Shown here: positions 1 through 64,000 of the stretch, in pieces | Layout of the letters: the number at the start of each line of letters is the position of its first letter | Position numbering within the stretch: position 1 is the stretch's first letter | Assembly (NCBI GenBank): GCA_022799355.1 | Contig: JAAWOG010000001.1 | Location: 1 to 64,000, forward strand | From: Lachnospiraceae bacterium | Lineage (GTDB): Bacteria; Bacillota; Clostridia; Lachnospirales; Lachnospiraceae | DNA: 64,000 nt | Direction: 5' to 3' | Notes under the pieces: model-generated | What the model was told of the DNA's origin: nothing | Databases searched by the model: none | Seen by the model: the letters and a program-made list of their open reading frames with translations, nothing else | Position numbers and translations under genes: made by a program

Positions 1-151
1 CGGCGGTATCCGTATTTTCCTGCACGGTCTTCACTGTGCCCGTACTTTTTTCATCCGCGCGCACCGCCATCACCGCGCCGTCCTGCAGCACCAGAATAAG
101 TGCCAGCAGAAAACTCAGTATTCTTGCCCGTAGCCTATGCTTCCTTAACAT
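1..151 (-). CDS. Secreted protein, N-terminal part only
   Basis: Only the first 50 codons lie in the window; the gene continues past the left edge. The ATG at 149-151 is preceded by a strong GGAGG at a normal distance. The visible peptide has a basic N-terminus (LRKHRLRAR), a hydrophobic stretch (ILSFLLALILVLQ) and then a hydrophilic Thr/Val/Glu-rich start, which is a Sec signal peptide followed by the beginning of a mature exported chain. No family can be named from so little. The gene diverges from agrB and shares a palindromic operator with it, so it may be a quorum-regulated surface or secreted product. Confidence 0.6.
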   Translation of the reverse strand, partial: MLRKHRLRARILSFLLALILVLQDGAVMAVRADEKSTGTVKTVQENTDTA

Positions 152-182
152 CTTTTCCTCCTCCTTCGTAAATATATTTCTA

Positions 183-188
183 TTTATA
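183..188 (-). promoter_or_regulatory. Possible -10 of the secreted-protein gene
   Basis: TATAAA on the minus strand, 31 bases before the start codon side of the gene ending at the left edge. No good -35 is seen at 17 bp, where there is only a T/A run, so transcription would need an activator. The palindromic operator begins about 32 bp upstream. Confidence 0.35.
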
Positions 189-219
189 CGATAGCAAACG
201 TATCATTTTTTTCAACAGG

Positions 220-289
220 TTGACCTCCAATGACCATATTTTGGCCTCCATTTCTTTTTTCGAGGTCAAAATATGGTCATTGGAGGTCA
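220..289. promoter_or_regulatory. Palindromic operator with four half-sites, probably for the LytTR regulator
   Basis: Two 28-bp arms (221-248 and 262-289) are inverted repeats matching at 27 of 28 positions around a 13-base centre. Each arm holds two copies of a TTGRCCTCCA-like half-site whose starts are 21 bp apart (220 and 241 on the plus strand, and their mirror images on the right). Direct repeats spaced by two helical turns are the normal binding layout of LytTR-domain regulators such as AgrA. The site sits just upstream of the weak -35 of agrB and at a similar distance from the divergent gene's -10. Regulator identity is inferred from the agrA-like gene nearby. Confidence 0.6.
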
Positions 290-293
290 GCCT

Positions 294-322
294 ATAGTTT
301 TTAAACAAATTTATGTTATAAT
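294..322 (+). promoter_or_regulatory. agrBD promoter with extended -10
   Basis: TGTTATAAT (314-322) is a consensus extended -10. The -35 position at 294-299 reads ATAGTT and is poor, as expected for an activator-dependent agr promoter. The palindromic operator ends 4 bp upstream of it. Confidence 0.6.
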
Positions 323-357
323 GAATAAAAATAAATCGTGGAAGGAGGCACGCAACA

Positions 358-969
358 TTGTTCCATAATATGGTGAAAAAAATCACTGACTATATGATAG
401 AAAAAAACATAATTGAAGAAGAAATGTTTGATATATATCAATATGGATTTGAATTAATGATCTCCAGTACGATTACCATGCTCTCCATCATGATAATCGC
501 CTGTATCATGGATTCTCCCCTTATCGGAATATTATACTTTTTTATTACGGTCCCACTGAAAGTGACTGCCGGCGGATATCATGCTCCGACCTACGCAAAG
601 TGCTTTATCATCAGTAATCTGGAATATATGGCGCTCTCCCTGACTGCCAAAGCACTTTCCGCCTTTTTTATACCTTATTACGGCTGGATTATTCTATTGA
701 TGATAAGCACCGGTTATATTTTGTTAAACTGCCCTGTTAAAAATCCCAACCACCCTGTCTCAGAGGATGTGCTTCAGAAAAACCAGCGACTTACATATGT
801 GTTGCTCGGCGTAGATACGATTGTTATAACAGCTTTGTATCTGTTGCAGCAGGAATCCTATATTTTGAACTTTAGCGTGTTATCTATTGCAGCGATTGCA
901 ATATTTATACTACCAACTAAAAAACGAAAGGAGGATAATTTTCATGATTGCTCAATCTATTCTGAATAA
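358..969 (+). CDS. agrB: AgrB-like peptide-processing membrane protease
   Basis: This integral membrane cysteine endopeptidase cuts the AgrD precursor and helps form and export the cyclic autoinducer. The 203-residue length fits the family. The motif GGYHAPTYAKC carries the catalytic pair, His75 and Cys82, at nearly the same positions as in the staphylococcal enzyme. Several hydrophobic segments follow (about 36-50, 54-68, 103-122, 145-163, 168-185). The start is taken as the TTG at 358 because GGAGG lies 9 bases before it; the ATG at 370 is too far from that site. The gene overlaps agrD by 26 bases, so the two are translated together. Confidence 0.9.
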   Translation: MFHNMVKKITDYMIEKNIIEEEMFDIYQYGFELMISSTITMLSIMIIACIMDSPLIGILYFFITVPLKVTAGGYHAPTYAKCFIISNLEYMALSLTAKALSAFFIPYYGWIILLMISTGYILLNCPVKNPNHPVSEDVLQKNQRLTYVLLGVDTIVITALYLLQQESYILNFSVLSIAAIAIFILPTKKRKEDNFHDCSIYSE

Positions 970-1075
970 GGTGGCTAAAGCGGCGCTTGGTTTTGCGAAT
1001 TTCGGTGCAAACTCCGCATCCATATTTAACCGTTATCAGCCGAAACTGCCGGATTCCTTAAAAAAGAAAAAATAA
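944..1075 (+). CDS. agrD: AgrD-like autoinducer precursor, probable serine-lactone type
   Basis: A 43-residue precursor with its own GGAGG 8-9 bases before the ATG at 944. It has the three-part AgrD plan: an amphipathic N-terminal helix (residues 1-17), a central peptide region (ANSASIFNR) and a charged tail (YQPKLPDSLKKKK). The Y-(E/Q)-P-x-x-P block after the ring region is the usual AgrB recognition segment. There is no cysteine in the protein. By alignment with listerial and clostridial AgrD, the ring residue would be the serine of SIFNR, giving a lactone rather than a thiolactone. The exact mature ends are inferred. Confidence 0.85.
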   Translation: MIAQSILNKVAKAALGFANFGANSASIFNRYQPKLPDSLKKKK

Positions 1076-1082
1076 TTTTACG

Positions 1083-1118
1083 GAGCAGAGGTTTTACGGG
1101 ACAGTATTACCTCTGCTC
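1083..1118. terminator. Bidirectional terminator between agrD and agrC
   Basis: A perfect 10-bp hairpin (GAGCAGAGGT with ACCTCTGCTC) lies between two convergent genes. On the minus strand it is followed by an AT-rich, T-rich tract; on the plus strand by TGTGTTT. It separates agrBD from the convergent agrC stop at 1124. Confidence 0.65.
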
Positions 1119-1123
1119 TGTGT

Positions 1124-2431
1124 TTACGGCTCAATATCTAATATCATAATACTTGCATGAAATTTATGATTCTGCTTTTCATATTTTATCACCCCATCAT
1201 ATTTACACACGATCCGCTCTATATTATATGTCCCCAAGCCGTGACGCAGTGTGTTTTTCTTCGTCGTGATAAGCCGTTCACCTCTTATGATAGGTTCAAT
1301 CTGATAATCATTATGCTCCTCAATGATTAACGCATTATGTTCATACCGGATCGTCACTGTAATTTCTTCCTTTGCCGCCTCCACTGCATTTTCGAGGAGA
1401 TTTGCAAACAGGGAACACATATCTTTCTTTTCTATTTTAATATCCTGCACAAAAACACTTGTATGAATATTCAGGCAAATCCCTCTGCTCTCCGCCTCTT
1501 TTCTCATCTCGTTCAGAATAACATCGATGACATCGATACCTGTCCATACCTTTACCTCCGAATAATCTAATGTTTTCTGCAAGCTTTCTATATATTGCCG
1601 CGCCTGTGCCTCCTTCCCCTCCTGCAGCATATGATGCAGTGTCCTTAAATGGTGCTTCATATCATGCGCCAGGCCCGCATTTGCCACATAAAAATCATTG
1701 ATCTGCTGATAATTCTGCTCAAGCATCTCATTCTGAATATCCAAAAGACTTACTCTCATCTGCAAATTTTTACTTTTCACAATATAATACACAGCAAAAA
1801 CTCCGGAAGATACTAAAAGCACATACCCAAATAAGATTGCTGTTATACTCACTTTAAAACCTGTAAGCATCTGCATGACAATAAACGTCAGCCCCACAAG
1901 GCCCGTAACCGAAATATATGCCGTATATTTTATATCAGATATATTTATTTTCTTCTTTTTCAACTTGTTTCCAAACAGCATATTGATCAAAAACCAGTTT
2001 GTCCCGAAAATAAGCAGATACAATATACGGGGCACGCCATGCTCTTTTACCGTCGCGCGGATCAACTCTTCCCCGCCGTGAAAACCCGTCAGTAAAATCT
2101 CCACGCTTCCAAAAGTACTTAGCACAAAAAAATATCCACCGACAATTGCAATCGCATTTAAAAGATCACACCGCCAAAAAAATGGCACAAATATGATGCA
2201 CTCGACAAGCATCACCATAACGGTATATGGCGACGTCAAAACAAGACTGTTCAAAAATATAACAGTCAACAGATTACATATAACCAGTATTCCCGGAGCC
2301 GCCAGCCTGTTATATGTCCCAAAGTTCCCCCTGCTTCTTTGTTCATAAAAAATATCTACATACCGATATAAACAAACCAGTTCCAAAAAAGTATAGACAG
2401 CATCCAAAGTTTTCGATATAATCACCCACAC
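1124..2431 (-). CDS. agrC: AgrC-like sensor histidine kinase (GHKL type)
   Basis: Membrane receptor kinase for the cyclic peptide. The N-terminal half (to about residue 217) has roughly six or seven hydrophobic segments. Then come a linker helix, the phosphoacceptor region AHDMKHHL (His256) and a GHKL ATPase domain with an N-box (LFANLLENAVEAAKE) and a glycine-rich region (RHGLGTYN). This is the HPK10 layout typical of peptide quorum sensors. The start is a GTG at 2429-2431, 4 bases after the regulator's stop codon, so the regulator and kinase form one operon with the regulator first. Function is inferred from the agrBD neighbours. Confidence 0.88.
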   Translation of the reverse strand: MWVIISKTLDAVYTFLELVCLYRYVDIFYEQRSRGNFGTYNRLAAPGILVICNLLTVIFLNSLVLTSPYTVMVMLVECIIFVPFFWRCDLLNAIAIVGGYFFVLSTFGSVEILLTGFHGGEELIRATVKEHGVPRILYLLIFGTNWFLINMLFGNKLKKKKINISDIKYTAYISVTGLVGLTFIVMQMLTGFKVSITAILFGYVLLVSSGVFAVYYIVKSKNLQMRVSLLDIQNEMLEQNYQQINDFYVANAGLAHDMKHHLRTLHHMLQEGKEAQARQYIESLQKTLDYSEVKVWTGIDVIDVILNEMRKEAESRGICLNIHTSVFVQDIKIEKKDMCSLFANLLENAVEAAKEEITVTIRYEHNALIIEEHNDYQIEPIIRGERLITTKKNTLRHGLGTYNIERIVCKYDGVIKYEKQNHKFHASIMILDIEP

Positions 2432-2435
2432 TTTG

Positions 2436-3155
2436 TCATCCCCCCTTTATCCAGTATTCTCTCATCTGATTTTTCACATCTGTAATCCGGTCCTGACTGA
2501 CTGAAATCCGTTTTTTGTCTTTCAAAATGATTTCGTTGCCCTCAATCCTGTCTATCTGCATACTCCCGACAATACGTCCCCTGTCAGCCCACACAAAATC
2601 CTTAGCGGGCAGTTCCATAAATATCTGTTTTAATGATTTGCGCACCTTTATACTGTCGCCGTCAGCCTTTTCTATATATGCATATTTCCCCTGATGCCAG
2701 ATATACAGGATATTACTGAGTGAAATCCTCTCCAGCACATTCTGATTCTCCACAACATAAAACTCTTCTTGTTGCTTTTTCGCCAACTCCAGCGCATCCT
2801 TTATCGCGTCCGGAAGCATATCTATCATCCGTTTTTTGGGAATGAACCGATAGGGTTGTACTTTAAAAGATTGAAACACATATTTCTCATATGAAGAAAT
2901 AAAAATAATAATTGCTTGCGGCGAAAGATCCCTTATCTTTGCCGCAAGTTCCATCCCGCCTATTTTAGGCATCTTGATATCCAATAAAAAAATATCAAAA
3001 TATTTCCCTTTTTCCATCTCCTCTATGAGTTTCATACTCCCCTCAAATATTTCATTGTAGTATATACTCTCTGTCTTGCTACAGCATTCCTCTACCATAA
3101 GCTCAATTTCTTTAGCGTATTTCCGATCATCATCACAGATAGCAATATGTATCAT
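2436..3155 (-). CDS. agrA: AgrA-like LytTR response regulator
   Basis: 239 residues. The receiver domain starts with CDDD (residues 7-10), has the phosphoacceptor Asp59 in LLDIKMP, and the conserved switch residues FISSYEKY and IPKK. The C-terminal half (from about residue 135) is a LytTR DNA-binding domain, with VRKSLKQI and the FVWADRGRIVGSMQIDRI region. It should activate agrBD through the direct-repeat operator at 220-289. It is the first gene of the operon with the kinase, behind a TTGAAT-17-TATAAT promoter. Confidence 0.88.
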   Translation of the reverse strand: MIHIAICDDDRKYAKEIELMVEECCSKTESIYYNEIFEGSMKLIEEMEKGKYFDIFLLDIKMPKIGGMELAAKIRDLSPQAIIIFISSYEKYVFQSFKVQPYRFIPKKRMIDMLPDAIKDALELAKKQQEEFYVVENQNVLERISLSNILYIWHQGKYAYIEKADGDSIKVRKSLKQIFMELPAKDFVWADRGRIVGSMQIDRIEGNEIILKDKKRISVSQDRITDVKNQMREYWIKGG

Positions 3156-3200
3156 CTCACATCCCCCCGTAAAATCATCGCCAAGGCCGCTTTTCCGCTG

Positions 3201-3240
3201 TAGTTTTCCATTATCTTCTGTAATTTTCCATTATTTTCTG
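3201..3240. repeat. Two tandem 20-bp repeats in the agrA leader
   Basis: TAGTTTTCCATTATCTTCTG is followed directly by TAATTTTCCATTATTTTCTG (2 differences). They lie between the agrA promoter and its start codon, in the transcribed leader. They may be a regulatory site or a slippage product. Confidence 0.7.
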
Positions 3241-3252
3241 CCTTTCTCTATA

Positions 3253-3281
3253 ATTATACAAAAAAGTAGCCTGACATTCAA
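3253..3281 (-). promoter_or_regulatory. Promoter of the agrA-agrC operon
   Basis: Minus strand: -35 TTGAAT (3276-3281), 17-bp spacer, -10 TATAAT (3253-3258) preceded by TG. It places the start of transcription about 90 bases before the agrA ATG. Confidence 0.65.
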
Positions 3282-3432
3282 TGTGGATCACAGGACCGGC
3301 CGGCGCGTATTTGTATGATATGTACCGCTATGACTATTGATTTGAGGCGGGGGGATTGGATTGGTTGCTGAGATGGCTTTTTGTGACTTTTCATAACTTG
3401 AATTTGGTTTTGGAAAAATGTTGAAATTTGAA

Positions 3433-4359
3433 TTATCCCCCATTCACCTCCATCAAATTCCTCGGATGCCTGTTCACCAGAATATCCTTCTGCTTGGCGC
3501 TCGAAACATGGGTATATATCTCCGTCGTACTGATAGAGCTGTGTCCCAGCATCCGCTGTATATACCTGATGTCAACATCCTGTTCCAATAAAAGAGTGGC
3601 AAAAGAATGCCGGAACATATGCGGCGTGATATGCTGATGTATACCGGCGATCTCCGTATACCGTTTTATCATAAAACGAACCGACTGGTCCGACAGTTTA
3701 TGCCGAAGCCTGTTTACAAAAAAATACCCACAGCTCTCAATATCCTCCCGGAAAGTCTCCCGATATAAATGCAGCGCAGAAAGAACCTCCCGATTGCCAA
3801 TCTGCAAAATTCTCTCTTTCGCCCCCTTCCCATAGATCAGGACCGTATGATTCTCAAGATCGATATCGGACGGTTTCAGCGAGCACAATTCCGATATCCG
3901 CATTCCGGTGGCAAACAATAATTCTATCACCGCAATATCCCTGATATGGCATCTGTATTGATATTCCGACTCGGCATATTCTTTTTGGGAATAGATCACA
4001 GACAGAAATGTCTGAATAGAGTGAAACGGAATTGTTTTGGGAAGAAGCCTTTCCTCCCGGAATCGGATATCCAATTTCAGAAAAGGATTCTCCTCCAACA
4101 GCTCCTTGTACTCCAGATGATGAAAAAATGCTTTTAAACTTGCGATTTTGCGCTTTACCGTCTTAGATTTGTACTGTCTGTGCAAATGGGTGATAAACAA
4201 ATCCACGGTATTTTTAGAAAAACAATCCGGCATATCCGCACTGAATATCTCATACTGTTTCAGGTCGCTCCGGTATGCTTTCAGCGTCTTGGAATCCAGA
4301 CGTTTCCGGTATTCACAGTATTCAATATACTTTGCAATATAATCATTCAGGGTGTTCAT
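3433..4359 (-). CDS. Tyrosine recombinase, XerC/XerD type
   Basis: 308 residues with an N-terminal SAM-like core-binding domain (about 1-95, four helices) and a C-terminal catalytic domain. The catalytic residues are visible: Arg in TGMRISEL, Lys in GKGAKER, His-x-x-Arg in HMFRHSFATLL, His in MLGHSSISTTE and the nucleophile Tyr in IYTHV. Length fits Xer recombinases rather than the longer phage integrases. No phage or element genes flank it and no attachment site was recognised, so it may be an accessory Xer, for example a phase-variation invertase. Its role is unclear. Confidence 0.85.
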   Translation of the reverse strand: MNTLNDYIAKYIEYCEYRKRLDSKTLKAYRSDLKQYEIFSADMPDCFSKNTVDLFITHLHRQYKSKTVKRKIASLKAFFHHLEYKELLEENPFLKLDIRFREERLLPKTIPFHSIQTFLSVIYSQKEYAESEYQYRCHIRDIAVIELLFATGMRISELCSLKPSDIDLENHTVLIYGKGAKERILQIGNREVLSALHLYRETFREDIESCGYFFVNRLRHKLSDQSVRFMIKRYTEIAGIHQHITPHMFRHSFATLLLEQDVDIRYIQRMLGHSSISTTEIYTHVSSAKQKDILVNRHPRNLMEVNGG

Positions 4360-4449
4360 AAGCAGGTACTCCTTTTCTTTTGTTTTTTCATGATGATTTT
4401 GTTTTTATCCATTATGAATATCTGCTTATGTATTGTCCATCCGAAGCAT

Positions 4450-4498
4450 TAAAAAATCACTTTGAAATGATCTTCTAAGTCAGCCATTCCAAAGTGAT
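4450..4498 (-). terminator. Rho-independent terminator of the trpB-like gene
   Basis: Arms at 4456-4469 and 4485-4498 pair at 13 of 14 positions. On the minus strand the hairpin is followed by TTTTTT, about 20 bases after the trpB-like stop codon. Confidence 0.8.
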
Positions 4499-4517
4499 CC
4501 ATTCTATCTTTATTCTT

Positions 4518-5894
4518 TTACCCTTCTACCTTCGGCAGATGCGAAAAACTCTCCTTAAGCTCCGCATCGCTTGGAACATAATCCGTCATCTCCCCGTTGT
4601 GGAACCTCTCGTAAGCCACCATATCAAAGTAACCCGTTCCGGTCAGACCGAAGAGAATCGTCTTTTCCTCCCCTGTCTCCCTGCACTTCATCGCTTCATC
4701 GATGGCGACACGGATTGCATGGCTGCTCTCAGGCGCGGGAAGAATGCCCTCCACCCTCGCGAACTGTTCCGCCGCCTCAAATACACGCGTCTGCTCCACA
4801 GAAGTCGCCTCCATATATCCATCATGATAAAGCTGAGACAAAGTACTGCTCATGCCATGGTAGCGAAGCCCGCCCGCATGGTTTGCGGAAGGAATAAAGC
4901 CGCTGCCCAGCGTATACATCTTGGAAAGAGGACATACCATACCAGTATCGCAGTAGTCATAGGCAAAACGTCCTCTTGTAAAACTCGGACAGGACGCCGG
5001 CTCTACGGCAATAAACCGATAATCCCGCTCACCCCTTAATTTCTCACCCATAAACGGAGAGATCAGACCGCCCAGGTTGCTTCCGCCGCCGGCACAGCCG
5101 ATGATCACATCCGGCACGATACCGTATTTATCCATTGCCGCCTTCGCCTCTAAGCCGATCACCGACTGGTGCAGAAGAACCTGGTTCAACACACTCCCAA
5201 GCACATAACGGTACCCCGGCGTGCCCGTGGCAACTTCCACCGCTTCGGAAATGGCACACCCCAGAGAACCGCTGGTTCCCGGATGCTCTGCAAGGATCTT
5301 CCTGCCGACCTCCGTATCCATGGAAGGAGAAGGCGTCACGGAGGCGCCGTAAGTCCGCATCACTTCACGCCGGAACGGTTTCTGCTCATAGCTCACCTTC
5401 ACCATATACACTTTACAGTCCAGTTCCAGATAGGAGCACGCCATAGAAAGCGCCGTTCCCCACTGCCCTGCGCCGGTCTCTGTGGTCACGCCCTTTAAGC
5501 CCTGCTTCTTCGCATAATATGCCTGAGCGATGGCGCTGTTCAGCTTATGGGAGCCGGATGTATTGTTTCCCTCAAACTTATAGTATATTTTTGCCGGTGT
5601 CTGCAGCTTTTCCTCCAGACAATAAGCACGCACCAGAGGGGAGGGACGGTACATTTTGTAAAAGTCCCTGATTTCCTGCGGTATCGGAATATACTTCGTC
5701 GTATCGTCCAACTCCTGCTTCACCAGTTCATCGCAGAAAACAGGACGAAGATCCTCGAAACTCATGGGCTCCTTCGTCGCCGGATTCAAAAGCGGCGCCG
5801 GTTTTGTTTTCATATCCGCCCGCACATTGTACCAGTCTCTCGGCATCTCCTCCTCCGACAGATAAATTTTATAGGGAATTTTCTCGTTTGCCAT
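4518..5894 (-). CDS. TrpB2-type tryptophan synthase beta-like PLP enzyme
   Basis: 458 residues from the ATG at 5894, chosen because GGAG lies 7 bases before it; an upstream ATG gives only a short non-conserved extension. This is the longer TrpB-like (TrpB2) branch. The PLP lysine is Lys117 in NTSGSHKLNSA, the phosphate-binding glycine loop is GCAGGGSNLGG, and the PLP fold type II spans the chain. The family condenses indole or a related nucleophile with serine or O-phosphoserine. No trp operon genes are adjacent, so it may salvage free indole or have another substrate. It has its own promoter and terminator, so it is monocistronic. Confidence 0.88.
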   Translation of the reverse strand: MANEKIPYKIYLSEEEMPRDWYNVRADMKTKPAPLLNPATKEPMSFEDLRPVFCDELVKQELDDTTKYIPIPQEIRDFYKMYRPSPLVRAYCLEEKLQTPAKIYYKFEGNNTSGSHKLNSAIAQAYYAKKQGLKGVTTETGAGQWGTALSMACSYLELDCKVYMVKVSYEQKPFRREVMRTYGASVTPSPSMDTEVGRKILAEHPGTSGSLGCAISEAVEVATGTPGYRYVLGSVLNQVLLHQSVIGLEAKAAMDKYGIVPDVIIGCAGGGSNLGGLISPFMGEKLRGERDYRFIAVEPASCPSFTRGRFAYDYCDTGMVCPLSKMYTLGSGFIPSANHAGGLRYHGMSSTLSQLYHDGYMEATSVEQTRVFEAAEQFARVEGILPAPESSHAIRVAIDEAMKCRETGEEKTILFGLTGTGYFDMVAYERFHNGEMTDYVPSDAELKESFSHLPKVEG

Positions 5895-5996
5895 ATTGTT
5901 CTCCTTTTTTGCACACTTTTTCACCGGATACCATCGTCATCCGCCTGTCTTTGTATATGTCCGTTGTGCTCTTCTTTGTATTCAACATCGTTTTTC

Positions 5997-6026
5997 ATTG
6001 TAGGTTCTTCCGGGTGTCTTTGTCAA
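5997..6026 (-). promoter_or_regulatory. Promoter of the trpB-like gene
   Basis: Minus strand: TTGACA (6021-6026), 18-bp spacer, TACAAT (5997-6002). It gives a leader of about 95 bases with no recognised T-box or riboswitch. Confidence 0.7.
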
Positions 6027-6059
6027 GAAAAACAGATACTAAAAATCCATTTTTGCCGG

Positions 6060-7088
6060 TTATCCGGTTATCTCTTCCACTTCTCTCTCCGTCCTGATCA
6101 GGCCGAAAATACCTTCCGTCGCGTAAATCTCTCCTGCCTCCGTAATCAGCACCATCTCAAACTCATCCTCGTAAGCTTTCCAATAAGAAACCGCATCCTC
6201 CATCCCCATAATATAAAGAGATGTAGACAGCGCATCCGCCAGCGTACCATCCTCCGATACCACCGTCACGGAAGCCAGCTCTCCTGCCGCCGGATAGCCT
6301 GTGGCAGGATTCAGGATATGGATGTAGGTAGTACCATCCTCCTCAAAATACCGCTCATAACCTCCCGAAGTTACCACAGCGCAGTCCTCCGCATCCAGCG
6401 AAGCAACGATCTCTCCCAGTGCCCCTTCCGGATTCCTGATTCCGATCTTCCACGCCGAACCGTCCGGTTTTCTGCCAAGGACCTGTACATTTCCGCCAAG
6501 AGAAACCATGCCGGAGGTAACCCCATACTCCCGGTAAACCTCCATCACCCGCCCGGAAGCATAGCCCTTTGCGATTCCGCCGAAATCAACCTGCTGTCCC
6601 TTCCCCAAAGATACCTTATTACCTTCCACCTTCACTTTTGAGGCATCCACCAAAGGAAGCACCTCCCGCAGTTCCTCCTGTGTCGGCACATGGTACTCCT
6701 TCGTCGGAAATCCCCACAGACACATCAGCGGATAGACCGTAAAGTCAAACGCTCCCTTCGTATCCTCATAAATTTCCATTCCCCTTACAAAAAGTTCTCC
6801 CGTATCCTCCGAGACAGCCGCCGCTCCCGCCTCATTCAGTTTCGATACCTCACCGGATACGCTGCCTGTCGATAAAAGGCTGTCCAGACGCCGAACCTCC
6901 TGCACGGCAGCCTCTACGGCGGCTTCCGCATCTTTCCCGTAAGCCGTAAAGCTCATCACGGTATCCATCGCAAAAATCTCTCTGGTGCAGGATCTGTTTT
7001 GAAGATATCTGTCATACTGCCGGATACCCTGGTATGACAGTGCCAAAACCCCCAGCACCAACAGGATTTGTAATAATCTTTTTTTCAT
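6060..7088 (-). CDS. apbE: FAD:protein FMN transferase, ApbE family
   Basis: It attaches FMN from FAD covalently to threonine or serine residues of flavoproteins such as the RnfG/NqrC subunits. The start is set at MKKRLLQILLVLGVLALSY (ATG 7088), which gives a membrane-anchoring signal segment and 342 residues; the open frame extends upstream into cysK without a better start. The ApbE signature is present: FAMDTVMSFTAYG, the FGGIAKGYASG motif, VSLGGNVQVLG and TSGGYERYFE. No lipobox cysteine is seen, so it is probably a membrane-anchored extracytoplasmic enzyme. It follows cysK by 70 bases and is likely co-transcribed with it. Confidence 0.88.
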   Translation of the reverse strand: MKKRLLQILLVLGVLALSYQGIRQYDRYLQNRSCTREIFAMDTVMSFTAYGKDAEAAVEAAVQEVRRLDSLLSTGSVSGEVSKLNEAGAAAVSEDTGELFVRGMEIYEDTKGAFDFTVYPLMCLWGFPTKEYHVPTQEELREVLPLVDASKVKVEGNKVSLGKGQQVDFGGIAKGYASGRVMEVYREYGVTSGMVSLGGNVQVLGRKPDGSAWKIGIRNPEGALGEIVASLDAEDCAVVTSGGYERYFEEDGTTYIHILNPATGYPAAGELASVTVVSEDGTLADALSTSLYIMGMEDAVSYWKAYEDEFEMVLITEAGEIYATEGIFGLIRTEREVEEITG

Positions 7089-7158
7089 TTTAATTTCCGT
7101 TTCCGAACCGCCAGCGTTAACCTGCCCCGGCGTCTTTTCTCTCATCACCCGCCGCGGT

Positions 7159-8088
7159 TCAATCCTCAAACATCTCCGTAGACAGATACCGATCTCCCGT
7201 ATCGGGAAGCAGCACTGCGATCACCTTTCCCGCATTCTCCGCTCTCCCTGCAAGTTCCGCCGCCGCATGGAGCGCCGCGCCGGAAGATATACCGACCAAA
7301 ATACCCTCGCATCTCGCAAACTCCCTGCCCATCGCAAAAGCGTCCCGGCTTTCCACTCTGATAACCTCATCATAAATTTCCGTATTTAAGACCTCCGGTA
7401 CAAATCCCGCGCCGATCCCCTGAATTTTATGAGCCCCCGATCTTCCCTCCGACAGCACCGGGGAATCCGCCGGTTCCACCGCTACGATCTTCACCGCCGG
7501 ATTTTTCTCTTTCAAATATTCTCCGGTACCGCTGATGGTGCCGCCTGTGCCTACGCCTGCCACAAAGATGTCCACCTTTCCTTCCGTATCCTCCCAGATC
7601 TCCGGTCCGGTAGTCTCCCTGTGCGCTTTCGGATTGAGCGGATTTACAAACTGCCCGGCAATCAGGCTGTTCGGTATCTTTGCCGCCAGCTCTTCCGCCT
7701 TCTCGATTGCGCCCTTCATCCCCTTTGCCCCGTCCGTCAGCACCAGTTCCGCCCCGTAAGCCTTCATCAGATTCCGGCGCTCCACACTCATCGTCTCCGG
7801 CATCGTGATAATAATCCGGATGCCCAGGGACGCCGCAATCGCGGAAAGCCCGATGCCCGTATTGCCGCTTGTGGGCTCGATGATCACGGAATCCTTTGTC
7901 AGAGCGCCCTTTTCCAGGGCGTCAAAAATAATCTCTTTCGCCACTCTGTCCTTCACGCTGCCCGCCGGATTGAAATATTCCAGTTTCGCAAGGATCGTCG
8001 CATCCGGCGCAAATTTCTTCCCGAAATTTCCCGCTTCCAGAAGGGGCGTCCTGCCCACCAGTTCCGCTATGTTTTTATAGATTGCCAC
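7159..8088 (-). CDS. cysK: Cysteine synthase A (O-acetylserine sulfhydrylase)
   Basis: 309 residues, full length for CysK. PLP lysine Lys46 lies in NPAGSVKDR; the asparagine loop EPTSGNTGIG is at 71-80; the phosphate loop is GVGTGGTISGTG; GISSGAA is near the C-terminus. It makes cysteine from O-acetylserine and sulfide in the cytoplasm. The start is a GTG at 8086-8088 with GGAGGG 9 bases before it. The promoter and a Rrf2-type box lie just upstream, divergent from the rrf2 gene, which fits sulfur or Fe-S control. Confidence 0.93.
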   Translation of the reverse strand: MAIYKNIAELVGRTPLLEAGNFGKKFAPDATILAKLEYFNPAGSVKDRVAKEIIFDALEKGALTKDSVIIEPTSGNTGIGLSAIAASLGIRIIITMPETMSVERRNLMKAYGAELVLTDGAKGMKGAIEKAEELAAKIPNSLIAGQFVNPLNPKAHRETTGPEIWEDTEGKVDIFVAGVGTGGTISGTGEYLKEKNPAVKIVAVEPADSPVLSEGRSGAHKIQGIGAGFVPEVLNTEIYDEVIRVESRDAFAMGREFARCEGILVGISSGAALHAAAELAGRAENAGKVIAVLLPDTGDRYLSTEMFED

Positions 8089-8119
8089 AATAAATTCCCT
8101 CCTGCTGTCATTTTATTTT

Positions 8120-8136
8120 CCTACTATCTCAATAGG
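8120..8136. promoter_or_regulatory. Rrf2-type operator at the cysK start site
   Basis: CCTACTATCTCAATAGG, an imperfect palindrome directly downstream of the cysK -10 where a bound repressor would block transcription. It differs in only two positions from CCTACTATGGCAATAGG at 17014-17030 before iscS. Assignment to the adjacent Rrf2 protein is inferred. Confidence 0.7.
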
Positions 8137-8144
8137 TTTTATAT

Positions 8145-8173
8145 ATCATATCCATTACCGTCCGTTTTGTCAA
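8145..8173 (-). promoter_or_regulatory. cysK promoter
   Basis: Minus strand: consensus TTGACA (8168-8173), 17-bp spacer, TATGAT (8145-8150). Confidence 0.8.
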
Positions 8174-8211
8174 TATTCATTTGAAATTTGAACCGTAGCT
8201 ATCTTTCCCCC

Positions 8212-8240
8212 TTGCCAACTTAATTACCCTGTAATATGAT
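8212..8240 (+). promoter_or_regulatory. rrf2 promoter
   Basis: TTGCCA (8212-8217), 17-bp spacer, TATGAT (8235-8240). The stretch CCTGTAATATGATAGG across the -10 resembles the CCTA...ATAGG box, so self-control is possible. Confidence 0.65.
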
Positions 8241-8314
8241 AGGAATGTAGGAATAACCAGTCCGAATGGCACCGTCCTATGTTGCAAAAAAACGGTAAAG
8301 AAACGGAGAAAACC

Positions 8315-8716
8315 ATGATGATATCCACCAGAGGGCGCTACGCCCTGCGGGTTATGATAGACCTCGCACAGCAGAACAATGACGGCTATGTGCCGCTTAA
8401 GGAGATAGCCGCAAGGCAGGAAATATCCGAAAAATATTTGGAGAGTATTCTGAAAATGCTCGTAAAAGGAAAAATCCTCACTGGGCTTCGCGGCAAGGGC
8501 GGCGGCTACCGCCTGAACAAAGCCCCCGAAGAATATACCGTGACCGAAATTCTTGAGCTGACCGAGGAATCTCTCGCCCCCGTAAGCTGTCTTGAAAATG
8601 ACGCCGAGCCCTGTTCCAGAGCGTCAGAGTGCAGAACTCTCGGCATGTGGAAAGGGCTCGATCAGTTGATACGAAATTACTTTGACAATATTACGTTGGC
8701 GGACCTGATACGGTAA
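8315..8716 (+). CDS. Rrf2-family regulator, IscR/CymR-like, probably Fe-S binding
   Basis: 133 residues from the ATG at 8315 (GGAG 6 bases upstream; the longer frame start at 8279 is not conserved in type). The N-terminal winged helix-turn-helix begins STRGRYALRVMIDLA, and GLRGKGGGYRL is the wing. Three cysteines, Cys92, Cys100 and Cys106, sit where IscR binds its cluster (spacing 7 and 5). It therefore probably senses Fe-S or cysteine status. It is divergent from cysK; a box shared by cysK and iscS points to both as targets. Confidence 0.85.
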   Translation: MMISTRGRYALRVMIDLAQQNNDGYVPLKEIAARQEISEKYLESILKMLVKGKILTGLRGKGGGYRLNKAPEEYTVTEILELTEESLAPVSCLENDAEPCSRASECRTLGMWKGLDQLIRNYFDNITLADLIR

Positions 8717-8772
8717 GGATCTTTCAGGCTTCGTTTATCCTGTAAAAATTCTAAAATAATATTGATCAGCGC

Positions 8773-9996
8773 CTATTCCGCATCCTTCTGCAGCAGTTCC
8801 TCCAGCAGTACGTCCTTCTCTTCTTTTTCCTTCTCCGTTTCCGCCGGATTCCTGTTCACGCCATTGCGCTCGTCAATTAACTCTTCTACCTCCTCCGCCA
8901 GCTTTTCGGTGGATTTATCAATACTGCTCTGTCTCGCTTCTCCAAGCGCGGCATCAGACGCCGCCTGCATCATGCCGTCTTTGATCTGCTGCATGCTCTG
9001 CAGCGGATTATCCGCAATACGCTGCAGCTTAACGTCCCGCATATCCCGCAGCACCTGCGTCCCGAAGCTTCCGAGGATATAAGCCTCCTCAAGTTTTATT
9101 TTTACCTCGCTCCGGAAACTCTCCATCGCCTCTCCCAACTGTCCGACCGTAAAAGACTCATCCTGGACAGCAGCTTTAAGCACTCTGCATTTTTTCAGCA
9201 GATTTTGGGCAATGCCGTCCGCCTTGGAAAGGAAGTAATGCCCGCCATCGCTGACCATATTCGACACCTCTTCCACACCCCTTTCATGGTTCAGGGAAGA
9301 TTTCATAAGTTCCGCTGCCGAATGATGAATCGTATCGCTTACCGAACTCTCCGTGTCGGATGTATTGTTATCTTTGCCATCCTCTTTATCCACACCGTTG
9401 TTTTTCTGTTCTTCCTCCGCCTTTTCGGCTTCTTCCATCGTCCTGAGCAAAGTCACCAGATCCCGGTTATTTTCATTGATTTCTTCCTTCTTCCGGGATG
9501 TCTGCACAGCCGCTGCCCGCTGTGCCTCCTCCAGCCTTTTCAGGGCTTCCTCTGCCTGAAAGTCCTTCTGCTCCTGCATCTCTTCCTGCAATAGCTGCTG
9601 CTTTTTGACAACCTCTTTCATCAGTGGATCCTGATACGCCGAACTGTCTTTCATCCTGCCATAGGCGGCGTTCGTGACCTTTATCTGTAACTCAATGACA
9701 TTCTCCAGTTCATCATAATATTCACTTCTGATTTTTCTTTCCTGATGAACTTCCTCCATCTGCCGCAGCAGCATCTCCACCTTTTCATCGTACTGTGTAC
9801 CCTGCGCCCCGATATCTTTCGGAATTTCCTCTCCCGTCTGCCCCTCGAGCAGTTTTCTCCCCTCCTCGGAAATCTTAACCTCGTATCCCGGACCGAACAG
9901 ATCGTCCGCAGACCGTATCTGGTCCTCGATTTCCAGAACATTCCGCTCCGGCATCATCACGCCCGCAGGGATACCTCCGAATCCACCAACTCTCAT
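8773..9996 (-). CDS. Uncharacterised coiled-coil protein, 407 residues
   Basis: I do not recognise a family. The ATG at 9996 has GGAGG 9 bases upstream. The N-terminus is glycine-rich and non-charged (MRVGGFGGIPAGVMM) with no signal peptide or membrane segment. Most of the rest is highly charged and helical: a long Glu/Gln/Lys-rich coiled coil from about residue 70 to 190, an Asn/Asp/Ser-rich linker near 195-220, then further helices, and a Glu-rich tail. The look is that of a cytoplasmic structural or adaptor protein. It sits alone between rrf2 and a partial copy of rrf2, which suggests insertion or a duplication event at this place. Confidence 0.75.
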   Translation of the reverse strand: MRVGGFGGIPAGVMMPERNVLEIEDQIRSADDLFGPGYEVKISEEGRKLLEGQTGEEIPKDIGAQGTQYDEKVEMLLRQMEEVHQERKIRSEYYDELENVIELQIKVTNAAYGRMKDSSAYQDPLMKEVVKKQQLLQEEMQEQKDFQAEEALKRLEEAQRAAAVQTSRKKEEINENNRDLVTLLRTMEEAEKAEEEQKNNGVDKEDGKDNNTSDTESSVSDTIHHSAAELMKSSLNHERGVEEVSNMVSDGGHYFLSKADGIAQNLLKKCRVLKAAVQDESFTVGQLGEAMESFRSEVKIKLEEAYILGSFGTQVLRDMRDVKLQRIADNPLQSMQQIKDGMMQAASDAALGEARQSSIDKSTEKLAEEVEELIDERNGVNRNPAETEKEKEEKDVLLEELLQKDAE

Positions 9997-10251
9997 ACCA
10001 AACTACCTCCATTCCTTTGAATTTTTTCCGCAATTCCGTTTGCGTGGTATTCGACAGCCACTTTGTTCCATAAAAGCGACTGCTGTTCCTGTTATTTAAA
10101 CAATTGTACACATAACTTCCTGGGCAAACTTATCCACTATCTACAATATTTTTAACTGTTTAAAAATATTATCGGCAAACTATAATCGATTGTTGATATA
10201 TTTTCCCAAATTAATTGCCTTTTTGCAGAAGCAGGATACGGAAATATCTTT

Positions 10252-10376
10252 CCTGAAAAAACACCGAACCCTGTTCCAAAGCCTCAGAGTACAAAACTCC
10301 TGACATTTGGAAAGGGTTCGATCAATCCATACAAAATTATTTTGACAATATTACGCCGGCAGGCCTGATACGGTAA
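10252..10376 (+). pseudogene. Decayed 3' fragment of an rrf2 gene copy
   Basis: This stretch matches the last 40 codons of the intact rrf2 gene (8593-8716) at most positions, including the stop codon and the following CTTTCAGGCT. Relative to the intact gene it has a one-base loss near 10258 that shifts the frame, and the codon for the third cluster cysteine has become Tyr. There is no start or 5' part. The flanking 9997-10251 has no gene and is AT-rich. Confidence 0.8.
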
Positions 10377-10391
10377 GTATCTTTCAGGCTG

Positions 10392-12278
10392 CTATTCCTT
10401 ATCCCGCTCAGCCAGCAATTTCATGGGCTCTTTTTTCAGGCTTCTGTTTATCCTGTAAAGCGCGATTCCCGCGCCCGCAGCCGTAATCGCCGCAGCACAG
10501 CCGGCGGCAAGAAGCCACTGATCTTCCATCCGCACCTCATCCACCGCAACTTCCTTTGTCACATGGACCGCCCCTGCCGTATATGCCGTGTCGAAATAAG
10601 ATTTGCCTGCATTCTCCGCAGATACCCCGGCGGCTGCCACCGCCCCTGCGGCGCAGCCCAAAATACTGCCTGAAAGGACCAGCAGGACAAACCCGGACAG
10701 TATGGACCACCTGCACTGCATAACGTTCATCCCGAGGGAGCGTTCTATCGCTGTCCGCTTCGACTGTTTTGTGATAAACAGATGGCTGAAAAAAGAAAGA
10801 AGCAGTCCCGCGAGAAGGATGCCCGACACCAGCAGAAGATAAGAAAGATTCCTCATATCATCCATTCCCGCCTTCAATGCGGAATATCCCATATCGTAAA
10901 ACGTAAATTCCAGATCTTCCATATCGCATTGGGACCAGCCCAGTAAAAATTCTTCTATCGTTCCGTTGGGAATCCGAAACGACGCGTTCCTGTCCGACAT
11001 GGGCCCGATATCCATCAGATTATTTTCGTCTCCCGCCTCAATGGACTTCATCGGCACGATCAGCTCATCCGAACCGGAAGTATAAGTGTTGACGGCGTCC
11101 ATGTTTTCCGATACCGTATCGTAAATCCCTACAACCGTATATTCCGAAGTCTCAAAAGGCTCAAGCGTCTCCCCATTCTCATCAATATAAGACGCACTGG
11201 CAGAAAAGGAACCTTCCAGCCAGAAATCCCTTCCCGCATTCTTCCTTCCATTGGTAAACAGAAGCCGCACGGTAACGTTATCCCCCAGCACAAGCCCGTT
11301 GTTTTCCATAAAAACCTTCGGCGCAAGACAGACCTTACTTCCCGCCTCATATTCCTCCCGGCTGATATCTCTCCCTTCCGTGATAAAAGAATCCCCGTTA
11401 TAAAAAGGCATCAAAAGACAAGTCTCGTTCGTCCCTGTCACCGGCTGAATATCATATCCCCATTCCATGGTCTCTATAATAGAGAGAAGCCTGCGCCCGG
11501 CATCCGTCTCATAAAACCCATCCGTCAGCTCAAAAATTTCCTGTCCGTCCCTGAACATATCCTCTGCCGCTCTTCCGTCCGGATAAAAAATCTCCGACGC
11601 CAGCGTATCAGGAATATACTCCAGATCAATCCTGGGTTCTCCCATCCCCGCTTCCTGATACGCCCGCTCCAATGCCGTCCCGTGAATATAGAGATAACTC
11701 ACAAGCGCTGCCACATACGTTTTATCCTGATACAGTTTTTCCGGCTCCGGATTTCTGTGGTCGCAGAACCATATCACATTATCCGTAAGCCTCTTGTCCC
11801 CGCCGACTACCTTTGATATTTTAATCTGAACGGATTCATCCGGCACGCAATCCTCCAGCGGTGAAAACTCCGCGATCACAAAGGATGTCTTTACCCTGTC
11901 AGGATTCTGGCTTTTCCACAGCTTGACATACTCCGGCGTATAAGAACCATAATAAGCCCTTTTTTCCGGTCCCGACACATACCGAGCCCCCGGAAAATCC
12001 AGTTCCTCCACCGTCCGGTAAGAAGTAAACTGCTCCTTCTTTATCAGTTGATAGCTTTTCTGCTCAGCGTCCCATTGCAGCTTCTGTTCAAAGGCTCTCG
12101 GTACCTGCCGCACGGTAGCTATAGTGATAAAGCGGTCCTCATACTCCGCCATGGTCCTGTAACTTTTCAGCCAGATGGAAGCGCCCAGGGTTATCAACAG
12201 CGCCGCAAAAAATGTAAGTACCAGAAACAGAACTGTCTTTACCGGAGTCCGCAGCATTTGTTTCAGACTGTTCTTCAT
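10392..12278 (-). CDS. FtsX/MacB-type ABC transporter permease
   Basis: 628 residues from the ATG at 12278, which overlaps the ATPase stop as ATGA. There is one N-terminal membrane segment (about 15-38), a large extracytoplasmic region (about 40-480), and three C-terminal membrane segments: near SYLLLVSGILLAGLLLSFF, WSILSGFVLLVLSG and WLLAAGCAAAITAAG. This is the MacB/LolE plan of mechanotransmission exporters, which move peptides or lipids or sense antibiotics. Substrate cannot be told. It forms one operon with the ATPase and the second permease; no two-component genes are beside it. Confidence 0.82.
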   Translation of the reverse strand: MKNSLKQMLRTPVKTVLFLVLTFFAALLITLGASIWLKSYRTMAEYEDRFITIATVRQVPRAFEQKLQWDAEQKSYQLIKKEQFTSYRTVEELDFPGARYVSGPEKRAYYGSYTPEYVKLWKSQNPDRVKTSFVIAEFSPLEDCVPDESVQIKISKVVGGDKRLTDNVIWFCDHRNPEPEKLYQDKTYVAALVSYLYIHGTALERAYQEAGMGEPRIDLEYIPDTLASEIFYPDGRAAEDMFRDGQEIFELTDGFYETDAGRRLLSIIETMEWGYDIQPVTGTNETCLLMPFYNGDSFITEGRDISREEYEAGSKVCLAPKVFMENNGLVLGDNVTVRLLFTNGRKNAGRDFWLEGSFSASASYIDENGETLEPFETSEYTVVGIYDTVSENMDAVNTYTSGSDELIVPMKSIEAGDENNLMDIGPMSDRNASFRIPNGTIEEFLLGWSQCDMEDLEFTFYDMGYSALKAGMDDMRNLSYLLLVSGILLAGLLLSFFSHLFITKQSKRTAIERSLGMNVMQCRWSILSGFVLLVLSGSILGCAAGAVAAAGVSAENAGKSYFDTAYTAGAVHVTKEVAVDEVRMEDQWLLAAGCAAAITAAGAGIALYRINRSLKKEPMKLLAERDKE

Positions 12279-12952
12279 TCCCTGACCACCTCCAGTACCC
12301 CGTCCAGCATCCAATATACCACATCGGCCGCCTCTGCCACCTTTTCATTATGCGTCACAACGATCACCACATAGTTTTCCTCATGTGCCATCTTACAAAG
12401 CAGTTCCACAATCGTTTTCTCATTCTGGCTGTCCAGATTCCCTGTGGGTTCATCCGCCAGAAGAATCTGTCCGCCGGAAGCCATAGCCCTGGCGATTGCC
12501 ACCCGCTGCTGCTCTCCGCCGCTTATCATACCCGGCATCTTCCGAAACAGCTCCTCTTTCAGCCCTACCTTCCCCAGAAACTCCCTGGCCTGCGCCATAG
12601 CCTCCTTTTTCGGCACATGCCGAAGCTGCATCGGAAACATCACATTTTCCAGCACCGTAAGCAGAGGAAACAAATGAAATGCCTGATAGATCACAGACGC
12701 CTGCTCCATCCTGTATTTATCCCGGTCTATCTCTCTGATATCCCTGCCGCCCACTAAAAGCTTCCCCTCCGTGGGCACATCCAGCCCCGCCAGCAGAGAT
12801 AAAAACGTACTCTTTCCGCTGCCGGATTTTCCGGTGATCGCATAGATCTTTCCCCTCTCAAAACTGCAGGTTACTTCCGAAAGTGCTCTTGTCCTGAGAT
12901 ATTTTGACCGGTACGTGTAACCGACTCCTTCCGCCGTAATCATGTTATCCAT
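12275..12952 (-). CDS. ABC transporter ATPase, LolD/MacB type
   Basis: 225 residues, one nucleotide-binding domain. Walker A GKSGSGKST, Q-loop in YQAFHLFP, signature ISGGEQQRVAIARA, Walker B ILLADEPTG and H-loop VVTHN are all present, so it should be active. It powers the two FtsX-like permeases on either side. It starts 25 bases after the first permease and its stop codon overlaps the start of the second. Confidence 0.92.
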   Translation of the reverse strand: MDNMITAEGVGYTYRSKYLRTRALSEVTCSFERGKIYAITGKSGSGKSTFLSLLAGLDVPTEGKLLVGGRDIREIDRDKYRMEQASVIYQAFHLFPLLTVLENVMFPMQLRHVPKKEAMAQAREFLGKVGLKEELFRKMPGMISGGEQQRVAIARAMASGGQILLADEPTGNLDSQNEKTIVELLCKMAHEENYVVIVVTHNEKVAEAADVVYWMLDGVLEVVRE

Positions 12953-12977
12953 CTTCTCCGTCCCCCCCTGACCTTTC

Positions 12978-14192
12978 CTATTGTGAAGATAACAGACGCA
13001 TCACGCTGTTTTTGCCAATCCGTCCGTAAGCTGCCGCCGCTCCCGCAAGATAGGCGGCAAGAAGTATTCCATTGACAACAAGCACCGTGCCCGGATCTGC
13101 CGAAAGCAGCAGTGCCAACACATCCCCCAGCAGATTCCCCAGAAATACCAGCACCATCTGTTCCAGCAAAAACAACAGCGCCGCATTCCTGTTTTTCACG
13201 CCCTGCAGCCGCAGGAGCGCGTACTCCTCCATTCTGCTGTTCCCGGAAAGAAAACTTACCACATAACCGATCAGCAGCACCAAAATGCAGACAACCGGAA
13301 AAAACGATTCCATAAATTCGATGGAATGCAGAAGATCCGTTGCCCGTGCGGTAAAACTGCTGTCCCTGACAAAAAGGGAATGCCCCTGATAGGAATCACC
13401 CGCCAGAGGATCTGCCTCCGTAAATCCGATGTCCTGCATCTCCTGTTTAAACGCATTCAGTTCCATCGGATCTTTCACACAAAACAGCGCCGTATCCGTA
13501 AAGAAGGGAATATCATACTGATGATAGATTCCGCGGACCGCTTCAAACGGCAGAATCACATCCATCGCGTTCACCGACGTTTTTCCCAGCAGATCATCCA
13601 TGGTGCCCGCGATCTCCACTTCCGCCGCACCCATCGGCAGTACATCCAGCTTCATCAGAGCGCTGTCCGCATTATAATAATAGAATGTCAATGTAACGGT
13701 ATCTCCGACCTCCCAGCCCTGCCTCCTCATAACCTTTTCACTGACAATACACGCTCTCTCCTCCGATCCGAAAAAAGCATCCCGCCTCTCCGGCTCCATA
13801 TGGATCATGTCCTCCTGCAGGCCGTCCACCGCCTCCGCCCTGTTCACACCGGCAACATGCAGATTCAGATATTTCGGATAATCTATGGGTTCAAACTCCC
13901 CTTCCCCCGCCATCAGGCATACCTGAAAAGATTCCTCCGTTATGTTGTCAGAACGGATAAGCCCATCCACCAGTTTCTCGGAAATAAACAGACCGTTCCC
14001 CCGGGTTCCGTTTACATTGGTCACATAACAGTTGACCGGAACCTGCTCCGCCAGTTCCCCAAGCTGGCTTTTGTAGCTGTGTATGCTTCCGAAATAAGCA
14101 TGCAGCAGAAAAACCAGCATGATACCGATACCCACCGTGACCAGATTTGCTGTTTTCCGCCTTCTGATGCTGTAGCCTGTGTAATGAAACAT
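12978..14192 (-). CDS. FtsX-type ABC transporter permease, first of the pair
   Basis: 404 residues from MFHYTGYSIRRRK (ATG 14192, AGGAGG 7 bases upstream). Membrane segment at about 18-36 (LVTVGIGIMLVFLLHAYFG), a large outside domain, then three C-terminal segments beginning FFPVVCILVLLIGYVVSFL. It is shorter than its partner permease and pairs with it as a heterodimer. It begins 43 bases after mnmA on the same strand, so read-through from the isc-mnmA operon is possible. Confidence 0.8.
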   Translation of the reverse strand: MFHYTGYSIRRRKTANLVTVGIGIMLVFLLHAYFGSIHSYKSQLGELAEQVPVNCYVTNVNGTRGNGLFISEKLVDGLIRSDNITEESFQVCLMAGEGEFEPIDYPKYLNLHVAGVNRAEAVDGLQEDMIHMEPERRDAFFGSEERACIVSEKVMRRQGWEVGDTVTLTFYYYNADSALMKLDVLPMGAAEVEIAGTMDDLLGKTSVNAMDVILPFEAVRGIYHQYDIPFFTDTALFCVKDPMELNAFKQEMQDIGFTEADPLAGDSYQGHSLFVRDSSFTARATDLLHSIEFMESFFPVVCILVLLIGYVVSFLSGNSRMEEYALLRLQGVKNRNAALLFLLEQMVLVFLGNLLGDVLALLLSADPGTVLVVNGILLAAYLAGAAAAYGRIGKNSVMRLLSSQ

Positions 14193-14235
14193 GCGGCACC
14201 TCCTTTTTGGATTCCGATCATTTATGTTATCTTCC

Positions 14236-15348
14236 CTACTCCGCGCCGCAGATCTTCCCGCCGCCCAACACCAGATCTCCATCGTACAGTACCACAGACT
14301 GTCCTCTTGTAATAGCCCGCTGGGGCTCATCAAACGTCACTTTCAAAAATCCTTCTTTCGTCACCTTAGCCGTGGCAGGTTGAGGGCTGTGGCGATAACG
14401 GATCTTTGCCTGTACCCGTATCTTTTTATCGGGCTCCGGGATTGACACCCAGTTTACATCCCGTGCGGTCAGCGTCCTCTGAAACAGCTCCTCATGAGCG
14501 CAGAGCACCACCTCGTTACTCTCCGGCCTGATCTCCTTCACATAATAGGGATACGCGGCGGCAATGCCAAGCCCCTTTCTCTGTCCCACGGTATAATGGA
14601 TAATGCCTTTATGCCGCCCCAACACTTCACCGTCCTGTGTCACAAAGTTTCCCTCCGGCGCCTTCTTTCCCGTATATTCCTCAATAAATGCTTCATAGTG
14701 CCCGTCCGGCACAAAGCAAATATCCTGACTGTCCTTTTTATGGGCGTTAAAAAAACCGTACTCCTGCGCCAGAGCACGCACCTTCTCCTTTGTCAGTTCT
14801 CCCAGGGGCAGGCAGACATGGGCAAGCTGCTCCTGGGTAAGCTGATAGAGCACATAGCTCTGATCCTTTGTCTGATCCAATGCCTTCCGCATCTGCCATC
14901 TGCCGTCCGCCTCATCCCTGCCGATCCTCGCGTAATGCCCCGTCACGATCTTATCGCACCCAAGCAACCTCGCCCGCTCGTACAGCTTTTCAAACTTCAT
15001 ATAACGGTTGCAGTCAATACAGGGATTGGGCGTTTCGCCATGTAAATAGCTGTTCACAAACCGTTCCATCACCTGACAGCGGAATTCCTCCGTAAACCGG
15101 AACACATAAAAGGGCATCCCCAGTTTCCGCGCCACAGCCTCCGCATCCCGCGCATCATCCGCCGTGCAGCAGGAGGCGTTTCCCTCCGGCATTTCCTCCT
15201 CCGAATCCTCAATATATTCCCTCTGATACAGCTTCATCATCGCCCCGACGCAGTCATATCCCTGTTCCTGCATCAGCGCCGCCGCCACCGAAGAATCCAC
15301 CCCGCCGCTCATGGCAATCAGCGCCTTCTGCCGTCCGTTATCTCCCAT
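14236..15348 (-). CDS. mnmA: tRNA-specific 2-thiouridylase MnmA
   Basis: 370 residues. It puts sulfur on U34 of Lys, Glu and Gln tRNAs, using sulfur passed from a cysteine desulfurase. The PP-loop SGGVDSS (14-20) binds ATP; the first catalytic cysteine lies in NPCIDCNRY and the second in SQDICFVPDG. The C-terminal beta-barrel ends with QSVVLYDGDLVLGGG. The start has GAGAGGAAT before the ATG. It follows iscS and iscU, the sulfur donors, in the same direction. Confidence 0.95.
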   Translation of the reverse strand: MGDNGRQKALIAMSGGVDSSVAAALMQEQGYDCVGAMMKLYQREYIEDSEEEMPEGNASCCTADDARDAEAVARKLGMPFYVFRFTEEFRCQVMERFVNSYLHGETPNPCIDCNRYMKFEKLYERARLLGCDKIVTGHYARIGRDEADGRWQMRKALDQTKDQSYVLYQLTQEQLAHVCLPLGELTKEKVRALAQEYGFFNAHKKDSQDICFVPDGHYEAFIEEYTGKKAPEGNFVTQDGEVLGRHKGIIHYTVGQRKGLGIAAAYPYYVKEIRPESNEVVLCAHEELFQRTLTARDVNWVSIPEPDKKIRVQAKIRYRHSPQPATAKVTKEGFLKVTFDEPQRAITRGQSVVLYDGDLVLGGGKICGAE

Positions 15349-15412
15349 ATTCCTCTCCCGTTCCCGTGCAGACCATCTTTCTTTTTACCCTTTTCATACA
15401 GTATAAAACACC

Positions 15413-15799
15413 TTACGGCTCCTGCGCAATCCCGTTTTTATCATAATAATCCTTCACTGCCGCCCGGACCGCCTCCTCCGCCAGCACCGAACAGTGCATC
15501 TTGTGTGCTGGAAGCCCGTCCAGCGCCTCGGCCACGGCCTTATTGGTCAATGCCAGCGCCTCTTTGACCGGCTTTCCTTTGATCATCTCCGTTGCCATGG
15601 AACTGCTGGCGATGGCGGAACCGCATCCGAAAGTACAAAACGATACATCCGTGATAATATCATTCTCCACCCTGATATACATCTTCATGATATCGCCGCA
15701 TTTTGCATTGCCCACTTCACCGATTCCGTCAGCATCCTCCATTTTTCCCAGATTTCTGGGATGCCGAAAATGATCCATCACCTTTTCGCTATATAACAT
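15413..15799 (-). CDS. iscU: Fe-S cluster scaffold protein, IscU/NifU N-terminal type
   Basis: 128 residues. The three cluster ligands Cys34 (NAKCGD), Cys59 (FGCGSAIASSS) and Cys103 (MHCSVLAEE) are in the family positions. It receives sulfur from IscS and iron to build clusters. The extra Cys55 is common in this clade. Its start overlaps the end of iscS by 11 bases, so they are translationally coupled. Confidence 0.94.
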   Translation of the reverse strand: MLYSEKVMDHFRHPRNLGKMEDADGIGEVGNAKCGDIMKMYIRVENDIITDVSFCTFGCGSAIASSSMATEMIKGKPVKEALALTNKAVAEALDGLPAHKMHCSVLAEEAVRAAVKDYYDKNGIAQEP

Positions 15800-16976
15800 G
15801 ATCCCTCTCTCCTTTCTCCAGTTCCTCCCACACCGGGGAGATACCGCGCAGATATTCCACCGCGCCCGTAATTTCCTTTATCATTACTTCCACTTCCTCC
15901 ATCCTGTTTTCCGCGGACAACGTCAGCCGCAGAGAGCCATGTGCGACTTCATGGGGCAATCCCAGCGCCAGCAGTACGTGGCTTGGATTAAGAGATCCTG
16001 AAGCACAGGCGGAACCGGAGGATGCCGCAATCCCTTTTTCATTAAGCAGCAGCAAAAGCGCTTCCCCTTCGATCCCTTCAAAACAGAAATTGACATTCCC
16101 CGGCAGCCGCCTTATCCTATCACCGTTTAACCTGGCATGCGGAATCTTTGACAATCCTGCGATCAGCGCATCCCTCAGTCCGCTCTCATAAGCCTTATGT
16201 TCCTCCAGCTTTTCCACCGCGAGTGAAAATGCCTCCGCCATACCCACGATACCCGGAACGTTTTCCGTCCCGGCGCGCCTCCCTCTCTCCTGAGCGCCGC
16301 CTTCTATCAGGGAAAACAGCGGATTTCCTTTTTTTACATACAAGGCGCCCACTCCCTTTGGTCCGCCGAACTTATGTGCCGAGAGAGACAGCATATCAAC
16401 ATTCATCTTTGTCACATCAATCCTGATATGCCCTGCCGCCTGCACTGCGTCGGTATGAAAAATAACGCCCGCCTCTCTGCAGAGCGCCCCGATCTCTTTT
16501 ATGGGCTGTATCGTCCCGATCTCATTATTGGCAGCCATCACACTGACCAGCGCCGTATCTTCCCTGATCGCTGCTTTTACATCTTCCACCCTGACGATTC
16601 CGTCCTCATATACCGGCAGAAGCGTCACCTCAAAACCTTCCCCCTCCAGCTTTTTCAGAGTATGAAGCACCGCATGATGCTCTATTTCCGTGGAAATCAG
16701 ATGTGTTTTTCCTTTTCTCTTCCCGGAGAGCGCCGCCGAGCGGATCGCCTGATTATCCGCCTCGCTCCCGCCGGAAGTAAAAAAAATCTCTCCGGGCTCC
16801 GCTCCCAGTAAAACCGCCACTTTCTCCCTCGCCTGCGCAAGCACCTCAGCCGCCCGCTGCCCGGGGCCGTGCAGACTCGATGGATTCCCGTAAATATTCT
16901 CCATACACTCCGTCATCAACGCTATAACGGCCTTCGACATTTTTGTCGTTGCCGCATGATCCGCATATATTTTCAT
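15789..16976 (-). CDS. iscS: Cysteine desulfurase, IscS/NifS type
   Basis: 395 residues from MKIYADHAATTKMS (ATG 16976 behind AGGAGAGG); a longer frame start exists but has no ribosome site. It is a PLP enzyme that takes sulfur from cysteine as a persulfide. PLP lysine in SLSAHKFGGPKGVG, catalytic cysteine in SSGSACASGS and the histidine motif TEIEHHAV are visible. The CASGS loop form and the partner IscU indicate a housekeeping Fe-S/thio-tRNA role. The upstream CCTACTAT...ATAGG box ties it to the Rrf2 regulator. Confidence 0.93.
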   Translation of the reverse strand: MKIYADHAATTKMSKAVIALMTECMENIYGNPSSLHGPGQRAAEVLAQAREKVAVLLGAEPGEIFFTSGGSEADNQAIRSAALSGKRKGKTHLISTEIEHHAVLHTLKKLEGEGFEVTLLPVYEDGIVRVEDVKAAIREDTALVSVMAANNEIGTIQPIKEIGALCREAGVIFHTDAVQAAGHIRIDVTKMNVDMLSLSAHKFGGPKGVGALYVKKGNPLFSLIEGGAQERGRRAGTENVPGIVGMAEAFSLAVEKLEEHKAYESGLRDALIAGLSKIPHARLNGDRIRRLPGNVNFCFEGIEGEALLLLLNEKGIAASSGSACASGSLNPSHVLLALGLPHEVAHGSLRLTLSAENRMEEVEVMIKEITGAVEYLRGISPVWEELEKGERDHVI

Positions 16977-17013
16977 AAAACCTCTCCTTTCCTCCACAGT
17001 ATAAACCAATTTA

Positions 17014-17030
17014 CCTACTATGGCAATAGG
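17014..17030. promoter_or_regulatory. Rrf2-type operator before iscS
   Basis: CCTACTATGGCAATAGG followed on the plus strand by TTTTAAA, nearly the same as the cysK site (8120-8136, followed by TTTTATA). It lies 38 bases before the iscS ATG. A clear -35/-10 pair was not found next to it on the minus strand. Confidence 0.7.
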
Positions 17031-17104
17031 TTTTAAAGCAATTCTGTTCCGCTCCCCAACTCAAATCCCATAACTCATAAAAATGTTAAGGAAAATGCAA
17101 TGTT

Positions 17105-17132
17105 CCCGCAAGGTCTCCGTAAGGTTTGCGGG
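17105..17132. promoter_or_regulatory. Possible regulator site before the YxeA-like gene
   Basis: Perfect 7-bp inverted repeat CCCGCAA/TTGCGGG enclosing direct repeats GCAAGGT (17108) and GTAAGGT (17119) that start 11 bp apart. A third similar word, GTTAAGG, is at 17085. TACAAT, a possible -10, follows at 17134. Eleven-bp direct repeats are usual for OmpR/PhoB-type regulators; this is a weak inference. Confidence 0.4.
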
Positions 17133-17170
17133 ATACAATATATTCATTCAAAACACAGGAGGTTTCCATC

Positions 17171-17554
17171 ATGAAAAAAAGAACACTCATCGCAGCAATA
17201 ACCGTCACCGCAGCTTTCGTCATACTGATCGGCATCTGTATGTGGTCTTCCTTCGGATACGGCTCCACTTATTACTACACCAAAATTGACAATACCTGCG
17301 TAAAACAGGTTGATCCCCGGGGCGGTGTGATCGATTTCCGGGGACAGATGCCCTATTCCTATACCCTGCCCTCTTTTAGCAAAAGCGGCAATGAAAAAAA
17401 CATCACATTCGGCACATCAAGAGAACTGGCTGAAGGCGCCTTTCTCCGCCTGACCGTAATGCCTATCCGCGGCGTCACCGCATGGGAAGAAGTCCAATTC
17501 GGGGAATTGCCCGCAGCCGTACAAAGCTGCTATCCGGCTCCGGATCATACCTGA
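17171..17554 (+). CDS. YxeA-family small exported protein
   Basis: 127 residues from the ATG at 17171 (AGGAGG 8 bases before). One N-terminal hydrophobic segment (residues 5-24) acts as signal or anchor, then a small beta-rich outside domain with the family-type start YYYTKIDN and an end with AWEEVQFGELPAAVQ. YxeA/DUF1093 proteins are often found near antimicrobial-peptide transporters, and their function is not known. It is a single gene with a terminator right after it. Confidence 0.7.
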   Translation: MKKRTLIAAITVTAAFVILIGICMWSSFGYGSTYYYTKIDNTCVKQVDPRGGVIDFRGQMPYSYTLPSFSKSGNEKNITFGTSRELAEGAFLRLTVMPIRGVTAWEEVQFGELPAAVQSCYPAPDHT

Positions 17555-17568
17555 ACATGCCATATTAT

Positions 17569-17596
17569 AAAGGAGTCCGACAAGCCGGACTCCTTT
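17569..17596. terminator. Bidirectional terminator
   Basis: Perfect 11-bp hairpin, AAAGGAGTCCG with CGGACTCCTTT, between the YxeA-like gene and the convergent DUF3298 gene, whose stop it overlaps. Confidence 0.75.
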
Positions 17597-18536
17597 ATGA
17601 TCCTCTGTACTCTTCCTTCAATGACTCATTCACCATCTCATAAGGAATATCAAACTTAAAGTTTCCTGCCGCATAGGGCGCGATCTCATAAATATTGGAA
17701 ATAAAACAGATGCCTTCCTCCGTGAAATACCACTCCTCACCTTCCATTTTATTCTCCAGTATTCCCTGCAGGCCGCCCGCGTAATCCAGCATCTCCTCCT
17801 CAAATAGAAGCCCCTGAGCCCTCAAATCTTCACACTGCCGCAGCATCTCCTGCACGCAGATCTCCTGAAACGCCGCCTCATCCCGCGCAATATCCGCCAC
17901 GGACAAAACCGCTCCTGTTTGCGCGTCAAAATTCAAGCCATACTCCATATAGTAACCGTGGGCGCCTCCCTCAAAGCCGCTGGAAAGAACGGAAAAAGAC
18001 AGAATCCGCCCATCATTTCTCTTTATCGCATATCCATGCTCTTCACTGCAGGCCATGCCGCTCTCCGCAAGAAGCTCATCCTGCTTTGCCCATTCCAAAG
18101 TCTCCGCCATGCTTTCCCGGTATGCCTGCTCGTTCTTTTCCAGTTTTTCCATGATTGCCTGCGCAGCGGGTTCATTTCCCTCCACGGTGACCGTCACATG
18201 ATCCAGGCTTGCCGTCATGATCACAGCTTCACCTTCCGTATATTCCTGCGTCTCGGTTTCCATAGTGACAACAGCCGGTTTCCCGACGCCTTCCGTGCTG
18301 CCGCCCCCCGGAACGGTATCCTCTTCTCCGACGCTGTCCTCCTCCACGCCTGCCTCTTTTGGCATCTCCGGTGCCTCTTTTTCTGCCGCTCCGGTCTCCT
18401 CCTCTTTTGCCGGAGGCTGCTCTGTGATATCTTCCTCTTCCACAAACCGCATCGTATTATCTTCCGTACTGCCGCAGCCTGTGAGCATCAAAGCCATACA
18501 GGCGCCGCATAAAACTTTCCGCCAACTATTTATCAT
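17595..18536 (-). CDS. Lipoprotein with DUF4163/DUF3298 (RsiV-like) domains
   Basis: 313 residues from MINSWRKVLC (ATG 18536). A signal peptide ends in the lipobox LTGC (Cys21), so it is a lipoprotein. An acidic Glu/Pro-rich linker covers about 22-85. Then the DUF4163-like beta region and the DUF3298 region with the diagnostic GGAHGYYMEYGLNFDAQTG. These domains occur in the anti-sigma factor RsiV, where they bind lysozyme, and in many free lipoproteins. No sigma-factor gene is adjacent, so an anti-sigma role is not supported here. Confidence 0.8.
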   Translation of the reverse strand: MINSWRKVLCGACMALMLTGCGSTEDNTMRFVEEEDITEQPPAKEEETGAAEKEAPEMPKEAGVEEDSVGEEDTVPGGGSTEGVGKPAVVTMETETQEYTEGEAVIMTASLDHVTVTVEGNEPAAQAIMEKLEKNEQAYRESMAETLEWAKQDELLAESGMACSEEHGYAIKRNDGRILSFSVLSSGFEGGAHGYYMEYGLNFDAQTGAVLSVADIARDEAAFQEICVQEMLRQCEDLRAQGLLFEEEMLDYAGGLQGILENKMEGEEWYFTEEGICFISNIYEIAPYAAGNFKFDIPYEMVNESLKEEYRGS

Positions 18537-18665
18537 ATTCTCTTTTTTCCTATCCGCACGAAGCATCTGCTGCCCGTATACTTTCCTCTCCTTCACCTTC
18601 CGGCTCTGATTCTGAAAGTTCCCACTGCATGCGTCTTTTGCCGCTTCCCAGTTCCGTCTCGCCGT

Positions 18666-19547
18666 TCAGCCCTTTTTCACATCCCTCTTCTTTGTCAGAT
18701 AATACATGGGCATTGCCACAAATACCATACCGCCCACGATATTCCCGATTGTAACCGGCAGAAGATTTACCGCAAACATGCTCCCAAAATTCAGGCTTGC
18801 AAGTTCCTGCTCCGTATAACCGTACAATTCCATCGCCTTTGCCGCATATTCCGGCTTGGAAGCCGCAATAATGCCCGCCACAATATAATACATATTTGCC
18901 ACACAGTGCTCATAACCCGCCAGCACAAATGCCAGAATCGGGAAAAAACAACCCCAGATCTTTCCCGTCACATCCTTGGCTGCTCCCGCTGTCAGCACTG
19001 CAAAACACACCAGGATATTACATAAAATACCGGAGATCAATGCACTCCCGAAAGAAAGATGCACCTTCCCATACGCGATCTTTATCGTATAAGCCGCAAG
19101 CGCCCCCGATCCGTAATTCCACTGCCCCGAACAGGCGATCAGCCATGCCAGCACCGCCGAACCGAGCAGATTTCCAAGATAAACAAAGATCAGCACCCGT
19201 GCCATCTGTCTTGCTTTGTACCTTCTGTCCAGAAATCCCGCAAACATCAGACAGTCACCGGTAAACAACTCTCCGCCCACCAGAACGATCAGCATAAGCC
19301 CCACCGGAAAAACGCACCCCGTCAGCGTTCTCGCCATCCCCACATCTTCAATACCAAAAGCCGCCACATTGCTGCTGCTTGCACCAAAGGCGATAAACAT
19401 TCCTGCCAGAACAGCCGCCACCATAATCTCAAAAGGCGATTTTACCATCTTGTTGTAGGAACTGTTCTCATAGTTCTCCATAATTTTATCCGCCGTGTTT
19501 AAAAATGATACCGGCATCACCTGTACTGCTTTTTCTTCCGCTGCCAT
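18666..19547 (-). CDS. Formate/nitrite transporter (FNT) family channel
   Basis: 293 residues from MAAEEKAV (ATG 19547, GAGGAG upstream). Six membrane segments, with the FNT signature at KSPFEIMVAAVLAGMFIAFG in the first and GGELFTGDCLMF in the second, and the N-terminal half-helix. Family members move formate, nitrite or hydrosulfide as pentamers. The position near sulfur genes makes hydrosulfide possible, and formate is equally likely in a fermenter. It is monocistronic, with a good promoter. Confidence 0.88.
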   Translation of the reverse strand: MAAEEKAVQVMPVSFLNTADKIMENYENSSYNKMVKSPFEIMVAAVLAGMFIAFGASSSNVAAFGIEDVGMARTLTGCVFPVGLMLIVLVGGELFTGDCLMFAGFLDRRYKARQMARVLIFVYLGNLLGSAVLAWLIACSGQWNYGSGALAAYTIKIAYGKVHLSFGSALISGILCNILVCFAVLTAGAAKDVTGKIWGCFFPILAFVLAGYEHCVANMYYIVAGIIAASKPEYAAKAMELYGYTEQELASLNFGSMFAVNLLPVTIGNIVGGMVFVAMPMYYLTKKRDVKKG

Positions 19548-19597
19548 ATCTTCTCCTCTTTTCCTCATATGCATTATGCATCTGTCTTTATGACAAG

Positions 19598-19626
19598 ATT
19601 TTATTAAATCAGTCTTTTTTTGTCAA
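19598..19626 (-). promoter_or_regulatory. Promoter of the FNT gene
   Basis: Minus strand: TTGACA (19621-19626), 17-bp spacer, TAAAAT (19598-19603). Confidence 0.7.
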
Positions 19627-19639
19627 GACTTCCCGAATG

Positions 19640-20794
19640 TTATACTTTTGTCTCCTCCTGCCAGTATAACTCCATTTTTTCCTCTGCCTCATCAATGCTT
19701 AACCGATATCCTTTCGCAAGCTGTACCATTGCATTTTCCCTTGCAATTCCACAACTTTTCACAGCATTTAGAAATGTACGGATTGCCTCTTCTCTTGCCT
19801 CTTTCCTTGCCTCTTCTCTAACCTCTTTCCTTGCCTCTTTCCTTGCTTCTTCTCTTGCCTCTTTCCTGATAGCCTGCACATCCCAGCCTTCAAAATGTTT
19901 AAACAATTCTCCCATTTTTCTCTCCTTTATCTGTTCCGTAAACATATCCGCCTCTTCCTGCGGCACATTCAGTTTTGATAAAAACACCCCTATGATCCGC
20001 ACCATCAAATCCAGCAGATACTCCGGTGAGTTTTCTGTTGCCTCTTTTAAAAAGGTTTCATCCATCTCTTCACTTAGCCTCTCATAATCTGCCATATTCT
20101 TCAGCCTGTCTATCATCATAAGGATGGAAATCTCATCTTTCTTTTCCATTAATTCCATATTGCTGTAATCTTTCAGTTGAACAAGAATGCAATTGTAGTC
20201 CGGTATGTACTTTCCCAGTATATCGCTGAGCAGTACTCTTTCATGAAGGCTTGTCGCCGCCGTCCAGTTATCAGTCCCATCATAAAATACAACCGGGAGC
20301 ACAGGAGGATATCTGAATCCCTTTGTTTTACTGATTCCCGCATGCATCCTCTCCTGCTCTTTTTCATAGTCCTCCCAGATAAATGTAATATACCGGAACA
20401 TCTGCATAATAGTATTATAATCAACATCCGATTTATGTTCAATAAGTGAAACCAAATAAAAGGAATTATTTTTCAGATTTATTTTCTTTACTATATCAGA
20501 ATTCCGTTCCTCGGTAAACAAATGTACATACCTCTCCGTCACGTCCTCTATATCTTCCGGTCTGACATCCTTTAATAACGCTATTCCTGCATAATTTCTC
20601 AGAAACTGTGAACACAATATCGGATCTTCAAAGATAATCTTTCCCGAACTGTCACGGTATTTCAGATTGCTTCCTCTTTTTCTGCCTCCCTTTTTCTTTC
20701 TCTCTTTTTCCGCCGCTTTGTTTCCTCCTGCTGCCATGCTTTCTTTTGCTGTCACATTGTCTTTTGTCATCTGAACAACCATCCCTTCCGGCAT
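19640..20794 (-). CDS. Rpn-family recombination-promoting nuclease / PD-(D/E)XK transposase-like protein
   Basis: Up to 384 residues; the start could also be the ATG at 20770. The N-terminal 40 residues are basic. The Rpn core follows: the helix region with FLRNYAGIALLK, then VSLIEHKSDVDYNTIMQMFRY, where Glu-x-Lys is the catalytic end of the nuclease motif, and the strand VLPVVFYDGTDNW. A long C-terminal region ends in Arg/Lys/Glu/Ala repeats coded by 12-bp units. These proteins cut DNA and raise RecA-independent recombination. It is not flanked by terminal repeats, so it is not a simple insertion sequence. Confidence 0.8.
   Translation of the reverse strand: MPEGMVVQMTKDNVTAKESMAAGGNKAAEKERKKKGGRKRGSNLKYRDSSGKIIFEDPILCSQFLRNYAGIALLKDVRPEDIEDVTERYVHLFTEERNSDIVKKINLKNNSFYLVSLIEHKSDVDYNTIMQMFRYITFIWEDYEKEQERMHAGISKTKGFRYPPVLPVVFYDGTDNWTAATSLHERVLLSDILGKYIPDYNCILVQLKDYSNMELMEKKDEISILMMIDRLKNMADYERLSEEMDETFLKEATENSPEYLLDLMVRIIGVFLSKLNVPQEEADMFTEQIKERKMGELFKHFEGWDVQAIRKEAREEARKEARKEVREEARKEAREEAIRTFLNAVKSCGIARENAMVQLAKGYRLSIDEAEEKMELYWQEETKV
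19782..19865. repeat. Seven tandem 12-bp repeats inside the Rpn-like gene
   Basis: Units of TTGCCTCTTYYC on the plus strand, each coding four residues of the (K/R)EAR/REEA type on the minus strand. The 12-bp step keeps the frame, so copy number can change by slippage without breaking the protein. Confidence 0.85.
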
Positions 20795-21055
20795 GACATA
20801 AAAGACAATTTCAAACTTTCCGGAAATACCAAAAAAGATAACCTTCCGCTGATCCGCACTTTATCCCACGCCTCATTTATAAAATTTTTACTGTTGGAAT
20901 ATCTGCCCGAAAAAACGGGGCAAGATTTGTTACTATAGAAATTTATATCCAAAGAACGGATATGATCGTACAGATACTTTACCAGAAGATTGCTGCATTT
21001 ACAATAGTCATTTTAAATTTTCTCACAAATTGCCGTCTGCCGTCTTATCCCGCCG

Positions 21056-21084
21056 TTTCCATCTCCCCAAAAGTGTGATACAAT
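21056..21084 (+). promoter_or_regulatory. Possible promoter of the VOC gene
   Basis: TTTCCA (21056-21061), 17-bp spacer, TACAAT (21079-21084) with an extended TG. Confidence 0.45.
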
Positions 21085-21135
21085 TTAAAATATATTATCC
21101 TAAATCCAACAATACAAAACGAAAGGAGTTTTCCC

Positions 21136-21519
21136 ATGAAATTATCAGATTCCGTCAACGGCCTTCAGCACATCGGCATCCCCTCGGAGGATATCCAAAA
21201 ATCCATAGCCTTTTACGAGGCGCTGGGCTTTACCAAAATTTACGAAACAATGAACGGTGAAGAAAAAGTAGCCTTTATGGAACTTGACAATCTTGTCCTT
21301 GAACTCTATGGCAACCGCCTGATCAAAGGAGAGAGAGGCGCCATCGACCATATAGCTTTAAACAGCACGGATATCGAAGCTTCCTATGCTGCCTGCCGGG
21401 AACTGGGACTTACTTTTTTTGACGATTTAAGTTCCCTCCCCTTCTGGGAAAACGGCATCAGATACTTCTCCGTCATCGGACCGAGCAAAGAGATTCTGGA
21501 AATCTGCCAGAAACTGTAA
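21136..21519 (+). CDS. VOC-superfamily (glyoxalase/dioxygenase-fold) protein
   Basis: 127 residues with AAGGAG before the ATG. Two beta-alpha-beta-beta-beta modules: the first starts LQHIGIPSEDIQKSIAFYEALGF, the second IDHIALNSTDIEASYAACRELGL. Metal ligands are plausible at His (QHIG), Glu (VLELYG), His (DHIAL) and Glu near ILEI, so it may be a lactoylglutathione-lyase-like or isomerase enzyme. The substrate is not known. It stands alone between terminators. Confidence 0.8.
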   Translation: MKLSDSVNGLQHIGIPSEDIQKSIAFYEALGFTKIYETMNGEEKVAFMELDNLVLELYGNRLIKGERGAIDHIALNSTDIEASYAACRELGLTFFDDLSSLPFWENGIRYFSVIGPSKEILEICQKL

Positions 21520-21602
21520 AACTGTTTTATTTTACAGCAGCACATTACGGGAATGTTTCATTCCTCCCGAAAATATTTGTGCCGCCGCAATTTGGGCAAA
21601 AT

Positions 21603-21650
21603 AAAGCGATCCCTGTACCTGCGTTACGCAGTCCTACGGGGATCGTTTCA
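21603..21650. terminator. Bidirectional terminator between VOC and FSA-like genes
   Basis: Outer arms GCGATCCC/GGGGATCGT and a perfect inner stem CTGCGT/ACGCAG. T-rich tracts lie on both sides (TTTCATTTTACTCTTT to the right, TTTATTTT on the minus strand). Confidence 0.7.
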
Positions 21651-21683
21651 TTTTACTCTTTATTTTAAAGCGTCACGGCTCCC

Positions 21684-22361
21684 TTAACAATCGCTCATGG
21701 TCTTACCCATCCCGGCCAGTTCCCCGAAATCCTTCACAAAATCATCCACAGCCGCCGTGATCGCCTGATTCTTCACAAAACTTTCTATCACATCCGGCGC
21801 CACCGTAGCCGCCCCGATACCATACCGGCAAAGCTCCAGCACCTGCTGGGAATTTTTGAAGCTTGCCGCCAGCATACTGGTCCGAAAGCCATGGTTCTCA
21901 AAAATATCCTGAATCTCCTTCGTCACCTGAATCCCGTTAAATCCCATATTATCGATCCGGTTGATATAGGGCGCCGTATACTCCGCTCCGCTCTTTGCCG
22001 CCAGATACGCCTGCATCGCCGTATAAATTGCCGTCCCCGTGGTACGGATTCCCTCCTTTGCAAGCGCTTTCATCGCCTTAAACCCTTCCGGAATACAGGG
22101 AATCTTAACCAAGGTTGCATCCCCCAGTTCCGCCACGATCCTGTGGGCGTCTTTCACCATCCCCTCCGCATCCATTGCCAGCACCTGCACATGAAGATCC
22201 GCATCCTTCCCAATAAACGCCCTGATCTCTTTCAGCGCCTCATAGGGCGGCCTCCCGCTCTTTGCCAGAATGGACGGATTTGTGGTCACGCCGTCAATGG
22301 GATAAAATTCATACAGCCTCCTGATGACTTCCATATGTGCATCATCGATTAAAAGTTTCAT
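21684..22361 (-). CDS. Fructose-6-phosphate aldolase / transaldolase-like protein
   Basis: 225 residues, a short TalC/FSA-type TIM barrel. The Schiff-base lysine lies in LVKIPCIPEGFKA, and the barrel start is LLIDDAHMEVIRRL with GVTTNPSIL. FSA-type enzymes split or build fructose 6-phosphate or move dihydroxyacetone units. It overlaps the upstream 2-hydroxyacid dehydrogenase by 20 bases and closes the carbohydrate locus, so it probably handles a sugar phosphate from that pathway. Confidence 0.88.
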   Translation of the reverse strand: MKLLIDDAHMEVIRRLYEFYPIDGVTTNPSILAKSGRPPYEALKEIRAFIGKDADLHVQVLAMDAEGMVKDAHRIVAELGDATLVKIPCIPEGFKAMKALAKEGIRTTGTAIYTAMQAYLAAKSGAEYTAPYINRIDNMGFNGIQVTKEIQDIFENHGFRTSMLAASFKNSQQVLELCRYGIGAATVAPDVIESFVKNQAITAAVDDFVKDFGELAGMGKTMSDC

Positions 22362-23319
22362 TTGTTCTCCTTTCGCCGCCCTCCAGTACCTTTATAATAT
22401 CTTTTGCAGTAGCCATGCTCAGGTTATGGTAAGCCTCTCTCGTTTCGCCTCCCGTATGGGGTGTCAGAATCACATTTTTACATTTCAGGATCTCCGCGTT
22501 CTTCGGCAAAGGCTCAACCTCAAACGCATCCAGCGCCGCCCCGAAAAGTTTTCCGCTCTGCAAAGCCTCAGCCAGTGCATCGAGATCCACCAGCGCCCCT
22601 CTTGCGGGATTGATCAAAACGGCCCCGTCCTTCATTTTCGCAATTTTATTCCCGTCAAACAGGTGATACGTCTCCGGTGTCGCTGGAATATGGACACTCA
22701 CAATATCACTGTTTTGTATCACCTCTTCCTGAGTCGTCATTTTAACCCCCAGCGCCCTGGCCTTTTCCTCATTCGGATACAGATCATACGCCATCATCTT
22801 CACGCCGAAACACCGCAGCTTTTCAGCCACCAGATTCGCTATTGCGCCAAACCCAAGGAGCCCCACCGTCTTTCCTCTCAGCTCATTTCCCATAAACCGC
22901 GGCCAGAGCCCCTTTTCCACCTCTTCATGGAGAGGCAGGATATGGCGCATCAACATGATCATAAACCCGACTGTCAGCTCCGCCACCGCGTTTGCATTTT
23001 GTCCCGGCGCATTCAGCACTTTCACACCATATCTCTCTGCCAGACTGTGGTCAATATTATCCACTCCCACGCCAAACTTCACAACCGCCTTCAGGTTTGG
23101 GAGCGCCCGATACTTTCTCTCATCCCTGAAATCATCCATTCCGATCAGAACCGCCGCAATATCCTCTCTCTCCGGCAGCGCCTCGATTTCTTCCGTTGTA
23201 TAAGCCGGAAATTTCCTGGCCGGATCAAAAATGATCTGATAACCGTGTTCTTCCATATAATTCCAGGCTTCTCTGCATAATGTATCATAATGTGATACGG
23301 ATACCAACACCTTCCGCAT
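22342..23319 (-). CDS. D-2-hydroxyacid dehydrogenase (phosphoglycerate dehydrogenase-like)
   Basis: 325 residues. NAD-binding Rossmann motif GLLGFGAIANLVAEKL at about 150-165 with the acidic residue in YDLYPNEEKA; catalytic Arg in NPARGALVD; Glu in DAFEVEPLP; His in LTPHTGGETREAY. These features define the SerA/VanH/LdhA superfamily. There is no ACT domain, so it is not the long serine-feedback form. In this operon it may reduce or oxidise a sugar-derived 2-keto acid. A serine-synthesis role is less likely because serB/serC are not near. Confidence 0.88.
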   Translation of the reverse strand: MRKVLVSVSHYDTLCREAWNYMEEHGYQIIFDPARKFPAYTTEEIEALPEREDIAAVLIGMDDFRDERKYRALPNLKAVVKFGVGVDNIDHSLAERYGVKVLNAPGQNANAVAELTVGFMIMLMRHILPLHEEVEKGLWPRFMGNELRGKTVGLLGFGAIANLVAEKLRCFGVKMMAYDLYPNEEKARALGVKMTTQEEVIQNSDIVSVHIPATPETYHLFDGNKIAKMKDGAVLINPARGALVDLDALAEALQSGKLFGAALDAFEVEPLPKNAEILKCKNVILTPHTGGETREAYHNLSMATAKDIIKVLEGGERRTNETFNR

Positions 23320-23444
23320 GATTCATCCCTCCCTGCCTGTCAGATACGTTTTCCCGGATGAATCACTATCTATCTTATTCTCTTCCGCAAACGGTGTCAA
23401 CATCCCGGGGTAAACTCCCTCTGAAAATTCTCTCATTTCTCTCC

Positions 23445-26400
23445 TCATTTCTGTCCCCCTGCTGTTGAAGGATATCCTTCTATCCAGTAATACGGCGCCG
23501 TCAGGATTCCCATCGTCTCAAGCTGATACTCATACGCCCACCTGTTCCCCGTTGTCCTCCAGAGACTCGGACCGTACCAGGATTCCGTATGATCGGCATG
23601 GTGCAACGCGCCGAACGCATTTACCCGGTTTCCGAACACTTTCAGTGTGATCTCATGACTTCCCGCCGCAACCTTTCCGCAGCAGATCCTGTAGGGCGCC
23701 GTAAAAACATTCCCAATCTTTCTTCCATCCAGAAATACCTGTACCAGCGCTCCGCGATATTGCGGGATCTCAAGATACAAAATGCCTTCATCCATATCTT
23801 CCCTTATGTTGTACTCCATATTTCCGGCATAGAACGGAAATCCCTGATTCACATAATCCCCATAGTATAATCTCTTTGGCTTCTCCGTAATCTCCGCATG
23901 GCTTCCATAAACTCTTACGCCGAAATCCCCCAGCAGATAACACCATTCCACATTTGTCTTTCTTCCGAACGGTATCCAAATTTCCAGCAGATTTTCCCCT
24001 GTGCAAAGTTCCTTAAGGGACAGGACCTTAATTGCCTTATCCACATACCAACCCTCTATCTGCCCGTCAATCTCCGCTCCGTTCCAGAATATCCTTGCCT
24101 GTTCCGGATTTTCCATCGCAAGCCTGATACGGTCCGCCCGCGTCCCGGAACTGATCCTGAACCGGAGTTTCAGCATATGCTCCGGCTTCTCCTCCTCGGC
24201 ATGTACCCAGGGCTGCGAAAGCGCCTCCATTCTTTGCGGAAGCCCCAGCTTTTCCCTGAACAGATTATCAATCCTCAGTATCTCCTCCCGCGGCTGCCAC
24301 GCTCCCTCATCGAAGGCATATTCCGCCATATCCAACAGCACCACATTCTCCTCGCTGAGCCCATAAGTACAAGGCTCCTGAAAATAGCGGATATTTCCCG
24401 GCAGTATCGGTCCCTTTCTCTTTGTCATTTCAGCGTTGATCCCCCGTGCCATCCGCCGGTTTTCCGCTCCGCACCCGCCCGCTTTGTTTACGGGAAGCAG
24501 GTGCAGAAGCAGGCTGTCATGGGGCGCTTCATAGTCAGTAAGCACCGTATTACCGTTCTCATAACAGGCATCAACAGGATAGATATCCCCCGTCATCGTA
24601 TCGTAGACTACCGGTTCATACTCCCCTTTTATCCTGATGCGCAGTTTTTCGGTAAAGGTGACAAACTCATTTTTCGGTTTATTGACATGACAGATAAAAA
24701 GCCACTTTGTATCGCCGTCATTTCTCATCTGATAAAACATATTGGACGTTCTGCTGCCATTTTCCTTATGCTTCATTCTTGTGGGATCATCTCCTTCCAC
24801 CGGAGTACATTCCATATCCACTTCTCTGTATTTTTCCAGTCTCTCAAGGAGAGAAGCCTTATTGAAATCGATCCATGTGCAGCTTTGCGCAAAGATTTTC
24901 GGCTCACTGCTCTCCGCCGCATCCAGATATCCCGGCGCCTCCCCCATAAAAATCACTTCTCCGCCTCTCTCCCGGAAACTTCTCAACCTAGAAAGCGTGG
25001 AACTTCTCAGCGTGCGGCACCCCGGCACAACCACCACATCATAGGACATTGCCCCCATGCGCAATACGGGCCCTGCGGTCTCCACATAATCCTCCTCCAG
25101 CAGCGCTTCCGAGATAAAGTCAAAATCGATCAGATTAAACAGGAGCCATTCGATGATATGTTCAAAGTTTTCTTCCAGTCCCTGCCTTTTTGTCGCTGTC
25201 TGCACTTTATTTCCCCAGTAAAGCCAATAACTCTCAACCGGATGGAGAACTCCTACCTTTACGGAAGCCTCTCCCCTTGTCAGCGCCGTATTTAATCTCG
25301 CAAAATGATCCTCCACCGAGGCATATTCCTCAAACCAGGGGGACTGATATCCGATGCTTGCGGGGTAATCCCTCTTTGCTTCTCCCTCCATGGACACCCA
25401 TGTCAGATGCGGGACTCTGAGCGTAACCCCCAACGCCGCCTGCCAGTCCCCCGCCAGTTTATGATTTCTGAAATCAAAGCCCCAGCCGGTCACGCCGTAT
25501 ATCTCGCTCATAACCCCTTCCCTGCCATACTGATGTGCTACGCTCTGCGCCTGCTTTGCCGTTGAAAGTTCTCGCCTGTCACAGAGCATATCCACCCCCG
25601 GTATCCCGAAACTTTTAAGCGGCCGCATCACCTCTCCCAGCGCCATCGTCTGAGAGTGCAGCGTCCATTCATTCATCATATGTCCCGTAAGCTCGATCCC
25701 GTGTTCCCTGCACCAGTCTCCCACATTGTCTCCGAAAGCTTCCGAAAACCGCTGACAGACATGCCTGTGATAAAAATACCGCGCCTGTGAAACCTTCCCG
25801 CCCTCCGCTTCCCAGAACAGCTCCGGCAGCCGCTCCAGAATTGAAAATCCGAAAGCTTTTGTAAAGGTCTCATCAAAGTCGTCCGTATACGCCGTGATCA
25901 CCTGCTCCTTATCAAAGGGAGAAAACAGCACACCTTTTAACGTGGTCTGAGGCTCGTCGGTAAAAATAGACGGTATGGATTTTCCAAACTCTTCTTTCAG
26001 CTCCGCGTAATATTTTTCATGGGTTACACGGATAAACTCATCCAGCGCCTTCTTATCCAGTGTGTTCACATATGCCTGATCATTGAACCAGGGCGTATCG
26101 CCGGATATTTCCAGAAATGCCCTCCAAAGCCCTTCCTCCTTCGCATCATCCGCCACTCTCTCATATCCCGTCATATATCCTTCATCATTCAGCATGACTC
26201 TGTATGTACCAAGCAGCTTCCTGTCTTTGCTGCGGACCGCCTTTGCCGCCGACATAAAAGCTTCCTCTTCACTCTCAACGTAGTCTGCCGGCGACATCAC
26301 CATAAAGCGTGTTCTGTACTTCTTTTCTTTCGTCACAATGCCTCCCGCGCTGCCGGAAGGCCAGCGGTCCTCATCGTAAAGATAGCAGAGCATATCTTCC

Positions 26401-26654
26401 TCTCTGCCTTTTTCCTCGCAGGCGTGCACACATTCAAAAAATTCCTCCCCCAGATATTCCGTATCCAATCCTACCCTGCAGTGAATGTGAAATCCTCCCA
26501 TCCCCATTTTCTTCATCTGGGGAATCTCCTCCGTCAGCTTATCTTTATCCAGTTTACAGTTCCACGCCCAAAACGGCGCTGCCCTGTATTCCGAGGTCGG
26601 ATTTTGAAACAGTTCCTCCTTCAGCACTTCTTTTTTTGATTTTTGATACAGCAT
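23445..26654 (-). CDS. Large glycoside hydrolase, GH106 (alpha-L-rhamnosidase)-like
   Basis: 1069 residues from MLYQKSKKEVLKEELF (ATG 26654, AAGGAG 7 bases upstream); the frame runs further upstream into yesN but without ribosome signals. The start region PFWAWNCKLDKDKL...MGMGGFHIHCRVGLDT is typical of the GH106-like family, a TIM barrel with a long C-terminal beta-sandwich part (FFRIS-like carbohydrate-binding strands near 900-1050). No signal peptide is seen, so it acts inside the cell on imported oligosaccharides. The true substrate could be another deoxy-sugar or uronic linkage. It follows yesN by 19 bases. Confidence 0.78.
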   Translation of the reverse strand: MLYQKSKKEVLKEELFQNPTSEYRAAPFWAWNCKLDKDKLTEEIPQMKKMGMGGFHIHCRVGLDTEYLGEEFFECVHACEEKGREEDMLCYLYDEDRWPSGSAGGIVTKEKKYRTRFMVMSPADYVESEEEAFMSAAKAVRSKDRKLLGTYRVMLNDEGYMTGYERVADDAKEEGLWRAFLEISGDTPWFNDQAYVNTLDKKALDEFIRVTHEKYYAELKEEFGKSIPSIFTDEPQTTLKGVLFSPFDKEQVITAYTDDFDETFTKAFGFSILERLPELFWEAEGGKVSQARYFYHRHVCQRFSEAFGDNVGDWCREHGIELTGHMMNEWTLHSQTMALGEVMRPLKSFGIPGVDMLCDRRELSTAKQAQSVAHQYGREGVMSEIYGVTGWGFDFRNHKLAGDWQAALGVTLRVPHLTWVSMEGEAKRDYPASIGYQSPWFEEYASVEDHFARLNTALTRGEASVKVGVLHPVESYWLYWGNKVQTATKRQGLEENFEHIIEWLLFNLIDFDFISEALLEEDYVETAGPVLRMGAMSYDVVVVPGCRTLRSSTLSRLRSFRERGGEVIFMGEAPGYLDAAESSEPKIFAQSCTWIDFNKASLLERLEKYREVDMECTPVEGDDPTRMKHKENGSRTSNMFYQMRNDGDTKWLFICHVNKPKNEFVTFTEKLRIRIKGEYEPVVYDTMTGDIYPVDACYENGNTVLTDYEAPHDSLLLHLLPVNKAGGCGAENRRMARGINAEMTKRKGPILPGNIRYFQEPCTYGLSEENVVLLDMAEYAFDEGAWQPREEILRIDNLFREKLGLPQRMEALSQPWVHAEEEKPEHMLKLRFRISSGTRADRIRLAMENPEQARIFWNGAEIDGQIEGWYVDKAIKVLSLKELCTGENLLEIWIPFGRKTNVEWCYLLGDFGVRVYGSHAEITEKPKRLYYGDYVNQGFPFYAGNMEYNIREDMDEGILYLEIPQYRGALVQVFLDGRKIGNVFTAPYRICCGKVAAGSHEITLKVFGNRVNAFGALHHADHTESWYGPSLWRTTGNRWAYEYQLETMGILTAPYYWIEGYPSTAGGQK

Positions 26655-26673
26655 GGCAAACTCCTTTTTTATC

Positions 26674-28212
26674 TTATTTTTTACGGTTTCTGTATTCCGA
26701 GGGCGTACTGCCCGTCTCTTTCTTGAAAATTTTGAAAAAATACTTTGCGTTGGCATAGCCGATCTCTTCCGATATCTTCTCCGCGCTGAGCTCCGTCGTA
26801 TCAAGCAGTTCCTTCGCCTTTCCGATTCTTATCTCTTTCAGAAAGTCATTAAAGCTTATATTCATCTTCTGTTTCAGAATTTCGCTGCAGGCATTCGGAG
26901 ACATATAAAAGTGATCCGCCAGAACCTGAAGCGTCAGCTTCTTGTCAAAATTTTCAACGATGTAACGCTTCATCTGGTCAAACATATATTCCTCATCATT
27001 ACTCTTCATCCGAATGGAATCCATCACCAGCTTCACATACCCCGTGATCTCCCGTTCCATTTTCTCCGTATCGTCACAATAAATATATCTTTTGACAAAT
27101 ATTTCCATTACATTATCCGTCTCAACGCCCTTTTGGTCCGCATACTGGTTCACGCACTCGATCAGCACATCACAGTATCTCCTGATATCGCCGATCAGAT
27201 GGCTCTCCGGATCGATCTTTTCAAAAAATGCCCCGCACAGGTTATCCGCCTCCGCATAGTTATGCTTGATCATACGGAACATATCCTTCACTTCATTTGC
27301 CGGCGCTATCTCCTTCGGTTCATAAACCTCCTGCGCCGCCCTGAAAATTCCTACGGTATCTCTCAGGGATATACGGCCAAGCAGTTCTTCGTTTCTCTGA
27401 TAGTTCCTGTTTAGCTGGGAAAACCCCTGAAACACATTGCTGATACATACAAAGGCCTTCCTGCCCTGTACGCATCTTTTTACTTCCATTGCCATTCTGG
27501 ATGCCTGGACAGACAGTTTCTCTCTGTTTTCCTCCCCCTCAGCCGTCAGTATTACAAAAAACTGAAACTTATTGGAAGGATTGTTCAATACAACACCCTG
27601 AATGCCTTTCAAAAGCGTCAGACATCTCTCCCTTACAAGAGGCTCCACAGTTTCATCATTTGTGCTGATGCTGATCAGAAGATGAAAATAATCCATCACA
27701 TAATTTTTGTCTGCCAGTTCTCTCTCCACATCGCCGCTCCAGGGCTCCATCATAATCTCCAACAGCTTAAACTGTTCAAATTTTTCTTCAAAAGAGACTA
27801 CCCTGCGCTTTAATTCCTGCAGGCTCTTTCTCTGCTCAATGCTCTGCACCGCCTTTTTTAGCTGTTCTTCGATTTCCGCTGCCGAAAAAGGTTTCAGCAG
27901 ATATCCGATCACCCTCTTTTCAAGCGCTTTGCTGACATAGGCAAAATCCGTATAGCCGGAGGCAACGATCACCGCACTGTCCGGGGCGTTTTTTTCCAGA
28001 TAGTTTAAAAGTTCAACGCCGTCCACCTTTGCCATTTTCATATCCGTGATAATAATATCCGGTTTTTTGTCCGCAATGATCTCTTTTGCCTTCTCCCCGT
28101 TGGATGCCTCACCGACACATACGAGAGAAAGGGACTTTATGCTGTCAATCCGATTTCTGATTCCTCTTCGGATCAACACCTCATCGTCTACGATCAGGTA
28201 ACGATATTCCAT
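26674..28212 (-). CDS. YesN-type response regulator with AraC DNA-binding domain
   Basis: 512 residues from MEYRYLIVDDEVLIRRG. The receiver domain has the acidic pair DDE (9-11), phosphoacceptor Asp in DIIITDMKM and Lys in LLKPFSAAE. A middle region of about 280 residues is of unknown fold. The C-terminal AraC pair of helix-turn-helix motifs contains FYMSPNACSEILKQ and IGYANAKYFFKIFKKETG. It should be activated by the adjacent YesM kinase and switch on the transporter genes. Paired GTAACTTTT sites before yesL and the binding-protein gene are likely targets. Confidence 0.9.
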   Translation of the reverse strand: MEYRYLIVDDEVLIRRGIRNRIDSIKSLSLVCVGEASNGEKAKEIIADKKPDIIITDMKMAKVDGVELLNYLEKNAPDSAVIVASGYTDFAYVSKALEKRVIGYLLKPFSAAEIEEQLKKAVQSIEQRKSLQELKRRVVSFEEKFEQFKLLEIMMEPWSGDVERELADKNYVMDYFHLLISISTNDETVEPLVRERCLTLLKGIQGVVLNNPSNKFQFFVILTAEGEENREKLSVQASRMAMEVKRCVQGRKAFVCISNVFQGFSQLNRNYQRNEELLGRISLRDTVGIFRAAQEVYEPKEIAPANEVKDMFRMIKHNYAEADNLCGAFFEKIDPESHLIGDIRRYCDVLIECVNQYADQKGVETDNVMEIFVKRYIYCDDTEKMEREITGYVKLVMDSIRMKSNDEEYMFDQMKRYIVENFDKKLTLQVLADHFYMSPNACSEILKQKMNISFNDFLKEIRIGKAKELLDTTELSAEKISEEIGYANAKYFFKIFKKETGSTPSEYRNRKK

Positions 28213-28279
28213 CTTTATACCCCATGTCCGCTTAAAGGGACTTCCAATCAACAGTTGGAACTGTTTCCCGGATTTATTG

Positions 28280-30049
28280 TTACAGTAATGGAAGCTTTAC
28301 TGTCACAGTTGTCCCGGCTTCTGTCCCACTGTCTATTTTAAGGCCGAATTTCTTTGAACTCAAAAGCTGTATCCTGCGATTGATATTAAAAAGCCCTATA
28401 TTGTAAATATGCGACTGTTCATCCGCCTCTCCCGGGCGGATAATTCCTTCCCGCACCCGGCTAAGCTCCTGCTCATTCATTCCGCATCCGTTATCCGTCA
28501 CTTCTATCAGAAGCATATTTTCCTCCTGCCGGCCGTATATTCCTATCACCCACGGAGCGTCCCTGCCCGATAATCCATGTTCAATCGCATTCTCCACAAT
28601 TGGCTGAAGCATAAACCTCATCACTTTTCTTTTCAGCATATCCGGCTCTACATCCACTTTCAGGTCAATATGGTTTGCAAACCGTATTTCCTGAATCTTA
28701 ATATAATCCCTGACATGTTTCACCTCTCTCGAAAAAACCGCATATTCGCTTTCACAGTTGATACTGTATCTGAGCATATCCCCAAGGGATTTTGACATGT
28801 CGGCAATCTGTCTGTTTTCCTCAAGCTCCGCCAGACAACTGATATTCTCCAGCGTATTAAAAATAAAATGCGCATTGATCTGGGACATCAGGTTCTGGAG
28901 TTTTGTCCGAAGCAGCCTGATCTGATACTCATACTTTTCCCCGATCAGCTCACTGATCTGTTTTAACATCTTATCATAGTAAGCATACAGCATACCGATT
29001 TCGTCCCTCCTGCCGCTGTAAATATTCTGAAAACAGAAATCCTCCTCGGTGGCATGGTCCATGATCTGCGCCAGATCCGTCAGCGGCCTGATCAGGCTTT
29101 TTTTGATATAAAGTAAAATCCCGGTGATAAGTACCAGTATAAAAAGCACTGCCGCAAAAATATATAACAGATTGCTCCGATACAGTTGATACAGTGAATC
29201 AAAGGATACGGTGGAAATCAGATTCCAGTCATTTTCATGCAGTTTTCCGTAAATATAAGCCTCACTTGCTTTCCCCTTTGTAATAACACCGCTGCCCTTG
29301 TCGCGGATTTCCCTTAAATCTTTCTCCGTCAAAAAGTCAGCCGATTCCATATCTCCATACAATACCTTCCCTTTATCATCGATAATAAAATTATTGCTCC
29401 ATGGAAGATTGCTGCCCGAAACGGTCCGAAAAATATCCATGTTGCACACAAGTACGATAATACCCTGATGTTCCCCGTGCAGATCCGTAAATTTTCTGGC
29501 GGAAATCAGTACCGGCTCCTCACAGCCCGCAATCTTAAGCGGCTCATAAAAGTCCATGAGATGTATGTCCGCTCCGTGTTTCATCTGCCAAAACCAGTTC
29601 TGCTCCTCCACATTTCTTTCCAGATAAAATTCTTTACTTTTGGAATAAGAATAGTTATACCCGTTATCACAAAACAGATAGACAGCCTCCACATACCGGT
29701 CCACCCCGATCAGATTGGAGCAGATATACTTGAAATTCCTGTAATTTTTCAGGCGGCTGCTCTGGGATATCTCGCCCTCTCCCTCCTGCTCGCAGATCGA
29801 CAGAACAATGCTCTCACTGTTCATCTGGCTCATAATCAGGGCCATCGCTATATCGTCAACCTGTTCCAGATTTCCGTCCACCTCATCCACAAGCTGTTTC
29901 AGCTCCTGATAGCTGGCCTGTGAAAACATATCGCCGTAAAAACGGGAATCCGAATATATCGTCACTGCAATAATCATGAAAAGCGGGATCAGAGAGATCG
30001 ATAAGAGCCCGCAGAGGAATTTGAAATTGATACTGTTTCTGATTCTCAT
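28280..30049 (-). CDS. YesM-type sensor histidine kinase
   Basis: 589 residues from MRIRNSINFKFLCG; the ATG overlaps the permease stop as ATGA, and the much longer open frame upstream is the shadow of the permease gene. Membrane segment 1 at about 12-32, a large dCache-like outside sensor domain to about 290, membrane segment 2 (LLYIFAAVLFILVLITGILLY), a HAMP domain, the His_kinase motif with INAHFIFNTLENI (phosphoacceptor His), and an HATPase_c domain with QPIVENAIEHGL and NGCGM. It probably senses an extracellular sugar or its binding protein. Confidence 0.9.
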   Translation of the reverse strand: MRIRNSINFKFLCGLLSISLIPLFMIIAVTIYSDSRFYGDMFSQASYQELKQLVDEVDGNLEQVDDIAMALIMSQMNSESIVLSICEQEGEGEISQSSRLKNYRNFKYICSNLIGVDRYVEAVYLFCDNGYNYSYSKSKEFYLERNVEEQNWFWQMKHGADIHLMDFYEPLKIAGCEEPVLISARKFTDLHGEHQGIIVLVCNMDIFRTVSGSNLPWSNNFIIDDKGKVLYGDMESADFLTEKDLREIRDKGSGVITKGKASEAYIYGKLHENDWNLISTVSFDSLYQLYRSNLLYIFAAVLFILVLITGILLYIKKSLIRPLTDLAQIMDHATEEDFCFQNIYSGRRDEIGMLYAYYDKMLKQISELIGEKYEYQIRLLRTKLQNLMSQINAHFIFNTLENISCLAELEENRQIADMSKSLGDMLRYSINCESEYAVFSREVKHVRDYIKIQEIRFANHIDLKVDVEPDMLKRKVMRFMLQPIVENAIEHGLSGRDAPWVIGIYGRQEENMLLIEVTDNGCGMNEQELSRVREGIIRPGEADEQSHIYNIGLFNINRRIQLLSSKKFGLKIDSGTEAGTTVTVKLPLL

Positions 30050-30879
30050 TCTTTCACCGCTCCTACGGTCAGCCCCGCCACAAAGTATCTCTGCAGGAAG
30101 GAATAAATGATCAGGATCGGCAGAGCACTCACCATACACGCCGCAAACAGCATATTCCACTGCGTCGCGTTTTCCATATCCCCGATAAAATTCAGCATCT
30201 GCAGGGGCAGCGTCTTTTTCGTCGGCGAGGACAAAAACAGCATGGCGAAAAAGAAATCGTTCCAGATCGGAACTCCCTGGGTAATAACCAGAGAAGATAA
30301 CGCCGGTTTTGTCAATGGTATCACGATCCTGGCATATATATAAGGAATTTTTGCTCCATCGATCCTTGCCGCCTCCTCCAGCGTATAAGGAACGCCCGAT
30401 TTCACAAAATTTGTATATAGAAATATGGAAAAGGGCAGCGCCGCCGTCACATACATACACACCGGCGCAACCCTGGTATTACTCAGCCCAAGGCCGTTGA
30501 TAATCCTGTACATCGGAATAATGGACATCTGCGCCGAAACGATCATCCCTGACAAAAAGAATATCTGAAAGAAGGAACCCAGTTTTCCTTTCAGCCTCGC
30601 CACCGCATATCCTGCCATGGAGCTGAAAAGAAGCAGCAGAAAAACCGATGATGTCGTGATCAGTATGCTGTTTTTCAGCGATCTGAAATAGTTCAGTTTT
30701 CCAAACGCCAGCCTGTAACTATCCAAGCAGAAATATTGAAACAGTTTCAGATAATTCGAGGTATCGTCCACATGTCTGAAAGATGCCGAAAATGCGATCA
30801 GGATCGGCGATAAAAAGATCAGGAAAAAAAGCGTAAGCCCTATCGTAACGGCAATCTCCGACTTTTTTGATTTTCTCAT
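30046..30879 (-). CDS. Sugar ABC transporter permease, MalG/CUT1 type
   Basis: 277 residues from MRKSKKSEIAV (the ATG overlaps the first permease's TAA). Six membrane segments. The EAA loop that docks the ATPase reads EEAARIDGAKIPYIYARIVIPLTKPAL. It pairs with the MalF-type permease upstream. No ATPase gene lies in the locus, so a shared MsmK-type ATPase coded elsewhere is expected, as is common for CUT1 systems in Firmicutes. Confidence 0.92.
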   Translation of the reverse strand: MRKSKKSEIAVTIGLTLFFLIFLSPILIAFSASFRHVDDTSNYLKLFQYFCLDSYRLAFGKLNYFRSLKNSILITTSSVFLLLLFSSMAGYAVARLKGKLGSFFQIFFLSGMIVSAQMSIIPMYRIINGLGLSNTRVAPVCMYVTAALPFSIFLYTNFVKSGVPYTLEEAARIDGAKIPYIYARIVIPLTKPALSSLVITQGVPIWNDFFFAMLFLSSPTKKTLPLQMLNFIGDMENATQWNMLFAACMVSALPILIIYSFLQRYFVAGLTVGAVKE

Positions 30880-31754
30880 TATGCTTCCAGCTCCTTTCTT
30901 TTCATCATTCCAAGCGTGATCGTTGAAATAATCAGGATAAATACAAACGCACACGCCGCAAGCGCCTCTGCCTTTCCGTACTGCATCTCCACAAACGCCA
31001 TCTTGTAGATCGTGTACATCAGCGTACTCGACGATGTACCGGGACCGCCGCCCGTCAGGGCAAAGATATAGTCAAACGATTTAAATCCTCCGATCAACCC
31101 CAGCATCACATTGACTGTGATCGTATTGGCAAGCATCGGTATCTTGACATAGCGGATTGACTGCCACGGGGAGCATCCGTCAATTCTCGCCGACTCCAGC
31201 ACTTCCTCCGACAGATTCTGCAGCCCTGCCAGATAAATGATCGTCATGGTGCCTGACGTCTTCCATGTCTCAACAAACGCCGTGGCAAACAGGGATGTCG
31301 CCTTCTCTCCCAGAAGATTGGATACATAACCGCTCCCAGAGAGCCTTCCTATCTCCGACAAAAGTCCGTCGTAGGGCGCATAGACATAACTCCAGATAAA
31401 TGCAATCACAATCGTACTGAAAAGCGCCGGAATATAAAAGATCGTTCTAAACGCGCCCTTTGCTTTGATCTTCATATTCAGGATCATTGCCAGGGTAAGC
31501 GCCTGCAGATTTCCCCAGATCACCACAAACAGGGTATATTTGATTGTATTAAACAGCGCATTCGACAGTGTGCCCTGCTTTATCAGAAATCTGTAATTCT
31601 TTAATCCCACAAAATCATAATCTCCCACGCCTTTCCAGTTTGTTACCCCATAATAAAATGACATCAGAACCGGAGCAACCCAAAAAATAACATAGAAGAG
31701 CAGAGCCGGAATCAGAAAGCACAGTAATACTTTACGAACTTTTTTGGTTGGCAT
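30879..31754 (-). CDS. Sugar ABC transporter permease, MalF/CUT1 type
   Basis: 291 residues with GGAG before the ATG. Six membrane segments and the EAA loop ESARIDGCSPWQSIRYVKIPML. It forms a heterodimer with the MalG-type protein encoded directly after it (overlap TAATG). It follows the binding-protein gene by 81 bases. Confidence 0.92.
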   Translation of the reverse strand: MPTKKVRKVLLCFLIPALLFYVIFWVAPVLMSFYYGVTNWKGVGDYDFVGLKNYRFLIKQGTLSNALFNTIKYTLFVVIWGNLQALTLAMILNMKIKAKGAFRTIFYIPALFSTIVIAFIWSYVYAPYDGLLSEIGRLSGSGYVSNLLGEKATSLFATAFVETWKTSGTMTIIYLAGLQNLSEEVLESARIDGCSPWQSIRYVKIPMLANTITVNVMLGLIGGFKSFDYIFALTGGGPGTSSSTLMYTIYKMAFVEMQYGKAEALAACAFVFILIISTITLGMMKRKELEA

Positions 31755-31835
31755 TATTTCTCCTTTCCTGCTAAAAGGGCATCTGCCATGCGCATTCCTC
31801 CGCAGGTTTGCAGACGCCCTCTCCTCTTTTTATGT

Positions 31836-32906
31836 TTACTCCGTCACTTCCTCAAATTTCATCTGCATCTGCTCACACACCTCTTCCGGCGTCGCATCAC
31901 CTGTGATCACGTTCTGGAAATTTGTTGTAAGAGCGTCACTTACCCCTTCCGGCCATGCATTATTCAGGTTATACAGATTTGTGGAATCTTTATAGCGGTC
32001 TAAATATTCATTGATCATCTCCCTCGAATCCTCCACACCTTCATAACAGATGATATCGGTTGTATTTTCCACCCACTTTTCAAACAAAGGAGATTCTTCG
32101 TTAAACCAGTACTGCATCACCAGATCACATGCCTGTTTATGAAGTTCATCGGAAATATTGCTTGTAAACAACGCGTTGGCAGGAGTCCAGTTATAATAGT
32201 ATTCCCCATCAGGATCATTTCCGGGAATACAGAACATACCTCTCTCAAAGTCTGCGGCGCCTTCCGCCATCATGGCCGCATACCCGAAACTGCCGTCAAA
32301 GATCATTGCTGCCTCTCCGTCGATAAAACTCTGCCGGCTCTGCTGCTGGGAGATGCCCAATGTATTTTCCATAACATATCCCTTTTCATAAAGGTCCGCA
32401 ATCGACTGATCAAATTTCCCCAGCAGTGAGAAATCGGATATATCCCTTACATACCCTGCCTCAACCAGATCCACCGCCTGAAGCTGCGGCCACCAGGTAA
32501 ACAGATCAGGCCCTTCACCGCTCGCGTATTTCATACGCACTGTCTGCTTGTACTCATCGGAAGGAAGCTGTTCCACCTCAATCGTAATATTCGGGAATTT
32601 CTCATGGACAAGTTCCGGGAGCCAGTCAAGGAAGAAATCTTTGCTGTCCGTTGAGGGCCTTGTCGTCACCATCAGAGATAATGTTACCGGCTCCGACACA
32701 TCCTCAAGAGCGTCGATCCCGACCACTTCCTTTGGCGCAGGCTTATCCGCTTCCTCTGCCGCGTCCGTTGCTTCTTCCACTTCCTCAATCGTCTCGGTAG
32801 GTGCCGCCGGCTCCACATCCGGGGTATCTGTTCCCGCACTTCCGCATCCGATCAAAGAAGCTGTCATTACTGCCGCCATCCACAGGCTCATTACTTTTCT
32901 TTTCAA
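31836..32906 (-). CDS. Sugar-binding lipoprotein of the ABC transporter, with apparent internal deletion
   Basis: 356 residues from a TTG start at 32906 (AAGGAGG 8 bases upstream). Signal peptide and lipobox SLIGC (Cys21), then an acidic linker (about 38-60). The N-lobe strand VTLSLMVTTR and motif KYASGEGPDLFTWW match group-1 solute-binding proteins, and the second half resumes at KGYVMENTLGISQQQSRQSF with FIDGEAAMIFDGSF. The usual segment between these parts, which contains VxGxPY and YYNKDLF-type motifs and about 90 residues, is missing at ADLY|EKGYV (residues 171-176). The protein is short for the family (usually 420-460), so ligand binding may be changed or lost. Confidence 0.85.
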   Translation of the reverse strand: MKRKVMSLWMAAVMTASLIGCGSAGTDTPDVEPAAPTETIEEVEEATDAAEEADKPAPKEVVGIDALEDVSEPVTLSLMVTTRPSTDSKDFFLDWLPELVHEKFPNITIEVEQLPSDEYKQTVRMKYASGEGPDLFTWWPQLQAVDLVEAGYVRDISDFSLLGKFDQSIADLYEKGYVMENTLGISQQQSRQSFIDGEAAMIFDGSFGYAAMMAEGAADFERGMFCIPGNDPDGEYYYNWTPANALFTSNISDELHKQACDLVMQYWFNEESPLFEKWVENTTDIICYEGVEDSREMINEYLDRYKDSTNLYNLNNAWPEGVSDALTTNFQNVITGDATPEEVCEQMQMKFEEVTE

Positions 32907-32970
32907 TTTTTTATCCTCCTTCTTTTTAGATATTTTTTTATATCTTTTCTATATGATAACATCCGCTATG

Positions 32971-33002
32971 GTAACTTTTCACAATAGAATTAGTAACTTT
33001 TT
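32971..33002. promoter_or_regulatory. Paired YesN-type operator before the binding-protein gene
   Basis: GTAACTTTTC at 32971 and GTAACTTTTT at 32993 are direct repeats 22 bp apart, upstream of a possible minus-strand -10 (TATCAT, 32953-32958). The second copy overlaps the end of yesL. The same spacing occurs at 33719/33741. Confidence 0.6.
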
Positions 33003-33658
33003 TTATCCCGCTCTTCCATTCCATGTTCTATATCATCAAATACCCTGCGATACACGAAAGATGAGAGAAACATTATCCCGCTGAAACCGATCAGCGTCAT
33101 CGCCGTACAGATCCATACCAGCTTTTCAACCGAAGACAATGCCACAAAAACCGTCAGCGCCACAGGAAAAACCCTGATGCTGATCAGTTGTACCGTAGCG
33201 GACAAATATTTTATACTAATGAAAAAGGATCTGCCAAACAGTTCCGTCAGCGTCCCCTCATACCGCGCCTGCAGAGGAAACAAATAATGCGCAGGCAGAC
33301 AGAAAAACACCAGGCATACCCCGCATATAAACACCCATACACTTCCGCAGCGTCCCATTTTCCCTGCCACATAAAAAATATGAATCAGCAATGTCCCTGC
33401 TATCCCGAAGCACAGTACCCCTGTCAAAATTCCCCTTCCCAGATTTTTCCTGAAGGCGCGCAGATAACTCCTGAAAATATAAGACTCCTCATTTCTAACC
33501 GCCTTCAGCAGGACGCCGTACATCGCACAGACCGAGGCGCCAACCGTCACCACCGGAATGCAGGTGAGTATAAACAGGAAATTCAGACAGATCAGATCCA
33601 GTGTCCTGCAAAGGAAGCGAAAGAGCCAGCCGTTTTGATCAAATAATTTCTCTATCAT
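32990..33658 (-). CDS. YesL-family (DUF624) membrane protein
   Basis: 222 residues, AGGAGG before the ATG. Four to five membrane segments; the N-terminal LDLICLNFLFILTCIPVVTVG with GASVCAMYGVLLK is the family signature. YesL proteins lie next to YesM/YesN and CUT1 transporters, and their job is not established. First gene of the carbohydrate locus. Confidence 0.85.
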   Translation of the reverse strand: MIEKLFDQNGWLFRFLCRTLDLICLNFLFILTCIPVVTVGASVCAMYGVLLKAVRNEESYIFRSYLRAFRKNLGRGILTGVLCFGIAGTLLIHIFYVAGKMGRCGSVWVFICGVCLVFFCLPAHYLFPLQARYEGTLTELFGRSFFISIKYLSATVQLISIRVFPVALTVFVALSSVEKLVWICTAMTLIGFSGIMFLSSFVYRRVFDDIEHGMEERDKKSY

Positions 33659-33718
33659 ATATTCTTCCTCCTGATTTGCCGTTTACTCTAAATATAATCC
33701 GTTCCGCCAAAATAAAAA

Positions 33719-33750
33719 GTAACTTTTTCCGAACAAATGAGTATCTTTTT
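33719..33750. promoter_or_regulatory. Paired YesN-type operator before yesL
   Basis: GTAACTTTTT at 33719 and GTATCTTTTT at 33741, 22 bp apart, about 60 bases before the yesL ATG. It has the same sequence, orientation and spacing as the site at 32971-33002. Confidence 0.6.
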
Positions 33751-33790
33751 CTCAGCCGCTTCTATTACACCGTCTCTCTATCCGGGAACA

Positions 33791-33830
33791 AAAAAATAAG
33801 CTTACAGCCATCCCCTCCGGCTATAAACTT
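33791..33830 (-). terminator. Terminator of the HAD gene
   Basis: Twelve-bp stem with two G-U pairs (33798-33809 with 33819-33830), followed on the minus strand by ATTTTTTTG. Confidence 0.7.
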
Positions 33831-33890
33831 ATTTCTATATAATCAGTATTTCAAATAACCAAACATCCCCCACGGACCATCCTCAGGGAC

Positions 33891-34691
33891 TTATATCAAC
33901 CCCAGCCTCTCAAGCCCCAGATAAATCCCGTCATGAAACATATCCTCCGTCACAAGCGACGCCCTCTTTATGATCTCCGGCGACGCATTCCCCATCGCCA
34001 CGCCGGTATCCGTCACTTCAAACATGGAAATATCATTGTTGCTGTCCCCGAAACAGACCGTGTCCTTCCTCTCATACCCCAGAATACCGCATACCAGCGC
34101 GATGGCAAAGCCCTTGGAAAAGCCCTTTTTCACAAATTCAATGGTTCCTCCCGCCATGCCCTCCTCATGTTTTACATAATCATAATAGGGCGAAAGTTCC
34201 AGGCAGGCTTTTTTCTCCAGACATCCCGGCCGAACCTTCGCACTGATTTTCGCAATATGCATTTTATCCTCGTTTCCGCGAATGGGCTTCCATCTCTCCC
34301 CGAGCTGCTCCGTGATCAGTCCCGCAAACCAATCCACCTCATCGGTATACTCCTCTTTGTCATAGTACATAAAATGAGTCCCTTCCATCACCGGAATCAA
34401 CCCGTTTTCGCGAAGAATTTTTACGGAGAGCCGCGCTTCCTCCTTTGTCATCTCCTTATCCAGAAGCACCTTCCCCCGATACGCAATATAAGCCCCGCAG
34501 TTAGCGATCATACCGGTAAATGCCATCCGCTTTACTTCATCAGGCACAAAAGAAAAAGCCCGTCCGGTGCAGAGGAAAGCATCATTGCCGTTACAGGTCA
34601 GCTTCCTGAGCGCTTTCTTTGCACTTTCCGGGACTCCTCTTTTTATATCCAGTATGGTTCCGTCCGCATCAAAAAATACGATTTTCTTCAT
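33891..34691 (-). CDS. HAD-superfamily phosphatase, Cof type
   Basis: 266 residues. Motif I FFDADGTILD (Asp nucleophile and general acid), motif II CTGRA, motif III with Lys in FVKKGFSKGFAI and motif IV FGDSNNDISMF are present, with a C2B-type cap between about 85 and 180. Cof-type enzymes remove phosphate from sugars or nucleotides in the cytoplasm; the substrate cannot be told. It stands alone on the minus strand. Confidence 0.9.
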   Translation of the reverse strand: MKKIVFFDADGTILDIKRGVPESAKKALRKLTCNGNDAFLCTGRAFSFVPDEVKRMAFTGMIANCGAYIAYRGKVLLDKEMTKEEARLSVKILRENGLIPVMEGTHFMYYDKEEYTDEVDWFAGLITEQLGERWKPIRGNEDKMHIAKISAKVRPGCLEKKACLELSPYYDYVKHEEGMAGGTIEFVKKGFSKGFAIALVCGILGYERKDTVCFGDSNNDISMFEVTDTGVAMGNASPEIIKRASLVTEDMFHDGIYLGLERLGLI

Positions 34692-34802
34692 ACCGCTTTA
34701 CACTCCTTATGATGCCCGGACACCAGCAGGTCCTGATCTGCTGATCCGCCCATCACAGTACACCCTTTTTTGTCCCCGCTCCCGGGAATTTATCTGCTCC
34801 AC

Positions 34803-35144
34803 CTACAGAAGATACGTCGGCAGTTCACAGTAAATACGGCTTACCGCCTCAAACTTCTTCTCATGAATATCATCGGAGGAAATGACAGAAGCCGCCACTA
34901 CCGTCTCCGGTTTCTTTGCCGGCACTTTTTTAACCGTTTTTTTAGCAGGTGCCGCTTTCTTTTTCGGCGCCGCCTTTGCAGTCTTCACCGTTTTCTCAGG
35001 CACTGTTTTTACCGCTGCTTCCTTTCCTTCCGCATCTGCCATATCCTTTGTTTCCTTCTGTTCCATATCCGCCGCCTCCACTATCTCTTCTTTTTTTCCC
35101 TTCGCTTTCGCTGCTCTCTGAATACTGCCCTTCCCTACCGACAT
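34803..35144 (-). CDS. Lysine/alanine-rich small protein encoded with ParA
   Basis: 113 residues starting 10 bases inside the end of parA, so the two are coupled. The middle (about 45-80) has histone H1-like Lys/Ala/Pro repeats (TAKAAPKKKAAPAKKTVKK), which suggests non-specific DNA binding. The tail is SRIYCELPTYLL. No known family was recognised. By position it could be the DNA-binding partner of the ParA ATPase, in place of ParB. That role is inferred. Confidence 0.7.
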   Translation of the reverse strand: MSVGKGSIQRAAKAKGKKEEIVEAADMEQKETKDMADAEGKEAAVKTVPEKTVKTAKAAPKKKAAPAKKTVKKVPAKKPETVVAASVISSDDIHEKKFEAVSRIYCELPTYLL

Positions 35145-35923
35145 AATTGAATGACCTCCTTTGCCAACTCATAATATTCTTTTGCGCTTCTGCTGCTTTT
35201 TTTATACACAAGGACAGGACTCGAATCATCCTGCGCCCATTCTATCGCGCTGTCCACATGAATATAATTCTCAAACACCTTTACATCATCCAGTTCCTTT
35301 AACGTCTCCAGTGTCTGCCTGAAATAGTTTTTCCGCTCGTCCACCTTTGTGACGGCAATGCCGAGAAGCTGAAGATCCGGCGCGATCTCCTCCGCCCCGC
35401 CCAGAAACTCAAACATATTTGCCAGCCCAAAAAGCCCCCAGGGACTCGATTCCACCGGAATCACCATCTTATCCGAAGCACAGAGTATATTCATCACCCA
35501 GCCCCCCAGCGTCGGCGGCGCATCGATCAGGATAAAATCATAGCCGCCCGATTCTTTTATGCCCTTTAACGCCTTTCTCAAAATAAACTCCCGCTGCCAC
35601 TTCGCGAACAGTTCATACTCTATGGAACTCATCAGTGTGGAGGAGGGGATGATATCCAGATTATCATACCCTGTGGGCACAATAAAATCCTGCAGATCCT
35701 GCTGGTTTTTCATGGCAATGTACAGGTTTTTCTCCCCCTTAGCCATCTCCAGCACCTCCTCCTCTCCAAAGAAGGACAAAGACAGATTGAGCTGCATATC
35801 GCCGTCGATCAGCAGCACCTTATATCCCAGAAGCGATATCGCATATCCTATATTGGAACAGGACGTGCTCTTACCGCTTCCCCCTTTGTTGTTACAAAAA
35901 CATATGGTTGTTGTCTTTTTCAT
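35135..35923 (-). CDS. ParA/Soj-family ATPase
   Basis: 262 residues. The deviant Walker A CNNKGGSGKST has the signature lysine, the second box is VLLIDGDMQLNLS and the third is FILIDAPPTL. It is a P-loop partition ATPase that dimerises on DNA. No parB gene or parS site was seen; the next gene codes for a lysine-rich protein. It is a stand-alone chromosomal orphan ParA that could position another cargo. AAAGGATTATCAT precedes the ATG. Confidence 0.88.
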   Translation of the reverse strand: MKKTTTICFCNNKGGSGKSTSCSNIGYAISLLGYKVLLIDGDMQLNLSLSFFGEEEVLEMAKGEKNLYIAMKNQQDLQDFIVPTGYDNLDIIPSSTLMSSIEYELFAKWQREFILRKALKGIKESGGYDFILIDAPPTLGGWVMNILCASDKMVIPVESSPWGLFGLANMFEFLGGAEEIAPDLQLLGIAVTKVDERKNYFRQTLETLKELDDVKVFENYIHVDSAIEWAQDDSSPVLVYKKSSRSAKEYYELAKEVIQLCR

Positions 35924-36152
35924 ATGATAATCCTTTATCCCTGCCGCAAAGCTTTTTCCGTGCGCCCCGCTCCTGTCACATTAACCGATCACCGGACTCG
36001 CCCGGTAATGCCTGTAATATCAGTATACGTTCAACCGCAGGACATGTCCAGAAGAAAATTTTGCGCTAAAAATGTCGTATTTCAGGTTTCTTTTCTTTTC
36101 CTTTAGATTTTCTTAATAAAAGAAATTTTTCTTTTAGATTCCTGCCACACTT

Positions 36153-36180
36153 TTGACACATTTACCATTTATTATAATAA
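36153..36180 (+). promoter_or_regulatory. Promoter of the candidate small RNA
   Basis: TTGACA (36153-36158) with TAATAA at 36175-36180 (16-bp spacer). It points away from parA into a region without a plus-strand gene. Confidence 0.55.
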
Positions 36181-36186
36181 ACATAG

Positions 36187-36332
36187 AGCAGGACACAAAC
36201 CTACCGATACTACCCCACCTTCCTTGTGAAGACTTCGGAATGGTTCCTGCATCTATTACACTTTTCATATCTCCCCCTTGTTTTAAAAGTAAATAAAACG
36301 CCCTGGCGAGTGAGCCGGGGCGTTTTATTTTG
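36187..36332 (+). ncRNA. Candidate structured small RNA with C-rich anti-ribosome-site motifs
   Basis: A consensus-like promoter, about 145 bases without a coding frame, and a strong terminator. From the predicted start, nested short stems can be drawn: CAGG (36189) with CCTG (36246), AACC (36198) with GGTT (36242), CCGA (36204) with TCGG (36235) and CTTC (36219) with GAAG (36228). CTACCCCACC and TCTCCCCCTTG stay unpaired and are complementary to AAGGGGGA/AGGAGG-type ribosome sites. C-rich loops of this kind mark base-pairing sRNAs of Firmicutes such as RsaE/RoxS. The class is not identified. Confidence 0.5.
36295..36326. terminator. Bidirectional terminator
   Basis: Perfect 9-bp stem AAAACGCCC/GGGCGTTTT with an inner CC/GG extension. 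TTTTATTTT follows on the plus strand, TTTTATTTACTTTT on the minus strand. It ends the candidate small RNA and metI. Confidence 0.8.
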
Positions 36333-36406
36333 TCCACTCCATATATCTTACAGGCTATGCCGTATTATCCCGAGTCCTGATCTTAACAATTACGCCGTTT
36401 TTCTCT

Positions 36407-37069
36407 TTACCGGTTTCTCTTATCCATCTTCTTTGATATCTTCGTCCCGATATACTGCATAATCTGTACCAGCAAAATCAGCAGCACCACCGTAACCATC
36501 ATAATACCCACCTGATAACGGTGATACCCGTAGCGGATTGCAACGTCGCCAAGGCCGCCGCCGCCCACCGCGCCGGACATGGCGGAATAACCAAGGATCG
36601 TCGCAAGGGCAATGGTCCCGCCCACGATCAGAGATACTCTCGCCTCCGCTAAAAGCACTTTCCACACAATATGCCAGACACCCGCGCCCATGCTCTGCGC
36701 CGCCTCGATCACACCTTTATCCACCTCCAGAAGGGAAGACTCTACCATCCTTGCGATAAAAGGCGCTGCTGCAATCGTCAGAGGCACGATCGTCGCCGTC
36801 GGCCCATAACTCTTTCCCACGATCAGCTTTGTAAAGGGCATCAGCATAATCAGCAGAATGATAAACGGTACGCTCCTCACAATATTTACAATAAAATCCA
36901 GTATCTTATAAATAACCGGATTCGGCTTTAAACCATCCTTTGCCGTCAGCACCAGCGCTATCCCCATCGGCAGCCCGATCACATAGGCAAGCGCCGTGGA
37001 AGAAAGCGTCATATAGATCGTGATCCATGTCTCTTTTGCCAGCATGGAAATATTCTGTACATCCCACAT
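36407..37069 (-). CDS. metI: Methionine-type ABC transporter permease MetI
   Basis: 220 residues from MWDVQNISMLAKETW (ATG 37069). Five membrane segments, with the MetI start ETWITIYMTLSSTALAYVIGLP and the EAA loop VIEAAQSMGAGVWHIVWKVLLAEA. It pairs with the MetN ATPase to import methionine or a related amino acid. It has its own promoter and is separated from metN by a lysin gene. No MetQ binding protein gene is present in the window. Confidence 0.92.
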   Translation of the reverse strand: MWDVQNISMLAKETWITIYMTLSSTALAYVIGLPMGIALVLTAKDGLKPNPVIYKILDFIVNIVRSVPFIILLIMLMPFTKLIVGKSYGPTATIVPLTIAAAPFIARMVESSLLEVDKGVIEAAQSMGAGVWHIVWKVLLAEARVSLIVGGTIALATILGYSAMSGAVGGGGLGDVAIRYGYHRYQVGIMMVTVVLLILLVQIMQYIGTKISKKMDKRNR

Positions 37070-37206
37070 AATCTTATCTTCTCCTTTGTCCTTTCCTTTA
37101 TTCCATTCTTCCTGCTCATGCACTTATCTCATCACAATCATTCCTGTCATGAACCTGCGGCAAAAGCCGTCCTTTGACAATACGGCCTTTTTGCTGCCAC
37201 TAAAAT

Positions 37207-37235
37207 ATCATATGGCATAATACTCATAATGTCAA
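37207..37235 (-). promoter_or_regulatory. metI promoter
   Basis: Minus strand: TTGACA (37230-37235), 17-bp spacer, TATGAT (37207-37212). The leader is about 130 bases. Confidence 0.75.
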
Positions 37236-37265
37236 CTTGCCGCCGCGCATTTGTCTCTCTTCAGT

Positions 37266-38276
37266 TCAATTATAGAAAGCCGCCTGTATACTGTTGTAGC
37301 CAGCGATTCCGTCCGCCGACAGATTCAGCCGCTTCTGCAGTGCTATGGTCGCCGCCCTTGCCGCTCTGCCGTATTTGCCGTCCACCGCCTGGCTTCTCCC
37401 AAGTATCTCATTGCACCTGCGCTGCCACCATCTCACCACCTGCCCCACCGATCCCGTCACATAGGTTTCACCGGATCTTTTGGCTTTTAAAAAAATCTGC
37501 CTGCGCACATACTGCGTCTCCGGACCATCGATACCGTCCACCGCCAGCGCCCTTCCCTGTCTGTCCCGATATCCGTCAGCATTTGCCGCCTCCTGAAATT
37601 CCGCTATATTGATATTGGGGCGCTTTATGATCTCTCCTTCCGCCTCCGTATCTTCCGAAAAGTCCGTATAAAACCTGTTGATATCCACACTGCCCTTTAC
37701 ACCGGGTACCCTGCCCTTCGATGTATACTGCCAGATATCAATATCCGCTTCCTTCTCCGGCAGCACCGATCGATAACGCGCGTACCAGACATACACCTTC
37801 CCCAGTTCCTCAGCAAGATACCTCATATCAAAATAATTTTGCAGATAGTCCCTGTTTGCATAAAGTACCGGAATATATCCCGCTTCCCTGACACGCTTCA
37901 AAAACGCCGCCGCCATCTCCGTACACAACCCCTTTGTGACCGACACACCGTTTTTTCTCGCATAATTGACGGAGGCATACTCAAAATCATATGCGATAGG
38001 GCACTTTCTCCAATATTTCGCCGCCTGCGCTATGGCGTAACCGGCTTCCGCCGCCGCCATCTCCTTTGTATAAGCATACGAAAACCAGTACAGCAGTACA
38101 TCCACACCAAGGTTATAACATGCCAGCGCATTGGAAATATACCTCTCATCCACATTGTCCCTGCCGTATCCTGCCCGGATTCCTATCCGCCTGTAACCGG
38201 CATCCCGCACCCGCTTTATATCCACGGCCCCGTTGTGTATTGAAATATCCGGCCCTTCATACAAAACACTTTTCAT
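37266..38276 (-). CDS. GH25 lysozyme-like muramidase with C-terminal peptidoglycan-binding domain
   Basis: 336 residues from MKSVLYEGPDISIHNG (ATG 38276, AGGAAGG upstream). The GH25 barrel covers about 6-195: GPDIS start, AYDFEYA with the catalytic Asp-x-Glu pair, and DIDIWQYTSKG with DINRF at the end. The last 90 residues look like a PG_binding_1 domain (RWWQRRCNEILG...DGKYGRAARAATIALQKRLNL). There is no signal peptide, as in phage-type endolysins. It lies between metN and metI with a terminator before it, so it is not part of that operon in a strict sense. Confidence 0.87.
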   Translation of the reverse strand: MKSVLYEGPDISIHNGAVDIKRVRDAGYRRIGIRAGYGRDNVDERYISNALACYNLGVDVLLYWFSYAYTKEMAAAEAGYAIAQAAKYWRKCPIAYDFEYASVNYARKNGVSVTKGLCTEMAAAFLKRVREAGYIPVLYANRDYLQNYFDMRYLAEELGKVYVWYARYRSVLPEKEADIDIWQYTSKGRVPGVKGSVDINRFYTDFSEDTEAEGEIIKRPNINIAEFQEAANADGYRDRQGRALAVDGIDGPETQYVRRQIFLKAKRSGETYVTGSVGQVVRWWQRRCNEILGRSQAVDGKYGRAARAATIALQKRLNLSADGIAGYNSIQAAFYN

Positions 38277-38377
38277 AACCTTCCTTTCCGCCTGCCGGCG
38301 TTCAGAACAGTTCCTTCTTCTATTCCTATGCCGCCGCAGACAAAAATAGTATATGAATTTTTCAGGACATATAAAAA

Positions 38378-38412
38378 ACACCGGAAGCTGTCAGATACAA
38401 CTCTTCCGGTGT
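38378..38412 (-). terminator. metN terminator
   Basis: Perfect 10-bp stem ACACCGGAAG/CTTCCGGTGT, followed on the minus strand by a TTTTTTAT tract, 40 bases after the metN stop. Confidence 0.85.
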
Positions 38413-38451
38413 TCTCATCAACCATTTTTATATGCCGGATATTCCTCCGGA

Positions 38452-39471
38452 TCAACCCACATAATCTTCCAGGATCTGAACCTCCAGCCTTCTCTCCCGC
38501 AGATATTCTATCATCCGGCTCGCGATCATCTCTTCCTCCGGAAGCTGCAAAATCATCTGCCCATGAGCAATCCCGCCGATGTCCTTCGTATCCGCCAGCA
38601 GAATATTTGCCGGCGCCTTGCACTCCAGGATCATATTGCCGATCACAGGCTCAAAAGAAGAATTTTCCGAAAAGACAATGCGGATGCATTTCTTTCCGTG
38701 CATCAGACTGTAATCTTTGCTGCTGCCCTGATAGATCAGCTTTTTCCCCGCCTTTGTTTTGGGATGGGAGAAAACCTCTTCCACCGTACCGGTCTCCGCC
38801 AGACTTCCCTGATCGATGATAGCCACATGAGTACATATCTCCTGCACCACCGCCATCTCATGGGTAATGATGACCATCGTAATCCCGAATCTCCGATTAA
38901 TATCTTTCAAAAGCGCAAGGATCGACTTTGTGGTGGTCGGATCTAAAGCACTGGTCGCCTCGTCGCAGAGCAGTATCTTCGGCTCCATGGCAAGCGCCCT
39001 GGCAATCGCCACCCGCTGTTTTTGTCCGCCGGAAAGCTGCGCAGGATAAGCCTTCGCCTTCTCCTCTAAATCCACGATCTTCAAAAGTTCCGCCGCTTTT
39101 TCTCTCGCCTTCTTTTTCGGCACTCCCACGATCTCCAGAGGAAAACAGATATTATCCAGCACCGTCCGCTGCATCAGCAGATTGAAATGCTGGAAAATCA
39201 TGGCTATCTTTGTTCTGAGCTTCCGCAGCTCCTCCTCGCTCATCTCAGAAAGGTCATGCTCTTCGATGCAGACCGTTCCCGTAGTCGGCCGCTCCAGAAA
39301 ATTCAGGCATCTCACCAGCGTACTCTTCCCGGCGCCGCTCATCCCGATAATACCGTATATTTCTCCTTTATGAATTTCCAGATCAATATGGTCAAGGGCA
39401 TTTACCACAGCATCCTTCGTCTCAAAGCTCTTGCTCACATCTTTTACCGAAATCATTGTCTCTTCGTACAT
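38452..39471 (-). CDS. metN: Methionine-type ABC transporter ATPase MetN
   Basis: 339 residues from MYEETMISVKDV (ATG 39471 with GGAG 6 bases upstream; a start 12 bases earlier is also open). Walker A GMSGAGKST, signature LSGGQKQRVAIARAL, Walker B ILLCDEATSAL and the H-loop ITHEM are intact. The C-terminal NIL domain (about 265-339, from IRIVFSENSSFEPVI) is the regulatory substrate-binding part of methionine transporters. Its operon is cut short by a terminator. Confidence 0.93.
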   Translation of the reverse strand: MYEETMISVKDVSKSFETKDAVVNALDHIDLEIHKGEIYGIIGMSGAGKSTLVRCLNFLERPTTGTVCIEEHDLSEMSEEELRKLRTKIAMIFQHFNLLMQRTVLDNICFPLEIVGVPKKKAREKAAELLKIVDLEEKAKAYPAQLSGGQKQRVAIARALAMEPKILLCDEATSALDPTTTKSILALLKDINRRFGITMVIITHEMAVVQEICTHVAIIDQGSLAETGTVEEVFSHPKTKAGKKLIYQGSSKDYSLMHGKKCIRIVFSENSSFEPVIGNMILECKAPANILLADTKDIGGIAHGQMILQLPEEEMIASRMIEYLRERRLEVQILEDYVG

Positions 39472-39508
39472 CTTTTTCTCCATTTCTGCGCTGCTTTATT
39501 GCATAAAG

Positions 39509-39540
39509 CCATAGTATGGCTTACCCATAATATGGCTTAC
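39509..39540. repeat. Two tandem 16-bp repeats in the metN leader
   Basis: CCATAGTATGGCTTAC is followed directly by CCATAATATGGCTTAC. Each contains the near-palindrome CCATANTATGG. They lie 40-70 bases before the metN start and downstream of its promoter, and look like a double repressor site. No SAM riboswitch features were seen. Confidence 0.7.
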
Positions 39541-39593
39541 GAGTTTTCGGAAAACAACGCGCCGACACAAATCTCTTCAAATTCACTCTTTTA

Positions 39594-39622
39594 ACAATAC
39601 ATGCTTCCAAAAATTTTGTCAA
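39594..39622 (-). promoter_or_regulatory. metN promoter
   Basis: Minus strand: TTGACA (39617-39622), 17-bp spacer, TATTGT (39594-39599). Confidence 0.7.
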
Positions 39623-39788
39623 TCAATGCTTCACGGTGTATACAAAATCCGCCGACTTTGATATACTTGTTACATATTTTTGATACTGCCATACAGGAAT
39701 GCATTATAAACCATTTCTGTCAATAAATCAGATCCAGTACAATAACTTTATATTATTTTTCATTAACTTTTAACAGGAGAGGTAAAAT

Positions 39789-40724
39789 ATGAGCAAGAAA
39801 AAAGTTGTCGTTTCTCTCGGCCATAAAGCCCTCGGCTACACTACGCTTGAACAGCTTGACGCCGTAAAGAAAACCGCGAAAGCGCTGGCGGATCTCGTGG
39901 AAGCCGACTGCCAGCTTACGATCACCCACAGCAACGGACCACAGGTCAGCATGATCCATAAAGCCATGACCGAACTGCGCCGGGTTTACATCGATTATAC
40001 ACCGGCTCCCATGAGCGTCTGCTCCGCCATGAGCCAGGGCTACGTGGGCTATGATATTCAGAACGCCCTCCGCTCGGAACTGCTCGGCAGAGGCATCTCC
40101 AAACCTGTCAGCACGATTCTGACGCAGGTAACGGTAGATCCTTACGACGAAGCCTTCTACGCACCCACCAAAAAAATCGGGCGTTATATGTCCCGGGATG
40201 ACGCGGATATTGAAATCAAAAAGGGAAACTATGTGGCGGAAGAACCCGGCAGAGGCTTTCTGCGTGTCGTTGCCGCGCCGAAGCCCATTGATATTGTAGA
40301 AATCGACGCCATCAGAACCCTCGTAAATGCCGGCCAGATCGTTATCGCCTGCGGCGGCGGCGGTATTCCCGTGATCCGTCAGAATCACAACTTAAAAGGC
40401 GCTTCCGCCGTCATCGAAAAGGATGCCATCGCCGGAAAACTGGCTTCGGAACTTCACGCCGACGTGCTGCTGATCCTTACCGGCGTTCCCGCCGTATATA
40501 CCGCTTTCCAAACTGACCGGCAGGCTCCTATTTCTCAGATGAACAGGGAAGAAGCCAAAGCCTATATCGCAAAAGGCGAATTTGAAGAGACAACCATGCT
40601 GCCGAAGATTGAGGCAGCCATCTCCTATCTGGAGAGCAACCCTGACGGAAAGGTGATCATCACTTCCATGGAATGTGTGAAGGATGCCATTCGTGGAAAG
40701 TCAGGGACGGTGATTGTCGCATAG
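39789..40724 (+). CDS. arcC: Carbamate kinase
   Basis: 311 residues, AGGAGAGG before the ATG. Amino-acid-kinase fold; typical motifs THSNGPQVSMI, CGGGGIPVI and HADVLLILTGVPAVY. It makes ATP from carbamoyl phosphate in arginine, agmatine or purine-derived ureido breakdown. It is alone here, without arcA or arcB. Between it and metN (39623-39788) I see only a possible TTGATA-17-ATTATA promoter. Confidence 0.93.
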   Translation: MSKKKVVVSLGHKALGYTTLEQLDAVKKTAKALADLVEADCQLTITHSNGPQVSMIHKAMTELRRVYIDYTPAPMSVCSAMSQGYVGYDIQNALRSELLGRGISKPVSTILTQVTVDPYDEAFYAPTKKIGRYMSRDDADIEIKKGNYVAEEPGRGFLRVVAAPKPIDIVEIDAIRTLVNAGQIVIACGGGGIPVIRQNHNLKGASAVIEKDAIAGKLASELHADVLLILTGVPAVYTAFQTDRQAPISQMNREEAKAYIAKGEFEETTMLPKIEAAISYLESNPDGKVIITSMECVKDAIRGKSGTVIVA

Positions 40725-40757
40725 TCTGCCGATCCATCATTTCAAAAGCTTACCAGG

Positions 40758-40818
40758 ACAGGAGCCGGACATGGCAATGCTAACTGAATGACATTGCCGG
40801 ATATGGCTCCTGTTTTAT
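40758..40818 (+). terminator. arcC terminator
   Basis: Two-part stem: ACAGGAGCC pairs with GGCTCCTGT and GGCAATG with CATTGCC. TTTTATGTTT follows on the plus strand. Confidence 0.85.
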
Positions 40819-40879
40819 GTTTCAGACCGCAGATTTAGGTTCCCGCATGCCGGTTTCCATATGCCCTTTTCCGCCCATT

Positions 40880-41341
40880 CTATTTCACCCCTGTCTCCGA
40901 CTCCCCCAGCACGATCAACGCCGCCCCTAGCAGAATACAGAAGTCCGAAACATTAAAAATAAGATTTCTGATTCTCTTTACCGGGACATTCAGCCGAAAA
41001 TAATCCACTACATAACCTCTCTTTAACCGGTCATACGTATTGCTGAGAGCTCCGCCGAGAAGAAGGGACAGCCCGTATTTCATAAGCCTCTTTCCAATCA
41101 TTCCGAAACTGCACACAAAGAGTACGGACGCTGCCGCCGTAAGGATCACGGATATCCATTTTATCAACTTTGGCCTCTTTTCTCCGGTATTCAGCGCCGC
41201 TCCGTAGTTGTGATGCTTTGTCAATATGATTGTATTATGCAGTGTCTTTTTACTGCTGCTTTCCGGTATTACCCTTTCCACGTGGTCTTTCCAGAAAAAT
41301 TCCCCGATAAAAATAATAACTGTCGTCAAAACATATATCAT
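40880..41341 (-). CDS. lspA: Signal peptidase II-like protein
   Basis: 153 residues with four hydrophobic segments. The family motifs are kept: NYGAALN near 45-51 and the catalytic aspartates Asp104 (SNTYDRLKRGYVVDY) and Asp133 (FNVSDFCILLG). It removes signal peptides from prolipoproteins after lipid attachment. It lies after the nucleoside operon but behind that operon's terminator. Divergence from the standard LspA sequence suggests an additional paralogue. Confidence 0.85.
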   Translation of the reverse strand: MIYVLTTVIIFIGEFFWKDHVERVIPESSSKKTLHNTIILTKHHNYGAALNTGEKRPKLIKWISVILTAAASVLFVCSFGMIGKRLMKYGLSLLLGGALSNTYDRLKRGYVVDYFRLNVPVKRIRNLIFNVSDFCILLGAALIVLGESETGVK

Positions 41342-41381
41342 AGTGATCCCCTCCTTAACTAACGGCGTTGATGCTCGGCGC

Positions 41382-41409
41382 TGGTATAATATCTGCCGAT
41401 ATTATACCA
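41382..41409. promoter_or_regulatory. Perfect palindrome overlapping a -10 before lspA
   Basis: TGGTATAATATC (41382-41393), a 4-base loop, and its exact reverse complement (41398-41409). On the minus strand TATAAT (41401-41406) could be the lspA -10, so the palindrome may be a repressor site on the promoter. Confidence 0.55.
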
Positions 41410-41423
41410 TAGCTCACAAAAGT

Positions 41424-41451
41424 AAAAAAGGGACGTGTTGGTAAACGCCCC
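41424..41451 (-). terminator. Terminator of the nucleoside-type operon
   Basis: Stem ACGCCCC/GGGACGT with one G-U pair; on the minus strand it ends in TTTTTT. It lies about 45 bases after the TrpA-like stop. Confidence 0.7.
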
Positions 41452-41493
41452 TCTTTTGAAAATGCCCCTCTTTATCCTTCCAGCGGTTTATCA

Positions 41494-42219
41494 CTATTTA
41501 CACTGTGCCGCAAATTCTCTGATCTTTTCCTTCATCGCCGGAATATCCTCCTGCAGTTTCAGGATCGTGCTGCCCACAAAAGCCGCATCTCCTCCCGCTT
41601 CTTTCACCATACGCACATCCTCCGGGGAATGAACGCCCACGCCGCAATAGATCGGCCTATCAATGCCATGGTCCCGCAGACAGCGAACGCAGTCTTTTAA
41701 CGTCGGATACTTCGGATTCACAAACCCCTGCCCCGGCACAGGCTTGGCCTGAAGATAGACAAACCCGTTGGAATGTTTGGCAGATTCAATCTCCTCCTCC
41801 AGCATCTGGTACTGCACATAGCAGGATACGCGGATACCCGCCGCGATAATCTGATCCTTGATCTCATTCCCGGTGAGTCCCACCAACAGCACATCCTTAA
41901 AATCATTCTCTATGCAGAAACGGATGAAGCGTTCGGCGCCAATCTCCTCTATGGTATTTTCATAGGAGAGAACCAGGAGTTTCACATGGGGAAGATTTTT
42001 CTTTACTTCCACGATTTCCTCCATATAGGCCTCGTAATCATCACAGTTTTCCAACGCCTTTTCCATCCTGCCTTTGATCAGTTCACTCTCCAGAAACGGA
42101 TTGCGGGAAGGAAAATCAATTTCAATCATGTTACAGCCCGCATCCGCATATTCCTTTGCCATCTGAATGCTGGATTCAATGGTCGGATATCCGTTTGATA
42201 AATATAAAATAATTTCCAT
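41494..42219 (-). CDS. TrpA-like TIM-barrel protein
   Basis: 241 residues from MEIILYLSNGYP (ATG 42219; GGAGG 5 bases before it, which favours it over the ATG 12 bases upstream). It is like tryptophan synthase alpha: CNMIEIDFPSRNPF holds the catalytic-Glu strand, and the C-terminal phosphate-binding part is YCGVGVHSPEDV and AAFVGSTIL. The Asp/indole-binding loop differs from true TrpA, and no TrpB partner is near. In this operon it may do a retro-aldol cleavage of a phosphorylated sugar derivative. It is the last gene of the operon. Confidence 0.8.
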   Translation of the reverse strand: MEIILYLSNGYPTIESSIQMAKEYADAGCNMIEIDFPSRNPFLESELIKGRMEKALENCDDYEAYMEEIVEVKKNLPHVKLLVLSYENTIEEIGAERFIRFCIENDFKDVLLVGLTGNEIKDQIIAAGIRVSCYVQYQMLEEEIESAKHSNGFVYLQAKPVPGQGFVNPKYPTLKDCVRCLRDHGIDRPIYCGVGVHSPEDVRMVKEAGGDAAFVGSTILKLQEDIPAMKEKIREFAAQCK

Positions 42220-42242
42220 ACTGTCCTCCATGTCAGAGTCTG

Positions 42243-43385
42243 TTATCCTCTGTATGCCTTTACAAAAAGTTCCTTAAACTGATCCGCGTCCGGAATAACA
42301 GGATTTGTTTTTGTACATCCGTCTGCGGCAGCCGCTTTTGCCATATCGTCCAAAAGTTCCATAAAACGCGCTTCCTCATCTATCACTTCTTTCAGCGCTC
42401 CGGGAATCCCGACTTTTTTGTTCAGATCCCTTACACTCTCCGCCAGATTGCTGCTCCCGATAGATTCCGCAAAATCCGCATAGGCTTTCCTTGCATATTC
42501 CTCCCCTTCATTAAACTCCATGATATAAGGAAGAAGGATCGCATCTGCCAGTCCGTGCGCAATGTGGAAATAACTGCCTAGCGTATGCGCCATGGAATGC
42601 ACAATACCAAGGGACACATTGGTAAACGCCATACCTGCCACCATGGAAGCATTAACCATTATCTCCCTTGCCTTTAGGTCCTGCCCGTTCTCATATGCGG
42701 CCGGAAGCCATTTCATAATATCCTGCGCTGCCTTGACCGCCAGAATATTACTCAGATAATTACCTCTCTGTGACACAAGCGCTTCCAGAGCGTGAGTCAG
42801 CGCGTCCATACCTGTCTCAGCCGTGATATGCGGGGGCATGGATGCCGTAACCTCCGGATCGCAGATTGCAATGTCCGGCATCATCTCCATATTCCCCAGT
42901 CCCTGTTTCATCCCGTTTTCATCGGTAATCACAACGGAACGTGACACCTCACTGGCCGTACCGCTGGTAGACGGGATACAGCAGAACCTTGCCCTCTCAC
43001 GCAGTTTCGGGAAGGGATTGGGCGGAAAAATATCGGCAAGATTTTCCAGTTCCGGATGCTCGTAGTATATCCACATCGTCTTTGCCGCATCCATCACGGA
43101 ACCCCCGCCCAGAGCGACGATCAGATCCGGCTCAAAACCTTTCATTTCCTCCGCGCCCCGTTTTACCGTTGCAAAATGTGGATCCGGCTCCACACCGGAG
43201 ATCACCATGACATCTGCCCCGCTCTCCGCGAAATAATCTTTCACTTTATCCAGAATACCGCTTTTTATCATGCTCGAGCCGCCGATCACAATCGACACCC
43301 TCTTATACGGCATTGTTTTAATATATGCCAGGCATCCTTCACCGAACATAAGCTCGCTGCCCGCCAGTTTCATTGGTCTCATCAT
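42243..43385 (-). CDS. Iron-containing alcohol dehydrogenase family protein
   Basis: 380 residues from MMRPMKLAGSELMFG (ATG 43385). Type III ADH: the NAD-binding part has ALGGGSVMDAAK, and the C-terminal helical domain has the metal ligands in GMDALTHALEALVS (Asp, His), GIVHSMAHTLGSYFHIAHG (His residues). It interconverts an aldehyde or ketone and an alcohol. Its place between two TIM-barrel enzymes suggests it removes an aldehyde product of sugar cleavage. Confidence 0.9.
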   Translation of the reverse strand: MMRPMKLAGSELMFGEGCLAYIKTMPYKRVSIVIGGSSMIKSGILDKVKDYFAESGADVMVISGVEPDPHFATVKRGAEEMKGFEPDLIVALGGGSVMDAAKTMWIYYEHPELENLADIFPPNPFPKLRERARFCCIPSTSGTASEVSRSVVITDENGMKQGLGNMEMMPDIAICDPEVTASMPPHITAETGMDALTHALEALVSQRGNYLSNILAVKAAQDIMKWLPAAYENGQDLKAREIMVNASMVAGMAFTNVSLGIVHSMAHTLGSYFHIAHGLADAILLPYIMEFNEGEEYARKAYADFAESIGSSNLAESVRDLNKKVGIPGALKEVIDEEARFMELLDDMAKAAAADGCTKTNPVIPDADQFKELFVKAYRG

Positions 43386-43485
43386 AATCTTTTCTTTCTC
43401 CTTTTTCTTTCCTGTTTGCCGCCGCCCTGAATACACCGTATGGGACGCGGCTCCTGCCGAAGCATATACTCCGGCATATGTTATA

Positions 43486-44271
43486 TTACAACGCTTCCAT
43501 CACTTCCCGCACCAGATCGTAGTCGATAGGGTTTGTCAGGACGCCGCCCTTTTTCAGGCTGGAACCGATAATACAACCGTCCGCGATCTGAAGCTGCTCA
43601 TGAATATTGTTATGATTTACGCCGCTTCCCGCAAGAACCGGAACATTCACTACTTTCCGTACCCGTTTCAGCATATCAATAGGCGTCTCCGCTCCGATCA
43701 CCGCACCGGTCACAATAATAGCGTCCGCCCCGTTTGAAACGGCATCCTTCGCGCTCATTTCCACCGTGATCCGGGGATTCAGCATATTGGCATGTTTCAC
43801 CTGCACATCTGCCAGTATTTTCACATGCTCCAGGTTCATGGCTTTCCGATAGTTCATACACTTTCTTGCGCAGGGATAGATAATACCGTCGGAAAACAAT
43901 ACGGTATCCACATACACCGGAACACGGATAAAGTCCGCCCCGCATATGCCTGCAATGGCTAACGATGCCTCACAGTCATTGAACGCCGCATCGATTCCAA
44001 TGGGAATTTTTACCACCTCCCCCACAGCCGCAGCCGCAGCGGTCAGCGCCGCAATCTGCGCTTTATCGAGAAGGGCGGAAAACGGAGTATCCCCCATATT
44101 TTCCACGATAACCGCATCTACACCCGCTCTCTCCAGTGTCTTTGCATCCTGCACCGCCTGATCAATGATTTTACGGTAATCTCCGGAAAACCCACAGGTT
44201 CCCGGAAGCGGAAGGCAATGTACCATTCCAATGACAGTCTGAGAACCCTTTGTTAAAATTGTTTTACTCAT
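43486..44271 (-). CDS. BtpA/SgcQ-family TIM-barrel protein
   Basis: 261 residues. GMVHCLPLPG at the start, DAVIVENMGDTPF, GIDAAFNDCEASLAIAG, ADFIRVPVYVD and the phosphate-site-like VLAGSGVNHNNI and GCIIGSSLKKGG are typical of the BtpA family. The chemistry of the family is not settled; the fold suggests a phosphate-bearing substrate. It overlaps the phosphorylase gene by 4 bases (ATGA), so the two act together. Confidence 0.88.
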   Translation of the reverse strand: MSKTILTKGSQTVIGMVHCLPLPGTCGFSGDYRKIIDQAVQDAKTLERAGVDAVIVENMGDTPFSALLDKAQIAALTAAAAAVGEVVKIPIGIDAAFNDCEASLAIAGICGADFIRVPVYVDTVLFSDGIIYPCARKCMNYRKAMNLEHVKILADVQVKHANMLNPRITVEMSAKDAVSNGADAIIVTGAVIGAETPIDMLKRVRKVVNVPVLAGSGVNHNNIHEQLQIADGCIIGSSLKKGGVLTNPIDYDLVREVMEAL

Positions 44272-45032
44272 AGCGACTCCTTTCCAAACTTCATATGGTA
44301 ATTATAAATTCCTTCCAGCGCGGTTCTGCACAGAAGATCCTCAGCATCCGTGCGCGCCTGCCCCTCCAGAACTTTTTTCAGATTTTCCAGAACCGTGGTC
44401 ATTGTCACAACGCAGGTTTTCACCCCCATCAGTCTTCCCAATGTCATCATGCAGGAAGATTCCATATCGATACCTGTCACATGAAGTTTTTTCAGTTCCT
44501 CAAAAACAGGCGCCATATTCCTTCCCGATTCCAGGGAAAATCCGGAATCATGCATCTGGCTGTAGAAACCGTCCATCGTACAGTTGATCCCGTTCACATA
44601 CTCCGCTCCCATCTGACGCACTGTCTCGTTCATGATGTTCAGTAGTTCAATATCCGCTACTGCCGGATAGGACATCTCCACATATGTAGCGCTTGTCTTC
44701 TCCCTCCTCATGGCTGCTACCGGAATAATAAATTTTCCGAGCATATCATCCTGCAGCGCCATGACCGTTCCCATACGAACCGCCACCTTCATGCCCGCCT
44801 CGTACATCTCCTCCATGGCAATGGCCGCAGTGGGCGCCCCCATACCGGTGGAGGACGCTGTGATGCGCACCCCTTTGTAGGTACCCGTATATGTATTGAA
44901 CTCCCGTTTAAACGCTACCTTCTGTGGATGATCAAGATACTGTTTTACCACTTCCACTCTCCAGGGATCCCCGGAAAATATCACATATTCCGCAACATTC
45001 TCCTTATCCACTCCCATATATAATGTTGACAT
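44268..45032 (-). CDS. Nucleoside phosphorylase, NP-I (uridine/purine) family
   Basis: 254 residues. Phosphate-binding SGDPWRVE (20-27), STGMGAPTAAI, the RMGT strand and the ribose/base motif GIDMESS are present, with the base-specificity loop reading TVLENLKKVL. It splits a nucleoside with phosphate to a base and a pentose 1-phosphate. Residues around the base site do not clearly say uridine, inosine or another base. It follows the PfkB gene. Confidence 0.9.
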   Translation of the reverse strand: MSTLYMGVDKENVAEYVIFSGDPWRVEVVKQYLDHPQKVAFKREFNTYTGTYKGVRITASSTGMGAPTAAIAMEEMYEAGMKVAVRMGTVMALQDDMLGKFIIPVAAMRREKTSATYVEMSYPAVADIELLNIMNETVRQMGAEYVNGINCTMDGFYSQMHDSGFSLESGRNMAPVFEELKKLHVTGIDMESSCMMTLGRLMGVKTCVVTMTTVLENLKKVLEGQARTDAEDLLCRTALEGIYNYHMKFGKESL

Positions 45033-45074
45033 TTTTTACCTCCTGTCTTAAGTTAAACAGCTAACTGTTATTTG

Positions 45075-46013
45075 TTATTCCAATTCTTCCGCCTTCGCCT
45101 CCAGCTCCTTCGCAGAGGGAATATTCGTGCAGCACCCCACCGCCTGAATTACAAAAGAGGCAAGCGCTGTCCCCAGCTTGCAGCAGGTTTCCACTTCCCG
45201 CCCCTGCAGGTATCCGTACATAAAACCAGAGATATAGGCATCTCCGGAACCGGTAGCATCCACCACCCGGCCTACTTTACAGATGCCGATCCTGTGTTCC
45301 CTTATCCCGCTCTCCGTCTTCTCGTAACAGATGCTGCCCTCTTTTCCAAGAGTTGTGACAAGGATCCGCACTTTTCCGATGTCAAACAATTTTTCAATTG
45401 TTTCACAGCCAAACAGTTTTTCTATGATTGCCCGTTCCACCTCATTGGTAAAAATAATCCGGCTTTCCTGCAGCAGTTCTTTTAAAAACGGCTCTGGAAA
45501 CGCATCGAAATCATCTTTCATGCCAAATACCAGCGGTACACCCGCTTTTTTACAGCACTCCACAAAATACCGGTTATCCGGTTCGCTTGCCACCGTCACC
45601 ACACCGTATCCGGCATCCTTAAAATATTCTTCCGGAATCGGAGCCGCATACTTTTTATCCATGGAGCCCGGATAATAGATCGTAATATGATCGTTGTTAT
45701 TATCCTGAAGCAGGTAACAGGTGGATGTTGCTTCCCCGGAAAGCACCTTCGTCCCCTCAAGCGGCACACCCGCCTCCTCCAGAAAATGCCTGAATCCGAT
45801 TTCCTCCCAGTCCTCTCCTACCCGTAAAATTGGCATCGCCTTCCTTCCCAGCCTGCACAGCGCCGCTGCAATATTTACGGAGCAGCCACCATACTGAATC
45901 TTTGTATTATCCGCATTTGTGACAATGGATGTATAACCGATTCGGGCGGGAGAAGCTATTCTTATAATGCGGTCCATGCTCACATAACCGCTTGTCAATA
46001 CATCGTATTTCAT
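45075..46013 (-). CDS. PfkB-family sugar or nucleoside kinase
   Basis: 312 residues with AGGAG before the ATG. Ribokinase-like fold: the early GGCSVNIAAALCRLG motif binds the sugar, and DATGSGDAYISGFMYGYL is the C-terminal anion hole with the catalytic Asp. It phosphorylates a sugar or nucleoside. There is a gap of 86 bases to the hydrolase gene upstream, with nothing special seen in it. Confidence 0.9.
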   Translation of the reverse strand: MKYDVLTSGYVSMDRIIRIASPARIGYTSIVTNADNTKIQYGGCSVNIAAALCRLGRKAMPILRVGEDWEEIGFRHFLEEAGVPLEGTKVLSGEATSTCYLLQDNNNDHITIYYPGSMDKKYAAPIPEEYFKDAGYGVVTVASEPDNRYFVECCKKAGVPLVFGMKDDFDAFPEPFLKELLQESRIIFTNEVERAIIEKLFGCETIEKLFDIGKVRILVTTLGKEGSICYEKTESGIREHRIGICKVGRVVDATGSGDAYISGFMYGYLQGREVETCCKLGTALASFVIQAVGCCTNIPSAKELEAKAEELE

Positions 46014-46099
46014 ATCGTTCTCCTATTCCGGTCCCCGCCTCCCCTTGCTCCTGTTCAGCGGGAACTCTCCAAATACGCCGTTCATGCGTTCCTGCCGCT

Positions 46100-46666
46100 T
46101 TACAATTCTCCGGCCTCCAGTTTTGCAAACAGTTCTTCACTGTCCATAACCTGCCCCAGATATTTCCCGATATCCTCCAGATGAACCTGCTGCACTGTCT
46201 CCGAATTTGTCGCAACGCAGTCGCTTAGCACAATGCCGTTATAATCCAGATAAAAGGCATCTGTGACAGTGGCACGGATACAGCAGTTGGTCTTTGTCCC
46301 CACAATGATCAGATTCTCAATATGGTTCTCTCTGAGGACAAGGTCCAGGTCCGTTCCGAAAAATCCGCTGTAGCGGCGCTTTCTGATAACATAATCCTTC
46401 TTTTCATCCACCGGAAGCATCGGATCGATCTCGATACCGGGCGTTCCCTCCATACAGTTCGGACGCATGGATGTAATCCGCCTGTCCATCTTATCTTTCC
46501 GGTTGCAGTGCTGCAGAAAAACGATCAGGCAGCCCTGCTTTCTGCACCTGTCCAGAACCTTTCGGATTTTCGGCAGTACCTCCCTGTTCTGCGGGTAGAA
46601 AACAAGCCCTTCGGGATCCGTAAAATCCTTTACCATGTCTACAATTAAAAGCGCTGTCTTATTCAT
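46100..46666 (-). CDS. Isochorismatase-like cysteine hydrolase
   Basis: 188 residues; the ATG at 46666 has GAGAGG 9 bases upstream (a TTG two codons earlier is possible). The catalytic triad is in place: Asp in LLIVDMVKDF, Lys in RKRRYSGFFGTDL and Cys in VGTKTNCCIRATVTDA. Family members include nicotinamidase, ureidoacrylate and N-carbamoyl hydrolases. In a nucleoside operon the likely target is an amide or ureide derived from the base. It overlaps nothing but follows the permease by 2 bases. Confidence 0.88.
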   Translation of the reverse strand: MNKTALLIVDMVKDFTDPEGLVFYPQNREVLPKIRKVLDRCRKQGCLIVFLQHCNRKDKMDRRITSMRPNCMEGTPGIEIDPMLPVDEKKDYVIRKRRYSGFFGTDLDLVLRENHIENLIIVGTKTNCCIRATVTDAFYLDYNGIVLSDCVATNSETVQQVHLEDIGKYLGQVMDSEELFAKLEAGEL

Positions 46667-46668
46667 AG

Positions 46669-47574
46669 TCAAAAGCCTCTCACTTTCACGTTTTTATGCT
46701 TTACAAAAGATGCAGCCGCAAGCACCGCGATCATCAAAATATACGGAAAACAGTCAAACAGCCCTGCCGCGTTTCCGGCATATACGCTCAGATTGATTGC
46801 CAGCGACCTCGACATCCCAAACAGAATCGCGTAGACTGCGGACTGAACCGGTTTGCCCCGGCCGCAGTAGATCGCCGCAATCGCGATAAACCCTCTGCCC
46901 GCCACCATATCGTTAGTAAACAGCCCAAGGCGTTCCAGGGAAAGGTTCATACCGCCCAGCGCACAGCCCACGGCGCCGATCAAAATCGCCGCGTATTTGT
47001 AAAAATCCGTGTGGAGCCCGATAGCTTTTGCCGCTTCTTCACTCTCGCCTACAACCCGGACATAAATGCCGAATTTCGTGTGGTACATCAGCACATACAT
47101 AAGAAAGATCATGATAAAGCTGATATAGGTAATGATCGGATGCCCACTCAGTATACTTCCCAAAATCGGAATTTTCCCGATAATCGGGATATTGATTTTC
47201 AATGCGTTCAAATCGAAATTCTCCAGAATAATATTTGAGGAGTTCAGCATAACCAGTACAAACCCTGCCACCGCCGTGGATATCATGTTGACGGCAAGGC
47301 CTATGATAATGACATTTCCTTTCATCGTTACACCCAGAAACGCGAAAATATACCCGTAAAGCAGCGTGGAACCCACCGCAAGAAGCAGTGTGACCAGCAT
47401 GTTACCCGTAAAATAATAGCTGAGGATCGACACAAAGGCACCGTTTAACATCATGCCTTCAAGCGCAATGTTCAACACATTCGCCTTGTAGGCAAACATA
47501 CCTCCAAGCACGCACAAAATAATCGGTGCGCTGTGATAAATACAATCATAGAGAATACTTTCCAACAATTGCAT
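46669..47574 (-). CDS. Nucleoside-type ABC permease (NupQ/YufQ-like)
   Basis: 301 residues from MQLLESILYDCIYHSAP (ATG 47574, two bases after the first permease's stop). Eight or so membrane segments; NIALEGMMLNGAF is the BPD_transp_2 signature, and the ATPase-contact loop is RVVGESEEAAKAIGL. It forms a heterodimer with the other permease. Confidence 0.92.
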   Translation of the reverse strand: MQLLESILYDCIYHSAPIILCVLGGMFAYKANVLNIALEGMMLNGAFVSILSYYFTGNMLVTLLLAVGSTLLYGYIFAFLGVTMKGNVIIIGLAVNMISTAVAGFVLVMLNSSNIILENFDLNALKINIPIIGKIPILGSILSGHPIITYISFIMIFLMYVLMYHTKFGIYVRVVGESEEAAKAIGLHTDFYKYAAILIGAVGCALGGMNLSLERLGLFTNDMVAGRGFIAIAAIYCGRGKPVQSAVYAILFGMSRSLAINLSVYAGNAAGLFDCFPYILMIAVLAAASFVKHKNVKVRGF

Positions 47575-47575
47575 A

Positions 47576-48640
47576 TTATGCCTCCTTTCTCTTTTTGCCG
47601 CTCTTTGCAAGGTGAACTCTTTCCCCGATAAACTTCACGGCAAGAAACAGCACGATCAGCCCCTGAATCAGAGATACGATCTCCTTGGGCACATTTGTAT
47701 ACATATTGATGCTGTCCGCACCGGTTTTCAGTCCGGCATAAAAGATTGCCGCGATCAAGATGCCAAGGGGATCATGGCCGCCCATAAGGGCGATCAGCAT
47801 ACCGTCCCAGCCCAGCCCCGGACTTCCCGAAAAAGTGAGTGTATACCGATACTGGTCTTCCATCATCCAGCCCGCTCCTGCGATACCTGCCAACGCACCG
47901 GAGATCGCCATAATAATGATAATCTTTCTACCTACGTTCATGCCCACCGCTTCGGCAAACTCAAAATTCTTTCCCATTGCCGTCACTTCATAGCCAAGCC
48001 TGGAACGTTTCATAACAATCCACATGATGATCAGAAAAAGCAGCACCACAAAAAAGAAAGCCGTCAATCTGGATTTACCAAAAATTCTTACAAACATTGC
48101 CTGGTCGCTCACCACAGGCGTACAGACGTAACCGTTTCCGCTGTCTCTGAACACAGTGGTCGCCAGATACTCCAGCACTTTTGCCAGCGCGTAGTTCATC
48201 ATCATTGTGACAACCATCTCATCCGCCCGGAATTTTACCTTGAGCAGCGCAGCAATCATCGCAAATGCGACACCGCACACCACCGCCACCGCAAAGCATA
48301 TCAGCTTTGTCGGCACAGACGGCAGTCCGGTCAGGTTTGCTCCCACAATTCCCGCAAAAAATGCCCCGATCAGCAGAGATCCTTCCACACCCATATTGTA
48401 AATATTTGCCTTGAATGTGATCGCTATGGCAAGGCCGGTCAGAATCATAGGGCCCGCATAATGAAGCGTATTCTGAAAACCGACACTTGTGAAGAAGGAT
48501 TTCTTCAAAAGAACGCCATAAGCTTCCAACGGGTTTTCCCCGATTGCCACAATGACAACGGCGCCTGCCAAAAATGCCAGAAGCACAGGAATCAGGCAGT
48601 TCAGGAAGCTTCTTACCGCTCCGTTTATCTTCTTATTCAT
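47576..48640 (-). CDS. Nucleoside-type ABC permease (NupP/YufP-like)
   Basis: 354 residues from MNKKINGAVRSFLNC (ATG 48640, GGAGGGGAAG upstream, overlapping the ATPase end by 8 bases). Nine to ten membrane segments, NMGVEGSLLIGAFFAG as the BPD_transp_2 signature and the coupling loop VTAMGKNFEFAEAVGM. It is the longer permease of the BMP-linked transporter. Confidence 0.92.
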   Translation of the reverse strand: MNKKINGAVRSFLNCLIPVLLAFLAGAVVIVAIGENPLEAYGVLLKKSFFTSVGFQNTLHYAGPMILTGLAIAITFKANIYNMGVEGSLLIGAFFAGIVGANLTGLPSVPTKLICFAVAVVCGVAFAMIAALLKVKFRADEMVVTMMMNYALAKVLEYLATTVFRDSGNGYVCTPVVSDQAMFVRIFGKSRLTAFFFVVLLFLIIMWIVMKRSRLGYEVTAMGKNFEFAEAVGMNVGRKIIIIMAISGALAGIAGAGWMMEDQYRYTLTFSGSPGLGWDGMLIALMGGHDPLGILIAAIFYAGLKTGADSINMYTNVPKEIVSLIQGLIVLFLAVKFIGERVHLAKSGKKRKEA

Positions 48641-50177
48641 CCTCTTCCCCTCCTTCTTCACGGATGCCCGCCATCAGCAGTCCGACCTTCATCATATCCA
48701 CGTCCTTAGGCGCGATCTCACCGGAGATTTTTCCCTTATGCATCACGATAACCCGGTCGGACAGGCTCATGATCTCCGACAGTTCGCTGGAGATCAAAAT
48801 AACCGCGTTCCCTTTATTCCTGTACTGCAACAGTTGTTTATGTATAAACTCAATGGAGCCGATATCAACGCCCCTGGTAGGCTGGCAGGCGATCAGCAGG
48901 TCAGGCCCCGCCGCCAGTTCTCTTGCCACAATGATCTTCTGCGCATTACCGCCGGAAAGAGAGGATACGTTTCCCTCAATGTCACCCACACGAATATCAA
49001 ATTCTTTCACGGCGCGGTCCCTTTTTTGATTGATTTTCTTTCGGTTTAATATGCCCAGACGACATATTTCGGCATCGCCGTGATATCCTGCAATACAGTT
49101 ATCGCCAATGCTCATGGAACGGCACAGACCCTGTGCAAAACGGTCTTCCGGAATAATGCCCATTCCCTTTTTGCGGAGCTCATCAGGCCACATTCCTGTA
49201 ACATCCTCTCCTTTAAAAATGATTCTCCCCGCAGTCGTCTCCATCAGCCCGCTGATAATCTTCACCAGTTCGCTCTGACCGTTGCCTTCAACGCCCGCAA
49301 TACCCAGAACCTCACCCCGTCTGACCGTAAAGGATACATCTTTCACACATTCCTTACCGAAAATATTCAGCGTTGTCAGATTTTCAGCCCTGTATACCAC
49401 ATCCTGCTCTTTCGTTTCCTTACGGCTGTTCTCCACGGTCAGCACCACATCTCTGCCTACCATCATCTGTGCAAGTTCCGCCTCGCTGGTATCTTTTGTC
49501 AGCACATTTCCGATTACCCTGCCCTGCTTGATAACCGTCACGCTGTCGGAAACTTCCATCACTTCACGCAGCTTATGGGTAATGACAATGATTGTCTTCC
49601 CCTTCGCTTTCATATCCTTTAAGCTTTTCATCAGCTCGTCCGCTTCCTGGGGAGTCAGTACCGCCGTCGGTTCGTCCAGAATCAGAATATCCACATTTCT
49701 GTACAGCATTTTCAGGGTTTCTACCCTTTGACGGCTCCCCACGGAAATATCTTCTATCTTCTCCATCGGATCCAGCTCAAAATTATACTTTTCAATAACT
49801 TCCGTAACTTTTTCGATTTCTTTCTTTCGATCGACCAGAAATCCGCCTTTCCGCTTTTCTTCAATGCCAAGCATAATGTTCTCATATACCGTCAGGCTGG
49901 GAACCAGTTTAAAGTGCTGATGCACCATGCCGATTCCATGCGCAATCGCATCCACAGGACTTTTCAGTTTCACTTCCCGGCCGCGGATTAAAATTTTCCC
50001 TTCGCTCGGTTCCAAGAGACCATACAACATGTTCATCAATGTCGATTTTCCGGCTCCGTTCTCTCCCACGATACATTTTATCTCCTGTGGCGCCACGGAG
50101 ATACTTATATGGTCATTTGCAGTAAAATCGCCGAATCTTTTCGTCAGATCTATCGTCTGTATCATACTGCTTATCAT
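48633..50177 (-). CDS. Nucleoside-type ABC ATPase with two domains (NupO/YufO-like)
   Basis: 514 residues from MISSMIQTIDLTKRFG (start by position; other ATGs lie 12 bases downstream). First domain: Walker A GENGAGKST, signature ISVGSRQRVE (changed, as usual in this class), Walker B ILILDEPTAVL. Second domain: the P-loop is degenerate (GVEGNGQSE), the signature is LSGGNAQKIIVAREL and the Walker B region is LLIACQPTRGVD. The double domain with a degenerate second site is normal for ribose/nucleoside importers. Confidence 0.92.
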   Translation of the reverse strand: MISSMIQTIDLTKRFGDFTANDHISISVAPQEIKCIVGENGAGKSTLMNMLYGLLEPSEGKILIRGREVKLKSPVDAIAHGIGMVHQHFKLVPSLTVYENIMLGIEEKRKGGFLVDRKKEIEKVTEVIEKYNFELDPMEKIEDISVGSRQRVETLKMLYRNVDILILDEPTAVLTPQEADELMKSLKDMKAKGKTIIVITHKLREVMEVSDSVTVIKQGRVIGNVLTKDTSEAELAQMMVGRDVVLTVENSRKETKEQDVVYRAENLTTLNIFGKECVKDVSFTVRRGEVLGIAGVEGNGQSELVKIISGLMETTAGRIIFKGEDVTGMWPDELRKKGMGIIPEDRFAQGLCRSMSIGDNCIAGYHGDAEICRLGILNRKKINQKRDRAVKEFDIRVGDIEGNVSSLSGGNAQKIIVARELAAGPDLLIACQPTRGVDIGSIEFIHKQLLQYRNKGNAVILISSELSEIMSLSDRVIVMHKGKISGEIAPKDVDMMKVGLLMAGIREEGGEEDE

Positions 50178-50216
50178 ATTACTACGCCCTTTCTGCACTG
50201 TTCTCTTTTAAACCAT

Positions 50217-50244
50217 GAGCCCGTATAGCCATCTATACGGGCTC
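50217..50244. terminator. Hairpin between the binding-protein and ATPase genes
   Basis: Perfect 11-bp stem GAGCCCGTATA/TATACGGGCTC with a 6-base loop and only a short weak T tract. Likely a partial terminator or 3'-end stabiliser that keeps binding-protein mRNA more abundant than the rest. Confidence 0.6.
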
Positions 50245-50287
50245 AGATATCATTTGGTCAGATTCAGGAAGTACATCCTCCGATATC

Positions 50288-51544
50288 TTATTTAAAATTA
50301 ATATTCGGGCAGGATGCCTCGTCAAAGCTGTCACCGTTCTGCTTATTGGTCACTTTGATCGTTCCGTCGCCAATCTTTGCTTCCAGATCCGCCACATAAG
50401 CCAGAATCTCATCCCATTTTGCCTTCGCCTCGTCGGTTGTCTCAAGCGCTGCGCTGAATGTGGCAAGGTCTGTGACGGATGTCGCGCCGCTTGCAAGATC
50501 ATAAACCTGAATCTTGTCCATATCCATGATCGTTCCGCCGGCATAAGCCTCAGCCAGTGTCTTTACGACAACTTTTGTGTTCTTTGTAACGGATGTCAGA
50601 ATATAACCCGGCTGCTGGGCATCTTTGTTCGCATCTACATGAACCGCCAGCTTTTTCACTTCTTTCGCTTTTGAGGCAACGCCGTCGCCAACGGAACCCG
50701 CAACCGTGTAAACCACATTTGCACCGTTGCCGTAATATGTACCGGCTACATTACTTCCTCCCGCCGTATCAGCAAAGCCTGCATCATATTTAGAATAATA
50801 ATCGTAGGTTACACCAAGTTCTTCCGCCACATGCTGCGCTCCTTCAACAAAGCCCACGCCAAATACGGTGATGCCGTCAGAATCCGTAGCGCCGATAAAG
50901 CCCAGTGCCCTTGCTTCCTCCGGAGATGTCAGATCATAACCGTCTCCGAGAAGTACATCCGCATTCTCGTTCACAAGCACGGACAAAGCCCCTGCCAGAT
51001 AAGACGACTCGTTTACATTGTAGAGAACCGATATCACATTGTTATGGATCGCAGCGCCCGCCTCATCCACATTCGGCGTCGCGTTGAATACCACAAAAAC
51101 CGTATCCGGATACTGTTCCGCTATGGGTGCGGCACCTGCTTCTCCGTTTACCAGCGCGTCAAAGTCATATGCCATGGAAAAAATCAGGTTAAATCCGTCC
51201 TCTGCCAAAATGGACAATGTATTTCCGATACTTTCCGTAGGCTCAACAACCTTGTATTCCGCCCCCATTGTATCCGCACATTCTTTGGCGCCTTCCACTG
51301 CGGACTGATTATATCCGTTGTCATTTTGTCCGGACTCATCACACACGATCGCGATCTTCAGATCAGATGCTGCCGAAGCGGCACCATCCCCGCTTTCGTC
51401 TCCGTCTGCCCCTGTTCCGGTATTCTCCGCCGATTCCCCGGCATCCGGCGTTGATGTCTCATCTGCTTCTCCGTTTCCGCAGCCCGTTAAAAGGGATACG
51501 GTGAGAACACAGCCCATTAAAAGCGCCACAAATTTTGATCTCAT
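50288..51544 (-). CDS. BMP-family nucleoside-binding lipoprotein
   Basis: 418 residues. Signal peptide and lipobox LLTGC (Cys22), followed by an Asp/Glu/Ser/Gly-rich linker (about 25-58). The BMP domain starts LKIAIVCDESGQNDNGYNQSAVEGAKE, which has the typical nucleobase-binding region, and includes VVFNATPNVD and ALGFIGATDSDG. PnrA/BmpA-type proteins bind purine or pyrimidine nucleosides. It is long for a BMP protein because of the linker. It follows gntR by 36 bases. Confidence 0.92.
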   Translation of the reverse strand: MRSKFVALLMGCVLTVSLLTGCGNGEADETSTPDAGESAENTGTGADGDESGDGAASAASDLKIAIVCDESGQNDNGYNQSAVEGAKECADTMGAEYKVVEPTESIGNTLSILAEDGFNLIFSMAYDFDALVNGEAGAAPIAEQYPDTVFVVFNATPNVDEAGAAIHNNVISVLYNVNESSYLAGALSVLVNENADVLLGDGYDLTSPEEARALGFIGATDSDGITVFGVGFVEGAQHVAEELGVTYDYYSKYDAGFADTAGGSNVAGTYYGNGANVVYTVAGSVGDGVASKAKEVKKLAVHVDANKDAQQPGYILTSVTKNTKVVVKTLAEAYAGGTIMDMDKIQVYDLASGATSVTDLATFSAALETTDEAKAKWDEILAYVADLEAKIGDGTIKVTNKQNGDSFDEASCPNINFK

Positions 51545-51580
51545 AATTATTTCCTCCTATTTCGGTTTTCAATTGGGAGG

Positions 51581-52309
51581 CTAACCTATCTGATCGATAT
51601 AGAATTTATAATGATCTGTTCGATAGTAGCACCTGAATGTTTCAATCGGCGCCTCTTTCCCATAGACATTTCCATAGGTAATACAATTAAACAGGATCAC
51701 CGGCATACTCGTACTGATTCCCAGATAGGAAGCCACCGTCTGTTCCGGAAGAACCGCTTCCACAGTTCTTCTTGCCTTGGTAATCTGAACATTATAGTCT
51801 GTTCTGATAATGTCGTACAAAGACTGTTCTTCCAAATCATACTGCTCCAACCCCGGAAAGATTTTCTCCGGCAAATAGGTTATCGTATAATTCAGAGGTT
51901 CCTTATCTGCATAAGTGACACGTCCAAACATATGTACCATATCTCCCGGAGAAATGTTCAGATGTTTTGCGCGCTTTGCATCCGCCGGATATTTGCCCGC
52001 CGCCATAGTCTTTTTGGACGGCACACGGCCCAACCGTTTTACATCCTCCGTACAACTGTTCAGACAAAACAGATTCTGGCTATGTGAATCGCCTTTCACG
52101 TAGGTCCCTTTTCCCTGAATCCGATACAGGTAACCCTCGTTCACCAACTCATCAATCGCCTTCCTGACAGTGATCCGGCTGAACTGATACTGTTCCATCA
52201 GTCCCCTTTCGCTTTCGATCATGGTCCCTTCCTGATACTCTCCCGACTCTATCTTATTCAGAATACCTTTCTTCAAAAGATAGTACTTTGGTAATCTTTC
52301 TTCCATCAT
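51581..52309 (-). CDS. GntR-family regulator with UTRA domain (HutC type)
   Basis: 242 residues (the second ATG at 52306 is better spaced from GGAGG). The N-terminal winged helix has SERGLMEQYQFSRITVRKAIDELVNEGYL; the UTRA effector domain runs from about 85 to the end (VHMFGRVTYADKEPLNYTITYLPEKIFPGLEQ). It is the first gene of the operon and probably represses it, releasing it when the substrate or a phosphorylated product binds. Confidence 0.92.
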   Translation of the reverse strand: MMEERLPKYYLLKKGILNKIESGEYQEGTMIESERGLMEQYQFSRITVRKAIDELVNEGYLYRIQGKGTYVKGDSHSQNLFCLNSCTEDVKRLGRVPSKKTMAAGKYPADAKRAKHLNISPGDMVHMFGRVTYADKEPLNYTITYLPEKIFPGLEQYDLEEQSLYDIIRTDYNVQITKARRTVEAVLPEQTVASYLGISTSMPVILFNCITYGNVYGKEAPIETFRCYYRTDHYKFYIDQIG

Positions 52310-52338
52310 AAGTCCTCCTGTAGACAGATGAGGATAAT

Positions 52339-52380
52339 ACCAGTGGTTCGCTCGTCATGTCGTCATGACCAGTTGGTTCG
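52339..52380. promoter_or_regulatory. Operator repeats before gntR
   Basis: ACCAGTGGTTCG (52339-52350) and ACCAGTTGGTTCG (52368-52380) are direct repeats with GTCATG/CATGAC inverted words between them. They lie directly downstream of the gntR -10, which fits self-repression. Confidence 0.6.
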
Positions 52381-52388
52381 ATACCATT

Positions 52389-52417
52389 ATATTACCCCAT
52401 CATTTCTAATAAGTCAA
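52389..52417 (-). promoter_or_regulatory. Promoter of the gntR-led operon
   Basis: Minus strand: TTGACT (52412-52417), 17-bp spacer, TAATAT (52389-52394). It is followed at once by the repeated operator words. Confidence 0.65.
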
Positions 52418-52781
52418 CATATTTTTGTATAAATTTACTTCTTTCCTGGCCGATACATTCCATCCGTTATGCAATCGGTCAAAAAAATAATTGCCAACTA
52501 TTATTATAGCTGACAATTATACATAAGTAAATTTATATTTCCATATGCCAATCTGTCGTAATCTTTTTATTACAGGATAATTTATACTACTATTCTTAAT
52601 CTTTGCCGTAATATATCATTATCTTTTCTTTTTTGATTTAAACAGTATATTGCATTTCTTGTATCCTTGTGCCGCAATAACTCATATTCACAGCCATTCA
52701 AATAAATCCGGAATTTCTTCCGGTATTTGTTTATACTATTTTACACCACAAACTGTTTCTCATGTGAAAAACAACCTGCCC
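52418..52781. other. AT-rich intergenic stretch without a gene
   Basis: No coding frame with a ribosome site was found. It contains an imperfect 12-bp inverted repeat near 52490-52517 (ATTGCCAACTAT/ATAGCTGACAAT) and a perfect small hairpin CCGGAA/TTCCGG at 52708-52723. The hairpin is followed on the minus strand by ATTTATTT and may be the old terminator of the decayed gene tail at 52782. Confidence 0.5.
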
Positions 52782-52865
52782 TTATATCCGTAATGCCTCA
52801 AACGCCTGCTGCAGATTCAGTTTTCCGTACCCCTCGTGTGTCAAGTTATTGTTACAAAAATTTTT
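52782..52865 (-). pseudogene. Remnant 3' tail of a subtilisin-like (S8) protease gene, copy A
   Basis: Minus-strand frame ending LTHEGYGKLNLQQAFEALRI and stop, closed upstream by a TAA. The related tail at 56066-56149 differs mostly at synonymous positions, which shows a coding past. A C-terminal GYGxLNxxxAFE block is typical of S8 proteases in clostridia; that family call is an inference from this short piece. Confidence 0.5.
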
Positions 52866-53040
52866 TTAATTTTTCCCGTAAATATCACGAAAACACACAT
52901 TGAGCTATACCCCGTGTGTTAGGTTATTGTCAAGTTGAAGCATCTGAAATTTATGTCTTTTATGACGGAAAAAGCAGCAAACCGAATAACTGATTTACTG
53001 CTTTAAGCCTCTCCGCTTCTCTTATAATATTATATTTCAA
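52782..53040. repeat. Module-boundary repeat, copy A
   Basis: About 260 bases that match 56066-56335 at roughly five of six positions: gene tail, an A/T-run spacer, the inverted word AACACAC/GTGTGTT around CTATACC (52892-52920), TTAGGTTATTGTCAAGTTGA, and a terminator-type stem AAAGCAG/CTGCTTT. The minus-strand T tract of that stem ends the gene at 53030. Confidence 0.85.
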
Positions 53041-53218
53041 ATCGTTTCATTTCTTCCTCAGTCAACAACCGCCCAAGCTGTTTTGACAACATGATAGCTT
53101 CCCTTAACCGATATACTTTTCTATCAGAAGGCTCTGTTAATCTGCCATCTGGCATTGCTTCGCCAAATCTGTCAAAATTATCAACAACTGCTCTATTCCT
53201 TCTTTCTGCTACTATCAC
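53030..53218 (-). CDS. Small protein, 62 residues, partner of the GNAT-like gene
   Basis: Starts 3 bases after the stop of the upstream GNAT-like gene. Charged and helical, RRNRAVVDNFDRFGEAMPDG then RKVYRLREAIMLSKQLGR and a tail LTEEEMKRFEI. No transmembrane segment. I do not recognise a named family. The tight pairing suggests a toxin-antitoxin or accessory pair. A terminator follows in the boundary repeat. Confidence 0.65.
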   Translation of the reverse strand: MIVAERRNRAVVDNFDRFGEAMPDGRLTEPSDRKVYRLREAIMLSKQLGRLLTEEEMKRFEI

Positions 53219-53221
53219 TTC

Positions 53222-53743
53222 TCAGCCCTCCTTAAAATACTTGTTTATCAGCGCGACTGCCCCATACGAATCTATATACAATGTATGCCAATCAATACTT
53301 ATTGCATGCAATTCTTTTTTATAATGTTCTACTAAATCCGTTTTAGCAGTAAACTGTACGTATCCCTCATTTCCTGCATCCCAACTAAGTTTACAGGCAA
53401 TAGCAAACAGATGTGCACCAACTCCTTTATATTTTCCTTCTCTCCCCACATTAAACGGGGCTGCCTCCACAATGTCTACATGAGTATAATATTGATCGCG
53501 CACATGTTTTAATGCTATCCGTCCCTGTACTACATCATCATTTTCCAATAGCAGCTCATATACTTCATATCCATTCTTATGCGGAATACTCCAATCAAAT
53601 TTCCAGCCCTGTTCTTTTAACTTTGCAGCATTCTGTTTTGTGATTGTCTTGGCAACAAGCCTATATTCTGTATCGCACTCTTCCCCTGTTTCGGAACAAA
53701 TAAGACAATTTGTTAAAGAATCAATTATAATATCTATTTCCAT
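53222..53743 (-). CDS. GNAT-fold acetyltransferase-like protein
   Basis: 173 residues. The middle has GRIALKHVRDQYYTHVDIVEAAPFN, then the possible acetyl-CoA loop VGREGKYKGVGAHLFAIACKLSWDAG, ending in FTAKTDLVEHYKKELHA, which follows GNAT motifs A and B in order. The substrate is not known. It is encoded directly before a 62-residue protein and after the Septu-like pair, so it could be a toxin or a defence accessory. Confidence 0.65.
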   Translation of the reverse strand: MEIDIIIDSLTNCLICSETGEECDTEYRLVAKTITKQNAAKLKEQGWKFDWSIPHKNGYEVYELLLENDDVVQGRIALKHVRDQYYTHVDIVEAAPFNVGREGKYKGVGAHLFAIACKLSWDAGNEGYVQFTAKTDLVEHYKKELHAISIDWHTLYIDSYGAVALINKYFKEG

Positions 53744-53797
53744 ATGTTCCCCTCTTTCATTATAACATATTTTCCACTTTTACAGGAAATATTATTT

Positions 53798-54454
53798 CTA
53801 TTTGTCATTCAATAATTCCCTAAAATGTTGAGACAACTCTTTATCCTGTATCACCATACTTCTTTTAAATCCCGCAAAATTACTTTCTCTGCTCAACATC
53901 TCTTTAATCTTTTTCCAATATACCACCTTCAATTTGACATCACTTTCATTAAGATAGCTTTCTGTATATTCTATAAATTTTTTCAGTTCATTTGAAATCT
54001 TATTTTTCAAATTATCTGATTCAACTTTAGAAAGCGGAGTTCCAGCGCCGTTATACACTTTATCCAACAATTCTTTCGTCTTTTCATTTTCTGTACTGTT
54101 TACCCTATCAACAACCTCAACATAATAAGTTGGATATGTATTAAAACACATCATTATGTAAATTTCCGGATCTTCTTTCGTACAATCTATGATATGGTCA
54201 TATGAGCTTCCCTTTATCTTATTACAATGAAAACATGCATAAAACAAATTCTCCCACTTATATTTCAAATGCTCATAGTTTTTAACTGATCGCAAATGCT
54301 CTACGTTTATTGAAGTTGGATATTTTTCCTCACAGATATAACACTTATTATAGAAATCCTGTTGCATTACCGTTAAAATTTCTTTACTTCTATAGTCTTC
54401 TTCTCTCCGAATAATTATATTCGGCGGAAGTTTTGATTTACTTATTTTGATCAT
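53798..54454 (-). CDS. HNH endonuclease, PtuB-like (TIGR02646 type)
   Basis: 218 residues. HNH/zinc motif: CYICEEKYPTSINVEHLRSV, then KWENLFYACFHCNKIKG, with two Cys-x-x-Cys pairs and the catalytic His in VEHL. The tail is Lys-rich and helical. It overlaps the upstream ATPase gene by 17 bases, the ptuA-ptuB order of Septu phage-defence systems and of retron effector pairs. No reverse transcriptase is near, which favours Septu. Confidence 0.82.
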   Translation of the reverse strand: MIKISKSKLPPNIIIRREEDYRSKEILTVMQQDFYNKCYICEEKYPTSINVEHLRSVKNYEHLKYKWENLFYACFHCNKIKGSSYDHIIDCTKEDPEIYIMMCFNTYPTYYVEVVDRVNSTENEKTKELLDKVYNGAGTPLSKVESDNLKNKISNELKKFIEYTESYLNESDVKLKVVYWKKIKEMLSRESNFAGFKRSMVIQDKELSQHFRELLNDK

Positions 54455-55592
54455 ATTTTCTTTGTCTTTCTGTTTTCTGAAAATCCAATATAATATCCTG
54501 CGCCATAAAAATTGGAATAGATTGAAAATATTGAATTAAATCAACTAATTCGCTATCTTCTGAACCATTACGCAGATCACCTTTTTCTACCAACATAAGA
54601 TATTTTTCATACTTCTTATTCATTATATCTGAGAATGCTGTTGTATGAAACAAAGAATTTACTAAACATTCATACGAATATTCCGTTAAATCCTCGACTC
54701 GGATATTTCTTTCCAAATCATAAACTACTGCCGATTTTATCGAAGATACTACAAACGGCGAATGAGTTGCCACAATAAATTGGATATTAGGAAAGACTTT
54801 TGTCAAAAATGGAAGAATCCTTTTTTGCCACGCAATATGCAAATGCTGTTCTATTTCATCTATCAACACAATTCCCGGCAAGTCATATCTTAAATGTGCC
54901 TGATGCTCCATTCTGATTACAATCTCAGAAAAAATATTAAAAAGAGCCGCATAGCCGCTTGCCATTTCATCAAGCCCAAATTCCTCTCTATCTGGCAGCT
55001 TAATCTTAAAACACATATCCTTCAATGAAAATTTTAATAACAGCTGATTATTCTCAAATAATTCTCTCAATGCATTCTGTAGCCAGTCAAACCAACTCTC
55101 TGTATCCCGAATACCCTCTATTTCTCCATTTTCTTTTGCAAACAATTTTTCTACATACATATATACAAGGAGCTGCTCAAATGATACATTCATATTCTCA
55201 AAAATACTTTTTACTTTAGTTATATCAACCAGTTCAACTGTCTTTGTTTTATTCATTACAAGCCTTCTGTCTGCCGAGAAATTCACCAAAATAATTTGGC
55301 CTTCCTGATATAATTTATACATGTTCTTTCCATCAGTATCATCTGGCAGATTACTTTTCATTTCTATTCCCTTTAATGATGAGTTAAATACCAATTCATA
55401 CCAGTCGTTTCCCGCAAAGCTCTTTCCCAGAAAAATTGAACTGCCAATTGTTTTAAGAACACTTGTCTTTCCACAACCATTCGTTCCTGTAAGCAATAAA
55501 TGCTTCTTCTCATTTGGGGACAATTCGATTTTAATATTCTTTAAATGTCTAATCTGCTTTATAGTAATTTCAGTTAAATATACCTGTTCCAT
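54438..55592 (-). CDS. AAA/SMC-type ATPase, PtuA-like
   Basis: 384 residues. Walker A TGTNGCGKTSV (about 35-45), signature region FGLDEMASGYAALF, Walker B GIVLIDEIEQHLH and the switch VATHSPFVVSS. It is an OLD/RecF-like ATPase without a Toprim nuclease domain, so cutting is left to the HNH partner. The coiled part is short, as in PtuA. The pair is expected to limit phages by DNA cleavage. Confidence 0.82.
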   Translation of the reverse strand: MEQVYLTEITIKQIRHLKNIKIELSPNEKKHLLLTGTNGCGKTSVLKTIGSSIFLGKSFAGNDWYELVFNSSLKGIEMKSNLPDDTDGKNMYKLYQEGQIILVNFSADRRLVMNKTKTVELVDITKVKSIFENMNVSFEQLLVYMYVEKLFAKENGEIEGIRDTESWFDWLQNALRELFENNQLLLKFSLKDMCFKIKLPDREEFGLDEMASGYAALFNIFSEIVIRMEHQAHLRYDLPGIVLIDEIEQHLHIAWQKRILPFLTKVFPNIQFIVATHSPFVVSSIKSAVVYDLERNIRVEDLTEYSYECLVNSLFHTTAFSDIMNKKYEKYLMLVEKGDLRNGSEDSELVDLIQYFQSIPIFMAQDIILDFQKTERQRKYDQNK

Positions 55593-55625
55593 TTTATCCC
55601 CCCATGATAAAACCCTAATAATTTT

Positions 55626-55904
55626 CTACAATCCTTCGCTGCTTGCAAGCTTTTCCACCTCTTTGATTTCAAGTCCCGAATATTTTGCCACTTTTTCAAA
55701 CGACAATTCTCCGTCCTGAATCATTCGCAGTGCTATCTCCTTCTTGCCTTCATTGATTCCCTCATTCAAAATTCTTTTTGCCTCAATCTCAATCATTGGT
55801 CCTCTCATCATCCCACCTACACCTTTTTGTATGTTCTCATACTTCCGTGCAATCTCTTTGAGCACATCGCTGAAAAGTCCCCGTTTCTGTTCATTACTAT
55901 TGCA
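55626..55904 (-). pseudogene. C-terminal fragment of an Rpn-family nuclease gene
   Basis: The frame reads RGLFSDVLKEIARKYEN and then IEAKRILNEGINEGKKEIAL...LSFEKVAKYSGLEIKEVEKL, the usual tail of Rpn/PD-(D/E)XK transposase-like proteins. The catalytic N-terminal 200 residues are missing, an in-frame stop lies just before 55904, and no ribosome site is seen. It is a remnant that marks earlier rearrangement. Confidence 0.8.
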
Positions 55905-55955
55905 TCACTTCTGACTTATTTTAGATTAGTCCGTAAAAATGCCCTTTATAAAATA

Positions 55956-55989
55956 AAAGTCAGGATTTCTGTTGATTTGTCCTGACTTT
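55956..55989 (-). terminator. Terminator-like hairpin after protease tail copy B
   Basis: Perfect 10-bp stem AAAGTCAGGA/TCCTGACTTT. On the minus strand TTTTATTTTAT follows. It lies downstream of the remnant tail at 56066. The right half with its flank recurs at 63969-64000. Confidence 0.65.
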
Positions 55990-56065
55990 AGATTAACATA
56001 TTTTCATTATATTCACAAATAAAATTTTTATTTTTTATACTTTATACTTTTTCTCACTTCTATCC

Positions 56066-56149
56066 CTACACCCTCAACGCCTCAAACGTCTGCTGCAAAT
56101 TTAATTTACCAAAACCCTCTTGTGTCACGTTATTGTCACAAAAATTTTT
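56066..56149 (-). pseudogene. Remnant 3' tail of a subtilisin-like (S8) protease gene, copy B
   Basis: Minus-strand frame VTQEGFGKLNLQQTFEALRV and stop. It is related to copy A (52782-52865) with mainly third-position differences. No upstream part of the gene is left. Confidence 0.5.
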
Positions 56150-56335
56150 TTAATTTTTCCCGTAAATATCACGAAAACACACTTCGAACTATACTCCGTG
56201 TGTTAGATTATTGTCAAATTGAGACATCTGAAATTTATGTCTTTTATAATGAAAAAAGCAGCAAACCGAATAGTTGATTTACCGCTTTAAGCCTCTTCGC
56301 TTCTCTCGTAGTCTATATTTCACAAACTCATTTTA
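56066..56335. repeat. Module-boundary repeat, copy B
   Basis: Related along its length to copy A at 52782-53040. Core: AACACAC (56176) around CTATACTCC to GTGTGTT (56198), then AGATTATTGTCAAATTGAGA. It separates the Septu-like module from the Wadjet module. Confidence 0.85.
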
Positions 56336-56393
56336 ATAATTCCTCAAACTCATCCAAACTGTAAACTTTCGCTTTAGCCTCCTTAAAATCTTT
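56328..56393 (-). pseudogene. Remnant C-terminal tail of a small gene
   Basis: Twenty-one codons ending EAKAKVYSLDEFEELLK and stop, right where the intact 62-residue gene ends in copy A. A TAA lies just upstream. It looks like the last part of a small antitoxin-type gene. Between 56397 and 56492 nothing else is seen. Confidence 0.45.
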
Positions 56394-56492
56394 TTAATTA
56401 CATGTTACCGTACATTCCGCACTTACCATTCCGGCGCATTCATCCATCCTGTAGACAAAAGTGTAAAAAGCCTATATCTATTATAAAATTGT

Positions 56493-57704
56493 TTAAACGA
56501 TACACTCCTGCTCCAGCTTTATCCCGGCTGACAGCATATACGCAAGAACATCCGCATACGGAACAAACGGATTTTCTTTCAGCATCTTCTCTATTCTGAC
56601 ACGATCATTCTCTGTCAGCGCTTTGCCGTACTTTTCGTACTCCTTCAGCGTATCCAGATCCATTCTGTACAATTGAAACGGAATCCCCGTCTTCCGGCAC
56701 AGATCCTCGTAAATCAAAAATCCTCCCACATCAATGTCCCCGAAATGACAGTAGACGGCGTCCGGAAATGCGGCGTATATTTTTTGCAGCAAAGCGCGTC
56801 TGACGCTGTTATGATACCCTCCCAGATAAACCATAAGACTTTCCTCTTCTTCCCATCTGAAAAAAGCCGTAAGATTTTCAATCGTGATCACCCTGCGGAT
56901 CTGTGCCTCTTTCTCAAAACAGACTTTTCCGATATCCTCCCCTGAGATTCCCAGCCCCTGATGCAATTCTCCGATCGGAAATACACGCTCTCCTATCCTT
57001 AGCGAAACATTTCCCTTGAAATATACATAGTTTGGTGTATGGTAAATCCCATACTCCGCAAGGATCTCTCCCAGTTCCCTCTCCCGGTACTCCGCTCCGA
57101 AAGTGCGCATTGCCTTTGCAATCCTGCCGCTCAAAGATTCAAATAGCTTGGAGTTATGAAAATGCTCTATGGAAAACTCCCTGATATAGCAGATTTTGCT
57201 GTTCGTTTCTATCTCCCCGATCCCCGATAGAAAAATCTCCGTCTCTGCGGGATTTGACAGATCAATATATTCCTTTACCGATTGCCCATTTCCCAGACGC
57301 TCATCCAGATACCCGATCAGCGCCTGATAAATCGGCGTTTGAAAACGATCTCGCAATCCTGCTAACAGCTTTCTGTTCTCCCTGATCTTATCCGCCTTCG
57401 AAATCCTCTCCACATAGGCGTAAGCGCCCTCCAGATTCTCTGTGCATAAGATCACTTTTGAGATGATATGTCCTTCTTTCCCCTTTTTCCACCTGATATT
57501 GATCAGGTTTTGCCGTTCCAGTTCCTGCATGGCGGCGTGGATCTCCTCATAAGCGAGAGAACTCTCGTCAAAATACGCGGGGATAGTTCTCTTGTTAAAA
57601 GGAAAGGCAATATGCACCGCTACTTTATTTTTACCGCCAAACAAAGTACTTGTCTCATAGGAGTCAAGCAGCCTGTTTACAATCTTTTTGTCATACCGCG
57701 CCAT
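56493..57704 (-). CDS. jetD: Wadjet component JetD, Toprim-type nuclease
   Basis: 403 residues from MARYDKKIVNRLLDSYE (ATG 57704, GGAGAGG upstream, overlapping jetC by 14 bases). The N-terminal part (DUF3322-like) binds DNA. The C-terminal DUF2220/Toprim fold has the conserved Glu in TIENLTAFFRWEEEE and the Asp-x-Asp in CHFGDIDVGGFLIYEDL. JetD cuts closed circular DNA brought by the SMC-like JetABC motor, giving protection against plasmids. Confidence 0.9.
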   Translation of the reverse strand: MARYDKKIVNRLLDSYETSTLFGGKNKVAVHIAFPFNKRTIPAYFDESSLAYEEIHAAMQELERQNLINIRWKKGKEGHIISKVILCTENLEGAYAYVERISKADKIRENRKLLAGLRDRFQTPIYQALIGYLDERLGNGQSVKEYIDLSNPAETEIFLSGIGEIETNSKICYIREFSIEHFHNSKLFESLSGRIAKAMRTFGAEYRERELGEILAEYGIYHTPNYVYFKGNVSLRIGERVFPIGELHQGLGISGEDIGKVCFEKEAQIRRVITIENLTAFFRWEEEESLMVYLGGYHNSVRRALLQKIYAAFPDAVYCHFGDIDVGGFLIYEDLCRKTGIPFQLYRMDLDTLKEYEKYGKALTENDRVRIEKMLKENPFVPYADVLAYMLSAGIKLEQECIV

Positions 57705-60700
57705 TATGATACCTCTCCACGAAACTGACTTTCTCATCCGTCATGACAAGCAGCGTTTCTTCCACAGAGGGACTGATATACTGGATCTTATCCGGCGGCG
57801 CGGCGATGATGATCTGTAGCGGCAGTCTTCTTAAGAATTCCAGTACCCCTCCGATCCGCTCATCGTCCATATTATTGAAAGCCTCGTCAAACATGACCAG
57901 GCCGATGGCCTCGCCACCGATATTATTGCCGTAAAGCTGCACGAAAGATGCCGCCACAGTGACATAGAAAGGCGTCTGCGTTTCGCCGCCGCTCTTTTCC
58001 TCACATACTTTGGAATAGTAGGAATAACTGCCGTCACTGTGCACTATTTTAATATCATAATCCATGTACGTCCTGTAATCGGTAAACTCGTCAAGCGCCT
58101 GCGCGCTGTTCTCATTATCTAACGCCAGCTTTTCAAACAGTTCGTCGATGACTTCCTTATGGTTCTCATGGAACAATCCGCTGAAGATGGATTCTCCCTG
58201 TATGGCGTTAAAATCATCCATAATCATCTCATAATATTGTCTGTAGCGTTTGCTGGGCAGGTAGAGGAACTCGTATTTCTCGTTGCTGAAAATAATGTCT
58301 CTGAGCGCTTTATTCAATTCTTTAAATTCATTTTGCGCCTGCTTCATATTTTCCTGAAGTTTGGCTAAAAACTGCTCTCTGAACTCTTCCTCCGCCGCCT
58401 GCCTGGCCGATTGTACCTTTTCTTCATAGTCCAGAAGTTCCGATGTGCAAAGCCTCTCATAGACGTCCGCAAAGTCCGGATATCCTTCCATACTGGGGGC
58501 GGCGCCGAAATCATGTTCCGTTTTGTAGGAAACCATGGCATTTACCATATTGGTCCGAGCATGGTCCGTAGTAGTCGCATTGGCTTTTTTTCTGCGGGCA
58601 AAGTTATCGCGGAACTGATCAAAAGATTTATCTTCTGTCTGCTTTTCATAGTCCCTGTTCCATGCGGGCAGCATATCTCCGGCCGCCGCCCCCAGCCTGA
58701 CGACAGCCTCCTGTTTTAAGGCGCGCTCGGCCTGCAGTCTTTCCATCTCCTGTTTATAATCTTCTAATTTCTGCTCATATCGGCCCTTCTCCTGATTCCA
58801 TTTTCCCAACTGTAAATCCAGTTCGCTGATCAGCGTTTCCAATGTCTGGAGCTGAATCTGTTTCTGGATCATCGTCGCGTTTTTCTCAAGCGTAGCGATG
58901 TTCTTCTTGCACTTGTCTATGCCCGCCCTGATGTTTCTGATTTTGACCAGCACATCCAATCTGTACTGGATATCAATATCCGCGTCCACGCTCAAAGCGT
59001 CCGTCAGCTGCGCAAACGCTCTCAACTGCTCCTCCAGCCCGTTAATCTCCTCCGATATCTGTTCTCTCTCCTTCACCGCCTGTTCGAGCTGCACTCTCAC
59101 CGCGTTTCGCCCGATAAAGGGCGTCTCAAAGATCGCCGGTTTGATGGCGCTTGCCACATGATTCTGATACTTCATGCACTCTTTTGTGATGGAGACGGGA
59201 TAATTTTTCAGTTCGCTATAGTGATTACACATATAGACCTTTCCCAAAATCATATTGGCAAACTGACCGGCATATCTGTTTTTGGAGGAAACCGCCGCCG
59301 CAAGTGTCCCCGCCGGCGCCTCAGCGTACTTTTCCAGCTTTCTGGTATTGACCAATCCCACGCCGTATGCCTTTTTTCCTTCGCGCAGCCTGTCGTAAAC
59401 TCCCAATGCGATGTCAAAATTCTCCGGCTCCACCAGAATATAAAAACGCTGGGTATTCAAATAACCCTCTACCGCATTCCTCCACTGTTCATCCGCAATT
59501 TCCAGTAACTCGCACAAAATTCGCGGTTCCGGTTTCCGGCCGATCCGGGCAAATTCCTCCTCGATCGCCTGTCTGACTTTTACTACCTCCTCCGGATAAG
59601 TCAGTTTTTTCTGCTTCAACTGCTCAATCCTTTTATCCAGTTCAAGCCGCTTTGTCTTTCTGTCGTTCCACTGCACCTGCAGTTTCGCACTCTCTATCTG
59701 GTTTTTGTCATACATCTGCTTCTTACGGGCAACTATTTTCTGCGTGAGGAATTTAACCTCTGAAAGATCTTCCTGTGCCTCTAAATGATTCAGTATTTTC
59801 TCATACTCCCTGAAGCAGGGATCCACATCCTTTAAGGAAAGCAGCCTTGTCGCCTGCCCGCGGGAAATCTTCACGCTGGCAAGCAGTTCTTTCCTTTCTT
59901 CCGCCTGCTCCTCCAACGTCTCCTGCAGCTTCTGCAATTCCTTTTTCTGTCCGTCCAGCGCAAGAAAATCATCATCTTTTGCAAGTTCCGCCATCAGCGC
60001 ATCTCGGATCTGCTGTCTCTCATTCTTTTCCTCCTCCGTCTTTTTGATCTTCTTCTCCTGTTGTTCCAGACGGTATCGCTCCATCCGCATCTGACTTTTT
60101 GTCTCCGAAAACCGTTCTCCCAAAATGTCAGCCTCAGCCCGCTGCAGAAAGTAATCGTACATTCTGTCTTTTGCAAGGCCGTCCAGCACCTGCGCATGAT
60201 GCCCTTCAATGATCTCCAGCTTCGCAATGCGGCGCTTCACGCTGTCCAATGTTTTTTCCAACTCCTGATAGGTCCTGACGTTCTCCCGCAGAATATCGAT
60301 ATTGACCTCTTTCTCGTCCAACACATAGGAATACACAAAGTCTTTGATATCGTCGATCGGCCTGAAAGCCAACGCTTTGGGAATCAAGGTAAAAAACTTG
60401 TCTTCAATCCGACCGAAGCGCGTCTTTATCATCTTCTTCGCCTCTATCCCCGTCTTACACCACATTTTTATTTTTCCGCTGTTGGCGCCGCGAAATTTTG
60501 TGATGGATCTGGGAATTTTCCCCTCAAAAAACATGTCCTCCGTAAACCTGGTGTGATCCATCAAATAGCGGACCGTCGTCTCCTGCCCCTCGGAAGCGGA
60601 ATCGATCACCGCTCCCACCACAAAATACTGCTTTTTACTATCCTCATAAAATTCCAGCGCAACATGTGCGCTGATAGCACCCGTCCGCTCATAAGGCCTG

Positions 60701-60933
60701 TTCTCTTTTCCCGTCTTACAGCGTATATAGCCCGTCAGCTTCCTCTTTCCGTTTTCATGGGCAGCCTTGTTGAAATAATTTGCGGTGCAGGTGACCACAA
60801 ACTGGATCGCATCCAAAAGGGTAGACTTTCCGGCCCCGTTTTCCCCGGAAAGAAGCGTAGACGCTCCGAACTCTATGGTGGTATTGATGAAACGGTGCCA
60901 GTTAATCAGCTTCACTCTCGTCAGCGTCTTCAT
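57691..60933 (-). CDS. jetC: Wadjet component JetC, SMC/MukB-like ATPase
   Basis: 1080 residues. N-terminal Walker A LSGENGAGKSTLLDAIQF (about 29-46), two long coiled-coil arms (about 250-450 and 620-900) around a hinge-like centre (470-600), and C-terminal signature EEKSGGETQTPFYVTVAASF with Walker B GLVMFDEAFNNMDDERI. It is the DNA-extruding motor of the complex. Overlaps with jetB (32 bases) and jetD show a single operon. Confidence 0.93.
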   Translation of the reverse strand: MKTLTRVKLINWHRFINTTIEFGASTLLSGENGAGKSTLLDAIQFVVTCTANYFNKAAHENGKRKLTGYIRCKTGKENRPYERTGAISAHVALEFYEDSKKQYFVVGAVIDSASEGQETTVRYLMDHTRFTEDMFFEGKIPRSITKFRGANSGKIKMWCKTGIEAKKMIKTRFGRIEDKFFTLIPKALAFRPIDDIKDFVYSYVLDEKEVNIDILRENVRTYQELEKTLDSVKRRIAKLEIIEGHHAQVLDGLAKDRMYDYFLQRAEADILGERFSETKSQMRMERYRLEQQEKKIKKTEEEKNERQQIRDALMAELAKDDDFLALDGQKKELQKLQETLEEQAEERKELLASVKISRGQATRLLSLKDVDPCFREYEKILNHLEAQEDLSEVKFLTQKIVARKKQMYDKNQIESAKLQVQWNDRKTKRLELDKRIEQLKQKKLTYPEEVVKVRQAIEEEFARIGRKPEPRILCELLEIADEQWRNAVEGYLNTQRFYILVEPENFDIALGVYDRLREGKKAYGVGLVNTRKLEKYAEAPAGTLAAAVSSKNRYAGQFANMILGKVYMCNHYSELKNYPVSITKECMKYQNHVASAIKPAIFETPFIGRNAVRVQLEQAVKEREQISEEINGLEEQLRAFAQLTDALSVDADIDIQYRLDVLVKIRNIRAGIDKCKKNIATLEKNATMIQKQIQLQTLETLISELDLQLGKWNQEKGRYEQKLEDYKQEMERLQAERALKQEAVVRLGAAAGDMLPAWNRDYEKQTEDKSFDQFRDNFARRKKANATTTDHARTNMVNAMVSYKTEHDFGAAPSMEGYPDFADVYERLCTSELLDYEEKVQSARQAAEEEFREQFLAKLQENMKQAQNEFKELNKALRDIIFSNEKYEFLYLPSKRYRQYYEMIMDDFNAIQGESIFSGLFHENHKEVIDELFEKLALDNENSAQALDEFTDYRTYMDYDIKIVHSDGSYSYYSKVCEEKSGGETQTPFYVTVAASFVQLYGNNIGGEAIGLVMFDEAFNNMDDERIGGVLEFLRRLPLQIIIAAPPDKIQYISPSVEETLLVMTDEKVSFVERYHNGAV

Positions 60934-61516
60934 CCGTCTTTGCTCCTTTTCTGTAGATCTCTAATTTTTCATAAGCCTGTTTGATATCTTCCACCCGCAC
61001 GGCCATCAGGATGGAATCAAAAATCAATATTCTGGCGTCCTCATTCTCCAGATTCCTGTCCAGTATTTCGATGAGCTGAAACCGTCTGAACAGGCTCAAG
61101 GCATTTCTCATCGTCGTCTTATCGATCAGCTTGTCCCGGATCTTCAGGCTTATAAATTTTTCATGGATATCCCCCAGATTAATAATCACCTCATCGGCTG
61201 CGGACAGTTCCCGCTTCTTCTCATCAAATAACACACGCAGGATCAGCAGAATAACAGACTCGTACAGCTTCAGATTCAGTCTGTTAAAATTCTGCGGATT
61301 TGTCAGCTGAACCACGCCGTATTCCTCGTTGATCTCCAGCCGGTATCCCAGCACAGACAGATATTCCGCCATTTCCGCTTTATGTTTGAGAACAAAATAA
61401 TAGTCGGATCTGGCCGTAATGTTCCCTTTGCACAAAAAACAGGTGCCGAGCAGCTTATTACATACTCTCACAAAATTATCCTTATCCCTCTGCAACATCC
61501 CTTCCAATAAATCCAT
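60902..61516 (-). CDS. jetB: Wadjet component JetB (MukE-like)
   Basis: 204 residues, DUF4194-like winged-helix protein: RDKDNFVRVCNKLLGTCF at the start, VIINLGDIHEKFISLKIRDKLIDKTTMRNALSLFRRFQLIEIL in the core, and an acidic tail (TDEDADESEAD). It bridges the kleisin JetA and the JetC heads. It lies 25 bases after jetA. Confidence 0.88.
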   Translation of the reverse strand: MDLLEGMLQRDKDNFVRVCNKLLGTCFLCKGNITARSDYYFVLKHKAEMAEYLSVLGYRLEINEEYGVVQLTNPQNFNRLNLKLYESVILLILRVLFDEKKRELSAADEVIINLGDIHEKFISLKIRDKLIDKTTMRNALSLFRRFQLIEILDRNLENEDARILIFDSILMAVRVEDIKQAYEKLEIYRKGAKTDEDADESEAD

Positions 61517-61541
61517 ACGAAGTACCTTTCCCCTTCCCCTG

Positions 61542-62921
61542 TTATCCTTTCAGGCGGACCACAAAGTCTTTAAACCGATAACCGTTTATCTCTTTATCGC
61601 TCTTTAATTCAATCGTATAGTCCATGTTTTTCCGCTGGCCGTACAGTCTGATATAAATAATCTTTACAAAATCTTCCGTATCTCTCAGCGGAAACTGCGA
61701 CGCAGAAAGTTCCCTCTTCTCTCCCAGCTGCTCTCTGACATAGGCGTTGATCTTTGCAACACTCAACACTTTCTGCATTTTCTCCGCCATTCTGCACAGT
61801 TTCATCTGCCGCATTACAAGATCCGGCTCCGCATCCGTGACCTCTCCCGGGTTAAACTCTTTTCTCCCCTCCACCGGTGCATAAAAAGACCTCTCATCCA
61901 GAAAACCGACGCTGTAAATACGGATCAGTTCCTCCAGAAAATCTATCCGGTAGACGCCGCCGGGATTCATCTGCTCCTCAGTGATTTTTTCATTGATCCC
62001 GATCAGGATCTCTTTGATCTGCCCCCTGACATCCTCGCTTCCCGTCAGCATAAAACGCGCGCGATTCACCGCCGATCGCTGGTACTGGGTATTTTTTTGA
62101 TTGATCTCTCTCAGAATGTCATCCATATTCTGAAAGGCGTCTATGATACTGTGAAGATAATGATAGACCAGTTCTTCTGCGGCTTCCTTTGAAATTTCCT
62201 TGATGCCGGCAATCTCCGCCGCCGTTTTATCCACATAAGTTTTACTTCGGCTTTTGTTTTCCAACCGCTCTATGATCTCCGGCCTGAATTTTGATACGTT
62301 ATCGGAAGTTAAAAGTCTGTGATATGCTCTGTCCACGATATTCGTGATATAGTCGTTGAACAGGGCGTCCATAATCTGAGCCACCGTTTTGTGCCTTGTC
62401 AGGTCATCGATATAATGCTTGATTCCGGAATTCAAGTTCTTTAATCCCGTAATCAGCAGATCCGTATTTTCGAGAATCTGCATAAGCACTACGCCGGGAT
62501 GGTCCGTGCTGCTGCGCACCAGACTGTAAATCGTATAAATATATCCCTGATATTCGATCTGCTTTCCTTCTGCGATCTCCAGAAGCGTCCGGATAATTTT
62601 AACCGCATACTCTTTAAAATTGACTCTCTGCACATAGCTTTTATCTGTTTCAATCTCTATCCAGCCATAATGCTCCAACCGCCTGAGCATAAAATTCGCC
62701 TTGCCCCGGCTGTCCGTCCCCTCCAGTTCCTCCTCCGCAAGATCCGCCGCATTGGCCTGTTCAAAATAATACTGCAGCTCATCCGCCAGCACATCCCGTT
62801 CCACGCCAAAGGAAAGCTGGTTGTTCATAATGGAAAACAGCCTGCAGATACATTCCCAATATACCCGTTTATTTGGAGATGCCAATGGCACAAAAAAACT
62901 GTCTGATATGATATCGAACAT
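61542..62921 (-). CDS. jetA: Wadjet component JetA (kleisin, MukF-like)
   Basis: 459 residues from MFDIISDSFFVPLASPNK; GGAAAGG lies 6 bases before this ATG, and the TTG further up is part of that site. The kleisin-type N-terminal winged helix is followed by helices, and the sequence is of the DUF5716 type seen in clostridial Wadjet systems rather than the DUF3375 type. First gene of the operon jetA-jetB-jetC-jetD. Confidence 0.88.
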   Translation of the reverse strand: MFDIISDSFFVPLASPNKRVYWECICRLFSIMNNQLSFGVERDVLADELQYYFEQANAADLAEEELEGTDSRGKANFMLRRLEHYGWIEIETDKSYVQRVNFKEYAVKIIRTLLEIAEGKQIEYQGYIYTIYSLVRSSTDHPGVVLMQILENTDLLITGLKNLNSGIKHYIDDLTRHKTVAQIMDALFNDYITNIVDRAYHRLLTSDNVSKFRPEIIERLENKSRSKTYVDKTAAEIAGIKEISKEAAEELVYHYLHSIIDAFQNMDDILREINQKNTQYQRSAVNRARFMLTGSEDVRGQIKEILIGINEKITEEQMNPGGVYRIDFLEELIRIYSVGFLDERSFYAPVEGRKEFNPGEVTDAEPDLVMRQMKLCRMAEKMQKVLSVAKINAYVREQLGEKRELSASQFPLRDTEDFVKIIYIRLYGQRKNMDYTIELKSDKEINGYRFKDFVVRLKG

Positions 62922-62984
62922 GGAAAGCCTTTCCAAAATATCGCTTTTTTCTTTCCATTACAACATTTATTCGGATATATGTCA

Positions 62985-63047
62985 ACATTGTTGTCACACA
63001 AGAGGCACCATGCTATACCCTTTGTGGTAGATTATTGTCAAGTAAGA
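62985..63047. repeat. Module-boundary repeat, short copy C
   Basis: Contains GCTATACCC, TTTGTGG and TAGATTATTGTCAAG in the same order as the cores of copies A and B, with CACACAAGAGG at its left. The protease tail is missing. It lies between jetA and the KilA-N gene. Confidence 0.65.
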
Positions 63048-63059
63048 ACTAAATATTTT

Positions 63060-63896
63060 TCACTCAATCAACTTTATTTGCTCCGCCGTATTAAGAATAT
63101 TCAACTGATACTCTGCAATTTCTTCTAAAATATGGAATCTTTCTACCTTATTTCTGCCTTCACGGATCATTTGTGCATTATGTGTTTCTAAATTAGACAA
63201 AACTGTAAGTTCATTTATTGAAGCAAAATCTCTTACATTGTTCTTTTTTGCCAATTCGGGATTTTTATCCCGCCATGCTTTGGCCGTAAATCCAAATAAT
63301 GCAACGTTCAAAATATCCGCTTCTTCTGCGTATGCTAACCACTTCAGATTCTCTTTATAATTTCCTGCCGGAATTAGGTAATTTTTAACTGCATCTGTTT
63401 GAATCAAATAATTATTTTTGGACAAAAATCTTTTTGCATCCCACTCAATTTTCTCTGCATCATTCTCCGCTTCTTTCAGTCTCTGAAATTCTTTGATTAA
63501 GTATAACTTAAAAATGGGACTAATCGCTGAAGCAAATTCAAATGCAATATCTTTATGCGCATACGTTCCGCCAAATTTTCCACGTTTCACAAATAAGCCT
63601 ATCGCTTCGGTCTTTTCAATCCATTCTGAAACGCTCAACACAAATGTATGTAAACCTGCTTCGCTTTTAAAGTGGTCGAATTCGACCACTTTAAAAGCGG
63701 GATTATAAATCTGTTCCCATGCACCCAAAAATTCCAAAGTCGTTCTGTTTCTCATCCAATTTTTTACAACATCTGCTCCTCTAGACTCGCCGACTTTGGC
63801 TTTTGCAATATCAGTAATGCAAATATAATCGTCAAAATTTTCCTCTGAAACAGTAATATTGATATTTTGTACCACGATTACTTTATTTTTCCCCAT
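63060..63896 (-). CDS. KilA-N domain protein
   Basis: 278 residues from MGKNKVIVVQNINITV (ATG 63896, GAGAGG upstream). The KilA-N DNA-binding domain covers about 10-105, with YICITDIAKAK, VVKNWMRNRTTLEFLGAWE and the block FKVVEFDHFKSEAG. Then comes WIEKTEAIGL...GTYAHKDIAFEFASAISPIFKLYLIKEFQRL. The C-terminal part is helical (NVRDFASINELTVLSNLE). Such proteins occur in phages and in defence islands, and their role is not established. The coding sequence carries a 38-bp palindrome. Confidence 0.88.
   Translation of the reverse strand: MGKNKVIVVQNINITVSEENFDDYICITDIAKAKVGESRGADVVKNWMRNRTTLEFLGAWEQIYNPAFKVVEFDHFKSEAGLHTFVLSVSEWIEKTEAIGLFVKRGKFGGTYAHKDIAFEFASAISPIFKLYLIKEFQRLKEAENDAEKIEWDAKRFLSKNNYLIQTDAVKNYLIPAGNYKENLKWLAYAEEADILNVALFGFTAKAWRDKNPELAKKNNVRDFASINELTVLSNLETHNAQMIREGRNKVERFHILEEIAEYQLNILNTAEQIKLIE
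63662..63699. repeat. Perfect 38-bp palindrome inside the KilA-N gene
   Basis: CGCTTTTAAAGTGGTCGAA (63662-63680) is followed at once by its exact reverse complement (63681-63699). It codes the conserved block around FKVVEFDHFK. Confidence 0.95.
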
Positions 63897-63968
63897 CCTT
63901 TTCCTCTCGTACAGCACTGATTAAGATTTTATTTCTTAACCTCCCTAAAGTACCTCTTTTGAATTTTT

Positions 63969-64000
63969 CCTGACTTTAGATTAACATATTTTCACTATAT
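63969..64000. repeat. Copy of the sequence next to boundary repeat B
   Basis: CCTGACTTTAGATTAACAT and the following bases match 55981-56012 with one difference up to the window edge. At the left site this stretch lies between a terminator hairpin and a protease tail. Confidence 0.85.

Follow-up and report, generated by a model that had tools for sequence, protein, structure and literature searches.

The csRNAs of the streptococcal CiaRH regulon have an unpaired anti-Shine-Dalgarno (anti-SD) and anti-AUG region between two stem-loops, and their promoters carry NTTAAG-N5-TTTAAG ten nucleotides before the -10, as described in excerpts of PMC3091779. C-rich regions also direct the RoxS/RsaE RNAs to ribosome-binding sites, and ResD, a regulator of the OmpR type, activates RoxS (excerpts of PMC4409812). 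For the Lachnospiraceae, literature searches found no description of a base-pairing sRNA family. The start-site study of Clostridium phytofermentans names, in the excerpts available, only non-coding RNAs known to Rfam (PMC5171806). The sRNA reported here is of a known kind, and its family appears to be new, barring overlap with the 3161 candidate structured RNAs from human microbiomes that are reported in excerpts of PMC8040213.

The window analysed is a stretch of 64,000 nucleotides from the genome of a Lachnospiraceae bacterium (contig JAAWOG010000001.1, positions 1 to 64,000). Positions 36183-36332 of its plus strand look like a real, conserved small regulatory RNA gene, a reading that a preliminary description had put forward as a candidate and that sequence comparison supports well. 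The product is probably a free-standing, trans-acting, non-coding sRNA of about 150 nt, which would repress through ribosome-binding sites and form one branch, type W, of a Lachnospiraceae-wide family. Rfam 15 yields no match at gathering score in the window, in keeping with the earlier failure to place the RNA in a known class. The sequence does contain the two C-rich motifs and the terminator hairpin noted previously, together with promoter-like hexamers, and the non-coding plus-strand stretch does end in a strong terminator. The features are the following (type A is a related sRNA type treated below):

36097-36145, plus strand: A/T-rich upstream region (TTCTTAATAAAAGAAATTTTTCTTTTAGATT), resembling the type-A upstream consensus TTCTTAAGAAATTTTCgTTTTCTTTTAGA
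36146-36163, plus strand: promoter element, an 11-bp direct repeat CACACTTT-N3-CACATTT over the -35 place
36170-36175, plus strand: -10 element TATTAT (TATDAT in relatives), at a fixed distance to the repeat
36183-36332, plus strand: sRNA, with its start predicted near 36183 (36182-36185) from the distance to the -10 and a conserved ATAGA
36183-36255, plus strand: 5' hairpin domain, a long bulged stem that folds in 11 of 11 homologues
36210-36219, plus strand: C-rich loop motif CTACCCCACC; five diverged members likewise have CCCC in their hairpin loop
36256-36285, plus strand: linker with TTTTCATATCTCCCCCTTG (36262-36280), antisense to a ribosome-binding site and start codon
36291-36332, plus strand: intrinsic terminator with a 17-bp stem, from sequence reading and fold

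The sRNA has the plus strand to itself in the gap between two minus-strand genes, which encode a ParA-like ATPase (35135-35923, Pfam AAA_31) and a methionine-type ABC permease (36407-37123, named by eye from its translation); the next plausible plus-strand gene, carbamate-kinase-like by eye, begins at 39789. By sequence reading, the terminator stem (36291-36330) is strong and bidirectional; usable on both strands, it also ends the minus-strand ABC-transporter gene. A scan for consensus promoters and terminators lists neither the sRNA promoter nor the plus-strand terminator. Further along the minus strand, a gene for a GH25 lysozyme with a peptidoglycan-binding domain (37266-38381) lies between two genes that are methionine-transporter-like by eye (36407-37123 and 38452-39483, both on the minus strand).

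Transcript 36186-36335 folds at -45.8 kcal/mol, compared with -29.1 +/- 3.3 kcal/mol for dinucleotide shuffles (z -5.1, 0/200), an excess of which a large share is due to the terminator. The four nested stems drawn previously are approximately right: the fold has one outer stem and two or three inner stems with bulges, followed by the terminator. The 5' hairpin loop holds CUACCCCACC, and the second C-rich motif, TCTCCCCCTTG, is read at 36270-36280. Both motifs had been described as unpaired; in the ensemble, the CCCCC of the linker is open (P about 1.0) and so is TACCC of the loop (P 0.80-0.99), but the adjacent CAC of the loop is open at only P 0.30-0.39. The linker string CATATCTCCCCC, kept in all nine genus members, is mostly open (P 0.55-1.0); the linker UUUU is predicted to be paired in the window (P open about 0.1), which counts against the preferred reading.

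A DNA search of 61 genomes finds the sRNA in all nine genomes of the genus (G000-G008) and gives short marginal matches in two of the 52 others. Across the nine, the linker is invariant at 26 of 30 positions and the promoter repeat region (36145-36169) at 18 of 25; the 5' hairpin is invariant at 13 of 73 positions in the aligned genus genomes. Despite this drift, the hairpin folds in all 11 homologues, that is, the nine genus members and SIG336 and RUI337, and the 5' domain alone gives z -2.0 to -5.7 against mononucleotide shuffles in each of them, with at most 7 of 300 shuffles equalling it. SIG336 and RUI337 come from more distant Lachnospiraceae and keep the promoter element, the 5' hairpin with its CCCC loop, the near-invariant linker and the terminator. 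The preliminary description had made its reading depend on the conservation of stems and C-rich loops in relatives, and these are retained throughout the nine genus genomes, SIG336 and RUI337.

Stem evolution was followed mainly by reading single-sequence folds. In such folds, the outer stem has G-C, G-C and A-U in the window versus A-U, A-U and G-C in G001 (5' positions 6, 10 and 11 from ATAGA), and the inner stems of G003, SIG336 and RUI337 are almost wholly different in sequence and present the same kind of loop with CUACCCC. The best fold of RUI337 has a shifted outer stem, the homologous one being 2.5 kcal/mol worse. RNAalifold on a MAFFT alignment of the six closest sequences gives no formal covariation (0 of 39 pairs with a two-sided change), and cognate duplex energies of the hairpin arms are modestly better than swapped ones, some swapped pairs being equally strong. 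G001 and G003 have terminators of unrelated sequence, replaced yet kept in kind, and G007 has an insertion ahead of its terminator. Neighbouring genes vary while the sRNA stays: the ParA-like gene is kept in G001, and other genes are found at the G007 and G003 loci. At about 300-380 of the G007 locus (L076, contig C20), 3' of the terminator hairpin, GCTTTTTACTTATGAGGGGG perfectly complements CCCCCTCATAAGTAAAAAGC of the sRNA itself, and read-through RNA there could hide the C-rich patch.

Beyond the genus, a pattern scan for CATATCTCCCC(N)TTRTTTTA over 84,980 species genomes (genome_contigs collection) returns 21 stretches, of which, by reading, 11 are the sRNA (two from assembly SIG338) and 10 are chance. 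By their titles, several of the 11 are in Lachnospiraceae, including Bacterium 1XD8-76 and A24, and one is labelled [Clostridium] symbiosum. The sequence-only model R1 matches 51 of 397 Lachnospiraceae genomes at E <= 0.01, strongly only in three (G000, G007, G267).

Many of the weaker R1 matches represent another sRNA type, type A, which has the window's promoter followed by the hairpin SL1, GAUAGUUGA...UCAACUAUC, and then UCUCCCCCCUCAUAA; some inspected matches (for example, L031, L033, L034 and L087) lack the type-A hairpin. A model of promoter, 9-bp SL1 and C-rich linker (R2), built from 20 R1 matches picked by pattern, matches 173 of the 397 Lachnospiraceae genomes, from 152 of 334 genera, the lowest E being 3.5e-15. 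Type A is often multi-copy, with four R2 matches each in G023, G136, G145, G327 and G371, and the window's own genome has a compact copy at C92:16315-16393. Rfam gives no match at gathering score in 17 loci (15 around R1 matches, most of them type A, and the type-W loci L054 and L064), and the large type-A family is apparently uncatalogued. In type A, two of nine pairs show a two-sided change (4 cells; reached by 8 of 500 shuffles, whose mean is 1.7), which gives weak support for stem covariation among 20 sequences that were preselected by a pattern fixing the promoter and the C-rich run. At L077 (G327:C1:255000-262000), three type-A copies lie within about 4 kb near genes that are ATP-synthase-like by eye; every copy has a second stem, along with a conserved 3' string, TTTACTCTCATTCCTTTAGATAACTATAAC, that is itself antisense to AAAGGAATGAG.

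Type A is not convincingly found outside the Lachnospiraceae in the class and order samples. R2 matches 12 of the 391 genomes of the class sample, of which just two are not Lachnospiraceae; their E values, 0.005 and 0.009, are of the level that chance gives over 391 genomes. In the order sample 40 of 325 match, only four of them outside the family (E 0.001-0.009, three from one genus). The marginal matches in G901, G856 and G937, which belong to one genus of family f8 in the same order (E 0.001-0.004), may be distant members or chance. Among viral contigs, CTATCTCCCCC(N)TCATAA occurs in 11, of which, by reading, only L150 has the promoter and SL1, the other 10 being chance. The L150 copy at 10800 (IMGVR_UViG_2639762926_000002) is a complete-looking type-A sRNA on a contig filed as viral, either prophage cargo or host flank.

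Types A and W have in common the promoter and a UAUCUCCCCC...AAAGUAAA core, their hairpins differ, and we infer that they are of common descent. In place of the type-A SL1 GAUAG...CUAUC followed by UCUCCCCC(C)UCAUAA, the window has another hairpin and UCAUAUCUCCCCCUUG. Because its hairpin is different and R2 matches it only weakly (E 0.0017), the window sRNA represents a related type and is not a type-A member.

The plus-strand promoter of the preliminary description is present and is conserved, but it is not of the ordinary kind that was assumed: an 11-bp direct repeat lies over the -35 place. TTGACA occurs at 36153-36158, with a perfect TATAAT 14 bp away and the conserved -10 TATDAT 11 bp after TTGACA; thus, TTGACA is not an ordinary -35. 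Two CACAnTTT units spaced 11 bp occupy the position expected for a -35. Promoters that depend on an activator of the OmpR/PhoB type or similar are built this way, and the conserved repeat suggests that this promoter, too, is activator-driven. The same arrangement is seen in 49 distinct type-A promoters, in which the element CAYAnTTTnGACACATTT is followed by a TATNNT -10 fixed at 11 bp after TTNGACA, an invariance that is partly due to selection since these promoters came from models trained on such promoters.

Farther upstream, the window is alignable down to L008 (from 36097) and to L054 and L009 (from 36102). In 25 of the 49 type-A promoters, a TTAAG-N6-TTAAG repeat with no more than one mismatch precedes the CACA element by about 44 nt, as opposed to an average of 0.7 and at most 3 in 200 shuffles; if a second mismatch is allowed, 39 have the repeat, 33 of them at one fixed position. 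The window keeps the general upstream sequence but lacks this repeat. The Spo0A box is TGTCRAA. Base N of TTTNGACA is G or A in 43 of the 49 type-A promoters, whose other strand reads TGTCYAA; therefore, a canonical Spo0A box is not favoured for type A. The TGTCAAA of the window would fit the box.

Recurrent neighbours at the 49 loci are genes for a GH25 lysozyme (eight, one of them in the window), an OmpR-type response regulator (seven) and a Spo0A_C-domain protein (six). The best NCBIfam profile for the regulators is VanR-ABDEGLN, at about 285 bits versus a cut-off of 350, so they are VanR-like but not VanR. A survey covered 66 selected genomes from the Lachnospiraceae, class and order samples, 48 R2-positive and 18 R2-negative. 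A close ortholog of the regulator (at least 72% identity, the next group being at 63% and below) occurs in 44 of the R2-positive versus 6 of the R2-negative genomes (Fisher p 4e-6, uncorrected for relatedness), and 16 of the 44 orthologs lie within 2.5 kb of a type-A sRNA. Spo0A_C matches occur in 47 versus 13 (p 0.005, also uncorrected), and in 10 of the 48 R2-positive genomes a type-A sRNA is preceded, 73-179 nt upstream and on the same strand, by a solitary Spo0A_C gene. These ten are G354, G195, G348, G117, G398, G187, G337, G067, G156 and G293, and the protein has about 116 aa. G415 and G117 contain 12 and 9 Spo0A_C matches, respectively, an unusual expansion of lone Spo0A DNA-binding domains. 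An OmpR/VanR-like regulator gene adjoins the type-A sRNA at L112, L120 (divergent) and L122 (downstream), with a membrane-protein or kinase-like gene behind it.

The window's genus lacks a close ortholog of the OmpR/VanR-like regulator (best 60%); given this and the uncorrected relatedness, the link between regulator genes and sRNAs is suggestive only. Our guess is that the activator is an OmpR/VanR-like regulator or a Spo0A-type protein, the genes of which often flank type-A copies. It is possible, if doubtful, that the sRNA superfamily serves as the RNA output layer of a signalling module linked to the envelope or to sporulation, a clostridial counterpart, of independent origin, to CiaRH and its csRNAs; the parts proposed are an OmpR/VanR-like two-component system and the solitary Spo0A DNA-binding-domain protein, with the GH25 lysozyme at some loci.

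The linker UUUUCAUAUCUCCCCCUUG is the complement of CAAGGGGGAGAUAUGAAAA, that is, of a Shine-Dalgarno sequence plus start codon, and the near-invariant linker is antisense to AAGGGGGAGAUAUGAAAA. Pairing of the sRNA with G-rich ribosome-binding sites would fit best. A response-regulator-type activator would turn the promoter on, and the two open C-rich patches could pair with the G-rich Shine-Dalgarno sequences of several mRNAs, the linker pairing additionally with the start codon; such pairing may block ribosome binding and favour mRNA decay, as with the csRNAs and RoxS/RsaE.

A search of the window's own genome for targets of the GGGGGAG type, as proposed earlier, confirms that G-rich sites exist, but none stands out. 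With 38 sites for AAGGGGGA-N2-9-ATG and 15 for the pattern reversed, the genome does offer plausible landing sites. The linker complement AACAAGGGGGAGATATGA has two sites in this genome with at most three mismatches, one of which is the sRNA gene; as no second site fits well, no clear target emerges. RGGGGGAGATA has seven sites, one in the window sRNA and one in the genome's own type-A sRNA, and the other five were set aside as targets, having by reading no fitting start codon. When 30 of the 38 sites are ranked by duplex energy, the best-looking true gene starts, judged by eye, belong to a xylose-isomerase-like protein (L190), an 83-aa protein with AAAGGGGGAGCGATATGAAAG (L165) and a LacI-type regulator (L164). 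They are not claimed as targets, because many of the 30 sites look like in-gene chance matches.

That no target stands out would suit a sponge or decoy, the C-rich patches of which bind G-rich RNAs or a protein and do not repress translation, and there is precedent, a RoxS sponge being reportedly known in Bacillus subtilis; however, the invariant linker carries CAU, an anti-AUG, at the usual distance from its anti-SD, a feature for which a sponge would have no need, and this reading is decidedly unlikely. On the minus strand, a small protein or short leader peptide (MKSVIDAGT...) would have its ribosome-binding site and start in TAAAACAAGGGGGAGATATGAAAAGTGTA. Its SD, spacing and ATG are perfect and the first 12 or so codons are alike in the closest relatives, but the frame is open for only five codons in G003 and for about 19 in G004, G005 and G008, and it is shifted in the window, while it is the plus-strand promoter element and hairpin that are conserved instead; a peptide is thus extremely improbable.

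A cis-acting leader, an attenuator or a mere terminator region, with no separate RNA, is very unlikely as well: the RNA does sit in an intergenic gap and its terminator can serve the minus-strand transporter gene, but no plus-strand gene follows for 3.4 kb, and the element stays, with its own promoter conserved, where its neighbours change (G001, G007, G003). As to the promoter, constitutive transcription by sigma-A from TTGACA and TATAAT, with no activator, is unlikely, even though both hexamers are perfect in the window: they are 14 bp apart, the 49 type-A promoters keep the 11 bp from TTNGACA to the -10 and the whole repeat rather than just the hexamer, and 25 of the 49 have TTAAG-N6-TTAAG upstream. 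The preferred reading is thus a trans-acting sRNA, directed at ribosome-binding sites and made from an activator-driven promoter. Lachnospiraceae are dominant gut bacteria, for which an sRNA family that is absent from Rfam, often multi-copy and equipped with a common activator-type promoter provides a concrete entry point that comes with candidate regulators, a defined seed, a covariance model and, in 1XD8-76, a named strain.

SurA sRNA (RF02377) has a sub-threshold match over the CCCC stretch and the terminator and was rejected: it reaches 22.8 bits where the gathering score is 100, and the 279-nt model is mostly deleted. RsaE/RoxS (RF01820), a family whose activation involves ResD/SrrA and Rex, has in common with the window sRNA the C-rich anti-ribosome-binding-site regions, the string UCCCCYUUGUUU and a terminator, whereas neither the hairpin nor the second C-rich region aligns; membership was rejected at 31.9 bits (E 0.002) versus a gathering score of 79. 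The csRNAs, in so far as the excerpts describe them, resemble the window sRNA in layout. In both, an unpaired region between two stem-loops is complementary to a Shine-Dalgarno sequence and start codon (CAU as anti-AUG), related copies occur in one genome, and the promoter has an 11-bp direct repeat instead of a -35. The differences are that the position of NTTAAG-N5-TTTAAG holds CACAnTTT-N3-CACATTT here, that TTAAG-N6-TTAAG lies further upstream in type A and is missing in the window, that the hairpin bears a second C-rich loop, and that the host family is another one. By reading, the CiaR box NTTAAG-N5-TTTAAG about 10 nt before the -10 is absent from window positions 36080-36170, and with no CiaR box at the right place csRNA membership was rejected. 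If the preferred reading is true, a C-rich anti-ribosome-binding-site sRNA under a response regulator is a design that recurs in another lineage.

What the first reader, a model, noticed from the sequence alone, without database searches (positions are those of the whole stretch)
63662..63699. Perfect 38-bp palindrome inside a coding sequence
Nineteen bases are followed without spacer by their exact complement, within the conserved KilA-N block. Chance is very small. It also has a TTCGAA centre. It may be the binding site of the KilA-N protein itself, a cruciform target or a recombination site. Codon choice appears to keep the symmetry.
Basis: seen in the sequence. Interest (0 to 1): 0.7.

Follow-up and report, generated by a model that had tools for sequence, protein, structure and literature searches.

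The report
Defence-linked gene contains its recognition palindrome
A mobile, defence-associated bacterial gene carries, inside its own protein-coding sequence, the DNA palindrome that its protein appears to recognise, and many phages that lack the gene carry stand-alone copies of that palindrome, which looks like a 'self' password that phages have copied.

Summary
The 38-bp palindrome (63662-63699) is real and far beyond chance. It lies in codons 74-85 of a KilA-N gene (63060-63917, minus strand; PADLOC PDC-S22) beside Wadjet and Septu genes.

Across 109 homologues below 90% identity, from several phyla, the conserved element is 30 bp. It survives 114 compensatory double changes. At synonymous sites G-T pairs are as strongly avoided as other mismatches, so the constraint is on duplex DNA, not RNA.

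The half-site covaries with residues 52, 53 and 56 of the KilA-N recognition helix, following the usual amino acid-base preferences. The contacts are spaced for a homodimer. Two homologues without the in-gene palindrome have it in the 5' leader, of the type their helix predicts. This makes it very likely the binding site of the gene's own protein.

Stand-alone sites, mostly in gaps between genes, occur in about 20 viral contigs and in sequenced Streptococcus, Lactobacillus, Staphylococcus and Flavobacterium phages that lack the gene. Scrambled palindromes find none.

Best reading: a self-recognition mark resembling BstA's aba element, which phages have copied as counter-defence. Binding and function are inferred; nothing was tested at the bench.

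The parts
63662..63699 (.). Perfect 38-bp palindrome as reported (dyad between 63680 and 63681)
63666..63695 (.). Conserved 30-bp core: TTTAAA GTGGTC GAATTC GACCAC TTTAAA (codons 75-84); half-site type GTGGTC
   Evidence: 13.7 of 15 pairs Watson-Crick on average in 109 homologues vs 8.9 expected from the same peptides; unique in the gene
63060..63917 (-). KilA-N gene, 285 aa from GTG (homologues suggest the ATG at 63894-63896 as start); PADLOC candidate defence family PDC-S22
63471..63875 (-). KilA-N domain (winged helix-turn-helix)
   Evidence: Pfam PF04383; fold match to Mbp1/PCG2 DNA-binding domains
63750..63779 (-). Putative recognition helix, residues 47-56 (K52, N53, R56 covary with half-site base pairs)
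63063..63449 (-). C-terminal helical domain, residues 157-285; the whole model resembles DdrC
56493..62936 (-). Neighbouring Wadjet operon JetA-JetB-JetC-JetD (context, not part of the site)

Best explanation
The 30-bp palindrome is the DNA site recognised by the KilA-N protein that the same gene encodes. Two copies of its winged-helix domain most likely sit on the two half-sites, one helical turn apart, and residues 49, 52, 53 and 56 of helix 47-56 read base pairs about 3.5 to 6.5 bp from the dyad. Because reader and site share one gene they are inherited together and change together, giving many specificity types. The most likely use is self-recognition: the protein acts against incoming replicating DNA, and DNA carrying the cognate site is spared, as the aba element does for the KilA-N-like abortive-infection protein BstA. 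Phages without the gene would keep stand-alone copies of common site types as counter-defence. Shown by computation: conservation of the dyad, its DNA-level nature, covariation with the helix, relocation to the leader, and stand-alone sites in phages. Inferred: binding itself, dimerisation, defence activity and immunity. My probability is about 0.9 for cognate binding and about 0.55 for binding plus the self-immunity role.
For: (1) Dyad kept with 114 double changes and 19 perfectly mirrored half-site types. (2) Synonymous sites: Watson-Crick 1003 observed vs 502 expected; G-T 26 vs 298; A-C 11 vs 112; other 10 vs 138. (3) bp12-residue 52 z=7.4, bp13-residue 53 z=6.4, bp14-residue 56 z=7.9, each the top column outside the palindrome on a tree built without these residues; N53 with T:A 96/103, D53 with G:C 7/7, K53 with C:G 5/7 (Fisher values, not corrected for phylogeny). 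(4) Homologues 70-92% identical: residue 52 differs in 98% of pairs when bp12 differs, 8% when it is the same; neighbours 51, 53, 58 show almost no effect and residue 50 little. (5) Two genes without the in-gene palindrome, L337 and L407, carry it in the 5' leader, of the type their helices predict. (6) 24 palindromic sites outside family genes, 20 with the AAA/TTT flanks that were not in the search pattern (0.02 expected). (7) Scrambled palindromes give no phage hit; real ones give 29 and 93 records. (8) Seven annotated phages and 20 of 21 viral contigs with sites have no family match anywhere in the record; the other gave one 16-bit match that looks like chance. (9) Stand-alone sites lie beside unrelated gene types: capsid, terminase, endolysin, helicase, integrase. 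(10) BstA/aba precedent (PMC8585504).
Against: No binding, dimerisation, defence or immunity has been measured; PDC-S22 is only a candidate family. BstA shows no detectable sequence similarity to this protein, and aba is not a palindrome. A leader position in L337 and L407 also fits an autoregulatory operator. Some phage sites are degraded (Javan527, Javan53). Several viral contigs are fragments, so absence of the gene from the whole phage is not proven for them. Some stand-alone sites share flanks, so independent cases number roughly 17.
Confidence: 0.55

Rival explanations
1. Autoregulatory operator: the protein binds the site in its own gene (or leader) and blocks its own transcription; phage copies bind it away as a decoy or bring phage genes under its control.
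For: Same binding evidence as above; in L337 and L407 the site lies directly before the ribosome-binding site.
Against: In nearly all homologues the site is about 220-250 bp into the coding sequence and not in the promoter; no second site within 400 bp up- or downstream. Stand-alone phage sites often follow a stop codon inside gene blocks, and a plain operator does not explain why gene-less phages keep them.
Confidence: 0.25
2. The phage sites are targets: the protein recognises them in phage genomes and acts there; the in-gene copy is a control or titration site.
For: Satellite phages and phages of Streptococcus suis share the CTGGTC type.
Against: A target that harms the phage should be lost quickly; instead intact perfect dyads with conserved flanks are kept in unrelated phages, in gaps where mutation is cheap.
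Confidence: 0.1
3. Replication or maintenance site, as the lambda origin inside gene O: the protein is an initiator or partition factor that binds its own gene.
For: Lambda ori lies within the O gene and is bound by dimeric O (PMC4488673, PMC3985674).
Against: A single dyad, no iterons; the gene is patchy, occurs singly on chromosomes beside defence genes, and shows no conserved replication partners in the contexts seen; stand-alone sites occur in phages with their own replication genes.
Confidence: 0.06
4. RNA hairpin in the messenger, controlling translation or decay.
For: The palindrome would fold in RNA.
Against: G-U pairs are avoided as strongly as A-C; the sequence covaries with a DNA-recognition helix; stand-alone copies lie in non-coding DNA.
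Confidence: 0.02
5. No function: mutation templated by the other arm keeps an old inverted repeat symmetrical.
For: Quasi-palindrome correction is a known mutation process (own knowledge).
Against: Does not predict covariation with residues 49-56, relocation to the leader, or gene-less phage copies; two fragmentary copies have decayed palindromes, though many fragments keep it.
Confidence: 0.02

Closest known systems
BstA and its aba element (prophage BTP1; PMC8585504)
   Same: KilA-N-like protein with a short cognate DNA element inside its own locus; variants are specific to their own element; the effect is DNA-based and gives the carrier self-immunity.
   Different: No detectable sequence similarity; aba is 63 bp over the start codon with direct CCCGCC repeats, not a palindrome; here the element is in codons 75-84, spans several phyla, covaries with the recognition helix, and occurs alone in phages.
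Phage lambda O protein and the origin inside gene O (PMC4488673, PMC3985674)
   Same: A DNA-binding protein whose site lies inside its own coding sequence.
   Different: Four 19-bp iterons that start replication; no evidence for a replication role here.
APSES/KilA-N DNA-binding domains (Mbp1, PCG2; PMC4333399)
   Same: Same winged-helix fold; helix B enters the major groove.
   Different: Bind ACGCGT-type promoter sites; not known to read a site inside their own genes.
DdrC of Deinococcus radiodurans (PDB 7udi, 7qvb)
   Same: Closest full-length solved fold (VIA Z 10.8 over 194 residues, but rmsd 13.9); dimeric DNA-binding protein.
   Different: 12-16% identity; a shared fold says nothing certain about function.

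Membership tests
KilA-N domain proteins (Pfam PF04383) | Match to the KilA-N profile above its cut-off | tested here: met
   75 bits vs cut-off 23.8
PADLOC PDC-S22 (candidate defence) | Match to the PDC-S22 profile | tested here: met
   E=4e-118; all 24 diverse homologues match
PDC-S22 as a real defence system | Measured anti-phage activity | not testable with these tools
   No experiment; one literature mention found
BstA family | Sequence homology to BstA | tested here: not met
   hhalign probability 0.2% against BTP1 BstA, single sequence
BstA/aba-type self-immunity (works like) | Short DNA element in the defence locus, cognate to its own protein variant | tested here: met
   By covariation only
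BstA/aba-type self-immunity (works like) | Element on a phage protects it from the protein | not testable with these tools
   Gene-less phages carry the sites; effect not measured
Lambda O/ori-type initiator | Repeated iterons plus AT-rich opening region | tested here: not met
   A single dyad; no second half-site in the gene or 400-bp flanks
RNA regulatory hairpin | Tolerance of G-U pairs | tested here: not met
   G-T 26 observed vs 298 expected, as depleted as A-C

The most novel reading that the evidence does not exclude
A multi-phylum family of defence proteins each carry a 'password' palindrome inside their own gene; the password and the protein's reading helix co-diversify into dozens of specificities, and phages without the gene carry stolen passwords, sometimes of two specificities side by side (L386: GTGGTC and TATGGC), as DNA-only counter-defence.
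Probability: 0.5. Interest if true: 0.95.

Novelty: new variant of a known kind. Interest (0 to 1): 0.88.

Why it matters
If right, it gives an amino acid-to-base recognition code for a large uncharacterised protein family, an example of amino acid variation driven by DNA symmetry within a coding sequence, and a DNA-only anti-defence element in phages. It would also make the open BstA/aba question (how a short DNA element silences a KilA-N protein) directly testable in a system where the site and its reader are both predicted.

Tried and rejected
A second copy of the palindrome in the own genome: none with up to 3 mismatches. Second half-sites in flanks or elsewhere in the gene: none above control. 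Other palindromic blocks in the gene: best is 53% pairing vs 92%. E. coli genomes: no match. Solved structures by sequence: no convincing match. Linkage or recombination as the cause of the helix-site covariation was rejected by the close-pair test. Literature searches for KilA-N with palindromes or intragenic sites found nothing describing this; only open-licence papers could be searched.

Full report
Observation. The palindrome is exactly as described and lies in codons 74-85 of a 285-codon KilA-N gene on the minus strand. The gene matches Pfam KilA-N and PADLOC PDC-S22 and sits next to a complete Wadjet operon and Septu PtuAB.

Conservation. Homologues are patchy: 55 of 392 genomes of the order and 26 of 398 sampled across the phylum; they also occur on plasmids, in phages and in satellite phages. 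In 109 homologues below 90% identity the 36-nt block stays palindromic while its sequence changes: GTGGTC, CTGGTC, CCCGTC, CCTATC, GGTGTC, TATGGC, TATACC, TTGGTG and others, usually mirrored in the other arm even when this changes the amino acids. The conserved element is 30 bp; the two outermost pairs are random and the third is only partly paired. On a protein tree there are 114 changes from one Watson-Crick pair to another in the 15 core pairs. Residues 77 and 82, in the variable arms, are among the most variable of positions 61-100.

DNA, not RNA. At synonymous third positions with a Watson-Crick option, 1003 of 1050 cells pair, against 502 expected from each gene's codon usage. G-T occurs 26 times against 298 expected, a depletion like that of A-C (11 vs 112) and the rest (10 vs 138). 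A folded RNA would tolerate G-U.

Reader. With a tree built without the palindrome and without residues 44-58, I asked which protein columns change with each half-site base pair. For bp12, bp13 and bp14 the best columns are residues 52, 53 and 56, in that order along the site. bp12 G goes mostly with K or R, A with Q, C with E; bp13 T:A goes with N, G:C with D, C:G with K; bp14 C goes with R. These are the usual side chain-base preferences (own knowledge). The close-pair test removes linkage as the cause. The contact pairs lie 3.5-6.5 bp from the dyad, so the two reading helices would sit about 10 bp apart, as in helix-turn-helix homodimers. Helix 47-56 is predicted in the AlphaFold model, whose N-terminal domain matches Mbp1 and PCG2; in PCG2 helix B enters the major groove (PMC4333399). 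Predicting bases from residues 49, 52, 53 and 56 among relatives below 60% identity beats the best of 40 random column sets at bp10 to bp13; at bp9 and bp14 it does not, and bp14 hardly varies.

Relocated sites. L337 (Latilactobacillus curvatus) has lost the in-gene palindrome but carries TAAACCCGTCGA-AA-TCGACGGGTTTA just before its ribosome-binding site; its helix is closest to a CCCGTC-type gene. L407 has lost it too and carries two CTGGTC palindromes in its leader; its six nearest helices are all CTGGTC type.

Stand-alone sites. Scanning viral contigs for the GTGGTC/CTGGTC type gave, besides sites in family genes, palindromic sites outside them; together with one in a bacterial genome and the two in the L407 leader there are 24, of which 20 have AAA/TTT flanks, with 0.02 expected. 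The non-palindromic combination allowed by the same pattern occurred twice, in two related sequences. Most sites lie in gaps between genes, beside terminase, helicase, endolysin or endonuclease genes. L386 has a GTGGTC site and a TATGGC site 27 bp apart. Sequenced phages also carry them: Javan117, Javan527, Javan53, Javan637, LR1, Pel11, FCL-2; LR1 has a perfect 30-bp site of a type not seen in a gene. These seven have no family gene anywhere in the record. Two scrambled palindromes with the same flanks and centre found nothing.

Mechanism and limits. Cognate binding is the step best supported. That the protein acts against phages, and that the site switches this off, rests on the PDC-S22 assignment, the defence-island setting, the phage copies and the BstA/aba precedent. 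Autoregulation is the main rival. Membership in BstA was tested and not met. The phylogenetic statistics use parsimony on a FastTree tree with simple nulls; I rely on their agreement with the close-pair test, the relocated sites and the phage copies rather than on any single value.

Noticed in passing
window 53798-62936: Septu (PtuA 54438-55592, PtuB 53798-54454) and complete Wadjet (JetA-D) next to the KilA-N gene: a defence island.
   Followed up: partly
G000:C132:50719-50793: A 25-residue fragment, 88% identical to the start of the KilA-N protein, elsewhere in the same genome: remnant of a second copy.
   Followed up: no
L386:7468-7512: Two stand-alone palindromes of different types (GTGGTC and TATGGC) 27 bp apart in a phage contig; L367 also has a second, imperfect one next to its CTGGTC site.
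   Followed up: partly
L360:1501-1518: Stand-alone GTGGTC site directly after the stop codon of a gene that looks like an ORF6N-domain protein, in a genome of the window's own family.
   Followed up: partly
L243:3624-3645: TTGGTG-type palindrome nested in a larger inverted repeat, in a viral contig whose own KilA-N gene is of another type.
   Followed up: no
L355, L356, L371: Decayed KilA-N genes that still hold an intact palindrome.
   Followed up: partly
L415:1201-1227: 78 Flavobacterium records (F. columnare phages such as FCL-2) match near the GTGGTC type; in FCL-2, the one read, the spacer is AAAATT.
   Followed up: partly
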